Below, in pieces: positions 1 to 64,000 of a DNA stretch of 64,000 bases (the stretch's first letter is position 1; each line of letters starts with the position of its first letter). Under the pieces are notes generated by a model. That model searched no databases and was not told the origin of the DNA. It saw nothing but the letters and a program-made list of their open reading frames with translations. The translations under genes and the position numbers were made by a program. The stretch covers positions 1,364,001-1,428,000 of the forward strand of contig NZ_OU015584.1 in assembly GCF_907165195.1 (NCBI RefSeq), written 5' to 3'. The DNA comes from Parvicella tangerina (GTDB lineage Bacteria; Bacteroidota; Bacteroidia; Flavobacteriales_D; Parvicellaceae).

Positions 1-856
1 GGTACGAAAACAAGTGGAAGAAGAGTATGGTGTAAGAGCCTACGATGATCTTAATAAGTTGATCGATGAAGTAGATGCTATTGACATTGTTACGCCCACC
101 GTATCTCATTTTGAGATTGCACAACAAGCCATGAGGTCCTTTAAGCACGTATTCGTTGAAAAACCATTAACCCAAACAATAGAGGAATCTAAAAAGTTGA
201 TCCGACTGTCTCGGGAAGCAGATGTACAGGTTCAGGTTGGGCATGTAGAGCGATTTAATCCTGCTTTTGTGGCCGTTAAAGATGAACTGAAAGATCCCAT
301 GTTTATAGAGACTCATCGTTTAGCCCTGTTCAATCCTCGTGGCACAGATGTTTCCGTTGTACTTGATCTGATGATTCACGATATAGATGTAATTCTCAGC
401 GTGGTGAATAGTAATGTGAAAAGTGTGTCCGCCAGCGGAGTAGCGGTTGTGAGTGATACTCCTGATATAGCGAATGCACGCATCGAATTTGATAACGGTT
501 GTGTGGCGAATATCACCGCGAGTAGAATGAGTATGAAAAATATGCGTAAAGCAAGATTTTTCCAGAAAGATGCCTATGTAGCCGTGGATTTTCTGAACAA
601 AGAAAAGGAAGTGATCAAAATGAAAGATGTTAGAGCTGATCAGATTGATCCATTTGCATTGACAATAGATTTGGGGGATAAAGGTCATAAGCAGATCGAT
701 GTGATCAAAGAAGAAGTGGAGCAGGTCAATGCTATTGAAGAAGAGCTAAAAGCTTTTACACAGTCAATCGAAACAGGAGTTGAACCACCCGTCAGCATCT
801 CCGATGGTGACAGAGCGCTTAGAGTGGCGCTTGAAATCATGAAGAAGATCAGTTAG
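1..856 (+). CDS. Gfo/Idh/MocA family oxidoreductase, 5' end missing
   Basis: This is the C-terminal part of an NAD(P)-dependent sugar or cyclitol dehydrogenase; the reading frame is open from base 2, so the true start and the N-terminal Rossmann glycine motif lie upstream of the window. The signature EKP (in VFVEKPLTQ) followed by a segment ending VGHVERFNPAF is typical of the family, whose EKP lysine takes part in catalysis. The rest, with MIHDIDVIL and a beta-sheet substrate domain ending at EIMKKIS, matches the C-terminal Gfo/Idh/MocA domain. In Bacteroidota such proteins often act in nucleotide-sugar or surface-glycan metabolism, but the substrate cannot be read here. Its last 8 bases overlap the convergent methyltransferase gene. 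Confidence 0.88.
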   Translation, partial: VRKQVEEEYGVRAYDDLNKLIDEVDAIDIVTPTVSHFEIAQQAMRSFKHVFVEKPLTQTIEESKKLIRLSREADVQVQVGHVERFNPAFVAVKDELKDPMFIETHRLALFNPRGTDVSVVLDLMIHDIDVILSVVNSNVKSVSASGVAVVSDTPDIANARIEFDNGCVANITASRMSMKNMRKARFFQKDAYVAVDFLNKEKEVIKMKDVRADQIDPFALTIDLGDKGHKQIDVIKEEVEQVNAIEEELKAFTQSIETGVEPPVSISDGDRALRVALEIMKKIS

Positions 857-1406
857 AACAACGGTAGACAAAGGCAGGAGGTATGTTCGCTGCTGTAAAA
901 TCAATCTTTACATCATCAAATCGCTCTTCTAGAAGTTTTTTCGCGTTCAGTGTATACTGAAACTGAATAAAAGCCCCATCCTCAGCTAAATGTGCTTTAG
1001 CATTGTCAAGAATTCTTGTCTTTACTTCTGTGGGAATCACCGTTAAAGGAAGTGAAGAAACAATATAGTCAGCTTTTTCAATATTGTCAGCTTGCAATAC
1101 TTCACCAATTTTTTCCGCAGTTTCATTCAGTAGAGTTAAACGATGGTCGCTTAACTCAGACTTTATGTGTTGATAAAAGGTTTCATTTAATTCAAAGCTG
1201 TACAAACGTGCATCACTACTCATTCGTTCAAGAATACCTTTTGTGAAAATTCCATTTCCAGGTCCTAACTCTACAATTACCTTTGCTTTACTAAAGTCGA
1301 TGGGTTTTACCATTTTTCTCATTAAGAATTTTGAGCTTGGAGATATCGCCCCAACCTGTCTTCTCTCTTTAAAAAACTCCCGAATGAACTTTGCTTGTTT
1401 TGCCAA
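849..1406 (-). CDS. PmtA-like class I SAM-dependent methyltransferase
   Basis: A 185-residue cytosolic or membrane-associated methyltransferase. The SAM-binding motif I is VELGPGNGIF at residues 45-54, and the basic N terminus (FFKERRQVGAISPSS) is typical of the phospholipid N-methyltransferase / rRNA-dimethyltransferase-like group. Family members methylate phosphatidylethanolamine, but close relatives have other lipid or unknown substrates, so that role is inference. The SSLPLT segment near residue 117 corresponds to the N/D-P-P-Y/F-like motif IV in an altered form. The gene is divergent from the TPR/propeller gene and overlaps the preceding oxidoreductase tail-to-tail by 8 bases. Confidence 0.75.
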   Translation of the reverse strand: MAKQAKFIREFFKERRQVGAISPSSKFLMRKMVKPIDFSKAKVIVELGPGNGIFTKGILERMSSDARLYSFELNETFYQHIKSELSDHRLTLLNETAEKIGEVLQADNIEKADYIVSSLPLTVIPTEVKTRILDNAKAHLAEDGAFIQFQYTLNAKKLLEERFDDVKIDFTAANIPPAFVYRCSN

Positions 1407-1521
1407 TGGTAAATAATTTTCGGCTACAAAAATAAATTTTCAGAGGGCTGACTGTGTGTCATCCAGTCAAAAGTTTTGCACAATCCTTGTTCCTCAAATT
1501 ATGAAACTCCTAAGAATTAAG

Positions 1522-1529
1522 TACATTTG
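1522..1529 (+). promoter_or_regulatory. Candidate Bacteroidota -7 box TACATTTG
   Basis: The sequence matches the TAnnTTTG consensus of the Bacteroidota primary sigma factor and ends 21 bases before the ATG at 1551. No TTG lies 17-23 bases upstream, so this is a half-promoter match only. Confidence 0.35.
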
Positions 1530-1550
1530 TTCACTAAATTTTACTACGAA

Positions 1551-3101
1551 ATGAAGCTATCTATCCTCATCTTATTGACCGTGTTTTGTGTTGTTGGAAC
1601 CTTCGGACAAGATAAAAAACTGGCTGCAGACCTTTTTGAAGTGGGTAACTTTGAAGAGGCTTTGGAAGAGTACCTTCTATTGGTCGAAGAAGATCCAGGA
1701 AGTCTCGAGTACAATTATAATCTGGCGGTTTGTTACCTCAACACCAATATCGACAAGTCGCTGGCTATTGAACCTTTAGAAAGGGTAACTAAGAACCCGA
1801 AGATCATCGCAGACGCTTATTACCTGCTTGGTCGTGCTTATCATTACGGTTATCAGTTTGATAAGGCTATCGATGCTTTCAATGAGTTTATTGCAACTGG
1901 AAAAGGAAGCGACCTTAATCGTGAGAACGTTGATAAGCAAATCGAGTATTGTGAAAACGCCAGAGAGCTCATGAAATTTCCTAAAAGTGTTGACTTCGAG
2001 AATCTAGGTCCGCAGATTAACTCTAGATACGCAGATTACTTTCCATTTGTGCCAAGAGATGAAAAGTTCGTGATCTTTAACTCTAACAGAGAGGATAGAA
2101 AACGTGAGCCAATGATGAATGGTGCCTACTTGCCAACTATATATATATCTTACGTGGAGGATGGTAAGTTCTCTGAAGCGGTTGAGGTTCCTGGTATTAA
2201 AGGTAGTGAGGAGATTAAACAGGAGATTGTTGGATTAAATGGAGATGGTACGCAAGCAGTGCTCTATTTCGAAGACTTTAACTTTGAAGGAGATCTTTAT
2301 GAAAGTGGAGTGGAAGGTAAAGGAATTAAAAAACCGAAAGTTCTTCCGGATGTGATCAATTCGAAGAAATATACGGAGATTGCTGGCTGTTTTACGGATG
2401 ACAATCAGAAATTTTATTTTGCCAGTAACCGTCCTGAAGGGTATGGTGGTGTTGATATCTACATGTGTCAAAGATTACCCAATGGAAAATGGAGTATGGC
2501 ACAGAATCTAGGTCCAACCATTAATACATCTGAAGATGAAGACTTCCCAAATATATCGCCAGATGGCAAATACTTGTTCTTTTCTTCCAAAGGACATGCA
2601 AGTATGGGAGGATATGACATTTTTAGAGCTGAATGGGATGAGGTGAAAAGAAAGTTTACCAAAGTGCAAAACATGGGATATCCCATAAATACACCTGAAG
2701 ATAACATGAACTTTAGAATGTCTGAGACTGGGAAGTACGGATATATTTCCGCTGTAAGAGCTGAGGGGTATGGAGATAAAGACATTTACAGAGTGAACTT
2801 CAAGGATATTGAACCTAGGTATACTGTCATTAAAGGTACGGTCACAAATTCCCTAGACAAAAAGTTTGAAGATATCTTTATTCAGGTAGTTGATGCTGAA
2901 ACGGATGAGATCTTTGGGGATTATTTGCCAAATGATAAAACTAACAGGTATGTGATCATTCTTCCCCCAGGTAACTACTATCTGTATGTAGCTGCCTATG
3001 GCTATCAGGAGATTTTTGAAGAGGTGGAGATTTTAGATAAATCATCTTTTAAATCATTTATCGATTGGGATTTTGTGATGGAACCTGTTGAAGAGGAGTA
3101 A
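1551..3101 (+). CDS. Secreted TPR and PD40 beta-propeller protein (PorE-like without OmpA domain)
   Basis: A 516-residue exported protein. I start it at the ATG at 1551, which begins a clean signal peptide (MKLSILILL...GTFGQ); an upstream TTG would lie in the candidate -7 box. Residues about 25-135 form TPR-like helices (FEEALEEYLLLVEEDP, KAIDAFNEFI). Residues about 155-415 are PD40/WD40-like propeller blades, with repeated SPDGKYLFFSS and FYFASNRPEGYGGVDIY motifs. Residues about 425-510 form a carboxypeptidase-regulatory-like beta domain. This order matches PorE-type T9SS periplasmic proteins, but the peptidoglycan-binding OmpA domain that normally follows is absent. It is coupled by TAATG to the rhomboid gene. 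The function is inferred from architecture only. Confidence 0.75.
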   Translation: MKLSILILLTVFCVVGTFGQDKKLAADLFEVGNFEEALEEYLLLVEEDPGSLEYNYNLAVCYLNTNIDKSLAIEPLERVTKNPKIIADAYYLLGRAYHYGYQFDKAIDAFNEFIATGKGSDLNRENVDKQIEYCENARELMKFPKSVDFENLGPQINSRYADYFPFVPRDEKFVIFNSNREDRKREPMMNGAYLPTIYISYVEDGKFSEAVEVPGIKGSEEIKQEIVGLNGDGTQAVLYFEDFNFEGDLYESGVEGKGIKKPKVLPDVINSKKYTEIAGCFTDDNQKFYFASNRPEGYGGVDIYMCQRLPNGKWSMAQNLGPTINTSEDEDFPNISPDGKYLFFSSKGHASMGGYDIFRAEWDEVKRKFTKVQNMGYPINTPEDNMNFRMSETGKYGYISAVRAEGYGDKDIYRVNFKDIEPRYTVIKGTVTNSLDKKFEDIFIQVVDAETDEIFGDYLPNDKTNRYVIILPPGNYYLYVAAYGYQEIFEEVEILDKSSFKSFIDWDFVMEPVEEE

Positions 3102-3715
3102 TGAGTATAACCTTAATCATTGTCATACTAACCGTTATTGTGTCGATCATGGCGATCAATGACAATGATTTGAAGTATAAGCTCACGTTCTCTCCGTATA
3201 GTGTAAAACACCACAATAGATGGTGGCTGGTCTTTTCACATGGGTTGGTACATGCGGATTACGCACATCTTGCGATGAATATGTTTACGATGTATTTTTT
3301 AGGTGAATCGGTTGAGTTTTTAATGAAAATGCATTTTGGTTCTAAGGGAGCCATCTATTTTATATTGTTGTATTTGGGAGGGTTAGTTTTTGCTACGATA
3401 CCTGCATTCCGTAAGCATGCAGATGACCCCGGTTACCTATCTCTAGGAGCTTCAGGAGCAGTCAGTTCTGTTGTCTTTGCCTTCATTTTGTTTCTGCCAC
3501 TGGAGATGCTCCTTATTTATGGAATTGTGCCAATCCCAGGTATTGTTCTAGGTGTGTTGTATCTAGTTTACGAGTCTTACGCTAACAAGCATCAACGAAC
3601 CAATATTGCTCATGATGCTCATTTAGCTGGAGCTGTCTTCGGAGTACTTTTTCTAATAGCTATTGACTATCGCATTGCTATTAATTTTGTGAATCAACTA
3701 CTTTCAATCTTCTAG
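3101..3715 (+). CDS. Rhomboid family intramembrane serine protease
   Basis: A 204-residue inner-membrane protein with about six transmembrane helices. The catalytic serine is Ser118 in GASGAV, and the partner histidine is His174 in DAHLAGA. His56 and Asn60 in HLAMN match the conserved oxyanion-side HxxxN pattern of helix 2. The protein is close to the minimal six-helix rhomboid length and cuts transmembrane substrates within the bilayer; its substrate is unknown. Its ATG shares one base with the stop of the preceding propeller protein gene, and the globin gene starts one base after its stop, so the three are very likely one transcript. Confidence 0.9.
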   Translation: MSITLIIVILTVIVSIMAINDNDLKYKLTFSPYSVKHHNRWWLVFSHGLVHADYAHLAMNMFTMYFLGESVEFLMKMHFGSKGAIYFILLYLGGLVFATIPAFRKHADDPGYLSLGASGAVSSVVFAFILFLPLEMLLIYGIVPIPGIVLGVLYLVYESYANKHQRTNIAHDAHLAGAVFGVLFLIAIDYRIAINFVNQLLSIF

Positions 3716-3716
3716 G

Positions 3717-4103
3717 ATGAAAGACATCGAAGGAATAGCAGATATCAAAACCTTTGTAGATGATTTCTACTCATTGGTTCGTAAGGATGAGCTTCTTGGA
3801 CCCATTTTTGAGTCCAAACTTGGAGGTCATTGGGATTCGCATTTAGATAAAATGTACAACTTCTGGAACACAATATTACTTAGCAACGGGAGTTATAAGG
3901 GTAGTCCCTACCAAAAGCACGAAGCTCTTCCAGTTGCTAAGAAGCACTTTGGTCGTTGGTTAGAGTTGTTCGAAAAAGTTGTGAGGTCAAGGTTTATAGG
4001 AAAACAGACGGATGAGGCGATACAAAGAGCTAAGGTAATTGGTTGGACCTTCTGGAGTAAGATCGATCAATACCAGTCTGGCCATGATAAGAAAAGTTCT
4101 TAA
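3717..4103 (+). CDS. Group III truncated hemoglobin
   Basis: A 128-residue cytosolic globin. The sequence shows IKTFVDDFYSLVRKD, GPIFES, MYNFWNTILL and HFGRWLELFEKVV, the recognisable helices of group III truncated hemoglobins; the HFGRWLELF segment carries the candidate proximal histidine. Such proteins bind O2 or NO and are linked to nitrosative or redox stress, though their physiological role is poorly known. The final 20 bases overlap the start of the DUF2459 gene, so translation is probably coupled. Confidence 0.88.
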   Translation: MKDIEGIADIKTFVDDFYSLVRKDELLGPIFESKLGGHWDSHLDKMYNFWNTILLSNGSYKGSPYQKHEALPVAKKHFGRWLELFEKVVRSRFIGKQTDEAIQRAKVIGWTFWSKIDQYQSGHDKKSS

Positions 4104-4767
4104 ATCAATTGTTCTTTCATTTGAAGTCGTTTTAGCACTAGGCGTTATTTATGTCAATTACTTCCTCTGGGCCATGCTCATTCCTGTAAATACGGAATAC
4201 GTTTATGATGAAAATGAGGTTCAGTTTTTTGTGATTTCAAATGGTATTCACACCGATATCTGTTTGCCTGTCAAAAGTGAGGTTATAGATTGGTCATCGT
4301 TCATCTTGGTACAAGATTTTGATGGGGTTTATGAAATGCCAGCCTACATTGGAATAGGGTGGGGAGACAAGGGGTTTTATCTCGATACACCAAGATGGGC
4401 AGATTTGAAAATGTCTACGGCTTTAAATGCAATCTTCCTTCCATCAGAAACCGCTATGCATGTCACTTACTATTCGCAGGAGCCAGAAGAGTCTAGTAAT
4501 GTTGTAAGATGCAGTATGAGTAGAGAAGAATATATGAGGTTGATTGAATATGTGCAGGCTTCATTTAACGGTCGAGGGAATAATGTGCAGGCGCAGTTGA
4601 TTCCAGGAAAAGGCTATTCGTTAAAGGATAATTTTTACCAAGCAACGGGCAGTTATTGGGGGTTGAGAACGTGTAACTCATGGACCAATGAGGCACTCAA
4701 GGTTGCTGGTGTGAAAACATCTCTTCATGCACTTTTTGAACCAGCAGTGATGAGGTGGATTCATTAA
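4084..4767 (+). CDS. DUF2459 / TIGR02117 family protein
   Basis: A 227-residue protein with one N-terminal membrane segment (LSFEVVLALGVIYVNYFLWAM), the rest probably facing the periplasm. I start it at the ATG at 4084 (MIRKVLKS); an upstream GTG at 4039 would add 15 residues inside the globin gene. Motifs such as SNGIHTDICLPV, GWGDKGFYLDTP, the SYWGLRTCNSWTNEAL segment and the C-terminal RWIH are those I recall for DUF2459. The conserved histidine near HTD and the cysteine in RTCNSW could be a permuted papain-like dyad, as in some lipid or peptide hydrolases; that is inference. It is the last gene of the operon that begins at 1551. Confidence 0.75.
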   Translation: MIRKVLKSIVLSFEVVLALGVIYVNYFLWAMLIPVNTEYVYDENEVQFFVISNGIHTDICLPVKSEVIDWSSFILVQDFDGVYEMPAYIGIGWGDKGFYLDTPRWADLKMSTALNAIFLPSETAMHVTYYSQEPEESSNVVRCSMSREEYMRLIEYVQASFNGRGNNVQAQLIPGKGYSLKDNFYQATGSYWGLRTCNSWTNEALKVAGVKTSLHALFEPAVMRWIH

Positions 4768-4823
4768 CAATTTAATGTTGGCACAGAATTTACAAGTCTA
4801 AGGGGATGAATAAGTAGATTAAT

Positions 4824-4831
4824 TAGGTTTG
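4824..4831 (+). promoter_or_regulatory. Candidate -7 box TAGGTTTG
   Basis: TAnnTTTG match only six bases upstream of the ATG at 4838, so a transcript from it would have almost no leader. No TTG lies at the expected -33 distance. This is a weak call. Confidence 0.25.
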
Positions 4832-4837
4832 TATTTG

Positions 4838-5731
4838 ATGAAAAATGTCAGGTTCATACTGGTTGCTGGGTTACTTTTAGTAGTTGCTACGGTATCTGCT
4901 CAGGATAAAAAGCTCGATAAACTGGAGATGCTTTACGATCAAGGGAACTACAAGATCGTCTTGAGAAAATCGGGTCGGCTAATGACGAAAACAGCGTATC
5001 AGGATCATCCTTCACCAGTAGTTTTTCATGCGTTGGCTGAGTATCAATTGAGTCGGTTCAACGATAAATTCTCATCGGCTACAGCAGTTTACGATTATGA
5101 ACAATTCATGAAAATGGACTCCGCAGGTTATTACCGTGCGGCATACGGCAATTATATCTACGACATGAAAATGGGAATCTCAGAGGAGATCCAGCAATTG
5201 AATAAAGAAGGATTTACTGACAAGGCACAGATTAAATACGATACTTACATCCGCCTTTTTGGTAATGTTGCAGATTTTGAAGAACTAACCACGGTTGAGC
5301 CAGAAGTAGAGGAGCCAGTAACGCCTATTGCAACTGCCTCGTCAAGTTCCATTCGTTCAGGAGTGATAAAAGAGGCCGAGAAACACATGGGAACTCCTTA
5401 CAAATACGGAGGGGTGTCTCCAAAAGGGTTCGACTGCTCTGGATTTACGCAGTATGTTTTTAGTAAGAATGGTATGGGGATTCCCAGAACGGCAAGCTCT
5501 CAAGCTACTGCTTATGAAAAAGTTAAACTCAAGGATGCGTCACGAGGTGATCTCGTTTTCTTTGGAAGAAACAAGAATGAAATCAGCCATGTAGGAATTG
5601 TCTACAGTAATGGCGAAGATGGTTTAAAAATGATTCATGCGTCTTCAAGTAGAGGTATTATGATTTCAAACATCGATAAAGACCCCTATTGGAACCCTAA
5701 ATTACAGTATGCAGTTAAAGTAATAAAATGA
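4838..5731 (+). CDS. NlpC/P60 family peptidoglycan endopeptidase
   Basis: A 297-residue exported cell-wall hydrolase. The ATG at 4838 begins a signal peptide (MKNVRFILVAGLLLVVATVSAQ). Residues 25-150 are helical and TPR-like, with a low-complexity linker around 155-172. The C-terminal NlpC/P60 domain has the catalytic cysteine Cys200 in GFDCSGFTQ, His251 in SHVGIVY and a third polar residue at His267 in MIHASSSRG. Such enzymes cut gamma-D-Glu-meso-DAP or related stem-peptide bonds. The stop overlaps the following amidase ATG (ATGA), so two peptidoglycan hydrolases of different bond specificity are translationally coupled. Confidence 0.92.
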   Translation: MKNVRFILVAGLLLVVATVSAQDKKLDKLEMLYDQGNYKIVLRKSGRLMTKTAYQDHPSPVVFHALAEYQLSRFNDKFSSATAVYDYEQFMKMDSAGYYRAAYGNYIYDMKMGISEEIQQLNKEGFTDKAQIKYDTYIRLFGNVADFEELTTVEPEVEEPVTPIATASSSSIRSGVIKEAEKHMGTPYKYGGVSPKGFDCSGFTQYVFSKNGMGIPRTASSQATAYEKVKLKDASRGDLVFFGRNKNEISHVGIVYSNGEDGLKMIHASSSRGIMISNIDKDPYWNPKLQYAVKVIK

Positions 5732-6651
5732 TGAAATCTTGGGGTATTGCTATATTCTTAATGCTTTGTTTTGTGGGAGTTGCACAGACCGATGAAAAGA
5801 AGATGATTGTCATTGTAGATGCTGGGCATGGAGGTAATGACCCAGGTAATTTGCATCAAACTGTGGGGTTGTTAGACGAGAAAGATCTGAATCTGGCAAT
5901 GGCTTTGAAGTTGGGGGGGTATATTGATAAGTTCTTAGGCCATAAAATAGAAGTGATTTACACGAGAACAACTGATGAGTTCGTCTCTTTGGAAGACCGC
6001 GTGCAGAAAGCGAATGACTTGAATGCTGCTTATTTCATTTCTGTTCATTGCAACGCTTCTGATAATAAGGAAATTCATGGTGCAGAAACGCATATCCACC
6101 TTAAAGAAAGTGTAACAAGTAGTAAACTGGCTCACATGATCCAGGATCAATTTAAGAATCGTGCGGCTAGGGCGAGTAGAGGAGTAAAGTTAAAAAATGA
6201 TAGGCTGTACAATCTTTATGTGTTAAAAGAGACCAAAATGCCTGCTGTCTTGGTAGAAACGGGTTTTATGACAAATGCTCAAGAAGAAACTTACCTTAAT
6301 TCGGATTACGGTCAGGATTTACTCATGTCTGCCGTATTTAGAGCATTTAGAGATTTTGTGAAGCAAAAACACAGTATTGAAATGCAAACACCAAATGAAG
6401 AGGTGGCTGATGAAAATGAACCAGTCTGGAAGGTTCAGATCATGGCATCTACTGGTCCTGTTGCTCTCGATAATCCAGATTTTCTTAGTGTAAATGCTCC
6501 TGTGGAAGAATTAGTTATTAAAAACCCTAATTCTGCCTACAACTATAAATATTACGTGGGCGCTTATGCCGATAAGAAAGAGGCAAAAAATAAACTGAAG
6601 GAAATCAAAGATGGTGTTTTTAAAGATGCCTTTTTAGTCAAGTTTGAATAA
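5728..6651 (+). CDS. N-acetylmuramoyl-L-alanine amidase (Amidase_3) with SPOR-like C terminus
   Basis: A 307-residue periplasmic zinc amidase that removes stem peptides from MurNAc. Zinc ligands are visible as His34 (DAGHGGNDPG), Glu51 (LLDEKDLNL) and His107 (FISVHCNAS); the catalytic glutamate is Glu177 in VLVETGFMTN. Residues 1-20 form a signal peptide. Residues about 233-307 (VWKVQIMAST ... YKYYVGAYADKKEA) look like a SPOR domain, which binds denuded glycan at division sites. That suggests a septal daughter-cell-separation role like AmiC. Either of two adjacent ATGs (5728 or 5731) could be the start. Confidence 0.92.
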   Translation: MMKSWGIAIFLMLCFVGVAQTDEKKMIVIVDAGHGGNDPGNLHQTVGLLDEKDLNLAMALKLGGYIDKFLGHKIEVIYTRTTDEFVSLEDRVQKANDLNAAYFISVHCNASDNKEIHGAETHIHLKESVTSSKLAHMIQDQFKNRAARASRGVKLKNDRLYNLYVLKETKMPAVLVETGFMTNAQEETYLNSDYGQDLLMSAVFRAFRDFVKQKHSIEMQTPNEEVADENEPVWKVQIMASTGPVALDNPDFLSVNAPVEELVIKNPNSAYNYKYYVGAYADKKEAKNKLKEIKDGVFKDAFLVKFE

Positions 6652-6652
6652 A

Positions 6653-7177
6653 CTAATTGTCCTCCCGTGCTAGTTGAATCTGAACTCCGATTTTCAACGG
6701 TAGTTCAAACAGTTGATTGATAGATCCATAGTTTTTATAAGCTGGGTTGTTCGTATACCGAAAGCCTAATCCTGCGCTGAGGGAGATTCTTCGGTCCGTT
6801 AACCAAACAAACTCAGGGAGATAGCCTATAGACCACACAAACATCCCACGCTGCTGGAAAAGTGCACTACCCAGACCAATGGACGTAAGTCCATTAAACG
6901 ACCAATTGGATTTGCTGATGTATGGTGCTCGGTAGGCAGTCGTTATAGTTATTTGATTTCCCCAGTCGATGGTTCTGAATGCTAATCCACACTGTAAGTC
7001 TCCCTTTTTCAAAGGGTGTTCATAGCTTACCGTAAGTCCACCACCACCGTAAGAATATCCAGAACTTTCATTATTCCATATGCCGTAAAATGAATGAAGG
7101 TCAATAGATAGTTGCTGACCATAAGTTGTGATCGTTAATAGCAGAAAAAGGGATGGAATAATGAGCGACTTGTTCAC
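6653..7177 (-). CDS. Small outer-membrane beta-barrel protein, unknown role
   Basis: A 174-residue protein with a signal peptide (MNKSLIIPSLFLLLTITTYGQ) followed by alternating amphipathic strands, for example GGGGLTVSYEHPL, LQCGLAFRTIDWG and ISLSAGLGFRYTNN. That is what an eight-stranded outer-membrane barrel looks like. I recognise no specific family. It lies 11 bases downstream of the lipoprotein hydrolase on the same strand and is probably cotranscribed with it. Confidence 0.65.
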   Translation of the reverse strand: MNKSLIIPSLFLLLTITTYGQQLSIDLHSFYGIWNNESSGYSYGGGGLTVSYEHPLKKGDLQCGLAFRTIDWGNQITITTAYRAPYISKSNWSFNGLTSIGLGSALFQQRGMFVWSIGYLPEFVWLTDRRISLSAGLGFRYTNNPAYKNYGSINQLFELPLKIGVQIQLAREDN

Positions 7178-7188
7178 TTAGTAGAAAT

Positions 7189-7944
7189 TTAAAGATGGTT
7201 GGTTATTAGAAATGTTTCCAGTGCATCAATAACTAGTGATTGCTGAGTTTTGGGCGAGATGGTTGGAGTACCATCACCGTCTTGTGGACCGTATGACCCG
7301 AACTGTGCATGGTTAGCGCCTTCGATAGAATAATACACTGTGCTAGCGGAAGTGCTATTGTTCCTTATGTCAGTAGTATCTATAACTGTGATGGCTGGAG
7401 GTAAATTCGATTGATTTCCGTTAAACTTTGTCCAATCTAAAACTTTATCATTCGTTCCTGTAATACTGATGACAGGCAAGTCAAGATCAGAAAGATTGTC
7501 CACAGAGTAGGACGCTAACATAAAAATACCCTTATATTTTTCTGGATTTTTTGCGACATCCATACACGTCACACTTCCACCCAGAGAGTGTCCTCCAATA
7601 ACCCATTTGCCGACCTCGGGAAAACTAGATTGAACAACACTCCCTTTTTGCGTGTTCAAGATGCTCAAATTTGCTTCAGACTTTACAATGACTACTAAAC
7701 GTTTATGATTGATCGCCAATTCATCAAGCGAGTTAATATAAGAATGAGGATCAACTAAGCCTCCCGGATAGAAAATAATCCCAGCTAAGGAGGGATCCAC
7801 TTCATTTCCTCGTAAAGCAATATAATCTCCAGTTTCTTCGATGTGAAGCTGCTCTTCCTGTTCTAAGGGTTCTGGTAAGTAGCTGCAAGATAAAGCAAGA
7901 GGAAGTAAAGCGATAAGAAGAGCCTTGTTCAGCAAGTTAAGCAT
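7189..7944 (-). CDS. Alpha/beta-hydrolase lipoprotein
   Basis: A 251-residue lipoprotein. The lipobox is LALSC with Cys20, so the mature protein is lipid-anchored. The nucleophile serine sits in GGHSLGGS, the acidic residue is probably in TGTNDKVLD, and the histidine in EGANHAQFGSYGPQDGDG, giving a complete triad in canonical order. The fold resembles the small YdeN or chlorophyllase-like hydrolases; the substrate is unknown. It is transcribed just before the small outer-membrane barrel gene, and the pair may serve one surface function. Confidence 0.8.
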   Translation of the reverse strand: MLNLLNKALLIALLPLALSCSYLPEPLEQEEQLHIEETGDYIALRGNEVDPSLAGIIFYPGGLVDPHSYINSLDELAINHKRLVVIVKSEANLSILNTQKGSVVQSSFPEVGKWVIGGHSLGGSVTCMDVAKNPEKYKGIFMLASYSVDNLSDLDLPVISITGTNDKVLDWTKFNGNQSNLPPAITVIDTTDIRNNSTSASTVYYSIEGANHAQFGSYGPQDGDGTPTISPKTQQSLVIDALETFLITNHL

Positions 7945-8076
7945 GTCTGTATAGAATTGATGAAAGATAACTCATTGAAAGTATTCAAAATATAATCAAC
8001 GCTAGTGTAACAAAGTTAACAAATGAATTGTTCTCGTAAAGTGAATGTTTTTAGCCATTTTATATGGAATGGGTCA

Positions 8077-8385
8077 TTAATCAGTAGCTTCTGGGATTTC
8101 TTTAATCAACTTCACGTTCTGATTATGCTTTGCACCATAAGACATTACAATGGTTCCTTTTGTATTATCATTGGCTTCTATAGCAAACACCACTGAACCA
8201 TCCTGTGGATTAGTCATGCCCTCAAACCGGTAGGTTCCCACAATTCTAAGTTCACTGGGTTTGTAGGATTTTTTGGTATTGCAACCCACGAGTTTATTAT
8301 CCAGTGCTTTAAAGTCTTCCTTATAACCTGCTTGATTAAGTTCATTTATCGCTTCTGATAGGGTGTCAAAATCTTTCTTATACAT
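8077..8385 (-). CDS. Small conserved Bacteroidota protein (often mislabelled PRPP synthetase)
   Basis: A 102-residue cytosolic protein. The pattern FDTLSEAINELNQAGY at the N terminus, then YRFEGMTNPQDGSVVFAIEA and TKGTIVMSYGA, is one I recall in many short Bacteroidota proteins carried in databases as phosphoribosylpyrophosphate synthetase. It has no PRPP-binding motif and is a third of that enzyme's length, so that name should not be used. It stands alone between the hydrolase and the zinc transporter. Function is unknown. Confidence 0.7.
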   Translation of the reverse strand: MYKKDFDTLSEAINELNQAGYKEDFKALDNKLVGCNTKKSYKPSELRIVGTYRFEGMTNPQDGSVVFAIEANDNTKGTIVMSYGAKHNQNVKLIKEIPEATD

Positions 8386-8472
8386 AATTCCTTATTTTTA
8401 GTTAGCAAATTGCCATTTAAGGCGTATGTATAATATACTGAATTAATAGGGTTTTACCAAAGAAAATGAGGA

Positions 8473-9333
8473 TTATCCAAGTCCTACATCTAACGCCATC
8501 ATCAGAACAAATCCAGCCATAAAACCTAGCACAGCTACATCAGAATGTTTGTCCCGTTGCGTTTCAGGAATAACCTCCTCAACAACCACATAGATCATAG
8601 CACCTGCTGCAAACGCCAATCCGTAAGGAAGTAATGGTTCAAAAGAGGTTACTGCCCACGCACCAAGCACACCCGCAATTGGCTCTACAATGGCAGATAG
8701 CTGACCATACCAAAAACTTTTTCTTCGGGAAACACCTTCCCTCCTTAGCGGCATGGCAACTGCAAAGCCTTCCGGAAAATTTTGAATACCAATTCCCAAT
8801 GCGATAATCATGGCACTATTGATCATGGTTAAATCTTCCATTGCAGCCCCGAAAACGATGCCTACCGCAAGCCCTTCAGGGATGTTGTGTAGTGTGATCG
8901 CCATAACCAGTAGGGTTGTGCGATGCCAGGTGGTTTTAGGTCCTTCCGGATTCTTAAAGTTGATATGTAAGTGCGGCATAATTTTGTCTAAACCAAACAA
9001 GAATAGGGCTCCCAACATAAAACCAATAACTGAAGGCATGACCTTAACAAAATTTTCGCCTTCAGACATGTCTATAGCCGGACCTAAAAGTCCGAAAGCA
9101 CTGGCTGCTACCATTACTCCCCCCGTAAAGCCTAACATCATATTGAGGACGCTTCGATTTAGGGTCTTGAAAAAGAACACCATTCCTGCCCCAGCTGCAG
9201 TCACAAGCCAGGTGAATGTGGTGGCAATTAGCGCTGCAATAATCGGATCAATCGAGGCAAAGAATTCTACAAGATCCCACCAGAGATTATCGTGCTCCGC
9301 CAATTGGGCGGTTGTTATCGTTTTATCTTCCAA
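8473..9333 (-). CDS. ZIP family divalent metal transporter (GufA-like)
   Basis: A 286-residue integral membrane protein with about eight helices. The metal-binding motif of helix IV is HNIPEG (in AITLHNIPEGLAVG), and helix V carries IGIQNFPEGFAVAMPL, the paired signature of ZIP transporters. ZIP proteins import Zn2+ or other divalent metals into the cytosol. The loop between helices III and IV is short (MPHLHINFKNPEG) with two histidines. No metal-responsive operator could be identified upstream. It is monocistronic. Confidence 0.92.
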   Translation of the reverse strand: MEDKTITTAQLAEHDNLWWDLVEFFASIDPIIAALIATTFTWLVTAAGAGMVFFFKTLNRSVLNMMLGFTGGVMVAASAFGLLGPAIDMSEGENFVKVMPSVIGFMLGALFLFGLDKIMPHLHINFKNPEGPKTTWHRTTLLVMAITLHNIPEGLAVGIVFGAAMEDLTMINSAMIIALGIGIQNFPEGFAVAMPLRREGVSRRKSFWYGQLSAIVEPIAGVLGAWAVTSFEPLLPYGLAFAAGAMIYVVVEEVIPETQRDKHSDVAVLGFMAGFVLMMALDVGLG

Positions 9334-9548
9334 AAGATATTAATTGATTGACGTTGCAAAGTTAAAAAAAAATAACTCAATTGTTAGAGTTGTCTAATAA
9401 TTTTTTCTAGAACACTACTTTATTCAGGATGACCTTCTGGAGTTTGGGTACTAAACTGGCATTTCTAGACATGTTTGTCAATAGATTTGTGAAAAGCGTT
9501 TTTTTCTGGACTGCATGGTAGCTTGAAATGCTTTAGTTAGTGAACGCC
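9334..9548. other. 215-base intergenic stretch with no supported gene
   Basis: This spacer separates the ZIP transporter start from the FtsB/DivIC gene stop. It is AT-rich. A minus-strand frame ending at 9407-9409 is open for about 40 codons after a stop and reads like coding sequence (for example TLFTNLLTNM), but it has only an internal ATG near 9470. It may be the decayed 3' end of a lost gene, or chance. Confidence 0.35.
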
Positions 9549-9863
9549 TTACTCTTCTGATTTTAAGCTATCCGAAACGAACAAGAAAACCACTTCATCT
9601 TCTTTTTTCATTTTGTAGGTTTCCCTGGCAAAAGTTTCCAACGCCTCAGGATTAGTCGTTAGTTCCGTGGTTTTTTGCTTGATCTCAACGATCTCTTCTT
9701 CCTTTTGAGCGTTGCTTTGAATCACTTCGCTTAATTGTTTTTTGTACTGATACAGACGGTAAAGATTGGTGTCTTCAAAGAAGGTGAGGATTAGCAACAA
9801 AGCGAGTGTTGATAGTATATACTTGTTTTTGAGGTACGGAAGGTATTTCTTAAATGTTTCCAC
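9549..9863 (-). CDS. FtsB/DivIC family septum formation initiator
   Basis: A 104-residue single-pass membrane protein. The transmembrane helix is about residues 16-29 (ILSTLALLLILTFF), followed by a coiled coil (YQYKKQLSEVIQSNAQKEEE ...) and the ETFARETYKMKKEDEVVF segment typical of FtsB/DivIC, which binds FtsL and FtsQ in the divisome. Size and topology match. It is divergent from the ICMT-like gene; on its own strand a TAACTTTG box lies 20 bases upstream of the start. Confidence 0.85.
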   Translation of the reverse strand: METFKKYLPYLKNKYILSTLALLLILTFFEDTNLYRLYQYKKQLSEVIQSNAQKEEEIVEIKQKTTELTTNPEALETFARETYKMKKEDEVVFLFVSDSLKSEE

Positions 9864-9883
9864 GGTGCAGTTTTCCTTAAAAA

Positions 9884-9891
9884 CAAAGTTA
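9884..9891 (-). promoter_or_regulatory. Candidate -7 box TAACTTTG for the FtsB/DivIC gene
   Basis: Minus-strand TAnnTTTG match about 20 bases before the ATG at 9863. The nearest TTG is 26 bases further upstream, beyond the usual 17-23 spacing, so support is partial. Confidence 0.3.
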
Positions 9892-9943
9892 ATTAAATAG
9901 GTATCTGTATCTTAGTACAACCATTCCACTTTTAAACAGAAGA

Positions 9944-10969
9944 GTGTTGAGCAAAACGGAACAAAAATATTCATTGCTAAGAGCAATATTGCTTGAGTTC
10001 ATGCTCATTATTCTTGGACTTTTCGTTTATTCGTTATTCCCTTTTTTTCAGTTTTATTTTTCGGGACCTACTGATTATGGGATCCGACCTGCCAGTTTTT
10101 GGGTAGAAAACGGATTATATTACCTGGCTATTGTCTATGCGATGATTGTGCCCATTCTATTTTATAGTTATCGCAAAGAAGGAAGGTCGCCAAAATCTAC
10201 CTTAGTGTTCGATAGACTTGTTACGGGTGAGTTTGACAAGGTATTCTGGTTTTGCATACGCACGTTTCTATTAAAGTTTTTATTCATCCCGCTCATGTTC
10301 TTAGGAGCTCTTTATTTTGGCGATCTCTCAATAGCGCACCTCTTTGCTCTTGGAAGCAAACAAACCGTTGATTGGAACCTGGTGGAGTGGATCAATAACT
10401 ATATTTTCGGTGTGTTCATGTACGTGGCGATGACACTAGTGCTGGTGGTCTATGCTTTCGGTTATTGCGTGGAAAGTGACTTGCTGAACAACCGTATCAA
10501 ATCTGTTGATAATACCTTTTTTGGTTGGATCGTTACGATCATTTGCTATGCCCCTATCTATCCGCTCGTTTTTTACATCATCCCGATGGGAGCACAAGAT
10601 TTTGCCTTTTTTAAAAACCATGAAATTACAGCTGTGGTGCGCATAATTCTTATGTTGATTGTAGCTTTTAAAACCTGGTCGATTATTGTTTTGGGAACGA
10701 AATCATCGAACTTAACCAATCGAGGAATTGTTGAACACGGACCTTATCGCTGGATTAGACACCCTCATTACTTGTCCAAAATGATGGTTTGGTGGATCGG
10801 AGTTCTCCCCTCATTGGTTAACAACTATTGGTTGATTGGAGGAATGATCTTTTGGACAACCATTTACATTCTCCGAGGACTTACAGAAGAACAACATCTT
10901 AAGAAAGATCCAGTTTACCAACTCTACATGAAAAAGGTGAGGTGGCGGTTCTTTCCGGGTATATTCTAA
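9944..10969 (+). CDS. Isoprenylcysteine methyltransferase-like membrane methyltransferase
   Basis: A 341-residue polytopic membrane protein with roughly eight helices. The C-terminal motif RGIVEHGPYRWIRHPHYLSKM followed by EEQHLKKDPVYQLYMKKV is the SAM-binding signature shared by ICMT, PEMT and NnrU-like enzymes. The substrate in bacteria is unknown; protein prenylation is not expected, so a lipid or quinone-like substrate is more likely. The start is a GTG at 9944 or TTG at 9947; the first ATG would cut into the first helix, so a non-ATG start is preferred. The N-terminal half, about 200 residues of extra helices, is longer than minimal ICMT proteins. Confidence 0.78.
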   Translation: MLSKTEQKYSLLRAILLEFMLIILGLFVYSLFPFFQFYFSGPTDYGIRPASFWVENGLYYLAIVYAMIVPILFYSYRKEGRSPKSTLVFDRLVTGEFDKVFWFCIRTFLLKFLFIPLMFLGALYFGDLSIAHLFALGSKQTVDWNLVEWINNYIFGVFMYVAMTLVLVVYAFGYCVESDLLNNRIKSVDNTFFGWIVTIICYAPIYPLVFYIIPMGAQDFAFFKNHEITAVVRIILMLIVAFKTWSIIVLGTKSSNLTNRGIVEHGPYRWIRHPHYLSKMMVWWIGVLPSLVNNYWLIGGMIFWTTIYILRGLTEEQHLKKDPVYQLYMKKVRWRFFPGIF

Positions 10970-11045
10970 GGTTTTAATGATTCAACGGCTAGTGTTGATG
11001 AGTTTACGATAGACAACCTTTTCGATAATTGCGTATTTTTACCAC

Positions 11046-12398
11046 ATGAGACTAGGATGGATCATATTGTTTTCATGGGTAACGATTGGCTGGGCACAAG
11101 AAGGGAGTTGGAATGTTTATGAACTCTGTCATTGGTCTGATTCTATGCAACAGGTTTGGTATCAGGACATGGCTTACAACGAAGTGTGGGGATTTGTTCA
11201 TGACGAAGAGGAATATGCGGTGATTGGATCTGCAGACGGGACAAATATTCTTAAAATTGGGGAGGATAACTCGTTGGCCTATATTCAGTTTATTCCTGGG
11301 AGGGAGTTACGAGCAATTCATAGAGACTATCACGATTATAATGGATACCTTTATGAAGTTTGCGATGAAGGAAACAGTACCCTTAGAATTTACGATTTGA
11401 AATACCTCCCAGATTCGGTGCATATTGTTTATGATGATAGTGCTTTAATAGAAAGGTGTCACAATATTTTTATAGATACATCATCGGCATTGCTTTATGC
11501 CTGTGGCGTGACCTACGGCACATTTGATAGTCCAATGAGAGTATTGTCTTTGGTAGATCCAATCGCACCGCAAGTTGTATATGACTACACTTTCGTTGAT
11601 TATGTTCACGATGTGTTCGTTAGAAATGATTCGGCTTTTATCAATGCGGCTTATGAAGGTTTGAGAGTAGTTGATTTTGCTAATCCTACAATGCCAATGG
11701 CTTTAGGGAGTTTACAGTTCTATCCAGATAAAGGTTACAACCACAGCGGATGGCTCAGTGAAGATGGAAAAACCTATGTGATGTGTGACGAGACAGAGAC
11801 CTTACGTTTTAAAGTCTTGGATGTGAGTGATCTTTCTGATATTAAAGTTAAAGGGTTGGCAAAACCTCCCACCTATGATAGAACGCTTCCACACAACGTA
11901 ATGCTGAAAGATGGAATTGCATATTTTTCCTACTATAATGATGGATTGCAGATCTATGATGTCAGAAACCCCGAAGATATTAACCGGATAGGTTATTTTG
12001 ATACTTACCCAGACGATACAATAAGCTACCATGGGGCGTGGGGAATCTATTCTTTCTTACCTTCAGAAAGATTGTTAGTGTCTGACAGAAGATATGGCTT
12101 ATACGTGTTCGATTTTCAAGCTCCTCCTAAGATATCTAATGCAAGTATGGACTATAGTCTTTATCCAAATATCGTAACAGATGGTTATGCTTATTTTTAT
12201 AAAGACCATTCAGGAGTAGCTGACTACAACCTTGAGATTTATGATGCGAAAGGAGGGTTGGTGAAGATACTCCATGGAGATACGGATTATCTAATGATTG
12301 AAACCTCCTCGTTTGAAGCAGGAATCTATTTGTTTAAATACGTTAATAACTCATCCGATGAAGTGGGAGTTGGTAAGTTTATGGTGCAAAACTTATGA
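11046..12398 (+). CDS. Secreted choice-of-anchor B protein with T9SS type A tail
   Basis: A 450-residue secreted protein. After a short signal peptide (MRLGWIILFSWVTIGWAQ) it carries LVIVD-like beta-propeller repeats, seen in segments such as GLRVVDFANPTMPMALG, GLQIYDVRNPEDINRIGYF and RYGLYVFDFQAPP; this is the choice-of-anchor B architecture. Residues about 375-450 (YSLYPNIVTDGYAYFY ... GIYLFKYVNN ... VGKFMVQNL) form the T9SS type A sorting domain, so it is exported across the outer membrane and attached or released. The biological target is unknown. Its stop overlaps the ATL gene start by four bases, an odd coupling of a surface protein to a DNA-damage protein. Confidence 0.82.
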   Translation: MRLGWIILFSWVTIGWAQEGSWNVYELCHWSDSMQQVWYQDMAYNEVWGFVHDEEEYAVIGSADGTNILKIGEDNSLAYIQFIPGRELRAIHRDYHDYNGYLYEVCDEGNSTLRIYDLKYLPDSVHIVYDDSALIERCHNIFIDTSSALLYACGVTYGTFDSPMRVLSLVDPIAPQVVYDYTFVDYVHDVFVRNDSAFINAAYEGLRVVDFANPTMPMALGSLQFYPDKGYNHSGWLSEDGKTYVMCDETETLRFKVLDVSDLSDIKVKGLAKPPTYDRTLPHNVMLKDGIAYFSYYNDGLQIYDVRNPEDINRIGYFDTYPDDTISYHGAWGIYSFLPSERLLVSDRRYGLYVFDFQAPPKISNASMDYSLYPNIVTDGYAYFYKDHSGVADYNLEIYDAKGGLVKILHGDTDYLMIETSSFEAGIYLFKYVNNSSDEVGVGKFMVQNL

Positions 12399-12736
12399 TG
12401 AAGCCAGAGACCTACACGTTCTTTCAAAATGTTCATGATGTCGCACGGTTAATACCAAAAGGGCGGGTAACGAATTATGGGGCAATAGCAAAGTATCTTG
12501 GGGCACCTCGTTCGTCAAGAATGGTTGGATACGCTATGAATGCAGCCGCAGGCGATGATACAATTCCAGCTCATCGAGTGGTGAATAGAAATGGGTTGCT
12601 TACGGGTAGAATGCATTTCAATACTCCTCACCACATGCAAGAGTTATTAGAAAAAGAAGGCATCGAAATTAAAGGTCATCAAGTCATTCAATTAGAAAAG
12701 TACTTCTGGGATCCTATGCAGGAGTTGCTTAGGTAA
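12395..12736 (+). CDS. Alkyltransferase-like (ATL) protein, MGMT fold without active cysteine
   Basis: A 113-residue cytosolic DNA-binding protein of the MGMT family. The conserved helix-turn-helix core is GRVTNYGAIAKYLGAPRSSRMVGYAMN, with the arginine finger in SSRMVG. At the active-site motif, where repair enzymes have PCHRV, the sequence reads PAHRVV (residues 58-63, Ala59 for Cys), so it cannot accept an alkyl group. Known ATL proteins flip O6-alkylguanine and hand it to nucleotide excision repair. The protein is therefore predicted to be a damage sensor. The ATGATGA junction with the preceding gene allows two starts. Confidence 0.9.
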   Translation: MMKPETYTFFQNVHDVARLIPKGRVTNYGAIAKYLGAPRSSRMVGYAMNAAAGDDTIPAHRVVNRNGLLTGRMHFNTPHHMQELLEKEGIEIKGHQVIQLEKYFWDPMQELLR

Positions 12737-12775
12737 TGTTTTCAACAATATCATTAATTATAAAAGGCAATCGTC

Positions 12776-12783
12776 TATATTTG
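12776..12783 (+). promoter_or_regulatory. Candidate -7 box TATATTTG
   Basis: TAnnTTTG match 19 bases before the ATG at 12803. No TTG at the -33 distance. Confidence 0.35.
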
Positions 12784-12802
12784 CCTGATTAACACGTGTT
12801 GT

Positions 12803-13741
12803 ATGAAAAAACATTTATTTTATCTATTTACGTTGGCAATGATTGGGAGTAACGTTGCGCAACAACAATTTGAGAACGCTGGTTTTGAAACCTGGGAGAA
12901 TGATTCTGGGCCATACATTGAGCCAACGGACTGGAGTTCAATCAAGACAAGTGATAATAGTTTTTTAAATTCATCAGCACCTCAGGTTCAGGATAGATCT
13001 ACGGATGCGCATACAGGCAGCTATAGTTTATATGTTGAAAACAAAAGTGCATTCGGGATTGTTGCGAATGGCATTGTGTCTAATGGAAGAATCCATGCAG
13101 ATGTTAATCCTGAAAATGGCTACGTTTTTACAGATGGTTCTGATGCTCAATGGAACACACCCTTTACTTCTCGTCCAGATAGTCTGGTTGGATGGTATAA
13201 ATATACACCTTCTGGTGGTGACCATGGAAAGGTGGATGTAATTCTGCACACGGGGTCAAGTTTTGATTTTCCTGATGATGAGAATGGCCCAAACCAAGTG
13301 GGACGAGCGCGTTTCAATATGCCAAATGCAACGATAGGTTCCTGGACAAGATTTTCGGTGCCTTTTCATTATAACACAAGTTCTTCACCTGCTTATATTC
13401 TGGCGGTATTAACAAGTGGTGATAGTACGCAGGCTGTAAACGGAAGTAAGGCTTGGTTTGATGATATAGAACTCATTTACAATCCAGTAAGTGTAGAGGA
13501 ACTTCAGGCGGAAAACTTCACCGTATCTTCATTGCAAAATGGTTTGAAACTATGGGGAGGGTCTGGTTTAAACGCAAACATTAGCGTGCAATTGATAGAC
13601 CTTCAAGGTAGGGAGGTTGCCACTACAAATTGGTCTTCTTACGAGGATTATGTATGGCAACTGAATGAGTTGAGTGGCATTTATTTATTGCGATTCCATG
13701 TAGCTGATAAGATGATCACGAAAAAAGTGTTCATCGAATGA
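12803..13741 (+). CDS. Secreted PCMD-like protein with T9SS type A tail
   Basis: A 312-residue exported protein with signal peptide (MKKHLFYLFTLAMIGSNVAQ). The body begins FENAGFETWEND and continues with SLVGWYKYTPSGGDHGKVDV, PFHYNTSSSPAYILAVLTSG and AWFDDIELIYN, the jelly-roll pattern of PCMD (putative carbohydrate metabolism) domains seen next to polysaccharide systems. Residues about 240-312 (GLKLWGGSGLNANISVQLID ... GIYLLRFHVADKMITKKVFI) form a T9SS type A sorting domain. It lies five bases upstream of the TonB-dependent receptor, so a nutrient-binding role with that receptor is plausible but not shown. Confidence 0.75.
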   Translation: MKKHLFYLFTLAMIGSNVAQQQFENAGFETWENDSGPYIEPTDWSSIKTSDNSFLNSSAPQVQDRSTDAHTGSYSLYVENKSAFGIVANGIVSNGRIHADVNPENGYVFTDGSDAQWNTPFTSRPDSLVGWYKYTPSGGDHGKVDVILHTGSSFDFPDDENGPNQVGRARFNMPNATIGSWTRFSVPFHYNTSSSPAYILAVLTSGDSTQAVNGSKAWFDDIELIYNPVSVEELQAENFTVSSLQNGLKLWGGSGLNANISVQLIDLQGREVATTNWSSYEDYVWQLNELSGIYLLRFHVADKMITKKVFIE

Positions 13742-13746
13742 ATTAA

Positions 13747-16143
13747 ATGAAATTTTGGGGCATCATATTATTATTGTTTTCTTCTTTGCCACTCTTGGCG
13801 CAAGATAAGGGTGTTTTTAAAGGTACGGTCAAGGATGGAGATGAGGCAATAATCGGTGCCAATGTACAATTGGCTGCTGATCGATCTAAAGGTGCTTCCA
13901 CAAATTTTGATGGTGAGTTTGCATTTGAATGTCCAGTAGGTGTACACCAGTTTATCATTTCGTTTGTGGGAATGCAGACCGATACAATTGAAGTGGAGAT
14001 CCTAAAAGATGAAATCACAACAAGAAATATCATTCTATATCCAGACAACGAATTGCTGCGAGCTGTAGATGTGAAAGTAGGAAAGTTCGATAAAGATATC
14101 AAGGACATGACCATCTCTATGGAAGTAATTCGTCCAGCTTTGATCGAGAACAAGAATACAAGATCCATTGAAACGGTGTTAGATCAGACACCAGGATTAA
14201 ACATTATGGATGGTGAGCCTCAGATCAGAGGAGGTAGTGGTTTCACCTTTGGCGTTGGGAGTAAAGTGGCCGTTTTGGTAGACGACATGCCAATGCTCTC
14301 TGGTGATGCGGGAAGACCAGAATGGGGATTTATCCCTGTGGAGAATATTGAGCAAGTAGAAGTGATTAAAGGTGCCGCTTCAGTCCTGTCTGGCGCTTCT
14401 GCATTGAGTGGAGCAATTCATATTAAAACAGCCGAACCGGGAGTTAAACCGCTAACTAAAGTCAACCTATATTCTGGGTTTTACTCAGAACCCAAAAATG
14501 ATTCTGCATTATGGTGGGACGACTATCCCTACATCCATGGAGTAAACTTTTTGCATACACGAAAAATCAAACAACTTGATCTTACATTTGGCGGATTAGT
14601 GAATCTGGATCATGGCTATCTTGGAGCTCCACGACCAGGAGAATTCGTGATTGATACGGTAACTAACTTTACAGATGATCAAATGAAATCTCAAAAGGGT
14701 AGATTAAATATTGGGTTGCGATACCACCCCAAGAAGCTTGAACGTCTCACCTTTGGTATTAATGCTAACGCAATGTATAACAATACGAACATGACCTTGG
14801 CATGGTTAGATGATACATCTGGGATTTATAGAGCTTACCCTGGCGGAGTTATTCTTCAGAAACAGACGATCTTTAACATTGATCCCTACGTCAATTATTT
14901 CTCAAAAAATGGAATGAAACACGCACTGAAGGCAAGATGGCTTAGTACATCCAATGAGATGAGTGCTAATCAGTCTAACTTTAGCGATGTTTACTATGCG
15001 GACTATCAGTTCAAGCATGTTTTTAAAAAGTTCAAAGATATTGAGTTCATTGCAGGAGCTTCAACTACACAAACTTACTCGTTCTCTGAGATCTTTATCG
15101 CAAGCGGAGATAGCACTAATACACTGGCTAACTATAGCGGATACTTGCAATTAGAGAAAACAATTTTTGAGCGAATCAATTTATCGTTTGGATTTCGAGG
15201 CGAGGGGTATATTCTCAATGATACAGTGAACAACGGAGCAACAATTCTTCGGGCAGGACTTAACTACAAGCTTACAGAGGGTACAAACCTTCGAATGTCT
15301 TATGGACAAGGGTACAGGTATCCCACAATTGCAGAACGATTCATACGAACCAAAGTAGGAACATTTGGCGTTTTTGATAATCCAGACCTACTCCCTGAAA
15401 CCAGTTGGAATATTGAAGCAGGATTTAGGCAAGGCTATAAATTTGGAGCGTTGAAGGGATATTTAGATGTGGCCGTTTTCAAACAGCACTATGAAAATAC
15501 GATTGAATACTTATTTGGTTTCTGGGACCCCACTTTTCAGTTTGCTGTAGCAGGATTCAAATTTTTAAATACAGGAGCTTCTCAGGTGGTTGGAGTAGAT
15601 GCCTCAATAGCTGGAATGATGGAGAATAAAAAGAAGTCTGGATTCACGTACATTGTCGGGTACAACTATATTTTACCAACAACACTAGAGCCAGATCAGG
15701 TTTTTGCAGAAGATTACCGTCCAGGAGGAAGTGGCGAGTTTAGCTATAACACCACTAGTTTTGACTCTTCACACAAAATACTGAAGTATCGATTTTTGCA
15801 TACATTCAAAGCAGATGTAGAATACACGTTTAGAGATCGATTCAAGATTGGAGCAAGCGCTCGCTATTTCAGTAAAATCGAAAATCTGGATCGCGCGATT
15901 ATTGACTTTGAAGAAGTGACCGAGAACTCAGGGGGGACACTACAAGGGATCAGGTACATCGATTTCTATGAAAATCACAATACTGGAAATCTCATATTTG
16001 ATGCTAGGGTTTCTTATACTTTTCTAGAGAAATACAAAGCTGCAGTTATTGTCTCAAACCTAACCAATAAGACATACTCGCTACGCCCATTAAAAGTAGA
16101 GTCTCTAAGGACGGTAATGCTTCAATTATCCGCCAAGTTTTAA
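13747..16143 (+). CDS. TonB-dependent outer-membrane receptor
   Basis: A 798-residue outer-membrane transporter. After a signal peptide (about residues 1-18) comes a carboxypeptidase-D-like beta-sandwich (GVFKGTVKDGDEAIIGANV, residues about 20-100). The plug domain is about residues 120-235, with RSIETVLDQTPGLNIMDG, the QIRGGSGFTFG motif and VEVIKGAASVLSGASALSG. A 22-strand barrel follows, including the GLNYKLTEGTNLRMSYGQGY segment, and ends VMLQLSAKF with the usual terminal aromatic. No SusD-like partner and no riboswitch precede it; upstream is the PCMD protein. The plug resembles siderophore/vitamin-type receptors rather than SusC. The ligand is unknown. Confidence 0.92.
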   Translation: MKFWGIILLLFSSLPLLAQDKGVFKGTVKDGDEAIIGANVQLAADRSKGASTNFDGEFAFECPVGVHQFIISFVGMQTDTIEVEILKDEITTRNIILYPDNELLRAVDVKVGKFDKDIKDMTISMEVIRPALIENKNTRSIETVLDQTPGLNIMDGEPQIRGGSGFTFGVGSKVAVLVDDMPMLSGDAGRPEWGFIPVENIEQVEVIKGAASVLSGASALSGAIHIKTAEPGVKPLTKVNLYSGFYSEPKNDSALWWDDYPYIHGVNFLHTRKIKQLDLTFGGLVNLDHGYLGAPRPGEFVIDTVTNFTDDQMKSQKGRLNIGLRYHPKKLERLTFGINANAMYNNTNMTLAWLDDTSGIYRAYPGGVILQKQTIFNIDPYVNYFSKNGMKHALKARWLSTSNEMSANQSNFSDVYYADYQFKHVFKKFKDIEFIAGASTTQTYSFSEIFIASGDSTNTLANYSGYLQLEKTIFERINLSFGFRGEGYILNDTVNNGATILRAGLNYKLTEGTNLRMSYGQGYRYPTIAERFIRTKVGTFGVFDNPDLLPETSWNIEAGFRQGYKFGALKGYLDVAVFKQHYENTIEYLFGFWDPTFQFAVAGFKFLNTGASQVVGVDASIAGMMENKKKSGFTYIVGYNYILPTTLEPDQVFAEDYRPGGSGEFSYNTTSFDSSHKILKYRFLHTFKADVEYTFRDRFKIGASARYFSKIENLDRAIIDFEEVTENSGGTLQGIRYIDFYENHNTGNLIFDARVSYTFLEKYKAAVIVSNLTNKTYSLRPLKVESLRTVMLQLSAKF

Positions 16144-16267
16144 TGATTATTGGAGCCATTTGTCGATTTTTCGCTTCGTCAATGTAACCTTAATCACATA
16201 TTTTAGTTAAACAATTCGAACCCCAAAACCATTCGTTTATCAATAATTTTGATATATTCGCACATCG

Positions 16268-17014
16268 ATGAAAGCACTGACCTACATAATTCTTGTGATT
16301 ACGTTCTGTTCGTTTAGCTTTAATGGTATCAATTTTAAGGGGTACTCACATCCTCCAGTTGAAGAGGAAATTCTCTTGGACGTTAACTCATTTGCAGAAG
16401 ATACCTATAACCATTTAGGGACAAAAGATCTTTTCTTTAAACCGTATAACCTTGCATTGAAGGGATATTACAAGTTGTTGGCTAATAATAAGTTGAGAAA
16501 CGCTGATTACCTGACTATTGTAGATATGACGAAAAGTGCTAATGAAGAGCGAATGTTTATCATTGATACAAAATCCTGGCAAGTGGTTCATACGAGTCTA
16601 GTGGCTCACGGAATGAAAACGGGTGATGAATTTGCTCAAACATTCAGTAATGTGGAAAGTAGTCACCAGAGTAGCCTAGGCTTTTTTCTTACAGGAGAAG
16701 TATATAACGGAAAACACGATATGAGTCTTAAGCTGGATGGTTTAGAGTATTCCAATAACAAAGCCAGAGAGAGGGGAGTGGTAATTCATGCAGCAGATTA
16801 CGTTAGTCATGACTACATTAAAGAGAATGGTCGCTTAGGAAGAAGTTATGGATGTCCGGCTCTTCCACGTAGCGGATATGAATCGGTCGTTGAAAAGATC
16901 AAAGAAGGAAGTTGTTTCTTTATTTATTACCCTGAAAAAGAATACATGAAGAAATCAAAGTTTGTCAATGCCGCGTTAAGTGTGCAGCTAACTTGTGATG
17001 GACAGCTTGGGTAG
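16268..17014 (+). CDS. YkuD_2-type murein L,D-transpeptidase
   Basis: A 248-residue exported enzyme of the murein L,D-transpeptidase catalytic-domain group. The catalytic histidine and cysteine are in VVIHAADYV (His174) and SYGCPALP (Cys196), the YkuD_2 version of HxxS(H/Y)GC(I/V)R. Upstream motifs include VDMTKSANEERMFIIDT and SSLGFFLTGEVYNGKHDMSL. The N terminus has a hydrophobic segment (YIILVITFCSFSF) serving as signal or anchor. Such enzymes form or edit 3-3 crosslinks or attach proteins to peptidoglycan. It ends one base before the convergent hydrolase gene. Confidence 0.87.
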   Translation: MKALTYIILVITFCSFSFNGINFKGYSHPPVEEEILLDVNSFAEDTYNHLGTKDLFFKPYNLALKGYYKLLANNKLRNADYLTIVDMTKSANEERMFIIDTKSWQVVHTSLVAHGMKTGDEFAQTFSNVESSHQSSLGFFLTGEVYNGKHDMSLKLDGLEYSNNKARERGVVIHAADYVSHDYIKENGRLGRSYGCPALPRSGYESVVEKIKEGSCFFIYYPEKEYMKKSKFVNAALSVQLTCDGQLG

Positions 17015-17015
17015 T

Positions 17016-18239
17016 TTACCTCAAAATGATTTTTTCATATCCAATTGATGCTTCTTTCGTAAAGAGTTCCACCAGATAAACTCCTGAATCTAGAAAACTC
17101 ACATCAACCTTTTCTTCCAGATTAACCGTTTGTAAATAGCTTCCAGTCAGGTTGTAAATTCTCAGTTTTAAGCCGCTTGTTCCAGAGTCATGTTCAACAT
17201 GGATAAAACCGTCACTAGGATTGGGGTAAAGTTTAAACCTAGAGGGATGTTCACTGATTGTAGTTTCCAATGAGTTGTCGTTAATTCCTAACATATACTT
17301 CCAAACATCCAGAAATATAGGTGCTCCAGAGAGGTCTAATGGCGTTTGATTATCTCTGATCATAATGTTGTGCGTAAGATCTTCTATTCCTCCTGACGGA
17401 ACCTGTTGAAGGGTGTAAAGTTGTCGGGATTCTTCAAAAGGAAACCCCACTTCATCCACATTTACCGTGTCACCATAATTGCTCAACCCAAGAGCATTCC
17501 AGGCTTCCATTTGTTTGTAAAAGTCAACCGCATCATCATAATAGGCATTAAAACCGTAATAATTCGAGTCTGGCACTAGATGAGAGGAAGAAGGCCAGGA
17601 AGCTAATGCATTGAGAGTATCACTATAATCATTTGGTGAGGCAAACATGAGTACGCGTTGAACAGGCTCAGTCATTGCAATAACTGCAGCATGTCCACCT
17701 CCTTGTGAGTGACCAGAAACCATAATTTTGTCCCAATGAATTAAAGAGCCATCAAAAAACTGATCCCAACCTTGTCCCGGATAATTACTTTGGAGGTATT
17801 CAAGCAATTTGATCAATCGATTCTGAATGGAGTTAGCGGCATTGACATTGGCTTCAGAGCTGTAGTCAACTCCTTCAATAATCTCTTTTCTAAAGTTTAA
17901 ATAACAATTTGGATCCGTACTGCTGGCACAAGCATTGTGAGCAGAGTTCCAGTTACGATACATCAAGTTGATCACGTGATAGCCATGTTCTGTTGCTAAC
18001 GTAGGAAAGTAGGTAGTGCTGTTCGGATTATCAATTGTTCCAACCAAATGCAGTAATAAGATTTCGTTAGAAGTACTCGTTGGGTTGTAAAACACCTGAT
18101 GTTTTTTACCGAGATCTCCATTGATCCATGGATCTGTTGAATTACCCAGAACTTCTATATGCATGAGTGAATCCGGATTCATCTGAGAAAATCCAGTTAC
18201 AAGAAGAGGTAGCAAAAATAGGAGTAGTAAAAATCGCAT
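17016..18239 (-). CDS. Secreted BPSS1187-like alpha/beta hydrolase with T9SS type A tail
   Basis: A 407-residue secreted hydrolase. The signal peptide is MRFLLLLFLLPLLVTGFSQ. The nucleophile elbow is VSGHSQGGGHAAVIA; further landmarks are LLHLVGTIDNP, LMYRNWNSAHNACAS and SPNDYSD, consistent with the BPSS1187-like group of alpha/beta hydrolases that I recall. An acidic and a histidine residue (DLTHNIMI near residue 295) complete a likely triad. Residues about 335-407 (FKLYPNPSDGFIHVEH ... GVYLVELFTKEASIGYEKIIL) are a T9SS type A sorting domain. The substrate is unknown; an ester or lipid is a reasonable guess. Confidence 0.8.
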   Translation of the reverse strand: MRFLLLLFLLPLLVTGFSQMNPDSLMHIEVLGNSTDPWINGDLGKKHQVFYNPTSTSNEILLLHLVGTIDNPNSTTYFPTLATEHGYHVINLMYRNWNSAHNACASSTDPNCYLNFRKEIIEGVDYSSEANVNAANSIQNRLIKLLEYLQSNYPGQGWDQFFDGSLIHWDKIMVSGHSQGGGHAAVIAMTEPVQRVLMFASPNDYSDTLNALASWPSSSHLVPDSNYYGFNAYYDDAVDFYKQMEAWNALGLSNYGDTVNVDEVGFPFEESRQLYTLQQVPSGGIEDLTHNIMIRDNQTPLDLSGAPIFLDVWKYMLGINDNSLETTISEHPSRFKLYPNPSDGFIHVEHDSGTSGLKLRIYNLTGSYLQTVNLEEKVDVSFLDSGVYLVELFTKEASIGYEKIILR

Positions 18240-18278
18240 AGGGAGGGGGAGTTTTAGGATTTATGAGGACTAAAAATA

Positions 18279-18812
18279 CTAAATTATTTTAGCTTTAACT
18301 TTTTGAATGGTAGCTTCAAATGAAGTTCTCAGATCGTCTACCAAAATGCCTTTGTTTGAGGAGAAATTCTGATCAAAATTGGGTAATGAAAAGCTAGCTA
18401 AAATCTCTGCGCCATGTCTGGGGAATCTTTCTTCCGCCTGTGCCAGTACACTTTTACCTCCTCTAGACCCAGGAGAGGTGGACAATAGGAGCATTTTTGT
18501 CTGGTCGAAGGTTTTTGATTTTATTCTGGAAGCCCAGTCAAAAAGGTTCTTGAAAGCCGCTTCGTAGCTTCCATTGTGTTCACCCATCGAGATGATCAGA
18601 AGATCAGCTTCTTCCAGTTTCGCAACAAACTGTTTCGCACCCTCTGGATGACCTTTAGCAGACTCTACATCCACAGTAAACATGGGTACAACGTAGTCCA
18701 GAAGGTTCAAAACTTCCACATCTTCACTACGAAAATAGGTTGCAGCATAATGGGCAAATTGTCGATTGATCGATGTTGTGCTGTAAGAAGCACCAAAGGC
18801 AATTACTTTCAT
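18279..18812 (-). CDS. NADPH-dependent FMN reductase family protein
   Basis: A 177-residue flavodoxin-fold oxidoreductase. The N-terminal GASYSTTSINRQFAHYAA loop corresponds to the FMN phosphate-binding loop, and GEHNGSYEAAFKNLFDWASR to the family's isoalloxazine-binding segment (usually PEYNGS). The STSPGSRGGKSVLAQ segment also fits. It probably reduces FMN or quinones with NADPH. The gene starts two bases after the stop of the L,D-transpeptidase gene and is cotranscribed with it; a functional link is not obvious. Confidence 0.87.
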   Translation of the reverse strand: MKVIAFGASYSTTSINRQFAHYAATYFRSEDVEVLNLLDYVVPMFTVDVESAKGHPEGAKQFVAKLEEADLLIISMGEHNGSYEAAFKNLFDWASRIKSKTFDQTKMLLLSTSPGSRGGKSVLAQAEERFPRHGAEILASFSLPNFDQNFSSNKGILVDDLRTSFEATIQKVKAKII

Positions 18813-18814
18813 TG

Positions 18815-20410
18815 TTAAATCTCTTTGTTTGCAAACTTATCTGCAAAATAATACTTCTCAAACAAATCCAGCAGTAAAGTGTCTTTTTGATATACATCAA
18901 TCAAGGTTCTTAACTTTCCGGAGCTATCCGTTGCACTCGTAAAGTAACCAAAATGTACCGGGTATTTTTTCTGGGGAGTGAAGGTCTTGGTAGTTTTGTA
19001 CTTCAACAAGGTGTCCAGTGTACTTGGCCACTCTTCATTTTCTTCATTCACAAGCAGAAAGTTAGCTATCTCAAAAGGACCTTCAACTCTCACACATCCA
19101 TGACTATAGGTTCGGATATCCTTTTTAAAGAAAGATTTGCTAGGGGTATCATGAAAGTATACGGAGTGTGGATTGCTGAAAATAAATTTCACCTTTCCGA
19201 GCGCATTATAACCACCGCTTTTTTGCTTGATTTTAACACTACTGGCAGAAACATTGCTCCAATCCACATTATCCAGACTACCCCCAGAAGTAAGTACATA
19301 ACCGTTTCGTTGAAGATAGGTTGAGTCTTTCTTTTGTTTGGGGATAAGTTCATTTGAAGTAATGCTGTAAGGTACGTACCATTCAGGGTTTACGATGAAG
19401 TAGTCCAATTCACTATCTACTTCAGGGGTGCTATTGAAAGGAGTTCCAACCACCGTTCGGTTCTTGATGAGTAATGAATCTTCTACGTACAGATTAATCA
19501 TGAATTCAGGAATGTTAGCAAAGAAGTACGTTTCTCCCCAACTATCAATCCATCGCCATTTTTCTAGATTGGCGGCCGCCTGGAAGTACATTTTCTTGGT
19601 AGAAAGTTCCAACATTTGTACGGTATACTTGCCAATAAGACCATCAGCGGTTAATCCATTGCTTTTTTGGAAAGCCTTTACACCCTCCACGATTTTTTCT
19701 CCTTCATCATTTTCATTGAGGTAGTTTAACTTTACTAAAACTTCCTTTGCTTTTTTATAGGCTTCAATAGAGTCTTTTTTAAAGTTAGGGATGTAAATCG
19801 TTTCTTCGGTCAGTTCATTTTCAGTGTAAAATTTAGCTACTGCTGCTTGAAGTTGTTGATAGTAATGATGTTTAGGCTGCATCATTAAGCCCGCCTCAAC
19901 GATGTCGTCAGCAAGAAAAATCGCCAATAAATTAGTGCTGTCTTCTTTGGTTTTCAGTTGGGTAATCTGTTGGTGATAAGAAGAGGGGATAATTCCAAAT
20001 CGCAAATGTTCAACAAATTGATAGAAAGACCTGGTTAATTCAATTTCAACACTAACAGCCATGTCAGGTGTCAGGGGAGTGGGTAAAGAGTCAAAGAAGG
20101 AAGCGTTGTAATGATTAGGGTTTAGACCAAAATGATTGGCGTTTAAAATATGCTCTACAGCCGATTGCCCCTGTTGGTTCAAGTTCATGTCTTCAGCAAT
20201 CCAAAACGGGATGCTTTGAGAGTAGATGACGGCAAGGATTGAATCATTTTGAGTACTAACAGATTCTTCAAGTTGCTCTTTAAAATGCTTGAAATCTTCA
20301 TTTTCAAAAGGAGCAGCAATATCTCCTTCTTGATTCGAGACGCGTTCTGTACAGCTGCAGAAAAGAGTTGCAAGAGACAAAATCAATATGGAATAAACGA
20401 GGCTTTTCAA
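18815..20410 (-). CDS. YcbB-type L,D-transpeptidase lipoprotein
   Basis: A 531-residue cell-wall enzyme. The N terminus has a lipobox-like LATLFCSC, so the mature protein is probably lipid-anchored. A helical scaffold domain (about residues 60-200) precedes a peptidoglycan-binding segment (VKAFQKSNGLTADGLIGKYT, about 243-262). The YkuD catalytic domain carries YFHDTPSKSFF and the active-site TYSHGCVRVEGP with Cys439. This architecture is that of LdtD/YcbB, which makes 3-3 crosslinks and bypasses penicillin-sensitive enzymes. It is divergent from the arginase gene and first in an operon with the FMN reductase. Confidence 0.88.
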   Translation of the reverse strand: MKSLVYSILILSLATLFCSCTERVSNQEGDIAAPFENEDFKHFKEQLEESVSTQNDSILAVIYSQSIPFWIAEDMNLNQQGQSAVEHILNANHFGLNPNHYNASFFDSLPTPLTPDMAVSVEIELTRSFYQFVEHLRFGIIPSSYHQQITQLKTKEDSTNLLAIFLADDIVEAGLMMQPKHHYYQQLQAAVAKFYTENELTEETIYIPNFKKDSIEAYKKAKEVLVKLNYLNENDEGEKIVEGVKAFQKSNGLTADGLIGKYTVQMLELSTKKMYFQAAANLEKWRWIDSWGETYFFANIPEFMINLYVEDSLLIKNRTVVGTPFNSTPEVDSELDYFIVNPEWYVPYSITSNELIPKQKKDSTYLQRNGYVLTSGGSLDNVDWSNVSASSVKIKQKSGGYNALGKVKFIFSNPHSVYFHDTPSKSFFKKDIRTYSHGCVRVEGPFEIANFLLVNEENEEWPSTLDTLLKYKTTKTFTPQKKYPVHFGYFTSATDSSGKLRTLIDVYQKDTLLLDLFEKYYFADKFANKEI

Positions 20411-20524
20411 GGCAGTTGTTAATGGTGGACAATGTTAGTTAAAATATACGAGAAATAAATCCCTTTTGCTAAAATAGAACAACTTGTTATAATCCTTGTC
20501 AAACCTTTGTTAATTGTGATAAAA

Positions 20525-20540
20525 ATGCGTAAACTCGCAT
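20525..20540. promoter_or_regulatory. Palindrome ATGCG-N6-CGCAT upstream of arginase
   Basis: A perfect five-base inverted repeat with six-base spacer, centred 36 bases before the arginase ATG, in the divergent region between ldt and arginase. Its size fits a small dimeric repressor site, but no second copy or cognate regulator was found here. Confidence 0.3.
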
Positions 20541-20567
20541 CCTTTTATTTATTTTTTGTAAACCTTT

Positions 20568-21524
20568 ATGGAAAAGATAAGATTGATACTCAATGCTTCT
20601 GAATTAGGAGCAGGAACAAGGGGTGCAAGTTTAGGAGTTGACGCAATGAAAATTGCTTCTATCAAAGCAGGGAGTAAATACTTTGCAAACTACAATACTT
20701 CGGTTATTCCTACCCAAAATGATTTGTTATATAACGATATAAAGTTTGATAAGGCGAAGCGTATTGATGGTGTGGTTGACAATTATGAAAAATCGACAGC
20801 GATGATCAGTGAGGTGATGGAGAAAGGAGAGTATCCAATCGTGTTAACAGGAGATCATTCGTGTGCTGGGGGAACAATAGCTGGGATAAAAAAAGCTCAC
20901 CCGGATAAAAGACTCGGTGTAGTTTGGATTGATGCGCATGCAGATTTACATTCACCGTATACTTCTCCTTCAGGAAATATTCATGGAATGCCATTGGCTA
21001 CGGCTTTGAATGAAGATAACCTGGAGCATAAGATCAAGGATCTGGATGATGAACTTTCGGTTCAGTGGAATAAACTGAAGAATATGGGAGGGATTGCTCC
21101 AAAGATCAACCCAGAAGACCTTGTCTTTGTGGGGGTGAGAGATACGGAAGAACCAGAAGATTTCTACATTGCCAAACATAACATTAAAACTATTCCAGTT
21201 GAGCAGGTAAGACGCTCAGAAGTAAGAGAAATTGCAGAAGAAATACTGGCCTACCTGAAGGACTGTGATATTCTGTACGTGTCTTTTGATGTAGATAGTA
21301 TGGATTGCGATTTGATTTCATACGGTACAGGAACTCCTGTTCCGAACGGCTTAACTGAGCAAGAAGCCAGTGGTCTGATCAATAACTTGCTAATCGATAA
21401 ACGAGTGAAATGCTTTGAAGTGGTAGAGATTAACCCTTGTTTGGATAATAAACAGAACAAAATGGCAGAAACCGCTTTCAGAATATTAGAAAGCGCAACA
21501 GTGATCATCGAAAAAAGAGGCTAA
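20568..21524 (+). CDS. Arginase / ureohydrolase
   Basis: A 318-residue binuclear manganese enzyme that hydrolyses arginine to ornithine and urea, or a related guanidino compound. Metal ligands are all present: GDHS (residues 95-98), DAHADLH (122-128) and SFDVDSMD (239-246). The substrate loop SPSGNIHGMPLA (133-144) matches arginases rather than agmatinases. The insert around residues 150-180 (EDNLEHKIKDLDDELSVQWN) is longer than in RocF. The gene ends two bases before argS, so arginine catabolism and arginyl-tRNA charging are in one transcript. Confidence 0.9.
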   Translation: MEKIRLILNASELGAGTRGASLGVDAMKIASIKAGSKYFANYNTSVIPTQNDLLYNDIKFDKAKRIDGVVDNYEKSTAMISEVMEKGEYPIVLTGDHSCAGGTIAGIKKAHPDKRLGVVWIDAHADLHSPYTSPSGNIHGMPLATALNEDNLEHKIKDLDDELSVQWNKLKNMGGIAPKINPEDLVFVGVRDTEEPEDFYIAKHNIKTIPVEQVRRSEVREIAEEILAYLKDCDILYVSFDVDSMDCDLISYGTGTPVPNGLTEQEASGLINNLLIDKRVKCFEVVEINPCLDNKQNKMAETAFRILESATVIIEKRG

Positions 21525-21526
21525 AC

Positions 21527-23308
21527 ATGAATTTATATAAGCAATTGTCGGAAGCTGTCATCAATGGTTTTCAAGAATTATTTGACACGACAATTCAGGA
21601 AGGGCAGATTCAACTTCAAAAAACGAAGAAGGAGTTTGACGGACAAATCACACTGGTGGTATTTCCTTTCTTAAAACTGACCAAGAAATCACCAGAACAA
21701 AGTGGTGAGTTGATTGGAGAGTATCTCAAGGAAAAGACTCAGCTGGTAGACGATTATAATGTGGTGAAAGGTTTTTTGAACCTATCTATAGCTTCAACAG
21801 CCTGGTTGGAACTTTTTAACAACATTTTAGCCACTGAACAATATGGGCTTGCTGAGAAACCCTCTGGTAAAACGTATATGGTAGAGTACTCATCTCCAAA
21901 TACGAATAAACCTTTACATCTTGGTCACTTGAGAAATATCTTTTTGGGATATGCTGTTGCCGAAATTCTTAAAGCAAATGGACATAAAGTGGTGAAAACT
22001 CAGATCATCAATGACAGAGGGATTCACATTTGTAAGAGTATGTTGGCCTGGCAGAAATATGGTGATGGAGAAACGCCTGAATCGTCAGGAATGAAAGGAG
22101 ATCACCTGATAGGGAAGTACTACGTAAAGTTCGATCAGGAGTATAAGACTCAGATCAAGGATTTAGTATCAAAAGGTAAATCACGGGAAGAAGCAGAAAA
22201 AGAAGCTCCTATTTTAATGGAGGCTAGAGAGATGCTTAGAAAGTGGGAAGCTAAAGATCCAGAGATATATGAGTTGTGGGAAACCATGAATGCCTGGGTG
22301 TACGATGGATTTAACACTACCTACAAAACGATGGGGGTAGATTTCGATACGCTCTATTATGAGTCGGATACCTACGTTTTAGGTAAAGACATTGTGGAAG
22401 ATGGTCTCTCCAAAGGGTTGTTCTACAAGAAAGAGGACGGTTCCGTTTGGTGTGATCTGAGTGCCGAAAAAATGGATGATAAACTCTTGTTAAGAGGTGA
22501 TGGAACATCTGTTTACATGACACAAGACATCGGAACAGCTATTGAACGATACAAAGACTACCCAGATCTTTCTGGGATGATCTACACGGTGGGAAATGAA
22601 CAGAACCATCATTTTAAAGTGTTATTTGCTATTCTAAAGAAACTAGGATACGAATGGGCGAATGAATGCTATCATTTGTCTTATGGAATGGTAGAGCTAC
22701 CTGAAGGCAAGATGAAGAGTAGAGAAGGAACCGTGGTTGATGCGGATGATCTGATGGCGAGCGTAATTGGTGATGCAAGAGAAATGACTGAAGAAAGAGG
22801 TCACATTGAAGGTATGACTGACGAAGAGAAAGAAGCACTGTACGCAACAATAGGATTGGGGGGATTAAAATACTACCTGCTTAAAGTTGATCCTAAAAGC
22901 AAAATGTTATTCGACCCTAAAGAGTCGATCGATCTGAACGGAAACACTGGACCATTTATTCAGTATGCTTACGCTCGAATTCAATCGATCTTGAGAAATT
23001 CAAATGGTTTAGAGAATGCAATTTCCACAGAGCTCAAGCTCGCTGAAATAGAAATCGAATTGTTACAGCATTTAGCTGACTTTTCTGAAGTGCTCATCAA
23101 AGCAGGTAAAGAGTACTCACCAGCATTATTGGCCAATTATATTTATGACTTGGTTAAACTCTACAACTCCTTCTACCAGTCAATTAGTATTTTGAAAGAA
23201 GAGAATGAAGCGCTGAGGTTGTTTAGAATTCAGTTGAGTAAAAAAGTAGGAGAGGTGATCGCCCGAGGGATGAAATTAATTGGGGTAAATGTGCCAGATA
23301 GGATGTAG
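21527..23308 (+). CDS. argS: Arginyl-tRNA synthetase
   Basis: A 593-residue class I synthetase. The HIGH motif is HLGHLRNI in the segment NTNKPLHLGHLRN, preceded by the SSPN signature (VEYSSPNTNKPLH). The KMSKS-like motif is present in degenerate form, MKSREGTVV, as is usual for ArgRS. The N-terminal Add-1 tRNA-recognition domain (1-110) and C-terminal DALR anticodon-binding domain (PFIQYAYARIQSILR to the end MKLIGVNVPDRM) are intact, and the length is normal. It follows arginase by two bases. Confidence 0.97.
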   Translation: MNLYKQLSEAVINGFQELFDTTIQEGQIQLQKTKKEFDGQITLVVFPFLKLTKKSPEQSGELIGEYLKEKTQLVDDYNVVKGFLNLSIASTAWLELFNNILATEQYGLAEKPSGKTYMVEYSSPNTNKPLHLGHLRNIFLGYAVAEILKANGHKVVKTQIINDRGIHICKSMLAWQKYGDGETPESSGMKGDHLIGKYYVKFDQEYKTQIKDLVSKGKSREEAEKEAPILMEAREMLRKWEAKDPEIYELWETMNAWVYDGFNTTYKTMGVDFDTLYYESDTYVLGKDIVEDGLSKGLFYKKEDGSVWCDLSAEKMDDKLLLRGDGTSVYMTQDIGTAIERYKDYPDLSGMIYTVGNEQNHHFKVLFAILKKLGYEWANECYHLSYGMVELPEGKMKSREGTVVDADDLMASVIGDAREMTEERGHIEGMTDEEKEALYATIGLGGLKYYLLKVDPKSKMLFDPKESIDLNGNTGPFIQYAYARIQSILRNSNGLENAISTELKLAEIEIELLQHLADFSEVLIKAGKEYSPALLANYIYDLVKLYNSFYQSISILKEENEALRLFRIQLSKKVGEVIARGMKLIGVNVPDRM

Positions 23309-23311
23309 TTT

Positions 23312-24028
23312 TTATCTTGCTCTTTCGAATACTACCCCCATTACTTCTGACAAGTTTAATACCGTGTGCATATATTCATAAGGGATATAAACAATATCTC
23401 CGGCTTCTTGAATACATTGGTAAACTTGGGTTTCTTCAAGGTGGTCTTGAAGTTGAGGTAACTCTTCCTCGAACCAGTTTTTTGCAGTTGTCCCTTTTGG
23501 ATAAGTTTGATAATACTTGTCAACCATTTTTTTCCCTTCAGGAGATGTAGCTTCCAGAGCGTCATGAAATATCCATTTTTTTGTGCCTGAACGTAGGATG
23601 TTGAATGCATCTCTGTGAGTATGAGGTAAAGTTCCGGCTTCTACTGGTGCATGATAGAAAAAATAACGTTTGATGTTTTCGTCTGAAAAAAATAAACTAG
23701 GTATTGGAACGTCTTTGAGAATAGGAAGAAGCATTTGCTTGTTGTAGCGCTGCAAAGTCAGTGTACTTTTTCCCTTGTGAATTGCGAAGTAATTTTTGAT
23801 AGTGTCCGTTTTTCTGCTTGCCGCTGGCCGAGAGTCGTTGACAATAATACAAGGGTATTTACCTGCTTTTTTAACGATGTACTCCTTATTCCATCGCCAC
23901 ATCAAAGGCCATTTCTCAGCCCCATTCTTGATAATGACAGGCTTCCTAACATCAAAATAATCCCGAAAGAATGAGTCAATGTTAGATTCGTCAATTGTTA
24001 TTTCATCCAATGTTGCAATTTTTTTCAT
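23312..24028 (-). CDS. JmjC/cupin_8-like Fe(II)/2-oxoglutarate oxygenase
   Basis: A 238-residue cytosolic protein with a JmjC-like cupin. Two iron ligands are in PHTHRDAFNIL (His138-x-Asp140) and the distal histidine is His221 in PYEYMHTVLNL, giving the HxD...H facial triad. The N-terminal VRKPVIIKNGAEKWPLMWRW is the family's conserved entry segment. Such proteins hydroxylate proteins or small molecules, but the substrate here is unknown. The gene starts 13 bases after the sulfotransferase gene stop and is surely cotranscribed with it. It lies tail-to-tail with argS, with only three bases between. Confidence 0.82.
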   Translation of the reverse strand: MKKIATLDEITIDESNIDSFFRDYFDVRKPVIIKNGAEKWPLMWRWNKEYIVKKAGKYPCIIVNDSRPAASRKTDTIKNYFAIHKGKSTLTLQRYNKQMLLPILKDVPIPSLFFSDENIKRYFFYHAPVEAGTLPHTHRDAFNILRSGTKKWIFHDALEATSPEGKKMVDKYYQTYPKGTTAKNWFEEELPQLQDHLEETQVYQCIQEAGDIVYIPYEYMHTVLNLSEVMGVVFERAR

Positions 24029-24041
24029 AGAGGAAAAGATA

Positions 24042-24794
24042 TTAAATGGTAAATTTAGAGGGCTCCAGGTGCTTAAAATTGTCTGCCTTGAGTTTGGATT
24101 GTTTCGACTTTATGTACTCATAAAGTTTATAGTCAAACAAGTTGTTGTCTCTTATTTTTTCAAGAGTGGCATCTGGTAAGCTTAATTTAAGTGCCTGAGG
24201 TGTTTGTTTTCGGACTGTTAGTTTAGTTTTTAGTCTAATTCCAGTAGTGTTTTGAAAAGCGGTTAAGAATTTATTGTACTCATCAGTTATGCCACAGGTA
24301 ATGGATAATTCTTCAATCGTATCTATTATTTGATCAAATTCCTCTTGATTTAGTGGGGTAGGATCGGCTAAGCTTCTTCCTGATAGAAATTTGGTTTGAT
24401 AATTATGCACATGAGGAAAATTAGCATATTGTTCAAAGTCTTTTGGTATCTCTGGAAGTCTTTGTATGATTCCAGCTGCTGGATGCCCATTTTTACCATT
24501 TAACAAGTGGAATTGAAAATTAAACTCAGAGATTAATCGCTCTACAGGGTTTCGAACTAACATAAAGATTTTTGCTGAAGAAAACCTTTCTCTTGTATCT
24601 ACGTTGAATATTTCAGGCTTTTTAAAAGTCCTTTCAGTTGATTTGAAGTCCACGTGATAAATGGTAGTATCCTCGATGGTGTTTATTAAATGCGTGGGAG
24701 GAGTCGATGTTTGACTGTAACCAAATGTATCTTTCAAAAGCCCTATAAAAGACGAGCCTCCTGTTTTGGGTATGTGTATGAAAATATTCTTCAT
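24042..24794 (-). CDS. Sulfotransferase family protein
   Basis: A 250-residue PAPS-dependent sulfotransferase (Sulfotransfer_2-like). The 5'-phosphosulfate loop is IPKTGGSS (residues 8-15) and the 3'-phosphate motif is RNPVERLISEF (81-91). The middle contains HNYQTKFLSG, typical of heparan/chondroitin-like sulfotransferases that act on carbohydrate hydroxyls. There is no signal peptide, so the acceptor is cytosolic or membrane-proximal. The base composition looks more AT-rich than its neighbours by eye, which with its accessory function suggests possible horizontal acquisition; this was not computed. Confidence 0.85.
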   Translation of the reverse strand: MKNIFIHIPKTGGSSFIGLLKDTFGYSQTSTPPTHLINTIEDTTIYHVDFKSTERTFKKPEIFNVDTRERFSSAKIFMLVRNPVERLISEFNFQFHLLNGKNGHPAAGIIQRLPEIPKDFEQYANFPHVHNYQTKFLSGRSLADPTPLNQEEFDQIIDTIEELSITCGITDEYNKFLTAFQNTTGIRLKTKLTVRKQTPQALKLSLPDATLEKIRDNNLFDYKLYEYIKSKQSKLKADNFKHLEPSKFTI

Positions 24795-24862
24795 AGAAAT
24801 GCCTTCAATGATCTACAGTGTAGTGGTAAATATACCATAATATTTACTTACTTATGATGATA

Positions 24863-25624
24863 CTATAACTCCTTTTCAAGCGTCCGTGCTGCATCTTCGT
24901 AACCTTGGTTGAAGAGGCCCTCCATTTGATCCATACTTGTCTTGCTAAAAGCAGTTAGGTCAGGCTTGATAAGGATATTTGCATTTGAAGTTTGATGCAA
25001 TGTCGAGTTTTGCATCAAGTACTGAAAGCTATAGGTTAATATATCAAGCAGGTGGCTAGGTTTTTCTTGTCTATGTTTTGAATTTAGATCAACTCCGATT
25101 TTATAATTAGCCCCCATTTCACCTAGCGTTTCTATCGGTACATTTTCAACAATTCCTCCATCCACGAGTAGTTTGGAATCATGTTCAATAGGAGAAAATA
25201 CACCAGGGATACATGTACTCGCTTTTACAGCATTTGCCAATGCTCCTTCTTTTAGAACAACTTTATTTCCTGTTTCAAGGTCAGTCGCAATCATCCAAAT
25301 TGGAATTTGAGCATCTTCAATCCTTTTATCTCCCAAATGTTCGGCAAGAATAGTCTCCATTTTATCATTAGACATTAGACCATATTTAGAAAGACGTATA
25401 GAAGTGATGTCCATCCAGTTCATTTCAATGGCAATCTCTTTTATTTTCTGCCAATGCATGCCAAAAGCATAAAATGCTCCAACAAAAGCACCTATGCTTG
25501 TGCCTGCGATATAATCAACTTTTACTTCAAACTCCTCCAAAGCTTTTAAAACACCAACGTGAGCAGCTCCTAAAACAGCTCCTCCCCCCAGTGCTAAACC
25601 AATCTTTTGCCTTTCTTGTGCCAT
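24863..25624 (-). CDS. Patatin-like phospholipase (RssA/YchK-like)
   Basis: A 253-residue cytosolic lipid acyl hydrolase. The oxyanion loop is LALGGGAVLGAAHVG (10-24), the nucleophile Ser43 lies in GTSIGAF, and the aspartate Asp155 in LLVDGGIVENVP, so the Ser-Asp dyad is complete. Length and motifs match bacterial RssA/YchK proteins. It is 68 bases downstream of the sulfotransferase gene start on the same strand and may head the same transcript. Substrate unknown. Confidence 0.9.
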   Translation of the reverse strand: MAQERQKIGLALGGGAVLGAAHVGVLKALEEFEVKVDYIAGTSIGAFVGAFYAFGMHWQKIKEIAIEMNWMDITSIRLSKYGLMSNDKMETILAEHLGDKRIEDAQIPIWMIATDLETGNKVVLKEGALANAVKASTCIPGVFSPIEHDSKLLVDGGIVENVPIETLGEMGANYKIGVDLNSKHRQEKPSHLLDILTYSFQYLMQNSTLHQTSNANILIKPDLTAFSKTSMDQMEGLFNQGYEDAARTLEKEL

Positions 25625-25701
25625 CTATTCGTAATTATCTACTAAGGTAGTTATTCAATATTAAGTGGCTTTAGATGATTCAAACATTTAGAGCAAACCT
25701 T

Positions 25702-25709
25702 TATTTTTG
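25702..25709 (+). promoter_or_regulatory. Candidate -7 box TATTTTTG
   Basis: TAnnTTTG match 17 bases before the Dabb lipoprotein ATG; no TTG at the -33 distance. Confidence 0.3.
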
Positions 25710-25726
25710 CTGTTTAAACTATTATT

Positions 25727-26185
25727 ATGAAAAAGCATTTTTTATTAGCTCTAATCTCGGTAGTTGCGTTCTCTTGTTCATCGCATGAAGGAGATACAAC
25801 TTCTGAAACACAAGAAATAAAAGAAGAAGTAGTTGTTGAAACAATTACAGAAACTGAAGACGAAACTGGATTTATCCATACCGTATTCTTCTGGATGGAC
25901 TCAACGCTTACAGATGAGCAGATCAGTGAATTTGAAGCAGGAATGGAGAACCTGTTGAATATTGAGTCAATTTATCATGGATATTACGGACCTCCAGCTA
26001 TGACTCCAAGAGAAGTAGTGGATAATTCATACGATTATGCGTTTGTAGTTCACTTCAAGAGCAAGCAAGATCAAGACCTTTATCAAAAGGATTCTTTGCA
26101 TTTGCAATTTATAGCTGATTATAAATCCTACTGGACAAGAATACAGATCTATGATAATTTGGTGAATGCTAATTCCTCACACTGA
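25727..26185 (+). CDS. Dabb (stress-responsive A/B barrel) lipoprotein
   Basis: A 152-residue lipoprotein. The lipobox SVVAFSCSS places Cys17 as the lipidated residue. An acidic linker (about 22-45) leads to a dimeric alpha/beta-barrel (Dabb) domain from about residue 48: IHTVFFWMDSTLTDEQ, YGPPAMTPREVVDNSYDYAFVVHF, and LHLQFIADYKSYW. Dabb domains are usually cytosolic, so a membrane-anchored copy is a Bacteroidota speciality. Enzymatic activity is uncertain. It is followed by the operator region of the DUF4386 gene. Confidence 0.8.
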   Translation: MKKHFLLALISVVAFSCSSHEGDTTSETQEIKEEVVVETITETEDETGFIHTVFFWMDSTLTDEQISEFEAGMENLLNIESIYHGYYGPPAMTPREVVDNSYDYAFVVHFKSKQDQDLYQKDSLHLQFIADYKSYWTRIQIYDNLVNANSSH

Positions 26186-26199
26186 TCTCTTTTTCATTT

Positions 26200-26215
26200 C
26201 TTGACTTTCGTCAAG
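26200..26215. promoter_or_regulatory. Crp/Fnr-type palindrome CTTGAC-N4-GTCAAG
   Basis: A perfect six-base inverted repeat with a four-base spacer, the geometry of Crp/Fnr-family sites (TTGAT-N4-ATCAA in FNR; TTGAC-N4-GTCAA is a common variant). Its centre is about 42 bases before the start point predicted from the -7 box at 26238-26245, the class II activator position. A Crp/Fnr gene sits at the other end of the target gene. Confidence 0.65.
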
Positions 26216-26237
26216 GAGTTATACCTTGGGCTTGCTT

Positions 26238-26245
26238 TAGCTTTG
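26238..26245 (+). promoter_or_regulatory. -7 box TAGCTTTG of the DUF4386 gene
   Basis: TAnnTTTG match 30 bases before the ATG at 26276, without a TTG at -33. The expected -33 region lies just downstream of the Crp/Fnr palindrome, as in an activator-dependent promoter. Confidence 0.5.
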
Positions 26246-26275
26246 TGCTACTAATCAAACGTTAAATTATAAGTT

Positions 26276-26983
26276 ATGAAAGCACCGCAGTCCAAACGAA
26301 AAATGGCAATGCTAACAGGAGGCTCTATTTTAATGATGGCTTTAGCAGCTGGAGTTATCATGCCCCTGATTTTTAAACCAATCTTCGATGCCGAACTGGA
26401 TAAGGTTGATCAAGTGTTGTCAGTGATTAAACCTTATTTTCTTATTGGAATAATAGGTTGGGTAGTGATTTTGATCACAGATCTTATGGTTTCCTGGGGC
26501 CTTTACAAGTTTTACAAATCCAGAGAAAATCGTAAAGCAGAAGTAATGGGGGGGATGAGGTTTTTATACTCGGCAGGACTTGCATTGGGAATTATGCAAT
26601 TGATAAGAGCTCATCTCGTACTTGGTGAAGATAATTTCGATGCGATGCAGGTCTATGAGCTGGTAATTTCATTCCAGTCTATATGGCAATTTTCTTTAAT
26701 CATTTTTGGGGTTCATCTGTTAATGTTAAGTCCGCTCGTTTGTGAGAAGAAAACCTTCAAGCAATGGATAAGTGGAGTATTGTTTGTTGCAGGAATTGGG
26801 TACATACTCAGTAATATGGCCGATCTCTTTATCACTAATTATGATGAGTTATATCGTGAGAAAGTGGAATTAGCATTTATTTTACCAATGGTTCTCGGTG
26901 AAGTTTTGCTAGCCTTCTGGCTATTGATCAAAGGAGGTAAAGAAAGGGAGATTACTGGTCAGAAGCAACTAGTCGTTTCCTGA
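26276..26983 (+). CDS. DUF4386 domain membrane protein
   Basis: A 235-residue integral membrane protein with six or seven helices; segments such as MLTGGSILMMALAAGVIMPLI, GIIGWVVILITDLMVSWGLY and SIWQFSLIIFGVHLLMLSPL fit the DUF4386 pattern. Function is unknown. Its last 32 bases overlap the 3' end of the convergent Crp/Fnr gene, and its promoter region carries a Crp/Fnr-type palindrome, so it is probably the regulated target of its neighbour. Confidence 0.8.
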   Translation: MKAPQSKRKMAMLTGGSILMMALAAGVIMPLIFKPIFDAELDKVDQVLSVIKPYFLIGIIGWVVILITDLMVSWGLYKFYKSRENRKAEVMGGMRFLYSAGLALGIMQLIRAHLVLGEDNFDAMQVYELVISFQSIWQFSLIIFGVHLLMLSPLVCEKKTFKQWISGVLFVAGIGYILSNMADLFITNYDELYREKVELAFILPMVLGEVLLAFWLLIKGGKEREITGQKQLVVS

Positions 26984-27548
26984 TTCTGGATAACGATTCG
27001 GGAGTCATCCCCAAATAACTGGCAATTTGATGTAGTGGAACCCTGTTGATGAGGTCAGGTCGAGAGTTCAGAAAGTTCTTATATCGATCCATTGGGGAAG
27101 ATAGAATGAACTCTTTGTGTTCTTTTTTCGCTTTATTTAGATCAGACTCCAACATGTTTCGTGTTATTTCCAGAAGTTGGGGAAACTTTTCAAAGTGACG
27201 CTCCTCAATTTCTAGGTTGCCGGCAATTAGAAGGCAGTCCTCAACACATTCTAAAAAGGAAGAAGAAGGAGTTTGATTGGTGTAGGCCTCTGATGAAACC
27301 GTACCATTTGACTCCGTATAAAAAGCGGTGGTCCGCTCTGTACCATCAATAAATTGATATTCTCTAACCAGACCCTTGAGTACAAAATAACATTCGTTCG
27401 GAATCTTACCCGATTCAATCAGAACAGTACCTTTTTTTTGTGCCACTACAGGAATTAATTCAACAAGAACTTCAATCATTTCCGTATCGAGATTCGGGAA
27501 TGTTTGCAGAAAAGATCTTAGAATTGCTTGAGCAGATGAATTTGTCAT
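26952..27548 (-). CDS. Crp/Fnr family transcriptional regulator
   Basis: A 198-residue regulator. Residues about 20-120 form a cyclic-nucleotide-binding-like beta roll (GTVLIESGKIPNECYFVLKG), but the phosphate-binding cassette of true CRP is not evident and there are no N-terminal FNR cysteines. The C-terminal helix-turn-helix is VPLHQIASYLGMTPESLSRIRK (about residues 170-191), close to the consensus of Bacteroidota Crp/Fnr proteins. It is convergent with the DUF4386 gene. Its own upstream region (27549-27806) has a TGAC-N2-GTCA element that might be autoregulatory. Confidence 0.9.
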   Translation of the reverse strand: MTNSSAQAILRSFLQTFPNLDTEMIEVLVELIPVVAQKKGTVLIESGKIPNECYFVLKGLVREYQFIDGTERTTAFYTESNGTVSSEAYTNQTPSSSFLECVEDCLLIAGNLEIEERHFEKFPQLLEITRNMLESDLNKAKKEHKEFILSSPMDRYKNFLNSRPDLINRVPLHQIASYLGMTPESLSRIRKRLVASDQ

Positions 27549-27756
27549 TTTAAAAGATGTATTAAAGCGAAGGACTTATTAAAATGACGTGTCAGATAGA
27601 GACAATGATCAAGTTAGATAAGACCTTAAATTAACGCAACTAAGGTAGTCATTATTCATACAAATTCATTAACTTACAAACCCGCAAGAACTACTTGTTT
27701 TTCGGGATTGTGGATACAAGGTGGATTAAATAATCAAAAACTTTTCACGAACATCC

Positions 27757-27785
27757 TTGTTCTTTAATTCCAAGAATTATATTTG
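27757..27785 (+). promoter_or_regulatory. Promoter of the pyruvate dehydrogenase operon
   Basis: TTG (27757-27759), 18-base spacer, then TATATTTG (27778-27785), a full match to the Bacteroidota TTG-N17-23-TAnnTTTG promoter, 21 bases before the E1-alpha ATG. Confidence 0.65.
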
Positions 27786-27806
27786 TATCACTAAACACAC
27801 GATTAT

Positions 27807-28850
27807 ATGGCAACAACAGCTACAAATAAAAAATCGTCAGCAAAAAAAACATCAGCTAAGTTGAAGTTCAACAAGGCGCAGTACCTAAAGTGGTACGAGG
27901 ATATGTTGCTGATGAGAAAAATAGAAGAAAGAATCGGAGCGCTCTATATTCAGCAGAAGTTCGGTGGGTTTTGTCACTTGTATATAGGACAGGAAGCTGT
28001 TGTAGCAGGAACGGCATCAGCTTGTAAAAAAGAAGATAAGCACATCACGGCCTATAGAGACCATGCTCATCCAATAGCATTAGGAGTTCACCCAAAGTAT
28101 ATGGTTGCCGAGTTATACGGTAAACGTACAGGCATGTCCAAAGGAAAAGGAGGGTCAATGCACATGTTCCATAAAGAAGTGAACCTCATGGGAGGTCACG
28201 GTATTGTTGGTGCGCAGATCCCAATGGGTGCAGGTATTGCTTTTGCTGAAAAGTACAAAGGAACCAAGAATGTAACTTTCTGTTCGTTTGGTGATGGAGC
28301 TGCTCGTCAGGGAGCTTTGCATGAAACGTTCAACATGGCCATGACCTGGAAATTACCTGTTGTTTTTATTATTGAGAATAATAACTACGCGATGGGAACC
28401 TCTGTAAAAAGGACTACGAACGTATTGAATATGGCGGAAATAGGCGAATCCTATGATATGCCTTCATTTACGGTGGATGGAATGACCGTTGAAGATGTGC
28501 ATGAGGCTATAGACAACGCAGCAAAGCATGTGAGAGCAGGAAAAGGACCAGTACTTTTGAATATCGAAACATACAGGTATAAGGGGCATTCAATGTCTGA
28601 CCCGCAGAAGTATAGAACCAAAGATGAGGTAGAGGAATATAAAGAACAGGACCCGATTGAAAAAGTACTTAAAACGATCAAAGACAATAAACTGGCTACT
28701 GATAAACAAATTGAAGCAATTCAAAAGAAAGTCAAGGCAGTTATTGAAGAGTCAGTGAAATTCGCTGAAGAATCGGAGGACCTCGAAGGATACGAACTAT
28801 ACGAGGATGTTTATCAAGAACCAGATTATCCATTTATTAAAGAATATTAA
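27807..28850 (+). CDS. pdhA: Pyruvate dehydrogenase E1 component, alpha subunit
   Basis: A 347-residue thiamine-diphosphate enzyme subunit. The TPP/Mg motif runs from GDG (162-164) in CSFGDGAARQGALHETFNMA to the IENNNYAMGT segment (189-198). TAYRDHAHPIALG and GKGGSMHMF are PDH-alpha hallmarks, and the phosphorylation-loop analogue is KGHSMSDPQKYR. The lysine/serine-rich first 20 residues precede the conserved fold. With the adjacent E2 it belongs to the complex converting pyruvate to acetyl-CoA. The E1-beta gene is not adjacent; it must lie outside the window. Confidence 0.95.
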   Translation: MATTATNKKSSAKKTSAKLKFNKAQYLKWYEDMLLMRKIEERIGALYIQQKFGGFCHLYIGQEAVVAGTASACKKEDKHITAYRDHAHPIALGVHPKYMVAELYGKRTGMSKGKGGSMHMFHKEVNLMGGHGIVGAQIPMGAGIAFAEKYKGTKNVTFCSFGDGAARQGALHETFNMAMTWKLPVVFIIENNNYAMGTSVKRTTNVLNMAEIGESYDMPSFTVDGMTVEDVHEAIDNAAKHVRAGKGPVLLNIETYRYKGHSMSDPQKYRTKDEVEEYKEQDPIEKVLKTIKDNKLATDKQIEAIQKKVKAVIEESVKFAEESEDLEGYELYEDVYQEPDYPFIKEY

Positions 28851-28852
28851 GA

Positions 28853-30133
28853 ATGGCAGAAGTTGTTAAAATGCCCAAATTGAGCGATACCATGGTTGAG
28901 GGGGTAGTCGCTGAATGGCACAAAAAAGTAGGTGATAAAGTAGAAACTGGAGATCTCTTGGCAGAGATCGAAACGGATAAGGCTACTATGGAGTTTGAGT
29001 CTTTTCAAGAAGGTGTGCTTTTGCACATTGGAGTTGAGAAAGGAAAGGCTGCCGAAGTTGATGCTATTCTTGCCATTCTGGGCGAAGAAGGAGAAGACAT
29101 TTCTGAAATTCTTGAGAAAGCAGCTGCTGAAAAGGCCGATGCTAATGAAGAAGAGAAAGAAGTAAAGGAAGCTCCCAAAGAAGATGAGAAGCCTAAAGTA
29201 GAGGAACAGAAGTCGAAACCCACTCCTGCACCTACTAAGACAGTAACGAAGTCAACTCCAGTTAATTACCCATCAGCTTCGCAGGATAACGGAAGAGTGA
29301 TTGCTTCTCCATTGGCGAAGAAATTGGCTGAAGAAAGAAACATTAATTTGAAACTTGTAAGAGGAACAGGCGAAGGTGGGAGAATCGTAAAAAGAGATAT
29401 TGACAACTTTACGGGAGGTACTTCATTTTCAGGAGTTGAAAGCTATCGTGACGAACCAGTTTCTCAAATGAGAAAGGTTATCGCGCAAAGATTAGGTGAG
29501 AGTAAATTCACAGCTCCTCATTTCTACTTGACGATTAGTATTGATATGGATAATGCAATTGCTGCCAGAAAATCAATAAATGCTCAAATCGCTCCAGAGA
29601 AGATTTCTTTCAATGATTTAGTGATCAAAGCTTGTGCTGAGGCATTAAAGGAGCATCCGCAAGTCAATGCTGGCTGGCATGGAGATTTCATCAGGTTCAA
29701 CGATCACGTTCATATTGGTGTGGCTGTGGCGGTTCCTGAAGGGTTGCTTGTTCCAGTGATTAGGTTTGCAGATGGAAAAACATTAACGCAAATTGGAGGA
29801 GAAGTGAAGGAACTGGCTGGTAAGGCAAAAGATAAGAAGTTACAACCTGAAGACTGGGCAGGTAATACGTTTACCATATCTAATTTAGGTATGTTTGGAA
29901 TAGAAGAGTTTACCGCTATTATTAATCCTCCAGATGCTTGTATCTTAGCTGTTGGTGGAATTCAACAAACACCAGTTGTTAAGAATGGACAGATCGTCCC
30001 TGGTAACGTGATGAAAGTAACGCTTTCTTGTGATCACAGAGTAGTAGATGGTGCAGTTGGATCTGCTTTCTTAAATACCGTTAAGAATTATCTTGAAAAC
30101 CCAGTAGTATTATTGGGAAGAAACAGTATTTGA
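28853..30133 (+). CDS. pdhC: Pyruvate dehydrogenase E2, dihydrolipoamide acetyltransferase
   Basis: A 426-residue core enzyme of the complex. There is one lipoyl domain (1-77) with the lipoylated Lys43 in EIETDKATMEFES, a flexible Glu/Lys/Pro-rich linker (about 95-140), a peripheral-subunit-binding domain (about 150-185, IASPLAKKLAEERNI) and the catalytic domain with DHRVVDG (His395, Asp399). Bacterial E2 proteins may have one to three lipoyl domains; this has one. It begins two bases after pdhA and is followed by a strong terminator, so the transcript holds only these two genes. Confidence 0.95.
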   Translation: MAEVVKMPKLSDTMVEGVVAEWHKKVGDKVETGDLLAEIETDKATMEFESFQEGVLLHIGVEKGKAAEVDAILAILGEEGEDISEILEKAAAEKADANEEEKEVKEAPKEDEKPKVEEQKSKPTPAPTKTVTKSTPVNYPSASQDNGRVIASPLAKKLAEERNINLKLVRGTGEGGRIVKRDIDNFTGGTSFSGVESYRDEPVSQMRKVIAQRLGESKFTAPHFYLTISIDMDNAIAARKSINAQIAPEKISFNDLVIKACAEALKEHPQVNAGWHGDFIRFNDHVHIGVAVAVPEGLLVPVIRFADGKTLTQIGGEVKELAGKAKDKKLQPEDWAGNTFTISNLGMFGIEEFTAIINPPDACILAVGGIQQTPVVKNGQIVPGNVMKVTLSCDHRVVDGAVGSAFLNTVKNYLENPVVLLGRNSI

Positions 30134-30154
30134 TTTAAAAAAAATATCTTATGC

Positions 30155-30186
30155 AAAAAGGACGTCTTTTGGACGTCCTTTTTTTT
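30155..30186 (+). terminator. Rho-independent terminator of the pdhA-pdhC operon
   Basis: Twelve-base perfect stem AAAAAGGACGTC / GACGTCCTTTTT (30155-30166 and 30172-30183), five-base loop TTTTG, and a U tract. It starts 21 bases after the E2 stop codon. Confidence 0.92.
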
Positions 30187-30303
30187 ATATGTAATTATTT
30201 ATCAGGCTGTTCATAAACTTTACATGTAAAATATTGAGCAGTTAGACATTGTTTTTGGACTATTTATTTTTTGGAAGTTTAGCTAAAAGTGCAGATATTA
30301 GCG

Positions 30304-30759
30304 ATGAACCTACTTACAACTACGATGAATGAACGCGAGCTATTACTTCGTGAGATCGAAACGGATGATGCCATATTTGGTATTAGGCCAGATGGAATCC
30401 TTCATGTCTATATGAAGGATAACCTAGAGTTAGATGTTCCGGCACAATGGAGAATGATGGAGGTGTATGATGAGCTTACGCAAGGTGTTAAAACCCCTTT
30501 TATCTTTGAAGCAGGTGCGGGAGTTATAGTCACTAAAGAAGCTCGGGATAATGCGATAAAACTGGAACAACGATCGCCAATGGGAGCTTGTGCAGTGATC
30601 GTTTCAAATACGGCTTACGTCCTTATCGCAAACTTCTATTACAAGTTTAATAAGCCCACTATCCCTTATAGTGTGTTTAAAAGATTTGACAAAGGCATTG
30701 AATGGCTAAAGACAACTTCATGCTATCAACCCCAAAGAATTCTTAATAATACAGAATGA
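30304..30759 (+). CDS. SpoIIAA/STAS-like (DUF7793-type) small protein
   Basis: About 151 residues from the ATG at 30304; other starts are a GTG at 30289 and an ATG at 30325. The pattern GILHVYMKDNLELDV, then PFIFEAGAGVIVTKEARDNA, CAVIVSNTAYVLIANFYYKFNKPTIPYSVF and GIEWLK is that of the STAS/SEC14-like fold recalled in many Bacteroidota proteins, where the last part reads NKPxxPxxxF...EAxxWLK. Possible anti-anti-sigma or ligand-binding role, not shown. Its last 34 bases overlap the convergent barrel gene. Confidence 0.65.
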   Translation: MNLLTTTMNERELLLREIETDDAIFGIRPDGILHVYMKDNLELDVPAQWRMMEVYDELTQGVKTPFIFEAGAGVIVTKEARDNAIKLEQRSPMGACAVIVSNTAYVLIANFYYKFNKPTIPYSVFKRFDKGIEWLKTTSCYQPQRILNNTE

Positions 30760-31535
30760 TGTAATCCCCACTCGGAAAATTCAGGTCGGATCGATGACTC
30801 TTTAATCATCGTAACCTTGGTGTAGTGAGCATTGTATGAAGCGTCCAAAATGATTTGATCCGACAACCGATATTTGAATCCAAAACCAGATCCGCCACCA
30901 AAACCTGTTCCACCTGGTCGCTCGTTGGTTATTCCCTGAATGTTATGAACGATATTGTACTCACGATTATTCACAACAAAATAATTTCGTTCAATCTTGA
31001 CGCTGTTGAAATTACCAAACAACGGAAGATATCCGATAACTCCGTTATTTTCAAAAACGGTAAAACGGAGTCCTGCATTGATGTTTAGACGTTGTTCTTC
31101 TCCAAAAACTGGGAATTGTTCTAAAGGGTAATCTACTGACGTGGAAGTAGGGTCTTGAATCTCTACTACAAAAACATCCTGAACCTTCAACATGCCAACA
31201 TTTGCTTCAAGAAAGATATCCAAACTTTGATCCACAGAATAACCAATTATCCCACCAATCTCTAGGGATGGGCGATAGGTCATGTCCTGCGGTAGTTCAA
31301 CAATCTCATACGGGTATTGGAAGTAATTATCAAAATCTGGCTTGTAGTTAGGATGGTCGAAAGCCCATTCAATGCCGTAGAGCGAAAAATTTGACCCTCC
31401 ACTGTACATAATGGCAGTTTTCTTGTTGGCAATATGAGCTCCAAGGTTCACTCCAAAGAAAATTCCACTATCATCCTGGGCAACACCTGAAACTGAAATA
31501 AGAAGGACAAGAAATGATTGAAGTACTTTTTTCAT
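30726..31535 (-). CDS. Outer-membrane beta-barrel protein, PorT-like
   Basis: A 269-residue protein starting at the ATG at 31535 (MKKVLQSFLVLLISVSGVAQ signal peptide). The mature part is beta-rich: FFGVNLGAHIANKK, SLEIGGIIGYSVDQSLDIFLEANVG, LNINAGLRFTVF, GFGGGSGFGFKYRLSDQIILDASYN, ending in VLLRILWG with a terminal aromatic. It fits the outer membrane protein beta-barrel (PorT-like) group, whose roles vary. It follows the fused E1 gene by one base on the same strand. No specific function can be given. Confidence 0.7.
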   Translation of the reverse strand: MKKVLQSFLVLLISVSGVAQDDSGIFFGVNLGAHIANKKTAIMYSGGSNFSLYGIEWAFDHPNYKPDFDNYFQYPYEIVELPQDMTYRPSLEIGGIIGYSVDQSLDIFLEANVGMLKVQDVFVVEIQDPTSTSVDYPLEQFPVFGEEQRLNINAGLRFTVFENNGVIGYLPLFGNFNSVKIERNYFVVNNREYNIVHNIQGITNERPGGTGFGGGSGFGFKYRLSDQIILDASYNAHYTKVTMIKESSIRPEFSEWGLHHSVLLRILWG

Positions 31536-31536
31536 A

Positions 31537-33549
31537 TCAAAATGCAATAAGCTCATCTAGTTTTTTGGCAAAACGTTCTTTTGGTAAGAAATTATTCTCT
31601 AAAGGAATGGCGAACGGAACAGGCGTATCCAGACTTGCGGCTCTAACCACTGGAGCATCCAGGTATTCAAAGCATTCTTCAGCAATCAATGCGGAAATTT
31701 CACCTCCAATCCCTCCAGTAAGGCAGTCTTCGTGAAGTATAATCACCTTACCAGTCTTCTTTACAGACTCGAAAATGGTTGCAGTATCCAAAGGAAGCAG
31801 AGTTCTCAAGTCAATCAGGTCAGCAAACACATGTGGGTGCTCTTCCAAATACTCTTTAGCCCAATGAACTCCCATTCCGTAAGTGACAATTGTTACATCA
31901 TTTCCTTCAGTTACAAGATTCGCCTTACCGATTTCAGTAGTATAGTAATCTGTAGGAACGTCATCCGAAACCGATCGATAGAGCGCTTTGTGCTCAAAAA
32001 CCATTACCGGATTTGGGTCTTCAATAGCCGCTAGTAGAAGTCCTTTGGCTTCGACTGGGTTCGATGGATAAACAATCTTTAGTCCAGGAGTGTGAAAGAA
32101 CCAGGCTTCATTACTTTGACTGTGAAAAGGGCCAGCTCCCACTCCAGCACCAGTAGGCATGCGTATTACCACATCTGCATTTTCATTCCAACGATAATGC
32201 AGTTTAGCCAAATTGTTTACGATTTGATTAAACCCTACTGTGACAAAGTCCGCAAATTGCATCTCCATTACTGCCTTTTTGCCTTTAATAGAAAGTCCCA
32301 AAGCAGCTCCCACAATTGCTGATTCGCAAATGGGAGTGTTTCTTACTCTTTCCTTTCCAAAGTCATTAACAAAGCCTTCAGTTACCTTAAATACACCACC
32401 ATACTCTGCAATATCTTGCCCCATGATCACCAGGTTTTCATGCTTTTCCATGGCTTGATAAAGGCCATTTGAAATAGCGTCAATAAAACGCATTTCTTTC
32501 TGGTCATTGGATGAGGGAAGTATAACGTCACCGCTGTAAGGAGCATAAATGTCTGTTATTTCTTTGTCGGTGCTTACTTCGATCTCCGGAGCTTCATAAG
32601 CCACATCCAGTTCATCGGAGATCAACTTTTTAATCTCGGTTTCAATTCTTAGTTTGTCAGCTTCTGTGATGAGTCCTTCATCCATCATGAACATCTCAAA
32701 ATTGTGGACAGGATCTTTAACAGACCATTCATCTTGTAAACCTTCTGGATAATACTTGGTTCCAGAAGCTTCTTCGTGCCCTCTCATTCTGAAAGTAATA
32801 CATTCTAAAATAAATGGACGAGGTTTTTTACTTTGAGAACTCTTGATTTTTTTAACAGTGTTATACACTTCAAGAATATTATTTCCATCAACCTGAACCG
32901 CTTCCATGCCATATCCAATTCCTTTGTCGATGAATTGTTTACATCTAAATTGTTCATTTGACGGGGTGGACAACCCCCATTGATTATTTTCAATCACAAA
33001 GATCACGGGTAGATCCCATACAGAAGCAACGTTAAGCGCTTCATGAAAGTCGCCTTCACTAGCTCCGCCATCACCGGTGAAAACTAATGTCGTATCTTTA
33101 GCTTCATCCAGTAAATTGGCTAGAGCAATGCCATCAGCAATAGCGAGCTGAGGTCCTAGATGTGAGATCATTCCAACTACGTTGTAATCTTTCGTGCCAA
33201 AATGAAACGAACGATCCCTACCTTTTGTAAATCCCAGTTCTTTACCTTGAAATTGAGCAAAAAGACGATGAAGAGGAATATTTCTAGTGGTAAATACACC
33301 TAGGTTTCTGTGCATTGGAAGAATGAATTCATTTTCATTGAGAGCTGATGTACACCCCACAGAAATCCCTTCTTGACCGTATCCGGAAAACCACTTGGAG
33401 ATTTTGCCTTGTCGTAACAAAATCAACATCTTTTCCTCGATCATTCGAGGAAGTTTAATGCTGTAATAGAGTTCCTTTAATTTCTTATCACTTAGATTCT
33501 TTCGATCGAATTTAATATGCCTTTTTTCTAGCGTGCTCATGTGTTTCAT
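31537..33549 (-). CDS. Fused alpha-beta 2-oxoacid dehydrogenase E1
   Basis: About 670 residues in one chain. Residues 1-330 are an E1-alpha domain with the TPP motif VFTGDGGASEGDFHEALNVA ... FVIENNQWGLSTP; residues 350-671 are an E1-beta domain with VIMGQDIAEYGGVFKVTEG, VEMQFADFVTVGFNQIVNNLAK and PTGAGVGAGPFHSQSNEAWF. In most organisms these are separate subunits; fused forms are usually branched-chain or acetoin-type enzymes in Bacteroidota. The start is ATG 33549 (or 33540, MSTLEKRHIKF). It is a different paralogue from pdhA, and the outer-membrane barrel gene follows immediately. Confidence 0.9.
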   Translation of the reverse strand: MKHMSTLEKRHIKFDRKNLSDKKLKELYYSIKLPRMIEEKMLILLRQGKISKWFSGYGQEGISVGCTSALNENEFILPMHRNLGVFTTRNIPLHRLFAQFQGKELGFTKGRDRSFHFGTKDYNVVGMISHLGPQLAIADGIALANLLDEAKDTTLVFTGDGGASEGDFHEALNVASVWDLPVIFVIENNQWGLSTPSNEQFRCKQFIDKGIGYGMEAVQVDGNNILEVYNTVKKIKSSQSKKPRPFILECITFRMRGHEEASGTKYYPEGLQDEWSVKDPVHNFEMFMMDEGLITEADKLRIETEIKKLISDELDVAYEAPEIEVSTDKEITDIYAPYSGDVILPSSNDQKEMRFIDAISNGLYQAMEKHENLVIMGQDIAEYGGVFKVTEGFVNDFGKERVRNTPICESAIVGAALGLSIKGKKAVMEMQFADFVTVGFNQIVNNLAKLHYRWNENADVVIRMPTGAGVGAGPFHSQSNEAWFFHTPGLKIVYPSNPVEAKGLLLAAIEDPNPVMVFEHKALYRSVSDDVPTDYYTTEIGKANLVTEGNDVTIVTYGMGVHWAKEYLEEHPHVFADLIDLRTLLPLDTATIFESVKKTGKVIILHEDCLTGGIGGEISALIAEECFEYLDAPVVRAASLDTPVPFAIPLENNFLPKERFAKKLDELIAF

Positions 33550-33713
33550 CAATTATAACTCAAATTTAGAAAGAATGTTCAGACTACCTTATAATTGTTT
33601 AAAAGTTAGAACAAGTAGAAACTAAAATTTTGACCGTGCAACAATTTATAGTATTTTGGCGTCTTTGATTTCAGATAATCAATATTTACTTGCGGAATTC
33701 TACTTATTAAACT

Positions 33714-35729
33714 ATGAAAAAACTATTAATCTTACTTGTTCTTATTTGGTCTGCCTATACTTCTTTTGCTACTCACGTTATAGGTGGAAATATAGATGTT
33801 TGTCAAACTGGTCCCAATACCTTTTCTGTAACCATGCGGGTGTATAGAGATTGTAACCCTGGAAATAGTTCCTTGAGTGCTCCAAGTGGAGTTGAGATTA
33901 GAGACAATGTTACGAATTCTATCGTTCAAACAATTAGTATGAGTGGTTACCAAGTCGGTACGGAAACAGTAATTACGCTGGGAGATAGCTGCTATACACC
34001 AACAGGGATTTGTGTAGAGGAATATATCTTTACTAGGTCAGTAACTTTACCTGATAATCCAAATGGTTATTACATTGCTTGGGATATTTGCTGTAGAAAC
34101 GGGTTGATATCAAATGCAGACGTTGGATCTTCATTTAACCCAACTGAGGGTTCTGTTTTCTATGTTCAAATTCCTGATCCTGCTTTGGCTGGTGGTAACT
34201 GTTCACCTAGTTTTGGAGGGTATCCTACAGATGGATATTTCTGTTTGTCTAATGGCATCAATGACCCTTTTATCATTGACCCACAAGTGACGGATGCGGA
34301 CGGAGATTCGTTAGTTTATTCATTAATCAACCCATACAATGATGGTACTACTCAAAAGCCTTTCAATTTATTAGGGTGGCAGGCTGGTCACAGTGCTGTG
34401 AACTTATTGGGGAATACCACACTACCTAACATGGTCATTGATAGTGAGACGGGTTTGATTACTTGTTACCCAGAGAATATAGGCGTCTATGTATTTGCTA
34501 TTATGGTTAAGGAATATAGAAACGGTGTTCAAATTGGCGAAACTGTGAGAGACGTACAATATTCTTCTTTGAATTGTACAGTGGATGCACCGCCTACAAT
34601 TAATATGCAAGACACAGTAGCGGTTTATGCAGGAGATAGCGTTTGTGTGGATGTTACAGTAACTGATGCCGATGGAACTGATACACTGTATGTGATTCCA
34701 AGCTCGAATGATTTTGATCTGATGACAACTTTTGTCTATCCTGATCAAATTGGAGGGGGTGATTGGCAATATGACAATTTCAACAACACTGGATCGCCAG
34801 CTGTAATGGAGCATTTTGATTGGGTAAACCTTCAAGAGTACGAAGGGGTAGGAGAGATTTATCTCAGGTATTGTTGGCAACCCAATTGCGAGAGTATAGA
34901 CGAAACGTATGCAATTAACCTTTTGGCATATTCATATGGATGCTCAGGAAGTGATACGTCTGAGCGGGTAGTTTACTTTGATGTACAATATGAGCCAGCA
35001 GATGTAACACTGAATATTCCAGACTCCATTTCAGTTACCTATGATGAGGAGATATGTTTCGAGGTGTTAACAGTAGATGAAACGCATTCAGATGATCCAC
35101 TTGGGTTAACTCCTGTTGGAGGTGGGTTTGATTATTTGGAAAACTATGTTGCACCGGCACAAAATAGTCAAGGCTACTATTACACGGATTTCTGGGGACA
35201 GGATACAGTTTATATTCCAGACTATAGCTACAATAATGGAGAGGTTCTAGGTAAAGACACTGTAGCAATCAGATATTGTTGGACACCTGGGTGTGGAGAT
35301 GTATACTTAAAGAACTATGAATTGAATTATGAAGCTGCCCTGTATACAGAGTGTTTTACTTTGACAGAAAACAAAGTAATGCAAGTTAATGTGGAACCTC
35401 CGTCTAGTGAGTTACAGCGAGTACCCAATGTATTTACTCCAAATAAGGATGGTGATAACGATTATTTTAAACTTGGAGGTACGCCAGATCCCTGTTATGA
35501 TAGCCTAACGGTTACTATTTATAACCGATGGGGGAAAAAAGTATACGAATCTGAGGATCCGTATTTTGAGTGGGATGGTACGATCAAGGGAAAAGGAAAC
35601 GCAGATTGTGCGGAAGGAACTTATTTTGTGATCATTCAAGGGTCTTACGGAAGTACGTATGATCTCACTACTGGAGAGGCAATTCCCACAGCAATAGAAG
35701 AAAAATATACCATACAATTATTACGTTGA
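33714..35729 (+). CDS. T9SS type B (gliding-motility C-terminal) secreted protein
   Basis: A 671-residue surface protein with a signal peptide (MKKLLILLVLIWSAYTSFA). Beta-rich domains follow, with MRVYRDCNPGNSSLSAP, YYIAWDICCRNGLIS and VTDADGDSLVYSLINPYNDG. The final approximately 85 residues (VPNVFTPNKDGDNDYFKLGG ... YNRWGKKVYESE ... EWDGTIKGKGNADCAEGTYFVIIQG) form the gliding-motility-associated C-terminal domain, i.e. the T9SS type B signal. About 16 cysteines in the body suggest disulfide-stabilised modules. It is likely exposed and perhaps adhesive. A terminator follows. Confidence 0.88.
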   Translation: MKKLLILLVLIWSAYTSFATHVIGGNIDVCQTGPNTFSVTMRVYRDCNPGNSSLSAPSGVEIRDNVTNSIVQTISMSGYQVGTETVITLGDSCYTPTGICVEEYIFTRSVTLPDNPNGYYIAWDICCRNGLISNADVGSSFNPTEGSVFYVQIPDPALAGGNCSPSFGGYPTDGYFCLSNGINDPFIIDPQVTDADGDSLVYSLINPYNDGTTQKPFNLLGWQAGHSAVNLLGNTTLPNMVIDSETGLITCYPENIGVYVFAIMVKEYRNGVQIGETVRDVQYSSLNCTVDAPPTINMQDTVAVYAGDSVCVDVTVTDADGTDTLYVIPSSNDFDLMTTFVYPDQIGGGDWQYDNFNNTGSPAVMEHFDWVNLQEYEGVGEIYLRYCWQPNCESIDETYAINLLAYSYGCSGSDTSERVVYFDVQYEPADVTLNIPDSISVTYDEEICFEVLTVDETHSDDPLGLTPVGGGFDYLENYVAPAQNSQGYYYTDFWGQDTVYIPDYSYNNGEVLGKDTVAIRYCWTPGCGDVYLKNYELNYEAALYTECFTLTENKVMQVNVEPPSSELQRVPNVFTPNKDGDNDYFKLGGTPDPCYDSLTVTIYNRWGKKVYESEDPYFEWDGTIKGKGNADCAEGTYFVIIQGSYGSTYDLTTGEAIPTAIEEKYTIQLLR

Positions 35730-35752
35730 TTCTTCTGTTGGCAAGAGAAATT

Positions 35753-35785
35753 AAAAGAGACGGTTCACACTGTCTCTTTTTTTTT
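35753..35785 (+). terminator. Rho-independent terminator
   Basis: Nine-base stem AAAAGAGAC (35753-35761) / GTCTCTTTT (35772-35780), ten-base loop, run of T. It starts 23 bases after the T9SS protein's stop. Confidence 0.85.
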
Positions 35786-35840
35786 GAAATAAGTTCAGCT
35801 TAACTGTAAACTTTGTCGCAATAATGCGTATATAGAAACC

Positions 35841-38129
35841 ATGACTCATCAACAAAAACAAAATAGATTAAGTACACAGCCTTGGAGGTTGGTTTGGTAC
35901 TTTTTTCCAGTTCAGTTGTTGATTTTACATTTTAAAAGGAACCATTTATTACTTTTCTTTTGGTTGCTTTTATACCTCTATGTAAATAATTCAATAGGAA
36001 GTAAATATGGTATTTCCTACTTATTTTTGGCTCCCGAGTATTTAGGACGAATCGATGGGTTGAGTTTTGGGATTTTGGGATTTTCCCTTGGCGGATTTAT
36101 AACAGCCTTTAATATCTACAGTTACATTCTTCATGCTAATGAATTCCCTTTTCTGGCAACGCTATCTAAACCCTTCTTGAAGTTTTGTTACAACAATCTC
36201 CTGATCCCACTGTTTTTTTTGATCTTAATCATAGTTGAGTCATTTCAATTCCAAGTTACACAAGAATTAATGAGCAATGGAGAAGCGCTTTTTAATGAAG
36301 GTTGCTTTTTGATTGGACTAGCGCTGTTCTTACTGATGTCCACACTGTTCTTTGGTTACTTTAATAAGAATATCTTCTCATTGTCTGGCAAAGACGAAAG
36401 CTATTATGAGTCATTGAAGAAAACACCTAAGGTAAAGGAAGCGACCTTTATGAAAGGAACTCCTTGGTATAAAAGGATGAGTAGGGTGCGAGGGTTCAAG
36501 GTAGTTACCTATATCTATTCCCCTATATCTATTAAACTTGCTCGCGAGACCAGTCACTATGACACGAAACTATTGAAAGAGGTATTTGCCCAAAATCACA
36601 TTAATGCTTCCATCTTTGAAATCTTTTTGATCATTACATTTTTTGCGCTGGGTATCTTTAGAGACGTAGAATGGGTTAATATCCCTGCCGGAGCGAGTAT
36701 TTTATTATTGTTCACACTTTTTCTTTTGGTGTTTAGTGCCTTTTATTCATGGTTTAAAGGATGGACACTAACCTTGTTATTAGGTGGTTTTCTGTTGCTT
36801 AACTTTTTTGCGAATTACACGGAAACATTCAAGTTTAGAAACTATGCTTACGGAATTGACTATACCCATCGGGCTAATTATTCCTGGAATGCCTTAAATA
36901 GACTTTGTACCGACAAGATGTATTATGATTCCTCTTATAGCCATGGTTTAGTCATGTTGGAGAATTGGAAGAAAAAGAATGAAGAAATTCTTGATCATAA
37001 ACCAAAATTGATTTTGCTAAATATTAGCGGAGGAGGTTCAAGAGCTAGTGTTTGGGCAATGGAAGTATTATCGCATTTAGATAGTATCACTAATGGCGAA
37101 TTCTACAATCAAACACATTTAATTACAGGAGCCTCTGGAGGTATGATCGGAGCTACCTACTTTCGAGAGTTATACTTGCAAAGACAACGAGATTCTTCTA
37201 TTTCGTTAACAAATGAAAAGTATACGCAACAATTAGGAGAAGATTTATTGAACCCCCTGGCTTTCGGTATTGCGTCTACTGACTTATTGTTTAGGTATCA
37301 AAAGGTAACGGATGGTAACTACACCTATACCAAAGATCGCGGGTACTCTTTTGAACAGAAATTGATTAAGAATCTGGATGGAACATTTAAAGAGAAACGC
37401 ATTTATGATTACTGGGAGGATGAGTTCTATTCAAGAGTGCCAATGATGATCTATTCTCCGTCTGTGGTTAATGACGGTAGAAGAATACTGATTTCTCCAC
37501 AGCCCATAAGTTATTTGACCTATCATTGCGATACCAATGGAGTAAACCAATATAACTCTATGGAGAATCTTGAGTTTACCAAGTTATTTGAACGAAATAA
37601 TCCCTTTAATCTAAAAGTGACCAGTGCAATGCGTATGAGTGCTACCTTCCCATATATTCTTCCTATGGTAACGCTTCCAACCGATCCTCCTATTGAAGTG
37701 ATGGATGCTGGAATAAGAGATAATTATGGACTGAAAACCTCTTTGGATTTCATGAGAGTGTATAAAGATTGGATAGAAAAGAATACGAGTGGAGTTGTTG
37801 TCGTTCAAATAAGGGATAAAGAAAAATATTTTGAGGTTCAAAATCCAAATAGTGGTATGGTGCTTCAACGAATCTTTGCTCCTTTCAATTCCTTCTACAG
37901 CAATACCACAAAAACACACGATTATAACAATGATCAATTATTAGAAGCGGTCCCAGACTGGTTTGAAGGTTCATTTGAGACAGTCACCTTTTTTATGAAG
38001 CAAGACAAGGGAAAACAAATTTCCATGAGCTGGCATTTGACCTCATTGGATAAAAAGGTGATAGGAGAGGCCCTGCAGGAGAAGGAGAATATCAATGCGG
38101 CAGAAAGGTTACTTAAGATCCTAAATTGA
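35841..38129 (+). CDS. Large membrane-anchored patatin-like phospholipase
   Basis: A 762-residue protein. The first 325 residues hold about six transmembrane helices, e.g. LLLFFWLLLYLYV, NNLLIPLFFLILIIVESFQF, FEIFLIITFFALGIF and ASILLLFTLFLLVFSAFY. The catalytic domain (from about 385) has the patatin oxyanion loop SGGGSRASVWA (396-406), the nucleophile Ser432 in GASGGMIGATY, and the aspartate Asp622 in MDAGIRDNYG. It therefore keeps a complete dyad while being far longer than cytosolic patatins. Its catalytic part may face the cytosol or the periplasm. The gene stands alone after a terminator. Confidence 0.85.
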   Translation: MTHQQKQNRLSTQPWRLVWYFFPVQLLILHFKRNHLLLFFWLLLYLYVNNSIGSKYGISYLFLAPEYLGRIDGLSFGILGFSLGGFITAFNIYSYILHANEFPFLATLSKPFLKFCYNNLLIPLFFLILIIVESFQFQVTQELMSNGEALFNEGCFLIGLALFLLMSTLFFGYFNKNIFSLSGKDESYYESLKKTPKVKEATFMKGTPWYKRMSRVRGFKVVTYIYSPISIKLARETSHYDTKLLKEVFAQNHINASIFEIFLIITFFALGIFRDVEWVNIPAGASILLLFTLFLLVFSAFYSWFKGWTLTLLLGGFLLLNFFANYTETFKFRNYAYGIDYTHRANYSWNALNRLCTDKMYYDSSYSHGLVMLENWKKKNEEILDHKPKLILLNISGGGSRASVWAMEVLSHLDSITNGEFYNQTHLITGASGGMIGATYFRELYLQRQRDSSISLTNEKYTQQLGEDLLNPLAFGIASTDLLFRYQKVTDGNYTYTKDRGYSFEQKLIKNLDGTFKEKRIYDYWEDEFYSRVPMMIYSPSVVNDGRRILISPQPISYLTYHCDTNGVNQYNSMENLEFTKLFERNNPFNLKVTSAMRMSATFPYILPMVTLPTDPPIEVMDAGIRDNYGLKTSLDFMRVYKDWIEKNTSGVVVVQIRDKEKYFEVQNPNSGMVLQRIFAPFNSFYSNTTKTHDYNNDQLLEAVPDWFEGSFETVTFFMKQDKGKQISMSWHLTSLDKKVIGEALQEKENINAAERLLKILN

Positions 38130-38159
38130 CAAAATTCTGCGCTCAAATCATTACCTTTG
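38126..38159 (+). promoter_or_regulatory. Promoter of the purK-purE operon
   Basis: TTG (38126-38128), 23-base spacer, TACCTTTG (38152-38159), 22 bases before purK. The TTG overlaps the stop of the preceding gene. Confidence 0.5.
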
Positions 38160-38181
38160 TGAGGCGAAAATCGATAGGTAA

Positions 38182-39339
38182 ATGAGTCAATTTAGTACTT
38201 CTAATTTCAAACTAGGTATTATTTGTGGTGGACAACTCGGAAGGATGCTCGGATTAGCAGCTGCTAACTGGGATATTACAACGTATGTGCTTGACGCAAC
38301 AGAGAATTGTCCCTCAAGTAAATCTTGTGATGTTCATGTCTTAGGGCACCACATGGATTATGATGCTGTATATAATTTCGGAAAAAAAGTAGATATGCTG
38401 ACATTTGAAATCGAGCATGTCAATATGGAAGCACTTAGGAAACTAAAGTCAGAGGGTTTGAAGATTTTCCCAGACCCGGAATTGTTAGCTATCATACAAG
38501 ATAAAGGAATTCAAAAACAGTTTTATGCTGAACATAAAATCCCTACATCTCCATTTGATCTTTATGATTCTAAGGAGGGAATTCTAGAAGCACTCAATTC
38601 AGGCCAAATTTCATTTCCTTTTGTGCAAAAGTCAAGAGCTGCTGGCTATGATGGGAAGGGGGTAGCGGTTATACAATCAGCAGAGGACCTTCATAAGTTA
38701 ATGGATACCCCATCCATGGTTGAGGATGCTGTAGCTATCGACAAAGAACTGTCGGTTATTGTAGCCAGAAATGAACGTGGAGAGACAAAGTGCTATCCAA
38801 TTGTGGATATGGTTTTTAATCACGAGGCAAACCTTGTCGATTACTTGCTTTGTCCAGCCGATGTTTCTCAGAATATTGAACTGCAATGTCAGGAGATTGC
38901 CCTGAAAATTGCCGAGCAATTAGATTTGGTGGGGTTACTGGCAGTAGAACTTTTTCTTGATAAGAAAGGGAATGTTCTTGTAAACGAATGTGCTCCAAGA
39001 ACCCATAACAGCGGTCATCATACCATTGAATCAAATTACACTTCTCAATTTGAACAGCAGTTAAGGGCAATAATGAATTATCCGTTGGGAGATACCACCA
39101 TCAAAACACCAGCGGTAATGGTCAATCTTATTGGTGAGGATCATTACAAAGGACCAGTTTATTATGAAGGCTTTGAGGAAGTACTTCGTATTTCAGGGGC
39201 TCATCCGCACATTTATGGTAAAAGAGAAACAAAACCTTTCAGAAAAATGGGGCACATCACAGTGCTTGGTAGTACCGTAGAGGAAGCTGTTAGTAAAGCA
39301 AAAATGATTAAGAAAACGATAAAAGTAATTTCAACATGA
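38182..39339 (+). CDS. purK: N5-carboxyaminoimidazole ribonucleotide synthase
   Basis: A 385-residue ATP-grasp enzyme converting AIR to N5-CAIR in purine biosynthesis. The N-terminal IICGGQLGRMLGLAAANWD, the ATP-grasp centre (FPFVQKSRAAGYDGKGVAVI) and NECAPRTHNSGHHTIESN are PurK signatures. The length is normal. Its ATG-TGA overlap with purE (39336-39339) couples the two consecutive pathway enzymes. Confidence 0.95.
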   Translation: MSQFSTSNFKLGIICGGQLGRMLGLAAANWDITTYVLDATENCPSSKSCDVHVLGHHMDYDAVYNFGKKVDMLTFEIEHVNMEALRKLKSEGLKIFPDPELLAIIQDKGIQKQFYAEHKIPTSPFDLYDSKEGILEALNSGQISFPFVQKSRAAGYDGKGVAVIQSAEDLHKLMDTPSMVEDAVAIDKELSVIVARNERGETKCYPIVDMVFNHEANLVDYLLCPADVSQNIELQCQEIALKIAEQLDLVGLLAVELFLDKKGNVLVNECAPRTHNSGHHTIESNYTSQFEQQLRAIMNYPLGDTTIKTPAVMVNLIGEDHYKGPVYYEGFEEVLRISGAHPHIYGKRETKPFRKMGHITVLGSTVEEAVSKAKMIKKTIKVIST

Positions 39340-39833
39340 ATCCACTCGTAAGCATAATAATGGGGTCAGACTCGGACCTTCCCGTAATGAATGAAGCATC
39401 AAAAATTTTGGATGAACTCCAAGTGAGTTATGAAAAAACAATTGTGAGTGCCCATCGAACTCCAGATAGAATGTTTGAATTTGCTAAATCTGCTCATGAA
39501 AGAGGGATTAGAGTTATTATTGCTGGTGCTGGAGGTGCCGCACATTTACCTGGGATGGTGGCCTCTTTATCGCCACTACCAGTTATTGGAGTACCAGTTA
39601 AATCTTCCAACAGTATTGATGGTTGGGATTCGATTTTGTCGATCTTGCAGATGCCAGGTGGAGTTCCCGTTGCAACGGTTGCTTTGAACGGAGCAAAGAA
39701 TGCTGGTATTCTTGCCGCTCAGATCATTGGAAGCGCTGATGAAAAAGTAAGACAAGCGATATTGGATTATAAAAGCGGACTTAAGGATGCGGTGATGCAT
39801 AAAGTTGAAAAATTAAATCAAACGGAGGGATAA
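39336..39833 (+). CDS. purE: N5-carboxyaminoimidazole ribonucleotide mutase
   Basis: A 165-residue class I PurE that turns N5-CAIR into CAIR. The substrate-binding GSDSDLPVMNEA (10-21), the active-site VSAHRTPDRMFEF and GAGGAAHLPGMVASLSPLPVIGVP are all intact. It overlaps purK by four bases and the exonuclease gene by one (TAATG). Confidence 0.96.
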   Translation: MNPLVSIIMGSDSDLPVMNEASKILDELQVSYEKTIVSAHRTPDRMFEFAKSAHERGIRVIIAGAGGAAHLPGMVASLSPLPVIGVPVKSSNSIDGWDSILSILQMPGGVPVATVALNGAKNAGILAAQIIGSADEKVRQAILDYKSGLKDAVMHKVEKLNQTEG

Positions 39834-40594
39834 TGAAGTTAGTATCATGGAATGTAAATGGCATTAGGGCAGTCGCAAAGAAAGGTCTGGTAGATATATT
39901 AAAGGAGCTAGATGCTGATGTAATCTGTTTTCAGGAAACCAAGGCGCAGGATGATCAGGTACTTGAGGCACTTGAAGGCGTAGAGGGATATCATATTTAT
40001 TCGAATTCAGCGGAAAAGAAAGGTTATAGCGGCACCAGCATCTTGTCCAAGGAAGAGCCGTTGTCGGTTAATTATGGACTAGGGATTGAAAAGCATGACA
40101 AAGAAGGTCGTTTGATTACTGCAGAGTATGAGGATTTTTACTTGTTAACCGCTTATGTTCCAAATAGCCAGAGGGGCTTGGCAAGGTTGGATGATAGACA
40201 GGATTGGGATAAAGAACTGCTAGCTTATATGCAAAAATTAGAAGCAAAGAAGCCCGTTATTCTATGCGGAGATATGAATGTTGCTCATCAACCCATAGAT
40301 TTGAAAAATCCAACAGCTAATTTTAACAAAACAGCTGGTTATACAGAATGGGAAATTGCTGGGATGGATAATTTTCTCCAAGGGGGGTATACCGATTCGT
40401 TCAGGCATTTTTATCCTAATGAAATAAAGTATTCCTGGTGGAGTTATCGGATGAATGCAAGAGCCAGAGATATAGGGTGGCGTCTTGACTATTTTTTAGT
40501 TAGCGACAATTATATGGATCACGTTGAGGATGCCTTTATTTTAAATGATGTTATGGGCTCCGATCATTGCCCAGTAGGCATAACGCTTAAATGA
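39833..40594 (+). CDS. xth: Exodeoxyribonuclease III (AP endonuclease)
   Basis: A 253-residue Mg-dependent enzyme of base-excision repair. Conserved blocks: LVSWNVNGIRA, VICFQETKAQ, ILCGDMNVAHQPIDLKN, KYSWWSYR and GSDHCPVGITL with the terminal catalytic Asp-His. The catalytic set (Asn, Glu, Asp/Asn, Asp-His) is complete. Coupled to purE upstream and to the acetyltransferase-like gene downstream. Confidence 0.95.
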   Translation: MKLVSWNVNGIRAVAKKGLVDILKELDADVICFQETKAQDDQVLEALEGVEGYHIYSNSAEKKGYSGTSILSKEEPLSVNYGLGIEKHDKEGRLITAEYEDFYLLTAYVPNSQRGLARLDDRQDWDKELLAYMQKLEAKKPVILCGDMNVAHQPIDLKNPTANFNKTAGYTEWEIAGMDNFLQGGYTDSFRHFYPNEIKYSWWSYRMNARARDIGWRLDYFLVSDNYMDHVEDAFILNDVMGSDHCPVGITLK

Positions 40595-41241
40595 TGTCTT
40601 TTTCACGACTTCTTGAACTATTAGCACAACACAACGAACTACAAGTAAGGCAATTGTCTTCTAGTGCATTCTGCGTTGAAAGTAATGGGAAGGAGTTAGT
40701 TGTATCCGTTGAAAATATTCAGCAAAAGCATTGGAGAATAGAAGAGCAATGGTTGAAAAGTCCAATCATCCTCTTTTCTAAAATCCTTAATAAGTTGGGG
40801 TTGTCTCATCGAATTCATGCACGAAAATGTGAAGTACACAGAATCGATAAACCAACTTTAGAGACTTTTCTTACTCAACATCATCTTTACGGTGTTGCAG
40901 GGGCTAAACACAAGTTTGGATTGTTTCACGATAATGAACTGGTCGCTTTGGTCAGTTTTGCTACTCCTAGAATGATCGAAGGAAAGCTTTCAGCGGAATT
41001 AGTTCGCTATTGTGTGAAATCAGGTTATTCGATTCCTGGAGGGTTGGATAAACTGCTGAAACACTATACCAAAATCTATCCGTGTGATGACATTTTTACG
41101 TACGTTGATCTCGCGTGGAGCAGTGGAATAGGTTTTAAGAAAATAGGCTTTCAAGAGGAAGGAACCAAAATAATCAACAAAACAAAAGTGCTCAGGCTCA
41201 GGCTAATTACCGATAGAAATTCATCTCATCCACATACTTGA
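40591..41241 (+). CDS. Phage-type GNAT/Mom-like protein, unknown function
   Basis: A 216-residue protein. Residues about 44-90 (HWRIEEQWLKSPIILFSKIL, then KLGLSHRIHARKCEVHRI) resemble the linker following the nuclease fold in phage homing-endonuclease-like proteins. Residues about 90-205 (QHHLYGVAGAKHKFGLF, ELVALVSFATPRM, AELVRYCVKSGYSIPGGLDKLLKHY, TYVDLAWSSGIGFKKIGF) match the GNAT-like domain with which they are fused. The N-terminal nuclease half itself is missing or degenerate. It is coupled to xth by a four-base overlap and overlaps the convergent nadD by 35 bases. The assignment is from memory of phage proteins, so the role is open. Confidence 0.55.
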   Translation: MMSFSRLLELLAQHNELQVRQLSSSAFCVESNGKELVVSVENIQQKHWRIEEQWLKSPIILFSKILNKLGLSHRIHARKCEVHRIDKPTLETFLTQHHLYGVAGAKHKFGLFHDNELVALVSFATPRMIEGKLSAELVRYCVKSGYSIPGGLDKLLKHYTKIYPCDDIFTYVDLAWSSGIGFKKIGFQEEGTKIINKTKVLRLRLITDRNSSHPHT

Positions 41242-41863
41242 ATACGGGGTCAGTAAGCATGTATCGAACATCTTGTCCATTCTTAATGGCATCTCGAATA
41301 AAGGTTGCCGAAATATTCATGATTGGCGCATCGCACTTGATAATCTGTTCGTGAGCGTCTAATGAAGCAACAACCTCTGAAGTTGAATCCTCGCTTGCCA
41401 CATGAACTCTGGGATAAACAACTATTTTGTGATGTTTCAAGATTTCCTCATAGTTCTTCCATTTGTGAAATGAACGAAGGTTGTCTTCTCCCATAATCAA
41501 CACAAATGCTTTTTCGGGATACTTTTCTCGAAGATGAGCTAATGTGTTAGTAGTATAGTTAGGTTGAGGAAGTCCAAACTCTACATCACTCGCCCGAAGA
41601 TGAATGTTATCTTCGATAGCCTCTTTAACCATGGCCAGGCGATGATGATCATCCAATAAGCTCGCCTTTTTCTTGTGTGGATTGTGTGGTGTAACAACAA
41701 ACCAGACTTCATCTAGAGAAGTTGCAGAGACAATGTAATTGGCTAAGATCAAGTGACCAACATGTATCGGGTTAAAAGTGCCAAAGAACAATCCGATTTT
41801 TTTTGCTCCTGTGGGATTTTCACCCCAGAGTAATTGGTCTAGATCTATTTTCGTATCACTCAT
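41207..41863 (-). CDS. nadD: Nicotinate-nucleotide adenylyltransferase
   Basis: A 218-residue NAD-biosynthesis enzyme converting NaMN to deamido-NAD. The nucleotidyltransferase motif is GLFFGTFNPIHVGHL, the substrate motif HNPHKKKASLLDDHHRLAM, and the second signature ISATFIRDAIKNG (SxTxxR). I start it at ATG 41863; a TTG two codons upstream is possible. It overlaps the gmk stop by eight bases. The first 20 residues extend beyond the conserved start of the fold. Confidence 0.94.
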   Translation of the reverse strand: MSDTKIDLDQLLWGENPTGAKKIGLFFGTFNPIHVGHLILANYIVSATSLDEVWFVVTPHNPHKKKASLLDDHHRLAMVKEAIEDNIHLRASDVEFGLPQPNYTTNTLAHLREKYPEKAFVLIMGEDNLRSFHKWKNYEEILKHHKIVVYPRVHVASEDSTSEVVASLDAHEQIIKCDAPIMNISATFIRDAIKNGQDVRYMLTDPVFKYVDEMNFYR

Positions 41864-42431
41864 TGTCAAGAAAGTTGCTAACTACTTCTTCAGCTTCTTT
41901 TAGGGCGACTTCGAGTTCATCATTTTTTAGGACATAGTCGAAATGTGTGGCGTAACCCATTTCTTTTTCCGCCTTTGCCATTCTGATATTAATACTTTCT
42001 TCTGTCTCCGTATCTCTTAAGTTGAGTCGGTCTCTAAGGTGCTGAATACTCGGTGGTTTAACGAAAATAGCCAAAGCATCTGCTCCAAAGTAGTCTTTCA
42101 AATTTTTTCCGCCTACTACATCAACATCAAAAATCACAGTCTTTCCAAGATCCCAAATGCGTTGTACTTCTGATTTTAACGTGCCGTAGAAACTATCCTC
42201 ATAGACTTCTTCCCATTCAACAAACTCATCATCGGCTACTTTCTTTTTGAATTCTTCAACGCTCAGAAAGTAATAATCGACACCATCAATCTCTGTGCGG
42301 TTTCTTCTGGGACGACTACAAGCGGAGATTGAAAATGATAAATCGTCCCTTACAGATAGTAAGTGTCTCACGATAGTTGTTTTACCAGCTCCAGACGGTG
42401 CAGAAAATATAATCGCTTTACCTTGATTCAT
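41856..42431 (-). CDS. gmk: Guanylate kinase
   Basis: A 191-residue enzyme phosphorylating GMP/dGMP. P-loop FSAPSGAGKTTIVRHLL near the N terminus; GMP-binding block with SRPRRNRTEIDGVDYYFLS and the tyrosine of EDSFYGTLKSEV. The length is normal. It shares one base with the yicC stop and eight with the nadD start, forming the operon yicC-gmk-nadD. Confidence 0.96.
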   Translation of the reverse strand: MNQGKAIIFSAPSGAGKTTIVRHLLSVRDDLSFSISACSRPRRNRTEIDGVDYYFLSVEEFKKKVADDEFVEWEEVYEDSFYGTLKSEVQRIWDLGKTVIFDVDVVGGKNLKDYFGADALAIFVKPPSIQHLRDRLNLRDTETEESINIRMAKAEKEMGYATHFDYVLKNDELEVALKEAEEVVSNFLDNE

Positions 42432-43303
42432 TATAAAACGTTTAATACTTGTTCTTTAATTCGTTCCAGCTCATCTTTCATCTTCACTACAATCTTTTGC
42501 ATCTCAGCATGATTAGCCTTCGAACCTAGCGTATTGATCTCTCTACCAATTTCCTGACCAATAAAGCCAAGCTTCTTTCCGTTTTCAGGTCCCTCATTCA
42601 TGGTTTTGATGAAGTGATCCAAGTGAGCAGAAAGTCTAACTTTTTCTTCAGAGACATCATATTTTTCAAGGTAATAGATGATCTCCTGCTCAAAACGATT
42701 TTGATCGATGTTCTTATTATCGATGAGGTCTTGTAGGTTTTTGTTTATACGATCCCTAATGGTTGTGATTCTTTCCTCTTCAAACTGAGGAATAACCGCA
42801 AGCAAAGATCTAATTGCTTCAATGCGCTCTTCTAAATCCTGAAACAAAGATTTTCCTTCTTCAATCCGAAATTCATTAAAGGCATTTGTAGCCTCTTTAA
42901 CGAGATTAAATGTGGCACTCCACTCTTCATCAGACAACTCTTCTTTTGTGCTAACTAATGCATCTGGCATTCGCAGTAAGTTAGACATATAGTCACTTAC
43001 GGGGAGTTCGTTTGCATTTTCGAAGGACTGAATTTCCTTCAGGTATTTCTGAAGCAGAGCTGTATTCAAGCTGTGGTTTTGCTCACCACCCAACACCTCG
43101 TAGCTGAAATAAATATCACATTTTCCTCTAGTCACTTCTCCAGAAAGAAAGGATCTTAACTCCATTTCTTTGGAACGATAATAACTAGGTAATCTCAAAT
43201 TGAGATCCAAACCTTTGCTATTGAGTGATTTTACTTCTACAGAAACTTTCTTGTTTCCGATGGTCGCTTCAGAACGACCAAATCCCGTCATTGATTTTAA
43301 CAT
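42431..43303 (-). CDS. yicC: YicC/YloC family endoribonuclease
   Basis: A 290-residue protein starting at ATG 43303, giving MLKSMTGFGRSE, the hallmark N terminus. Further conserved pieces are VEVKSLNSKGLDLNLRLPS and the C-terminal LGFIGQEIGREINTLGSKA. YicC of E. coli is a metal-dependent endoribonuclease that can act in sRNA decay. It is almost always linked to gmk, as here. Confidence 0.93.
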   Translation of the reverse strand: MLKSMTGFGRSEATIGNKKVSVEVKSLNSKGLDLNLRLPSYYRSKEMELRSFLSGEVTRGKCDIYFSYEVLGGEQNHSLNTALLQKYLKEIQSFENANELPVSDYMSNLLRMPDALVSTKEELSDEEWSATFNLVKEATNAFNEFRIEEGKSLFQDLEERIEAIRSLLAVIPQFEEERITTIRDRINKNLQDLIDNKNIDQNRFEQEIIYYLEKYDVSEEKVRLSAHLDHFIKTMNEGPENGKKLGFIGQEIGREINTLGSKANHAEMQKIVVKMKDELERIKEQVLNVL

Positions 43304-43363
43304 AAACCGAGTTGCTTTTTGCAAAAGTACTTATTTCAATAGACTTGGAGAAAAAAGGTCAGG

Positions 43364-43912
43364 TTAATAAGAGAATAAGTAAAGCAGATTTTCCACATCA
43401 TTAAAAATGGGATATGGAGAAAACCTATTTTTAGGGTAAACATACTGATTGGTTATAAAGTAAAGATCATGACCTTTTTTTCTTATCCGAATATCAGGTT
43501 TGTGTCTTGATTCTTTTATATGCTCTGAATAAAGCCTGAGCTTTTTGAGACACCCATTTTTGTCCACCTTCGTTTCAACTGTAATACCATTTGCTTCTAT
43601 TATATATTTACAACCTGTGCGAGTTACCTTCCTTAAGGTATCAGCCCCAAATGATTCATGAAGATAGATTATGGTGAGTTCTTTTTGATTTTTAGAGGTG
43701 GTTTTCTGGATAAGTTGGTAATTGTCAATCTGTTTTTCAATCAAACTTGAGTTAGTATCTAGGACGTATTCACGAAAAACAGAAATCAGGTATTCAAAGT
43801 TGGGCTTGATTGAAATGAAGTCAGATCCCTCATAGTTACAATAGTTCTTTTGAAGGTAGATGTTGTTGCTAATTCCTGCGAAAACACAGAATAATACTAG
43901 TAATGATTTCAT
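43364..43912 (-). CDS. Hypothetical exported protein
   Basis: A 182-residue protein with an N-terminal hydrophobic signal (MKSLLVLFCVFAGISNNIYLQ). The rest is a mix of beta strands and charged loops, for example KELTIIYLHESFGADTLRKV, GCKYIIEANGITVETKVDKNG and HDLYFITNQYVYPKNRF; there are five cysteines. I do not recognise a family. It sits upstream of yicC on the same strand and is divergent from the ATP-cone nuclease gene. Confidence 0.5.
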   Translation of the reverse strand: MKSLLVLFCVFAGISNNIYLQKNYCNYEGSDFISIKPNFEYLISVFREYVLDTNSSLIEKQIDNYQLIQKTTSKNQKELTIIYLHESFGADTLRKVTRTGCKYIIEANGITVETKVDKNGCLKKLRLYSEHIKESRHKPDIRIRKKGHDLYFITNQYVYPKNRFSPYPIFNDVENLLYLFSY

Positions 43913-44037
43913 ATTCGTACAACGAAAGGATCATTTGTATTATTACTGAAAACTAAAATTAAACTAGATACTGCCATTTCTAAATTTTGTAGTATGAACT
44001 TTCCGTCTTTTTTCTATTTTAGGGAAAAATCTACACG

Positions 44038-44880
44038 ATGAGTAGTGTTTATGTGGAAAAGGCAGCTGGGCAGAAAGACGTTTACGACCCTGAGAAGTTG
44101 AGATTGTCCTTGAAAAGATCTGGTGCTGAAGATAAAATAGTTACCGATATTGTTGAACGAATAGGAGAACTCATTTATGATGATATTCCGACTAGTGTCA
44201 TCTATAAGAAGGCTTATGCCTTGCTTCGAACAAAATCAAAATTGTCAGCATCACGCTACGGACTTAAAAAAGCGGTTCTTGATTTGGGGCCAACGGGCTA
44301 TCCTTTTGAACATTTAGTTGCTCATTTACTCAGAGCTGAAGGTTTTGATGTAAAGATAGGAGAAGTGGTGAAAGGGCATTGTGTAATGCATGAAGTGGAT
44401 GTCCTAGCCAAGAAGAAGGGCGTTAGTTATTTAGTAGAGTGTAAGTACCACAATGAACCTTCGCGTTTTAGTAATGTGAAAATACCGTTGTACATCCAGT
44501 CGCGTTTTGAAGATATTGATAAACATTGGAAGAAAGTGAATGGACATAAAGAAGTATACAGACAAGGATGGATTTATACAAATACACGTTTCTCTGAAGA
44601 TGCCGTAAAGTACGGTGAATGCATGGGATTAAATCTGATCTCCTGGAAATATCCAAAGAAAGGAAGTTTGGAAGATCGGATCAGACTTAACGGACTCTAC
44701 CCAATTACCTGCTTGAATAATTTGTCGATTGCAGATAAGCAGGAACTGATCAAACGAAATATTGTCGTGGCTAGAGAAGTGAAAAAACGTCCTGAAATTT
44801 TAGAGAGTATCGGAATTAAGTCAAAAAATAAAATAAACAAAGTGTTAAAAGAAATTACAGCACTTTGTGACCAACTTTAA
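44038..44880 (+). CDS. ATP-cone domain fused to PD-(D/E)XK (Mrr-like) nuclease
   Basis: A 280-residue protein. Residues 3-83 form an ATP cone (VYVEKAAGQKDVYDPEKLRL ... YGLKKAVLDLGPTG), the nucleotide-sensing module of ribonucleotide reductases and NrdR. Residues about 88-205 are a PD-(D/E)XK endonuclease core: Glu91 (FEHLVAHLLRAEGF), Asp121 (HEVDVLAKK) and Glu134-Cys-Lys136 (YLVECKYH), so a complete site. The C terminus (LESIGIKSKNKINKVLKEI) resembles a helix-hairpin-helix. Its predicted activity would be DNA or RNA cleavage gated by (d)ATP. The MBL nuclease gene begins eight bases later. The link is inference. Confidence 0.82.
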   Translation: MSSVYVEKAAGQKDVYDPEKLRLSLKRSGAEDKIVTDIVERIGELIYDDIPTSVIYKKAYALLRTKSKLSASRYGLKKAVLDLGPTGYPFEHLVAHLLRAEGFDVKIGEVVKGHCVMHEVDVLAKKKGVSYLVECKYHNEPSRFSNVKIPLYIQSRFEDIDKHWKKVNGHKEVYRQGWIYTNTRFSEDAVKYGECMGLNLISWKYPKKGSLEDRIRLNGLYPITCLNNLSIADKQELIKRNIVVAREVKKRPEILESIGIKSKNKINKVLKEITALCDQL

Positions 44881-44887
44881 GACAATT

Positions 44888-46243
44888 ATGGAAATACATT
44901 TTTTAGGTGCAGCGGAGACTGTTACAGGTTCAAAGTATTTTCTCAAAAGTCAACAACACCAGTTTCTGGTAGATTGCGGACTTTTTCAAGGGATTAAAAA
45001 GCTCCGGCAATTGAACTGGCAGTATTTGCCTCTGGAGATAAAAAAACTTGAAGCGATATTCCTAACACATGGCCACTTGGATCACGTAGGCTATTTACCA
45101 AAATTGGTAAAAATGGGCTTTAAGGGATACATTTTTGGGACGGAACCAACACTGAAAATAGCCGAGATCATATTACTGGATAGCGCAAAAATACAGGAAG
45201 AGGAAGCTGCTCAAGCCAATAAAGAGGGGTATTCGAAACACAGCCCAGCTGAACCGTTGTATACCATTGATGACGCAAAAGAAGCTATCGCCATGTTCAA
45301 ATCAGTTCCAGAAGGGGAGTGGATAGACTACTCCTCAGAAGCTCGTTTCAGATTTTTAACTGTTGGTCATATCATTGGAGCATGCTCAGTTCAACTTGAA
45401 CTAGAAAATAAAAAGCTCGTCTTTTCAGGTGATATCGGTAGGGATGATGATTTATTGATGTTCGCTCCTAAAAAGCCAGATTCTGCAGATATTTTGTTTG
45501 TTGAAAGTACGTATGGAGATCGATTGCATAAAGAGGAGAACGTTGAGCAGGTACTGACTGATCTTGTACTAAAAACGGTAAAAGAAAACGGTACGTTGAT
45601 CATCCCCAGTTTTGCGGTAGAAAGAGCGCAGACCATTATGTACTTACTTTGGAAACTTTCAGAAGAAGGTACTATACCAAAAATTCCAATGTTTTTAGAT
45701 AGTCCGATGGGAGCAGGAGTGCTCAAAGTATTTGAAAAGTATGAAGAATGGCACAAATTGGATAAAATGGAGGTGTACAAGATGGTGGAGTCTTTTCATG
45801 TAGTTCAGGAATACAGAGAAACCTGGGAAGTGATCGACATGGAAGGTCCTAAAGTGGTCATTGCGGGTAGCGGAATGTTAACGGGAGGAAGAGTATTAAC
45901 CTATTTAAAACAGTTACTCAAAAAGGATAGTACAAATGTCTTGTTGGTGGGTTATCAGGCTGAAGGAACCAGAGGGCGCTATCTTTTGGAAGGAGCAAAA
46001 GAGATTAAGATCTACGGAAAGTATATTCCAGTTAATGCATCTATTTACTCTTGTAATAGTCTATCAGCACACGGAGATCAGGAAGATATCCTAAACTGGA
46101 TGAATAAAATTAAAGATGCTCCAGAAAAAGTCTTCATTGTACATGGGGAAGTCAAGGCCGCTGACGAAATGAGAAGGAAGATCAAGGATGTCTATGGCTG
46201 GACTGCTACCATTCCAGAGCTGTACCAAATCGTGGAGGTTTAG
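44888..46243 (+). CDS. Metallo-beta-lactamase/beta-CASP ribonuclease
   Basis: A 451-residue nuclease starting at ATG 44888 ([19 protein letters not shown]). Metal site HGHLDH (61-66) in [17 protein letters not shown], then [22 protein letters not shown], and beta-CASP motifs including VIIAGSGML-like [12 protein letters not shown] and [12 protein letters not shown]. The C-terminal [18 protein letters not shown] fits the RMMBL domain. The family includes RNA exo- and endonucleases related to CPSF73 and RNase J. It follows the ATP-cone nuclease closely and overlaps the J-protein gene by four bases. Confidence 0.93.
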
Positions 46244-46806
46244 TCTTGATGTTTCTTAAATTCGAAGTAATCTATGAAAATATGGGCAAGTAGGAATAGA
46301 TAGGCGAGTAGAATAAAAGCAGAGAATGCTATACAAAAAGGGATGTAGTCCTGCAAAGTGTATGAAGAGTCTGGATCATGTATTGCACTTAAGTAGGAAA
46401 TAGTTACAACAGCACCGAGTAGGACAGACCAAAGCGCAAAAATTTTAGTGGCTCTCCATATATCTTTGATCAAGGTCTCTCTGTTAACGATCCGTTCAAA
46501 TTTTTTTTCAGAAGCTTTAGCCCTTTGTTCCGTTTTTCTCTTGACATAGTCCGCTCTTTTTCTTTTCCTTTTTGTTTGCTGTTTTTGCGAAGCGTATCGA
46601 TAAAGGATGTTTCTGATGTTTTGAGGATCGCTTAAAAATTCATAAGCCTCATTGATCGCGATGAACTTTTCTCGAGCTTCTGGAGTTCGGTTCTTATCAG
46701 GGTGATACTGTTTGGCTAATTTGAAATAAGCACGCTTGATCTCTTTCTGAGATGCTTTAGTTGTGAGACCTAACAACTCATAGTATTTGACAAGTTTATG
46801 AATCAC
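46240..46806 (-). CDS. Membrane J-domain protein (second of tandem pair)
   Basis: A 188-residue co-chaperone-like protein. The J domain covers residues 7-72 with the HPD motif in [17 protein letters not shown] lysine/arginine-rich region (about 75-105) follows, then two transmembrane helices ([17 protein letters not shown] and [21 protein letters not shown]). No zinc-finger or peptide-binding region is present. The likely role is to recruit DnaK to the membrane. It is 11 bases overlapped by its paralogue upstream and convergent with the MBL gene. Confidence 0.88.
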
Positions 46807-47377
46807 TGTTGGAGCGCGTTCGGAAGTAATGAATAATAATGACCGTAATAGGAATAAAAAATATCACTGCTGCTGCAATAAGTGTAAACAAAAGACCACT
46901 TAAAAAGAATGAAAAACCAGCGGAAGTACCTTCTTCTCTTACCCATATAAAAGTCAATAGGGATACGGCTAACATGAAAAAGAATATCATGACCAGAAAA
47001 TAGTCCAGCATTCTTTTAAGGTCTCTGATGAGAATTTCTTTGGGTGTTTTTTTGATAAACTCTCGTTTATTCATCGATGCCCTTCTTCTAGCTTTCTGAG
47101 CATGGTTTGAAGTCCTTTGCCGCTGTGTTCCTTGCGTTTTTTGCTTTTTTTGTTTGGCGTAGTAAGTGCGATAAAGTGCTTTCTTAATCAATGCTGGATT
47201 AGACAGTATCTCGTAGGCTTCATTGATCTCGATAAACTTCTCTTTTGCGCGTTCAGAAGGGTTTACATCTGGATGATATTGCTTGGCGAGCTTAAAATAA
47301 GCTTTCTTGATTGCAGACTGAGAGGCTCCTGATGGAAGTCCTAAAATGTCGTAGTATTTTTGAAGGTAGTTAGCCAC
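46796..47377 (-). CDS. Membrane J-domain protein (first of tandem pair)
   Basis: A 193-residue paralogue of the following gene. J domain at residues 7-72 with [19 protein letters not shown], a basic linker ([16 protein letters not shown]) and two transmembrane helices ([20 protein letters not shown] and [27 protein letters not shown]). Both share the DILGL/ELLGL start and [12 protein letters not shown], so they come from a tandem duplication. It overlaps the HAD gene by eight bases. Confidence 0.88.
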
Positions 47378-48026
47378 CTACCAATTGAAAGTCACTCACA
47401 GTCATTTTTTGAGTGTGGATCTCTTGACGCTTTTTAAAATAAGTTTGATAAACTTCTCCATATTCAACGCGACAATTGATCGTTTCTTTGAATATGGTCA
47501 TACAGTCTAAAGCAAACTCGCAGATTGCACGAACAGCGTGTTCATCACCACTTAAGTGTGTCGAAAAGTCCGTCCAACCTTCATGAGCCACGAGCTCCTT
47601 TAGAATCTTGCTTGCATCTCGATTTACCATAAACCTGATGCCACTTTGTTGAGCAAGACTAAGGTCTAATATATCATCAAAGACAAACATTACCTGGTTG
47701 GGTTCAATGTTGTGTTGCTCTTTGAGAAAATTCAGAATGACTTTCTTGTCTTTTACGTTGTAGAATAGACCGTTTAAGTGTTCGCGTTCTGCAAGATAGT
47801 GAGCTGTTGGGTTCTTTTCTCCAGTTATTATTCCAGTGTACGGAATGTCACCATTTTTTAAATAGTACCCTAAACGAAGCATATTCAAGCCCATTGAGTC
47901 GGCTTCAGAATATAAACTCTCTCCTAAATGATTCTTATATCCAGAATGAAAGACCCCATCCCAATCGAAAAGAATGGCCTTAATATTTGAAAAATGATCT
48001 AGTTTTTCAGGAAAGTAAACCTTCAT
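47370..48026 (-). CDS. KdsC-like HAD phosphatase
   Basis: A 218-residue haloacid-dehalogenase-fold protein. Motif I is LFDWDGVF with the Asp-x-Asp pair; the later [16 protein letters not shown] gives the motif IV acids. The [26 protein letters not shown] block resembles KdsC (KDO-8-phosphate phosphatase) and sialate/9-phosphate phosphatases, which end at about 170 residues. The last 50 residues here ([15 protein letters not shown] ...) are a C-terminal extension of unknown role. It lies in an operon with the MORN and J-protein genes, so it need not act in KDO synthesis. Confidence 0.75.
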
Positions 48027-48763
48027 TAAAAGTCGTTTGTTTTGAGTAGTTTACCATCCTGGTACTGCTCTTCTTTGATTGGGTTTCCACTTTCGTTGAA
48101 GTAAATCCACTTGCCTGTGCGGTAGTAGTCATAAGCATCTTTGTCGTATCTTAATGTTCCTGCAACTCTTTTCTTTCCCGAAGAGTAAAAGTCATTCTGG
48201 GTGTAATTGAGTTTCTTCTTATGAACCAATTCAAATAAGCTCTGTGCCTGACCAGATTTATAGTAAGAACGCTTGGCAATATGGTACATCATACTTTTGT
48301 GGTACTCCTCGTAGTATTCTATATTACCATTCATGAAGTAATCTGTCCACTCCTGAGCGCTACCATCTTTGTAAGCAACTTCAGACTTAATGTTGCCATT
48401 TGGATAGTAAAGCGTTACCTTAGAACGATAACCATCTACGTTTACAAACTTTCTTTCTAACGTACCATCTGGGTAATAGTTTTTATACACTTTTAACTGC
48501 CCATCAATGTAATAACCTTTATGCAAAAGCGTTCCATCTTCGTAATAATCTTCAATCCAGTTTTGTGCAGCATATCCATTGACCATTCTAACACTGTCAC
48601 CAGCCAGTGCCATGTTTAACGGCTCATAGAGCGTGATACCGTAAACAGAGTCAACAATATCAGCGGTATAAATGGGTTTGTCCGGTAACTGCTCATCAAA
48701 ATTGCTTTGGGAAAAGCCTGAAAAACCGATAAAAAGTAAAGATGTAAGTGTAAATATCCTCAT
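48026..48763 (-). CDS. Secreted MORN-variant (YwqK-type) repeat protein
   Basis: A 245-residue protein with signal peptide (MRIFTLTSLLFIGFSGFSQ). It has at least seven MORN_2-like repeats: YYEDGTLLHKGYY, YYPDGTLERKFV, YYPNGNIKSEV, YFMNGNIEYYEEY, YYKSGQAQSLF, FYSSGKKRVAGT and YFNESGNPIKEEQY. Databases often call such proteins toxin-antitoxin YwqK antitoxins, but in Bacteroidota they are exported and the label is not supported here. It shares one base with the HAD gene, heading the operon that runs to 46240. Confidence 0.85.
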   Translation of the reverse strand: MRIFTLTSLLFIGFSGFSQSNFDEQLPDKPIYTADIVDSVYGITLYEPLNMALAGDSVRMVNGYAAQNWIEDYYEDGTLLHKGYYIDGQLKVYKNYYPDGTLERKFVNVDGYRSKVTLYYPNGNIKSEVAYKDGSAQEWTDYFMNGNIEYYEEYHKSMMYHIAKRSYYKSGQAQSLFELVHKKKLNYTQNDFYSSGKKRVAGTLRYDKDAYDYYRTGKWIYFNESGNPIKEEQYQDGKLLKTNDF

Positions 48764-48831
48764 GTCCTTTAAACTATTTTTTGTGGATTCGTAAAGTTAA
48801 TGAATTTCAATTAACTATAAAAATCTTGTTA

Positions 48832-50538
48832 TTAACTCTTTTTTAATTTCGCAATTTTGATGCCAAGAAATCCAAATGTCATGGTCATCAGTGGACTTAC
48901 TAGGTTAAAGATGCAGTACATAAAATATTCTCCTGTAGCGATACCCAATACATTGGATTGAACAGCACCACAGGTATTCCAGGGTACTAAAACGGAGGTT
49001 ACTGTGCCTGCATCTTCCAGTGTTCTACTCAGGTTTTGAGCAGCCAGACCTCTTTTTTCAAATTCTTTTGCAAACATTTTTCCAGGAACTACAATAGACA
49101 AGTATTGATCAGACGCTGTAACGTTAAAACCGACACAAGTTAGCGCAGTAGTGGCTACCAAAGAACCATTTGATTTCGCCTTTGCAACGAGTGATGCAGT
49201 GATACGATTTAACATTCCCAGACGCTCTAGTACACCACCAAAAGCCATTGCACATACAATTAACCAAATGGTCCCCAACATACCAGACATTCCTCGAGTG
49301 CCTAGAAGGTCATTCACCTTTGCGTTGCCCGTATCGACACTAGTATCAACGGTCATAGCATCTATGGTTGAGCGGTAGGCACTTTCTAAGTAACCGCTTC
49401 TGGAGAGGGTAATCCCCATACCCCAATCTTCCAATCGCTGATCTCCTTCAATGTTAAAAACTTCATCTGACTCGAGTCCAGTCGGTACTGTAATTGTCTG
49501 AAGAATTTTTTTCTCACCCTTTTCAATACTCAAAGTATAGCTGCCTCCACTTAAATTCCAGGCGTAGTCTTTTTTAGAAAGTTCATCACCGTCTTCATTG
49601 TACCACCTAACGGTATACGCATCTAAATTTTCTCCAGTAAGGTAAATATTGCTTTTTTTTCCTTGCAGAGTAATTAGATCAGGTTGGAAGGCAACCGCGA
49701 ATACACCACCTAGCAACACGCCAACAAATAAAGCAGGTATCGCATCAACTTTCATAATGATCAAAGCAATTACAGCAGCAGGAACTAAGAACAGGATGGG
49801 AGAGATGTAAAACGAACTTTCGATAGAGACTAACATTTCGTCTATTTGACTGTTCGAACCTCCGTCTCCAACAAAGAATCCCCAGATCAAAAATACGATG
49901 AGTGCAATTGAGATAGAGGGTATTGTAGTGTACAACATGTAACGTATGTGTGTAAAAAGGTCACTTCCCGCTACAGCTGGCGCAAGGTTAGTGGTGTCAC
50001 TCATTGGCGACATTTTATCTCCAAAATAGGCGCCAGAAATTATAGCACCAGCAACTAATCCAGGGGTAATTCCGAGTGCCTGTCCAATCCCAAATAAAGC
50101 TACACCAACTGTGGCAATTGTACTCCATGAGCTACCAGTTGCAAGAGAGATAATGGCACTGATGATGCACGCAGAGAAAAGGAAATAGGTAGGACTTAAG
50201 ATTTTTAAGCCGTAATAGATCATGGTGGGTACAATCCCACTAATCAACCAGGTACCAGCCAAAGCGCCTATGAGCAGCAAAATAAGAATTGCTGGTAGGG
50301 CTGTGTTGATTGCGTCTGTAACTCCTTTTAGCATTTCTACAAAGCGGAAATTCATGCGCCATCCGATGATCATTGCTACTCCGGTTGAAAAGAGGAGAGC
50401 CATTTGATTTGCCCCACCTAATGAGTCGTCTCTCCAGATGACCAAAACAGAAATGGCTAATAAGCCCATCAAAACAAAAATGGGTAGTAACGACTGCAAC
50501 AAGGTAGGCTTTTTATGCTCTTTAATTTCAATATCCAT
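48832..50538 (-). CDS. NhaC family Na+/H+ antiporter with extra soluble insert
   Basis: A 568-residue polytopic transporter. NhaC marks include ATGSSWSTIATVGVAL (134-149), ISGAYFGDKMSPMSDTTNLA (167-186) and GRTLEDAGTVTSVLVPWNTC-like text near the C terminus (SRTLEDAGTVTSVLVPWN). Between helices at about residues 285 and 372 is an 80-residue hydrophilic stretch (GENLDAYTVRWYNEDGDELS ... GGSYTLSIEKGEK) that looks like an Ig/beta-sandwich domain and makes the protein some 80 residues longer than typical NhaC. It is the last gene of the lipoprotein-glycosyltransferase-nhaC operon. Confidence 0.9.
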   Translation of the reverse strand: MDIEIKEHKKPTLLQSLLPIFVLMGLLAISVLVIWRDDSLGGANQMALLFSTGVAMIIGWRMNFRFVEMLKGVTDAINTALPAILILLLIGALAGTWLISGIVPTMIYYGLKILSPTYFLFSACIISAIISLATGSSWSTIATVGVALFGIGQALGITPGLVAGAIISGAYFGDKMSPMSDTTNLAPAVAGSDLFTHIRYMLYTTIPSISIALIVFLIWGFFVGDGGSNSQIDEMLVSIESSFYISPILFLVPAAVIALIIMKVDAIPALFVGVLLGGVFAVAFQPDLITLQGKKSNIYLTGENLDAYTVRWYNEDGDELSKKDYAWNLSGGSYTLSIEKGEKKILQTITVPTGLESDEVFNIEGDQRLEDWGMGITLSRSGYLESAYRSTIDAMTVDTSVDTGNAKVNDLLGTRGMSGMLGTIWLIVCAMAFGGVLERLGMLNRITASLVAKAKSNGSLVATTALTCVGFNVTASDQYLSIVVPGKMFAKEFEKRGLAAQNLSRTLEDAGTVTSVLVPWNTCGAVQSNVLGIATGEYFMYCIFNLVSPLMTMTFGFLGIKIAKLKKS

Positions 50539-50539
50539 C

Positions 50540-51553
50540 TTAAAACTTTAAATCCTTAAATCGTTGAATTTTCTTAATGTAAAATTGCCAAACAATACTT
50601 TTGTGTAAAACACCATTGAGCTGATTTATTGGCTGATTGGTGGCTTTTAATTGAGCACGCTGTTTTCTCAAGACACTTAAGTGACCGTAGTAATCAAAGT
50701 GTGCTTTTACGATACTCCAAATATGTTTGAAGTCGCCTCCTATTAGGAACTTAATTCCAGCAACTCCGTCTAGGATCAGACGTGCAAAAATGGCCAGTAA
50801 TAATCCTCGTCCCCAGTTTTTGTGAATGGCATATAAGCTGTTTCTAAAGTTTAAATAGGTTTTTCTTGGATTTCTGTAATCCAACGTTCCTCCTCCTACA
50901 TGGTAAACCTTGGATGCTGGATTTACAATGATGTCATAGTTAAGGTTATGAAGCCTCCAGCAAAGGTCAATTTCTTCCATGTGGGCAAAGAAGTGTTCAT
51001 CCAAACCTCCTGCTTCCCAATACTTTTCGGCTCTTATGAATAGGCAGGCTCCCGTTGCCCAAAAAACCTTTTCCAGGTTGTCGTACTGTCCTTGATCTAC
51101 TTCGGTTTCTGTGAATATTCTACCTCTACAAAATGGATAGCCTAAATGATCAATATATCCTCCGCAAGCACCTGCGTGTTCAAATTTTTCCTTCTCATTG
51201 TAGGCTAGTATTTTTGGTTGTCCTGCAACTACTTTTGGATTATTTTCAAGCACATCAAGCATGGGCTCAAGCCAACCGTCAGTGACTTCAATATCTGAAT
51301 TCAACAAAACGTAAATGTCTGCTTGAATTTTCTTTAAGCCTTCATTGTAACCTCCTGCAAAACCTGAGTTTACGGCATTTTGGATGATCCTAATATCGGG
51401 GAACTTCTCTTTCAGAAATTCAACAGAGTTATCGGTGGAAGCATTATCAATAATAACCACCTCTGCCTGCTGACTTTTTTCTATGACATCAAACAGGAAT
51501 TTCTCGAGCCAGTGAACCCCGTTGTAATTTAATATGGCTACAACAACTTTCAA
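50540..51553 (-). CDS. Family 2 glycosyltransferase (rhamnosyltransferase-like)
   Basis: A 337-residue GT-A enzyme. Nucleotide-sugar binding: ILNYNGVHWLEKFL and VIIDNASTDNSVEFLKEKFP; the metal motif is LLNSDIEV (the DxD equivalent); the catalytic region has WATGACLFIRAEKYWEAGGLDEHFFAHMEEIDLCWRL, typical of rhamnosyltransferase-like GT2. The C terminus has a basic membrane-association helix. The acceptor is probably a cell-surface glycan. It lies one base from each operon partner. Confidence 0.9.
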   Translation of the reverse strand: MKVVVAILNYNGVHWLEKFLFDVIEKSQQAEVVIIDNASTDNSVEFLKEKFPDIRIIQNAVNSGFAGGYNEGLKKIQADIYVLLNSDIEVTDGWLEPMLDVLENNPKVVAGQPKILAYNEKEKFEHAGACGGYIDHLGYPFCRGRIFTETEVDQGQYDNLEKVFWATGACLFIRAEKYWEAGGLDEHFFAHMEEIDLCWRLHNLNYDIIVNPASKVYHVGGGTLDYRNPRKTYLNFRNSLYAIHKNWGRGLLLAIFARLILDGVAGIKFLIGGDFKHIWSIVKAHFDYYGHLSVLRKQRAQLKATNQPINQLNGVLHKSIVWQFYIKKIQRFKDLKF

Positions 51554-51554
51554 A

Positions 51555-52163
51555 TTAGTAAGCCACTGAGAATTGATTGCTCTTTTCTAGAGAGACAAAG
51601 TTTCCATCAGCATCAAAGGTTAGTTTAGAAAGATAGTAGGACCGTTCTTTAATCATACCAGATGGACGCTGAATCCATAATTCACTGATAACTTTATCAT
51701 TCTCTATTCTCGTTTGTGGTTTAGAGAATTTATTGCCGAAATCTTCATTGGTTTCCCAAATAACGGTTTTAAAGGAGTTAATCACGTAAATATGATAGTT
51801 TTCCACCAGTTTTTCAGAGTTATCCTTAAAATTATTAGCTGCCATAATTTGGTTGGCCTCAGTATGGTCTCCGGGGAGTTCAACGCCATTGAAGAACATC
51901 CGATTTACAGTGCACCCAAGATCGTAGGCAAAGTAGCCCATAATGAACAAGTTGTCAAATTCTTCAACTTCAACAATGCAAACGTCATTTTCTTCTAAGT
52001 CGGGATGCTCTTCTTGTAGTGCCTCTAATATTGTCTCTTTCGATGTTAATCCTCCGTTTTGAACTTCGTCAACAGGCGCACTTGATACATCTGTCCCCTT
52101 GTTCTCACAAGACCCGTTACAAAAAAGAAGTATAGTTAAAACCACAATGATAGTGTACTTCAT
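51555..52163 (-). CDS. Hypothetical lipoprotein
   Basis: A 202-residue lipoprotein starting at ATG 52163 (MKYTIIVVLTILLFCNGSCENKG), with lipobox-like cysteine at residue 19. An alternative ATG lies at 52172. The mature part has an N-terminal acidic segment and an alpha/beta body (EDNDVCIV-like NDVCIVEVEEFDNLFIMGYFAYDLGCTVNRMFFNGVEL). I recognise no family. First gene of an operon with the glycosyltransferase and nhaC. Confidence 0.6.
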   Translation of the reverse strand: MKYTIIVVLTILLFCNGSCENKGTDVSSAPVDEVQNGGLTSKETILEALQEEHPDLEENDVCIVEVEEFDNLFIMGYFAYDLGCTVNRMFFNGVELPGDHTEANQIMAANNFKDNSEKLVENYHIYVINSFKTVIWETNEDFGNKFSKPQTRIENDKVISELWIQRPSGMIKERSYYLSKLTFDADGNFVSLEKSNQFSVAY

Positions 52164-52178
52164 AGTTGTCATTTTTGC

Positions 52179-52205
52179 CAAAAATAGGGACAATTTTATT
52201 AACAA
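52179..52205 (-). promoter_or_regulatory. Promoter of the lipoprotein-GT2-nhaC operon
   Basis: On the minus strand TTG (52203-52205), 16-base spacer, TATTTTTG (52179-52186), 15 bases before the ATG at 52163. One base short of the usual 17-23 spacer. Confidence 0.4.
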
Positions 52206-52261
52206 TAAACACGTCTTCGCTCAGTGATGGTTATTTTTGAAAACTTTGTGAGAATCTAAGT

Positions 52262-54310
52262 ATGGGAATGAAGTTGTGTATAGCAGAGAAACCAAGTGTA
52301 GCTAAGGATATTGCCCAAGTGATTGGCGCAAAGACTAAAATGAATGGCTATTATGAAGGGAATGGCTATTGGGTTTCCTGGACGTTTGGACATCTATGTA
52401 CGCTGAAAGAGCCCAATGACTATACTGAAAAGTGGAAATACTGGAATCTGGAAACCTTACCCATGATTCCTGCTAAGTTCGGTATAAAATTAATCAACGA
52501 TGGAGGAGTCAAGAAACAGTTTCAAGTACTTGAGCGATTAATTGGAGATTGTGATGAGGTCATCAACTGCGGTGATGCAGGTCAGGAGGGAGAGTTGATT
52601 CAGCGATGGGTTTTGGCGAAGGCGAAAAATGAAAAGCCGCTCAAACGGCTTTGGATATCCTCGCTTACGGAAGAGGCAATAAAAGAAGGTTTTGATAAAT
52701 TACAAGATGGGAAAAAATACGACCAATTGTATGCAGCTGGAGCGTCAAGAGCGATTGGCGATTGGGTGCTCGGCATGAATGCCACTCGATTGTTTACACT
52801 TAAATTTGGTCAGAAAGGTCAGGTATTATCAATAGGTCGAGTGCAAACCCCCACTTTAGCAATGATTGTTGAGCGTCAATTGGAGATCGACAACTTCAAA
52901 TCAGAAAAGTATTGGGAAATTCGTACCTTTTATAGAGAGACAGAGTTTTCATGCTCACTGGGTAAGATTGAAACCAAAGAGAAAGGAGAGGAATTACTCC
53001 AAAAGATCACCGGACAAAACTTTGAAGTGGTATCCTTTGAGCAAAAGGAAGGAACAGAGAAACATCCTATGCTATTTGACTTAACGGCATTGCAAGTAGA
53101 GTGCAATAAACGCTTTGCTTTCAGCGCAGAGGATACACTGAACATGGTCCAAAAACTTTATGAGCAGAAACTAGTTACTTATCCGAGAGTAGATACTACT
53201 TATTTGAGTGAAGATATTTATCCGAAAGTTGAAGGGACACTCAGGAATTTAAAACATTACACACGATTCACGGAACCGCTTCTCGGTCAAAAGATCAGAA
53301 AGTCAAAACGGGTATTTGATGACAAAAAAGTAACCGACCACCATGCAATAATTCCCACGGGGATTGTGCCATCAGGAATCACACCAAATGAGCAAAAAGT
53401 TTACGATGCTATTACCCGAAGGTTTATTTGTGTTTTCTATCCAGATTGTAAAGTGAGTAATACGGTTGTGGAAGGAGAGTCAGTTGAAGTACCATTTAGA
53501 GCATCAGGGAGACAGGTTTTAGAGCCTGGTTGGAGAACTGTTTATGAAGATTATGTCTCTGGAGGTTCGAAAAAGGATGATGAAGAGCAAATGCCACTTT
53601 TTGAGCAAGGTGAAAGCGGTGAGCATACTCCTGAATTGCAGGAAAAGAAAACAAAACCACCTCGCTACTTCACTGAAGCCAGCTTATTAAGAGCCATGGA
53701 GACAGCAGGGAAGCAAGTGGATGATGATGACCTGAGAGATATAATGAAAGAAAATGGGATTGGTAGGCCATCGACAAGAGCTAACATTATTGAGACGCTT
53801 TTCAAACGAAACTATATCGCTAAAGAAAAGAAACGAATTGTGGCTACAGCCACGGGGGTTCACTTGATCTCATTGATCAACAATGACCTGCTCAAATCAG
53901 CTGAGCTTACCGGGCAATGGGAAAAGAAACTTCGGGATATTGAAAAAGGAAACTTTGAAGTGGAAGAATTTAAAAAAGAACTGACCGAAATGGTGGTTCA
54001 CCTTTGCCACGAAGTTAAGCATCAAGTGGTTGAACCGCCTCCTGTTTTATGCCCGAAATGTGGAAAGGGAGAGATGATCAGAGGAAAAAAGGCTTGGGGA
54101 TGCAGTCGATTTAATAGTGGTTGCAAGTATACCATTCCATTTAAATTCAAAGACGTTTTCTTATCGGATGCTGATATGAAAGAGCTGGTGATTAACCAAA
54201 AATCAAGATATCGACTGCCTTTCAAAAGTAAGTCTGGAGAAGTGAAAAAACATTATGTTGGCCTCAATGATAAGTTAAAACCAATAATTCTAAACGATGA
54301 GGAAAACTAA
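52262..54310 (+). CDS. topB: DNA topoisomerase III (type IA)
   Basis: A 682-residue type IA topoisomerase. TOPRIM: KLCIAEKPSVAKDIAQ with GDAGQEGELIQRW; the active-site tyrosine is in LVTYPRVDTTYLSEDIYP; IGRVQTPTLAMIVERQLEI also fits. Near the C terminus is a zinc ribbon with four cysteines (CPKCGKGEMIRGKKAWGCSRF ... GCKY), and a 50-residue tail follows. It decatenates DNA and resolves recombination intermediates. Its last 14 bases overlap aroK. Confidence 0.95.
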   Translation: MGMKLCIAEKPSVAKDIAQVIGAKTKMNGYYEGNGYWVSWTFGHLCTLKEPNDYTEKWKYWNLETLPMIPAKFGIKLINDGGVKKQFQVLERLIGDCDEVINCGDAGQEGELIQRWVLAKAKNEKPLKRLWISSLTEEAIKEGFDKLQDGKKYDQLYAAGASRAIGDWVLGMNATRLFTLKFGQKGQVLSIGRVQTPTLAMIVERQLEIDNFKSEKYWEIRTFYRETEFSCSLGKIETKEKGEELLQKITGQNFEVVSFEQKEGTEKHPMLFDLTALQVECNKRFAFSAEDTLNMVQKLYEQKLVTYPRVDTTYLSEDIYPKVEGTLRNLKHYTRFTEPLLGQKIRKSKRVFDDKKVTDHHAIIPTGIVPSGITPNEQKVYDAITRRFICVFYPDCKVSNTVVEGESVEVPFRASGRQVLEPGWRTVYEDYVSGGSKKDDEEQMPLFEQGESGEHTPELQEKKTKPPRYFTEASLLRAMETAGKQVDDDDLRDIMKENGIGRPSTRANIIETLFKRNYIAKEKKRIVATATGVHLISLINNDLLKSAELTGQWEKKLRDIEKGNFEVEEFKKELTEMVVHLCHEVKHQVVEPPPVLCPKCGKGEMIRGKKAWGCSRFNSGCKYTIPFKFKDVFLSDADMKELVINQKSRYRLPFKSKSGEVKKHYVGLNDKLKPIILNDEEN

Positions 54311-54824
54311 TGTCATATTGATCGGTTTGATGGGAGTTGGAAAGTCATCAATTGCAAAAGAATTGGCGGATAGATTATCTTTTAACGTTTTGGATACAGA
54401 TGAGCGGATTGAGTTTGAACAAGGGAAGACAATTAACGAAATATTTGCTGAACATGGCGAAGATCACTTCAGACAGTTAGAATCCAGATTGTTAAGAGAT
54501 CTGAAGATAAGCAATACAGTTATTTCTACTGGTGGAGGCATGCCTGTGTATAATGCAAACATGGGCTATTTGAATGAACTGGGGTTTACAGTTTACCTGA
54601 AAATTAGTCCTGAAAATTTATCAGGCAGGTTATGGGTGATGAGAAGAAAAAGACCCTTGCTAAAAAGTGTAGAGAATATTGAGCAACTTCAAGAACTCCT
54701 TTCTTGTCAACTTCGTCAAAGGGAAACGTATTATTTGTCGGCTGATCATGTGCTGGATGTGAATAACAAAGCGAGTTGTGAGATTGTGGATGATTTAATG
54801 GGATTTATCAAAAACTTAAACTAA
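54297..54824 (+). CDS. aroK: Shikimate kinase
   Basis: A 175-residue enzyme of the chorismate pathway. Walker A GLMGVGKSSIAKELA, the shikimate-binding DTDERIE, FRQLESRLLRDL, STGGGMPV and RPLLKS motifs are present. Start at ATG 54297 inside the topB end; coupling of a DNA topoisomerase with a metabolic kinase is probably only an operon economy. Confidence 0.93.
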   Translation: MRKTNVILIGLMGVGKSSIAKELADRLSFNVLDTDERIEFEQGKTINEIFAEHGEDHFRQLESRLLRDLKISNTVISTGGGMPVYNANMGYLNELGFTVYLKISPENLSGRLWVMRRKRPLLKSVENIEQLQELLSCQLRQRETYYLSADHVLDVNNKASCEIVDDLMGFIKNLN

Positions 54825-54841
54825 AAGAAGCCTTAATGTCT

Positions 54842-54849
54842 TACTTTTG
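54842..54849 (+). promoter_or_regulatory. Candidate -7 box TACTTTTG for the adhesin-SprF operon
   Basis: TAnnTTTG 18 bases before the ATG at 54868. Its TTG would otherwise be read as a start codon. No -33 match. Confidence 0.4.
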
Positions 54850-54867
54850 ACCCAACCAAATTTAACG

Positions 54868-57800
54868 ATGAGAAACATTTCAAGCTTTTTAACGCTGCTC
54901 GTGATGTTTTGTGTGCTCCAATTGAATGCGCAAAATGTAGATTACTCCATAACGGTCACTGAACTATTTGCAGAGGCAGATGGCAACGATGGTGGGGTAG
55001 GGATTAATGATCAGGATCCCGTTTGGTGGATTTATGCTATGGATAACGGGACTACACCTGGGTCACTTACCGCGTTTCAGGGTACTGGTTGTATTGCAAC
55101 AACAAACACGTTTGGAACGTGGTGGTCTGGTACGCCAAATCATTCGGGACCACCTATTCCTTTTGCTTGGTTGAACGTGACCAATACAGATGCCACGCAG
55201 ATTATTACTGAAATGGAGGGCTGGGAAAACGATTGTTATGATGAGTGCGACTATGATCCAAGTCCTGGTCTCTTTTCAATTTGTGTTTCAAATGGAGATG
55301 ACAATCACGATGGTAGAGGAAATTCTGGAAACATTGATTTTCAGAACGATGCCCCATGTCAAAACAACGAGTACGAAATATTTATTGGTGATTATCGAGC
55401 AAAAATTGAAATTTACTGGGACTATGTTTCGGTAGATGCTGGAACAATTGATGGAGATCAGTCAGTCTGTTCAGGCGGTAACCCTACAGTTTTAGGAAAT
55501 GTATCTTCAGGTATTGCTGCTACTTCGCCTTGGTTCAGCTTCCAATGGCAACAAGATGTTGGATGCACAGGATCTTGGGCAGATATCGCTGGAGCAACAA
55601 ATGCAACATACGACCCTCCACTTGGAATTATCCAGAATACTTGCTATCGAAGAAAACTAGTATACGGTTGTGGATTTTTCTTATCTAATGAGGTGACCGT
55701 GACTGTAGACACTCCGCCTACCGACCCTTCCTCAATTACTGCCAATCCTCCTGCTTTATGTGGAATAAGTCCTGTTACACTCACTGTAAATGGAGGAAGT
55801 TTAGGAACGAGCGCAGACTGGGTTTGGTATCAGGGAGATCCAAACTCTGGAGGAACCCAACTTGGCACAGGTTCACCATTTACAACTACGCTCACTTCAA
55901 CTACAAATGTTTTCGTTAGAGCTGAAGGGCCCTGTGGAATAACCAATACAGCAAACCAAGTGATAATTATTGAGACACCTTCAATAGCTCCAACTGCTCT
56001 TTCTGCGACACAAAGTACGATTTGTGTGGGTGGAACAACAGACTTAACGGTTAGTGGAGGAGCCCCAGGAACGGGTGCGCAGTATGCATGGTATGATGTT
56101 GATCCAACAGTGGGGCTGCCAACTCCCATATTTACTTCAACAGGTGTAAACTATACAGGTGTTACTCCATTGATTACAACGACCTACTATGTTCGACTTG
56201 AAGGTTGTGATACCACTGCTGCGGTGAGTACAACAATTACTGTTAACACGCTTTCCTCGGATCCTTCAGGAATCAACTCGTCAAATGCTCAGGTGTGTGA
56301 AGGAACTTCGGTTACGCTGACCGTTAATGGAGGTACTTTAGGTACTGGTGCAGATTGGTACTGGTATGCAGGAGGGTGTGGAGCAGGAGCACCAATTGGC
56401 AACGGAACTTCAATTAGTGTGACTCCAACAGGGACAACCTCGTATTATGTTAGAGCCGAAGGTACCTGTAACACCTCAGGATGCGCAAGTACAACAATTT
56501 TAGTCGATGAATTATCAAACGACCCTGTGAATATTATTGTTTCAGACCCAAGCATCTGTCCGGGTGATGTGACTACACTTTCAGTGATTGGAGGAAGTCT
56601 TGGAGCTGGAGCTGATTGGGAGTGGTATAACGGAGCATGTGGAGGGCTAAATGTTGGGTCGGGGAGCACGATAGCGGTAAACCCAACAGCAACAACTGAT
56701 TATTACGTGAGAGCAGAGGGTGCTTGTAACAATACGGCTTGCATCAATACGAACGTTAATGTTGAACAATTATCTGTTGACCCTACAGGTGCAATAGCTT
56801 CTGTCAACAATGTTTGTCCAAATACCAGTGTTGACCTTACCGTCCAAGGAGGTTTATTAGGGGATGGCGCAAACTGGGAATGGTATCAAGGTTCTTGCGG
56901 TGGAGTTTATTTGGGTAGTGGAGCTACTATTGCTGTTTCACCTAGTTCAACAACTACTTATTATGTCAGAGCAGAAGGCAATTGCAATACAACGGCTTGT
57001 GAAACGGTCACGGTAACTGTTCGTGCCCTTCCGTCTCCGCCTGTGTCTATTACAGCATCTAATGGTACGGTTTGTCCTGGAAATAACGTAACGCTTTCTA
57101 CTAATGGTGGCGTTTTGACGGGAGCAGATGATTGGGTGTGGTACGCAGGAGGATGTGGAGTTGGAGGTGCTATAGCAACGGGTAACTCAATAAGCGTAAA
57201 CCCAACGGCAACAACAACTTTTTTTGTAAGATCTGAAGGGGTTTGTGGTAATTCAGCTTGCGTAAATGTTACCATTGCCACAGAAGACTTATCTACTGAT
57301 CCTATTTCTGTCATTGCATCTGATGCTAGCATTTGTCCGGGTGATAATACTACGCTATCAGTTGTTGGAGGTAGCTTAGGTACCGCTGCAGATTGGGAGT
57401 GGTATGATGGTGCTTGTGGCGGTTTGAATGTTGGTTCTGGAAGTTCGATTGTTGTTAACCCTGCTGCAACCACAGATTATTACGTAAGAGCTGAAGGACT
57501 ATGTAACACTACGAACTGTTCAAGTACGAATATCAATATCGAAACATTATCTACTGCACCAGCAGGAGCAATAGCCTCGATCAATAATGTTTGTCCAAAC
57601 ACTTCTGTTGATGTTTCTGTTCAAGGAGGTGCATTAGGAGATGGGGCTACCTGGGAGTGGTATCAAGGATCATGCGGAGGGATCTACTTAGGCAGTGGAG
57701 CTACGCTTTCAGTACAGCCTTCAACGACAACAACTTACTACGTAAGGGCAGAGGGAAATTGCAACACAACTGCCTGTGAAAGTGTTACTGTTATTGTGCA

Positions 57801-59559
57801 GGAATTATCAACAGCTCCCTCTTCTGTGATTGCTTCAAGTAGTTCTGTTTGCCCTGGTGGAAATGTAACACTCACAGTAAACGGAGGAAATTTGGTGACA
57901 GGCGATACGTGGACATGGTATGAAGGAGGTTGTGGAGCCGGAACTTCAATAGGGTCAGGAACTTCAATAACGGTAAATCCATCTCAAGCAACTACCTATT
58001 ATGTTAGAGCTGAAGGCGCTTGTGGCGTAACAAGTTGTGCAAGTGCTACCATTACTTTGGATGAGGTGAGTACACCAGCCAATAGTATTACAGCTTCTTC
58101 AACAGCAATTTGTGTAGGACAATCTGTCGTACTTAACGTTTCTGGTGGTGTTTTAGGAACTGGAGCGAATTGGCAATGGTACCAAGGTTCGTGCGGAGGT
58201 GGTCCCGTTGGGACAGGAAACTCGATCAGTGTTACTCCTACCGCAACGACCACTTATTACGTGCGAGGAGAAGGTGCTTGTGGAAACTCTACATGTGTAG
58301 ACGTAACCATAACTGTTGGTGCTGGAGTTAATGATCCGACAAGTGCGGTGTCAAGTGCCAACAATATATGTCCGGGTGATGAAGTAGATCTTACCGTTAA
58401 CGGACAGGTCTTACCAGCTGATTATTCTTATGTTTGGTACACTGGGGCCTGTGGTGCGGTGCCAATAGGTGTTGGAGAGACAATCTCTGTTTCACCAACT
58501 GCTACAACTACCTACTATGTTAGGGCTGTAGGTACCTGTGGAGAAACAGCTTGTGAATCTGTTACTGTAACTGTATTAGACGGAAGTATTACTCCTGATG
58601 GAATTATAGCTTCAAACAATAATTTTTGTTTGGGAGAATCCACTACATTAACAGTTGATGGAGGCTACCTATCCACGGGAGCGCAGTGGGTGTGGTACGA
58701 AAACTCTTGTGGTGGTACTTCAGTGGGAACAGGAACAACGATAACTTTAACACCTTTAAATTCTACCTCTTATTATGTGAGAGGAGAAGGAGGAACATGT
58801 GGAAATACGGGCTGTATGGATGTGTTTATAAGCGTCACAGACGTAGTGGTACACACCAATCCTTATGATACACTTTGCGGAATTGGACCATCTTTTACTT
58901 TAAATGGAGGTGAACCAGATGGAGGTACATATAGTGGTACTGGAGTTTCGAATGGTGTTTTTGATCCTGCAATAGCGGGTGAGGGTATTCATCCGATAAC
59001 CTATACCTACACTTCCGATAATGGCTGTGTTGAGTCCGTGAGTACAAATATTGTCATTGAAGAAACTGATTTAACAGCTGAGGTAGTGGTAGATCAATTA
59101 GCGTGCTCTCAGGGAGGAACCACTTTATCGATTAAAGCAGAAGGTGGTAATGGGTTTTTAACATATTCCTGGTCAAATGGGACTTATGAGTCAACCATAC
59201 CTTTCGCGCAAGAAGGAACTTATTTCTGTTATATAAAAGATGGTGAAGGATGTATTGCTAAATCAGATGAGGTTGAAGTAACAGATGAAATGGAGTGCAT
59301 AGAAATTCCAAATACATTTACACCAAATGATGATGGGATAAACGATACATGGAACCTTGATTTTACTGCTTATTCAGACGTAAAATTGCTAGTGTTCTCC
59401 AAATGGGGTAGAGAAGTATTTGGCTCTGGAGATACTGAGATCCATTGGGATGGATTATCTCCTTCTGGAGCTAAGTTGCCGAGTGGCGTGTATTATTATG
59501 TGTTAGAATTGAACGGAGGAGAAATTAAGCAAAGTGGTTACATTACATTATTGAGATAG
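54868..59559 (+). CDS. Giant T9SS type B repeat adhesin
   Basis: A 1563-residue exported protein starting at ATG 54868 (MRNISSFLTLLVMFCVLQLNAQ signal peptide). Residues about 23-200 are a unique N-terminal region; about 200-282 an Ig-like module (FQWQQDVGCTGSWADI). Twelve Ig-like repeats of about 87 residues follow (55714-58842), each with a CPG-type cysteine, WxWY, a GCG/ACG turn, and TTYYVRAEG. Two further modules lead to the gliding-motility C-terminal domain (IPNTFTPNDDGINDTWNLDF ... FSKWGREVF ... GVYYYVLELNGG), the type B sorting signal. The sprF-like gene follows by two bases. A role as surface filament or gliding adhesin, like SprB, is inferred. Confidence 0.92.
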   Translation: MRNISSFLTLLVMFCVLQLNAQNVDYSITVTELFAEADGNDGGVGINDQDPVWWIYAMDNGTTPGSLTAFQGTGCIATTNTFGTWWSGTPNHSGPPIPFAWLNVTNTDATQIITEMEGWENDCYDECDYDPSPGLFSICVSNGDDNHDGRGNSGNIDFQNDAPCQNNEYEIFIGDYRAKIEIYWDYVSVDAGTIDGDQSVCSGGNPTVLGNVSSGIAATSPWFSFQWQQDVGCTGSWADIAGATNATYDPPLGIIQNTCYRRKLVYGCGFFLSNEVTVTVDTPPTDPSSITANPPALCGISPVTLTVNGGSLGTSADWVWYQGDPNSGGTQLGTGSPFTTTLTSTTNVFVRAEGPCGITNTANQVIIIETPSIAPTALSATQSTICVGGTTDLTVSGGAPGTGAQYAWYDVDPTVGLPTPIFTSTGVNYTGVTPLITTTYYVRLEGCDTTAAVSTTITVNTLSSDPSGINSSNAQVCEGTSVTLTVNGGTLGTGADWYWYAGGCGAGAPIGNGTSISVTPTGTTSYYVRAEGTCNTSGCASTTILVDELSNDPVNIIVSDPSICPGDVTTLSVIGGSLGAGADWEWYNGACGGLNVGSGSTIAVNPTATTDYYVRAEGACNNTACINTNVNVEQLSVDPTGAIASVNNVCPNTSVDLTVQGGLLGDGANWEWYQGSCGGVYLGSGATIAVSPSSTTTYYVRAEGNCNTTACETVTVTVRALPSPPVSITASNGTVCPGNNVTLSTNGGVLTGADDWVWYAGGCGVGGAIATGNSISVNPTATTTFFVRSEGVCGNSACVNVTIATEDLSTDPISVIASDASICPGDNTTLSVVGGSLGTAADWEWYDGACGGLNVGSGSSIVVNPAATTDYYVRAEGLCNTTNCSSTNINIETLSTAPAGAIASINNVCPNTSVDVSVQGGALGDGATWEWYQGSCGGIYLGSGATLSVQPSTTTTYYVRAEGNCNTTACESVTVIVQELSTAPSSVIASSSSVCPGGNVTLTVNGGNLVTGDTWTWYEGGCGAGTSIGSGTSITVNPSQATTYYVRAEGACGVTSCASATITLDEVSTPANSITASSTAICVGQSVVLNVSGGVLGTGANWQWYQGSCGGGPVGTGNSISVTPTATTTYYVRGEGACGNSTCVDVTITVGAGVNDPTSAVSSANNICPGDEVDLTVNGQVLPADYSYVWYTGACGAVPIGVGETISVSPTATTTYYVRAVGTCGETACESVTVTVLDGSITPDGIIASNNNFCLGESTTLTVDGGYLSTGAQWVWYENSCGGTSVGTGTTITLTPLNSTSYYVRGEGGTCGNTGCMDVFISVTDVVVHTNPYDTLCGIGPSFTLNGGEPDGGTYSGTGVSNGVFDPAIAGEGIHPITYTYTSDNGCVESVSTNIVIEETDLTAEVVVDQLACSQGGTTLSIKAEGGNGFLTYSWSNGTYESTIPFAQEGTYFCYIKDGEGCIAKSDEVEVTDEMECIEIPNTFTPNDDGINDTWNLDFTAYSDVKLLVFSKWGREVFGSGDTEIHWDGLSPSGAKLPSGVYYYVLELNGGEIKQSGYITLLR
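55714..58842 (+). repeat. Twelve tandem Ig-like coding repeats
   Basis: 3129 bases code for 12 repeats averaging 87 residues. Consensus features are a first cysteine (ICPGD / VCPNT), TLxVxGGxLG, a DWxWYxGxCG core, SIxVxPTxTTxYYVRAEG and a paired C-x4-C near the end. Repeats 1-2 and 11-12 are the most divergent; the inner ones are nearly homogenised. Confidence 0.92.
56512..58065 (+). repeat. 777-base three-repeat tandem duplication
   Basis: Repeats 4-6 (56512-57288) and 7-9 (57289-58065) form two copies of one ABC block. Aligned landmarks in A, B and C repeats are each exactly 777 bases apart (56554/57331, 56811/57588, 57071/57848), with no net indel. B and B' share CPNTSVD, WEWYQGSCGG and YVRAEGNCNTTACE. 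Confidence 0.85.
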
Positions 59560-59561
59560 AC

Positions 59562-60512
59562 ATGAAGAATATTTTTAGAATACTACTGGCATCAGTAATG
59601 CTTTCTTCCGTGGCATACGGACAGCAATTCATCATGAATAGTCAATACATGGTTAATGCCTTTGCAATTAACCCTGCAGCTGCTGGAACGAAGACGTATG
59701 CCCCACTAGTCCTGGATGTAAGACGTCAGTGGACGGGTATTCGAGAGGCTCCCGTTGGTCAGCATTTATCTTATCACACCAATATCAGTAAGCAATTTGG
59801 TGTGGGTGGATATTTATTTAATGATGTTGCTGGACCTTCTCGAAGAACAGGATTCATGGCTGCTTTATCTACCCAACTAAAAATGAACAGATCCACGTAT
59901 CTCTCTCTAGGATTAGGCGGATCCTTATCTCAATATGTTTTTGATCGAGATAAATTAGTAACAGAGGAAGCAAATGACCCCACCGTATTTGATTATACCA
60001 CCAACTTATTAATTCCTGATTTATCTGGAGGAGTAAAACTTTTTGGACAAAATTATCACTTAGGTTTCAGCTTATTCAATGTGCTTCAAACAAAAGTAGA
60101 TTTGTTTGATGTAATGACTCCTGTGACAAATGATTTGCAGAGAACGGTCTACTTAACTGGTAGTTATTTGATGACATTGTCAGAACAAGGAGGTTTGTAT
60201 TTGGAACCTTCAGCAGTGGCCAGAATTATGGTTAATGCACCTTTTACTTTTGATGTTAATACCAGAGTAATTCATATAAGTGGTGTTTGGGCGGGAGCTT
60301 CGTATCGATTTAAGGACGCTGTGGCACTAATGATTGGTTATGCGGGGCCAAAGATCGGGATTAGTTACTCTTACGATATTAATACATCACCGCTGAACGA
60401 TTACAATTCAGGATCTCATGAGATCACGCTGACTTATAAGTCCAGAAACAAGCATGGGCAGCGAGATTTTGGCGGAGGGAAGTACAAAGTAATCAATTGC
60501 CCTACTTTCTAA
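59562..60512 (+). CDS. PorP/SprF family T9SS outer-membrane protein
   Basis: A 316-residue outer-membrane protein with signal peptide (MKNIFRILLASVMLSSVAYGQ). The N-terminal FIMNSQYMVNAFAINPAAAGTKTYAPLVLDVRRQWTG, the FGVGGYLFNDVAGPSRRTG block and the barrel end SGSHEITLTYKSRNKHG are the PorP/SprF pattern. Such proteins attach to or help secrete the type B cargo encoded beside them, as SprF does for SprB. It starts two bases after the adhesin gene and is clearly its dedicated partner. Confidence 0.92.
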   Translation: MKNIFRILLASVMLSSVAYGQQFIMNSQYMVNAFAINPAAAGTKTYAPLVLDVRRQWTGIREAPVGQHLSYHTNISKQFGVGGYLFNDVAGPSRRTGFMAALSTQLKMNRSTYLSLGLGGSLSQYVFDRDKLVTEEANDPTVFDYTTNLLIPDLSGGVKLFGQNYHLGFSLFNVLQTKVDLFDVMTPVTNDLQRTVYLTGSYLMTLSEQGGLYLEPSAVARIMVNAPFTFDVNTRVIHISGVWAGASYRFKDAVALMIGYAGPKIGISYSYDINTSPLNDYNSGSHEITLTYKSRNKHGQRDFGGGKYKVINCPTF

Positions 60513-60554
60513 GAAATTGCCAGTCATCCTTTTATTTTGCCTTTTGTAAGAATT

Positions 60555-60588
60555 TTGTGGTCACACATCATTTTCAAACTTAAATTTG
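60555..60588 (+). promoter_or_regulatory. Promoter of the RND efflux operon
   Basis: TTG (60555-60557; TTTG from 60554), 23-base spacer, TAAATTTG (60581-60588), 18 bases before the ATG at 60607. Confidence 0.5.
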
Positions 60589-60606
60589 CCGCAAATTTAT
60601 GGTTGG

Positions 60607-61791
60607 ATGAAAGTAAGACATGTATTAATCATCATTACTTCTTTGCTGATTGTTGCTCTGATAGGGATTGCATTCATGGCAGGAAGGATGGCAGGAATGA
60701 ACTACGGAGTAGAACACGCTGAGGAAATAAGGGAAGAACGGGAGCTGGAAGCAAAGGAAAATAGTGATGTTGAGGTTGATTCCAACATTGTCTATGTAAA
60801 AGCAAGTCCTGTAGAGAATGTTCAAAGACCAATTACTGCTAATGGTTTTGGACAGGTTAATTCCAGTTCAATGATCAATATAACAGCCGAAGTTCAAGGT
60901 GAGATCAATGCTCATGTTCTCTTAAAAAAAGGAACTTCATTCAAAAAAGGGCAACTCTTGTTTACTATTAAAAATGATGACGTTAAAATGGCCTTGAAAG
61001 CAAGAAAAAGTGCCTACTTAATGCTTCTAACGAATATTTTGCCAGATCTCAAGTTAGATTATGCCGATAATTTTGATGCATGGCTTTCATTTTTTAATAA
61101 GATCGATGTAGAAAAGAAATTACCTCCTCTGCCAGAAACAAAAACCTTCAAGGAGAAGAATTTTATTGTATCTAAAAGTGTACTGACAGAATATTACAGT
61201 ATCCAAAGTGATGAAGAGCGTTTAAAGAAATATACGATTACAGCTCCTTTCACGGGTAGTATCCTGAATACATTTACGGATGATGGAGCGATCATTAATC
61301 CTGGAAGTCCTGTAGTAGCAGTGCTTCGAGAAGGTAATATGGAAATAGAAGTGCCGATAGCAAATGATGATATTGATCGGGTGGAAATTGGTGCTGAGGT
61401 GCTATTGTCGGATGAGAATGGAGGAGGCGCAACCGGAAAAGTAGTCAGAAAAGGTGCTTATGTCAATGCAAACACACAGACGGTGCCAGTATTCATCGAA
61501 ATATTGGACGCAGAAATTCCAATTTATAACGGAATGTATCTTGACGCGAACATCGCATGTGAGGGCGTAGAGAATATTGTAGAATTACCCCGGAAGGCTC
61601 TTTTTAATAAAAACGAAGTTTATACTGTTGTTGATGGTAAACTGAAAATAAGATCCTTGAACATCAAAATGTTCCTGGAGGAGACGGTGTTGGTAAAAGA
61701 CCTTCCAAATGGAACAACGGTGGTGATGGAACCATTGATCAATGCAAAAGAAGGACTTGAAGTTGAAGTACTCAAAAAAGCGAAACCGTAA
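60607..61791 (+). CDS. RND efflux periplasmic adaptor (HlyD/MFP family)
   Basis: A 394-residue membrane-fusion protein starting at ATG 60607; an upstream TTG falls in the -7 box. Residues 4-26 form an N-terminal membrane anchor (VLIIITSLLIVALIGIAFMAG), followed by a charged linker. The lipoyl halves are around VNSSSMINITAEVQGEI and YTITAPFTGSILNTF; between them is a short hairpin. The beta-barrel domain follows (EVPIANDDIDRVEIGAEVLLS). It bridges the inner-membrane permease encoded next to the outer-membrane channel; the latter is not seen in the window. Confidence 0.9.
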   Translation: MKVRHVLIIITSLLIVALIGIAFMAGRMAGMNYGVEHAEEIREERELEAKENSDVEVDSNIVYVKASPVENVQRPITANGFGQVNSSSMINITAEVQGEINAHVLLKKGTSFKKGQLLFTIKNDDVKMALKARKSAYLMLLTNILPDLKLDYADNFDAWLSFFNKIDVEKKLPPLPETKTFKEKNFIVSKSVLTEYYSIQSDEERLKKYTITAPFTGSILNTFTDDGAIINPGSPVVAVLREGNMEIEVPIANDDIDRVEIGAEVLLSDENGGGATGKVVRKGAYVNANTQTVPVFIEILDAEIPIYNGMYLDANIACEGVENIVELPRKALFNKNEVYTVVDGKLKIRSLNIKMFLEETVLVKDLPNGTTVVMEPLINAKEGLEVEVLKKAKP

Positions 61792-61793
61792 TC

Positions 61794-64000
61794 ATGAGAA
61801 AGTTCATTTCCTTCTTCATTAAATATCCCATTTGGGCAAATGCAATTATTATTGTTACGGCTTTGGCTGGGGTAATCAACCTGTTAACGCTAAATCATTC
61901 GTTTTTCCCAGAACTTGATCCAAATAAAATAACAATCACAGTGGCTTACCCTGGAGCATCTCCAGTTGAGATTGAAGAGGGGATCACTACAAGAATTGAA
62001 GAGTCACTCATTGGTCTTGAAGGGATCAAAGAAATTTCGTCCAAATCAAAGGAAAATATTAGTTCCATTACCATTGAGACCGAAGAAAAAGTCGACATTA
62101 ATGTGCTCGCTCAAGAGGTGAAGAATGCAGTGGATGGAATTAACTCCTTTCCTGCTGGCGCTGAACGCCCCATTGTTGTTGCTCAAAAAGTAAGAGGGAT
62201 GGGAAATATGGGAAGTATTGTCTCCTTCTTATCCATCACGAGTGATAACGCCAGTATTGAAGATCTTAAAGTAAAGACAGATGAGATAGAAAAAGAGATC
62301 CTGGCTTTAGATGCAATCTCCCAAGTGGAAGTGCTAGGATTTCCGCCTCAGATCATTTCCGTGGAAATTCGTGAGCATGATCTGCTCAAGTATAACTTAA
62401 CCTTTTCTCAAGTTTCTCAGAAAATCAAGAGTCAGAACCTAGATGTTACAGCTGGAACGATTAAGACGAACTCAGAGGAGTTGTATATTCGATTGACCAA
62501 CAAAACAACAGATGCAGAAATGCTAAAAAATGTTGTAGTAGGAGCAGATATTGACGGACAATTGATCCGACTTATGGATGTGGCAGATGTGAAGTTTGAA
62601 TTTTCAGATATAGCATTGAAAAGCTTTGTTAACGGAAAGCAAAACGCCACCATAATTATCAAGAAATTGAAGTCTGAACATCTTGGGAAAATCTCGAGTT
62701 CGTTAGATGATTATATAGAAGACTTCAACAAGAAGAATGATAACTACCAAATGAAGGTACTCTTCAGTTTCAATGATTTACTTGGACAACGAATTCAAAT
62801 GCTAACCTCAAATCTTTTTTATGGATTGATATTAGTGCTCGTAATTTTAGGTATTTTCCTTAGTTTGAGATTATCCCTCTGGGTGGCGTTTGGAATTCCT
62901 TTCTCCATGCTTGGGATGTTTTGGTTAGGAGGTCTATACGGTATTTCTGTCAATATGATTTCCTTATTTGGAATGATCCTGGTGGTTGGGATTTTGGTGG
63001 ATGATGGAATTGTTATTGCCGAAAGTATCTATTCTCACTATGAACGAGGTAAATCACCAGTTCAGGCGGCTTTAGATGGTACTATGGATGTATTGTCTTC
63101 GGTATTCACATCTGTGCTAACTACAATCGTTGCTTTTGGATTCCTCTTATTTGTAGGTGGTGAAATGGCGATGATGGAGGAAATGGCCTTTAGCGTAGTC
63201 GCCTGTTTGGCATTTTCACTGATTGAAGTATTTTTAATTTTACCGTCACACTTAGCGAGTAAAGCAATCTTGGCACCTACGGATGTTACTTGGTACCAAA
63301 ACATAAGAAACAGAATTGAGCGTGCAATTGAGAGAATCCGAAACGGTTATCATGCGTTAATTCTTAAGGTTATTAATAGATATCGATGGTTTGTTTGGGG
63401 GCCCATGGTTTTCATTTTTATCGTAATCGGACTATTGAGTACTGGAGTAATCAAAACAGCTTTTTTCCCAAGTGTACCGTTTAATGATATTCAAGTGGAT
63501 GTGGCTTACAAGCCTGGAGAGCGTGAAATGCGTACCGAGGCAACAATGACTTATCTGCAGGATATGGTGTTTGCTTATGCCGATTCTCTGGAGAAAGAGT
63601 TTGGTGAAGAAATTATTACGAATATCACAACTACCATCGGGAATGCGCAAAGAGTAGGGGAGACGGGGAGTCATGCAGGTTCATTAAGAATATCTGTAAA
63701 GGAGCAAGATCACATGTCTGTGGTGGATTTATCCAACGCAATAAATGATATGATCCCGAAAGATACATTAGCAACTTTCGAAAAATTCGCAGTCGGTGGA
63801 GATGGACCATTTGGTTATGATTTATCCTTGTCTGTTCAAAGTTCTGATCGCGAGGAAATCGGGGAAGCAGCTCAATGGCTAAAAGAGAAAATTAAAAGCT
63901 ATCCAGAAGTAAAAGATGTAGTTGATAATGCTGGAGCAGGAAACCGCGAACTTCAACTCGAACTTTATGATAAGGCGTATGCGCTTGGATTAGATGAAGC
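61794..64000 (+). CDS. RND efflux permease, 3' end beyond window
   Basis: The frame is open from ATG 61794 to the window edge (735 codons). The N terminus is MRKFISFFIKYPIWANAIII; the porter domain has LDPNKITITVAYPGASPVEIEE-like text; the transmembrane block carries MISLFGMILVVGILVDDGIVIAESIY, with the acidic pair of the RND proton pathway in helix 4. This resembles AcrB/MMPL-type efflux permeases, more the CusA/AcrB-like HAE family of Bacteroidota. The last visible residues are YDKAYALGLDE, in the second porter half. Substrate unknown. It follows the adaptor by two bases. Confidence 0.93.
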   Translation, partial: MRKFISFFIKYPIWANAIIIVTALAGVINLLTLNHSFFPELDPNKITITVAYPGASPVEIEEGITTRIEESLIGLEGIKEISSKSKENISSITIETEEKVDINVLAQEVKNAVDGINSFPAGAERPIVVAQKVRGMGNMGSIVSFLSITSDNASIEDLKVKTDEIEKEILALDAISQVEVLGFPPQIISVEIREHDLLKYNLTFSQVSQKIKSQNLDVTAGTIKTNSEELYIRLTNKTTDAEMLKNVVVGADIDGQLIRLMDVADVKFEFSDIALKSFVNGKQNATIIIKKLKSEHLGKISSSLDDYIEDFNKKNDNYQMKVLFSFNDLLGQRIQMLTSNLFYGLILVLVILGIFLSLRLSLWVAFGIPFSMLGMFWLGGLYGISVNMISLFGMILVVGILVDDGIVIAESIYSHYERGKSPVQAALDGTMDVLSSVFTSVLTTIVAFGFLLFVGGEMAMMEEMAFSVVACLAFSLIEVFLILPSHLASKAILAPTDVTWYQNIRNRIERAIERIRNGYHALILKVINRYRWFVWGPMVFIFIVIGLLSTGVIKTAFFPSVPFNDIQVDVAYKPGEREMRTEATMTYLQDMVFAYADSLEKEFGEEIITNITTTIGNAQRVGETGSHAGSLRISVKEQDHMSVVDLSNAINDMIPKDTLATFEKFAVGGDGPFGYDLSLSVQSSDREEIGEAAQWLKEKIKSYPEVKDVVDNAGAGNRELQLELYDKAYALGLDE

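Follow-up and report, generated by a model that had tools for sequence, protein, structure and literature searches.

In the genome of Parvicella tangerina, a perfect palindrome lies between a gene encoding a Dabb-domain protein, which ends at position 26185 of the window (the whole stretch of 64,000 nucleotides analyzed here), and a DUF4386 gene starting at position 26276. Which protein reads this palindrome, and to what effect? Taking together the comparisons presented below, it is very probably the operator of the Crp/Fnr-family regulator encoded convergently on the other side of the DUF4386 gene, which would use it for class II activation of that gene. A previous sequence-only reading of the locus had described CTTGAC-N4-GTCAAG as a perfect inverted repeat centered about 42 bases before the predicted transcription start, in a promoter lacking a -33 TTG and with a Crp/Fnr gene convergent beyond the DUF4386 gene. 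All of this holds: the sequence CTTGACTTTCGTCAAG at 26200-26215 matches the palindrome exactly, its center falls at -42.5 relative to the predicted start at 26250, there is no TTG 17-23 bases before the TA of the -7 box, and both protein families are confirmed by Pfam domains, with genes that overlap at their 3' ends (Table 1). The start was predicted from the motif TAnnTTTG, which an excerpt of PMC9723704 places at -12 to -5 in promoters of Flavobacterium psychrophilum.

Table 1. Location of the features of the window and of related loci discussed in the text.
Feature	Position	Strand	Remarks
Operator CTTGAC-TTTC-GTCAAG	26200-26215		Perfect palindrome; core TTGAC-N4-GTCAA at 26201-26214; starts at 26197 when the conserved TTTC flank is included
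-7 box TAGCTTTG of the DUF4386 promoter	26238-26245	+	Operator center 30 bases before its first T
Predicted transcription start	26250	+	From TAnnTTTG at -12 to -5; unmapped
DUF4386 protein gene, 235 aa	26276-26983	+	PF14329, 95 bits, cut-off 27.6
Crp/Fnr-family regulator gene, 198 aa	26952-27548	-	Convergent with the DUF4386 gene; 3' ends overlap by 32 bases (26952-26983)
Recognition-helix codons MTPESLSRIRKR (residues 181-192)	26973-27008	-	P183/E184 taken as CRP 180/181, alignment by eye
L049 paralog operator TTGAT-TTAT-ATCAA	L049:2514-2527, G000:C1 near 1631013		Just behind the gene, 29 bases before the -7-like box GAAATTTG
L050 paralog operator TTATC-ATTT-GATAA	G000:C1 near 476380		Just behind the gene, 29 bases before the -7-like box GAACTTTG
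19 Firmicutes operators with a TATAAT-like box (among the best 80 of 584)	L140, L147, L151-L153, L163, L166, L168, L175-L178, L183, L187, L191, L194, L195, L203, L208		

By itself, a palindrome of this size is unremarkable in the window and constitutes weak evidence; it is the relatives of the regulator that supply the weight. When up to two mismatches are allowed, the window has 2 matches to the palindrome for 2.88 expected, and loose matches, being at chance level, carry no meaning. They are what one would cite in favor of a fortuitous palindrome. This reading is nonetheless so improbable as to be negligible, considering the number of exact cores in the genome and, as detailed below, the permutation control, the fixed spacing, and the presence of the site in 95 of 133 regulators under a strict test. 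The genome (3.98 Mb) has 5 copies of the exact core TTGACN4GTCAA, where the pattern read in reverse has 1, and only the copy in the window has a -7 box at 29 or 30 bases; none was found at that distance beside the remaining four (L001, L003, L004, L005).

The regulator has an N-terminal cNMP-type beta-barrel domain (PF00027, 31.2 bits for a cut-off of 27.5), and its HTH_Crp_2 domain scores 18.6, below the Pfam threshold of 27. By profile comparison, the nearest relative with a solved structure (E 9e-43) is 3dn7, a Crp-like protein of Cytophaga hutchinsonii, the record titles of which give neither function nor operator. The structural model of the regulator (pLDDT 92) has the whole Crp/Fnr fold and aligns with Crp/Fnr structures at E-values down to 2.6e-11. 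As modeled, the protein is a member of the Crp/Fnr superfamily, including the C-terminal helix-turn-helix on a long dimer helix, the predicted fold being clear despite the low HTH_Crp_2 score. In this superfamily, the oxygen sensor FNR holds a [4Fe-4S] cluster through cysteines, of which three lie close to the N-terminus, and the cAMP receptor CRP has a phosphate-binding cassette of the form GE...R[ST]. The N-terminal FNR cysteines are absent from the window regulator, whose first Cys is residue 53, and the canonical cassette GE-x(6-12)-R[ST] was found in none of 140 regulator relatives, the window one included. With a loose pattern, 119 of these 140 regulators have a Cys in an LxCxED segment, from which we do not argue for cysteine redox sensing.

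The structure of the presumed target supports no claim on its function. The DUF4386 protein is modeled as a helical bundle (pLDDT 93), for which Foldseek returned nothing at an E-value of 0.001 or better, while the top VIA-align match (Z 13.4, rmsd 2.8, 147 aligned) is a designed protein and such matches are uninformative for helical bundles. Among the open-licence articles of PMC, we found no paper on DUF4386.

We searched for the regulator in 399 genomes of the order, including its own, of which 39 had a match at an E-value of 1e-25 or better, and analyzed the surroundings of 60 loci, including the window (461,781 bases). The pattern TTRAC-N4-GTCAA or TTGAC-N4-GTYAA occurs 35 times, in 32 of the 60 loci, whereas each of the 59 other permutations of the half-site occurs at most 8 times in the same loci (median of all 60: 1). 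This permutation control was adopted because a de novo ranking of palindromes lacking a control for composition was swamped by A/T runs. When the distance from the center of a wider operator to TAnnTTT[ACGT] was allowed to range between 15 and 45 bases, it was 29 in 22 cases, 30 in 20, and another value in only 3. An operator with TAnnTTT at 29 or 30 bases is present in 41 of the 60 loci, and five control patterns gave 0 at these distances. Many of the loci that seemingly lack the site have variants, such as CTTATCTTAAGTCAATG, at the same place. The family consensus of the operator is TTTC-TTRNC-N4-GTSAA-TG, the window copy having GG instead of TG.

The genes next to these regulators are diverse. 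Among 59 regulator-adjacent genes (E-value 1e-4), there are 19 DUF4386, 13 zinc-binding dehydrogenases, 7 DUF6326, and 5 NmrA-like, plus single matches to YceI, SIR2, an outer-membrane efflux family, and DUF4345. Since these targets are unrelated, the site tracks the regulator and not any single target family. The loci most similar to the window (L077, L078, L079) form a clade with it in the tree of the regulator (SH-aLRT of 97) and each has a convergent gene 42-44% identical to the window DUF4386. In each of the three, the operator and the -7 box are 30 bases apart. The 3' overlap between the DUF4386 and regulator genes is 32 bases in the window and 17-36 in these three loci, as delimited by mechanical ORF ends.

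To this first set we added the named loci from the alignment of the regulator (the best 80 of 584) and, once identical regulators had been removed, the combined sets comprise 133 distinct regulators. A strict operator, defined as TTRHY-N4-GTSAA at exactly 29 or 30 bases ahead of the core promoter, was found for 95 of the 133, for counts of 1, 1, 1, and 0 with four control patterns. All but one of these 95 sites (94) lie at most 2.5 kb downstream of the regulator gene, in front of genes that are either convergent (56) or in the same direction (38). In 87 cases the strict site stands precisely at the neighboring gene: 50 are convergent, with a single ORF in between, and 37 run in the same direction, with no ORF in between. 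A looser count, using a weight matrix with a bonus for the box, gave 117 of 133 regulators, 115 of them with the site on the downstream side. It favors boxed sites, and at least one locus, L140, was wrongly assigned when the bonus led to the choice of a poor site over a good one. There are also misses: 38 of the 133 regulators fail the strict test and 16 the looser one, including L096, which has a SIR2 neighbor and where no site is seen.

Alternatively, the palindrome could act in RNA, as a hairpin or terminator at the 3' end of the Dabb-domain gene that precedes it. The RNA of the + strand indeed folds well (-10.4 kcal/mol, z of -5.2), with a stem that starts around ten bases past the stop codon, and a terminator scan reports one different stem that overlaps it, at 26211-26229 with a T-rich stretch behind it, for 1.5 expected by chance over the region covered by the scan. 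However, the stem of the palindrome itself has no T run after it and is absent from the output of the scan. Across the relatives, what is kept is the identity of the bases and not their pairing: at one pair of positions of the arms, 67 of 125 boxed sites have A facing C and 23 have A facing G. Furthermore, in many relatives the gene that ends immediately upstream is that of the regulator itself, or there is none. We thus regard a role as hairpin or terminator as very unlikely.

The relatives of the regulator are spread over two phyla, which differ in their core promoters. Among the best 80 of 584 loci, those of Bacteroidota/Ignavibacteria have the operator with TAnnTTT at 29 or 30 bases in 36 of 52 cases, and with a TATAAT-like element in 1. 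In contrast, those of Firmicutes (sampled from Paenibacillus, Brevibacillus, Bacillus, Exiguobacterium, Fusibacter, and others) have the operator with TATAAT (at least 5 of 6 positions) at this distance in 19 of 23 cases, and with TAnnTTT in none. Four control patterns on this second set (best 80 of 584) gave 0, 0, 1, and 0. In eight of the Firmicutes loci, the regulator-adjacent genes can be aligned to the window DUF4386, with 27-34% identity. Judging from these promoters, the distance of the operator, predicted to be at about -41.5, is constant across the phyla and the core promoter element follows the host. The Firmicutes correspond to a single change on the tree, and hence to one transfer or one old split rather than many. 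As a side observation, the unit of regulator, operator, and target is also borne by records titled as Glaciecola (CP034120), a Thalassovita MAG, and a Moraxellaceae MAG (L182, L172, and L157, respectively); in L182 and L172 the box is the TAnnTTT of Bacteroidota, and these titles or the binning appear to be wrong.

That relatives of the regulator with unrelated targets, in two phyla, have beside them the same kind of site at an unchanged distance from the core promoter ties the site to the neighbor and to a class II position, which is what the sequence-only reading had put forward. We propose that a dimer of the regulator would bind the palindrome and cover, at about -42, the place of the -33 element. 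The bound dimer would then contact the RNA polymerase and start transcription of the DUF4386 gene from its -7 box, in response to a presumed inducing signal. Regulator, operator, and target would make up a self-contained local unit, with one target in its own genome as far as visible.

It is from the geometry alone that we infer activation rather than repression. The same regulator could be a repressor that, by occupying the site at -42, blocks the RNA polymerase until a signal releases it, and such a role would suit the overlap of the site with the -33 region, since a protein bound there could be an obstacle. We find this unlikely, because a spacing fixed at 29 or 30 bases in two phyla, despite different core elements, is the need of a contact with RNA polymerase and not of a roadblock. 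A TTG at the -33 place (spacer of 17-23) is also absent from all 80 distinct Bacteroidota promoters, for 11% in shuffled sequences, and the best -35 match in the 19 Firmicutes promoters is 4 of 6 positions of TTGACA. The absent or poor -35/-33 element fits a putative class II activation, and is partly forced by the operator occupying that place. According to an excerpt of PMC7366714, the -33 motif is in any case not identifiable in Flavobacterium johnsoniae.

In its recognition helix, the window regulator has Pro at CRP position 180 and Glu at 181, in agreement with the rule for wyTTGACnnnnGTCAArw in section 8 of PMC1274295. In the relatives, with a strict pattern that admits only C or G at the tested base, E goes with C (GTCAA) in 74 of 74 cases and Q with G (GTGAA) in 20 of 20. 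Scoring that ignores the tested base pairs E with GTCAA in 95 of 99 cases and Q with GTGAA in 24 of 25. On the tree, the switch between E and Q amounts to 2 changes, in 2 independent pairs, and the operator follows the same way in 1.6 of the 2 on average. With only about two branches that switch, these cannot reach significance as counted events. The covariation therefore supports, without proving it, a putative contact between the residue and the operator. Across the relatives, site, geometry, neighbor, and recognition helix appear to go together.

These results bear on whether another Crp/Fnr paralog, or a global regulator, reads the palindrome instead of the neighbor. TTGAC-N4-GTCAA is a known FNR-like box, that of HcpR1 (PMC1274295), and the site might be read by one of the three other proteins of the genome that match the regulator. 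Yet, under the strict test, 94 of 133 distinct regulators have the site beside them, with unrelated targets, the helix residue and the operator base change together, and two of the paralogs (L049 and L050) have different operators directly behind their own genes (Table 1). We thus consider this quite unlikely and retain the neighbor as the reader. For the third paralog (L048), we saw no operator of the TTnnn-N4-nnnAA plus box kind.

The sequence-only reading had also suggested a genome-wide search for the motif to define the regulon, and here no wider set emerged. The sole exact site with a box at 29 or 30 bases is the window copy. The relaxed operator alone is not enriched in the genome (170 matches for 163 with the reversed pattern), and together with the box it has 3 matches, including the window one, for 2 in the control; with counts so close to chance, a wider regulon cannot be claimed. 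One region (G000:C1:2527365-2527608) has dense matches to TTATCAACTGTCAA and TTATCAAATGTCAA, some 14 bases apart, and is probably a short tandem repeat array.

A similar arrangement is found around more distant regulators. In 28 Crp/Fnr loci with 25-37% identity, a palindromic TTnnn-N4-nnnAA with a box at 29 or 30 bases was found downstream 22 times, for 2.0 in single-base shuffles, although some of the 22 are due to chance, to relatedness between loci, or to a single place being counted on both strands. In 12 of the 28, such a site lies at most 40 bases from the stop codon of the regulator. This suggests that private operators may be a common habit of Crp/Fnr regulators. One distant group (L025, L029, and L032), with QQSLSR in the helix, has TTAYC-ATAG-GGTAA 12 bases behind the regulator gene and 29 bases from TACTTTTG, that is, a different half-site in the same geometry.

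No match to the window DUF4386 gene was found in the 36 further genomes belonging to its genus or family. Used alone as a query, for which the regulator proved more productive, DUF4386 found no relative in the genome contigs, and in 60 genomes, its own included, it has three matches, namely itself and two weak ones (24-30%). Within the family, among the 399 genomes searched, a regulator at an E-value of 1e-25 is found only in G010 besides the genome of origin, and in G023 a contig breaks off in a fragment with 49% identity. In other families of the order (L077-L079), regulators 61-64% identical occur with a convergent DUF4386 gene. The simplest reading would be horizontal transfer of the whole unit. 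More broadly, we lean slightly towards the idea that Bacteroidota Crp/Fnr paralogs are largely private mobile cassettes. Each would activate one adjacent promoter through a fixed class II operator, with a half-site set by its own helix that keeps paralogs insulated, and one clade would be common to Bacteroidota and Firmicutes, with operator and spacing retained and TAnnTTTG replaced by TATAAT.

For about a hundred uncharacterized Crp/Fnr regulators, these results predict the operator, the target, and the geometry, and they give a first regulatory handle on DUF4386. They also point to a natural experiment, in which a single activator family would work with two different core promoters, and suggest a code from which the specificity of paralogs could be deduced by sequence. 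We found no description of these units of regulator, operator, and target in the open-licence literature of PMC.

How does the unit compare with known systems? At FNR and CRP promoters, class II activators are centered at -41.5. The spacing of 29 or 30 bases in the relatives, and of 30 in the window, places the operator at about this position relative to the predicted start. FNR and CRP class II promoters likewise have a palindromic operator of the TTGA type at about -41.5 or -42.5 and an absent or poor -35/-33 element. Unlike them, the window unit uses the Bacteroidota -7 element TAnnTTTG, and its regulator lacks the FNR cysteines and the cAMP cassette discussed above. In Firmicutes, PrfA and CprK are activators of the Crp/Fnr fold that use boxes of the TTAA type at class II promoters; their signals and targets differ from those of the window unit. 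The closest likeness in the operator is with HcpR1 of delta-proteobacteria and two cyanobacteria, whose consensus wyTTGACnnnnGTCAArw and Ser/Pro at CRP position 180, as given in the cited section of PMC1274295, are common to the window regulator. HcpR1 targets hcp or frdX, whereas the window operator precedes DUF4386, and among the other exact sites of the genome none had the box at 29 or 30 bases that could have signaled an HcpR1-like regulation of hcp or nitrogen-oxide genes. In Bacteroides, an excerpt of PMC3878776 describes BT4338 as a Crp-like global regulator and predicted Crp-family activator, with a motif of 22 bp (TATGTTnTAnAACATA) and as many as 30 carbohydrate genes in a genome. Compared with that description, the window system is a local unit with TTGAC-N4-GTCAA as operator. 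The class II mechanism itself is of a known kind.
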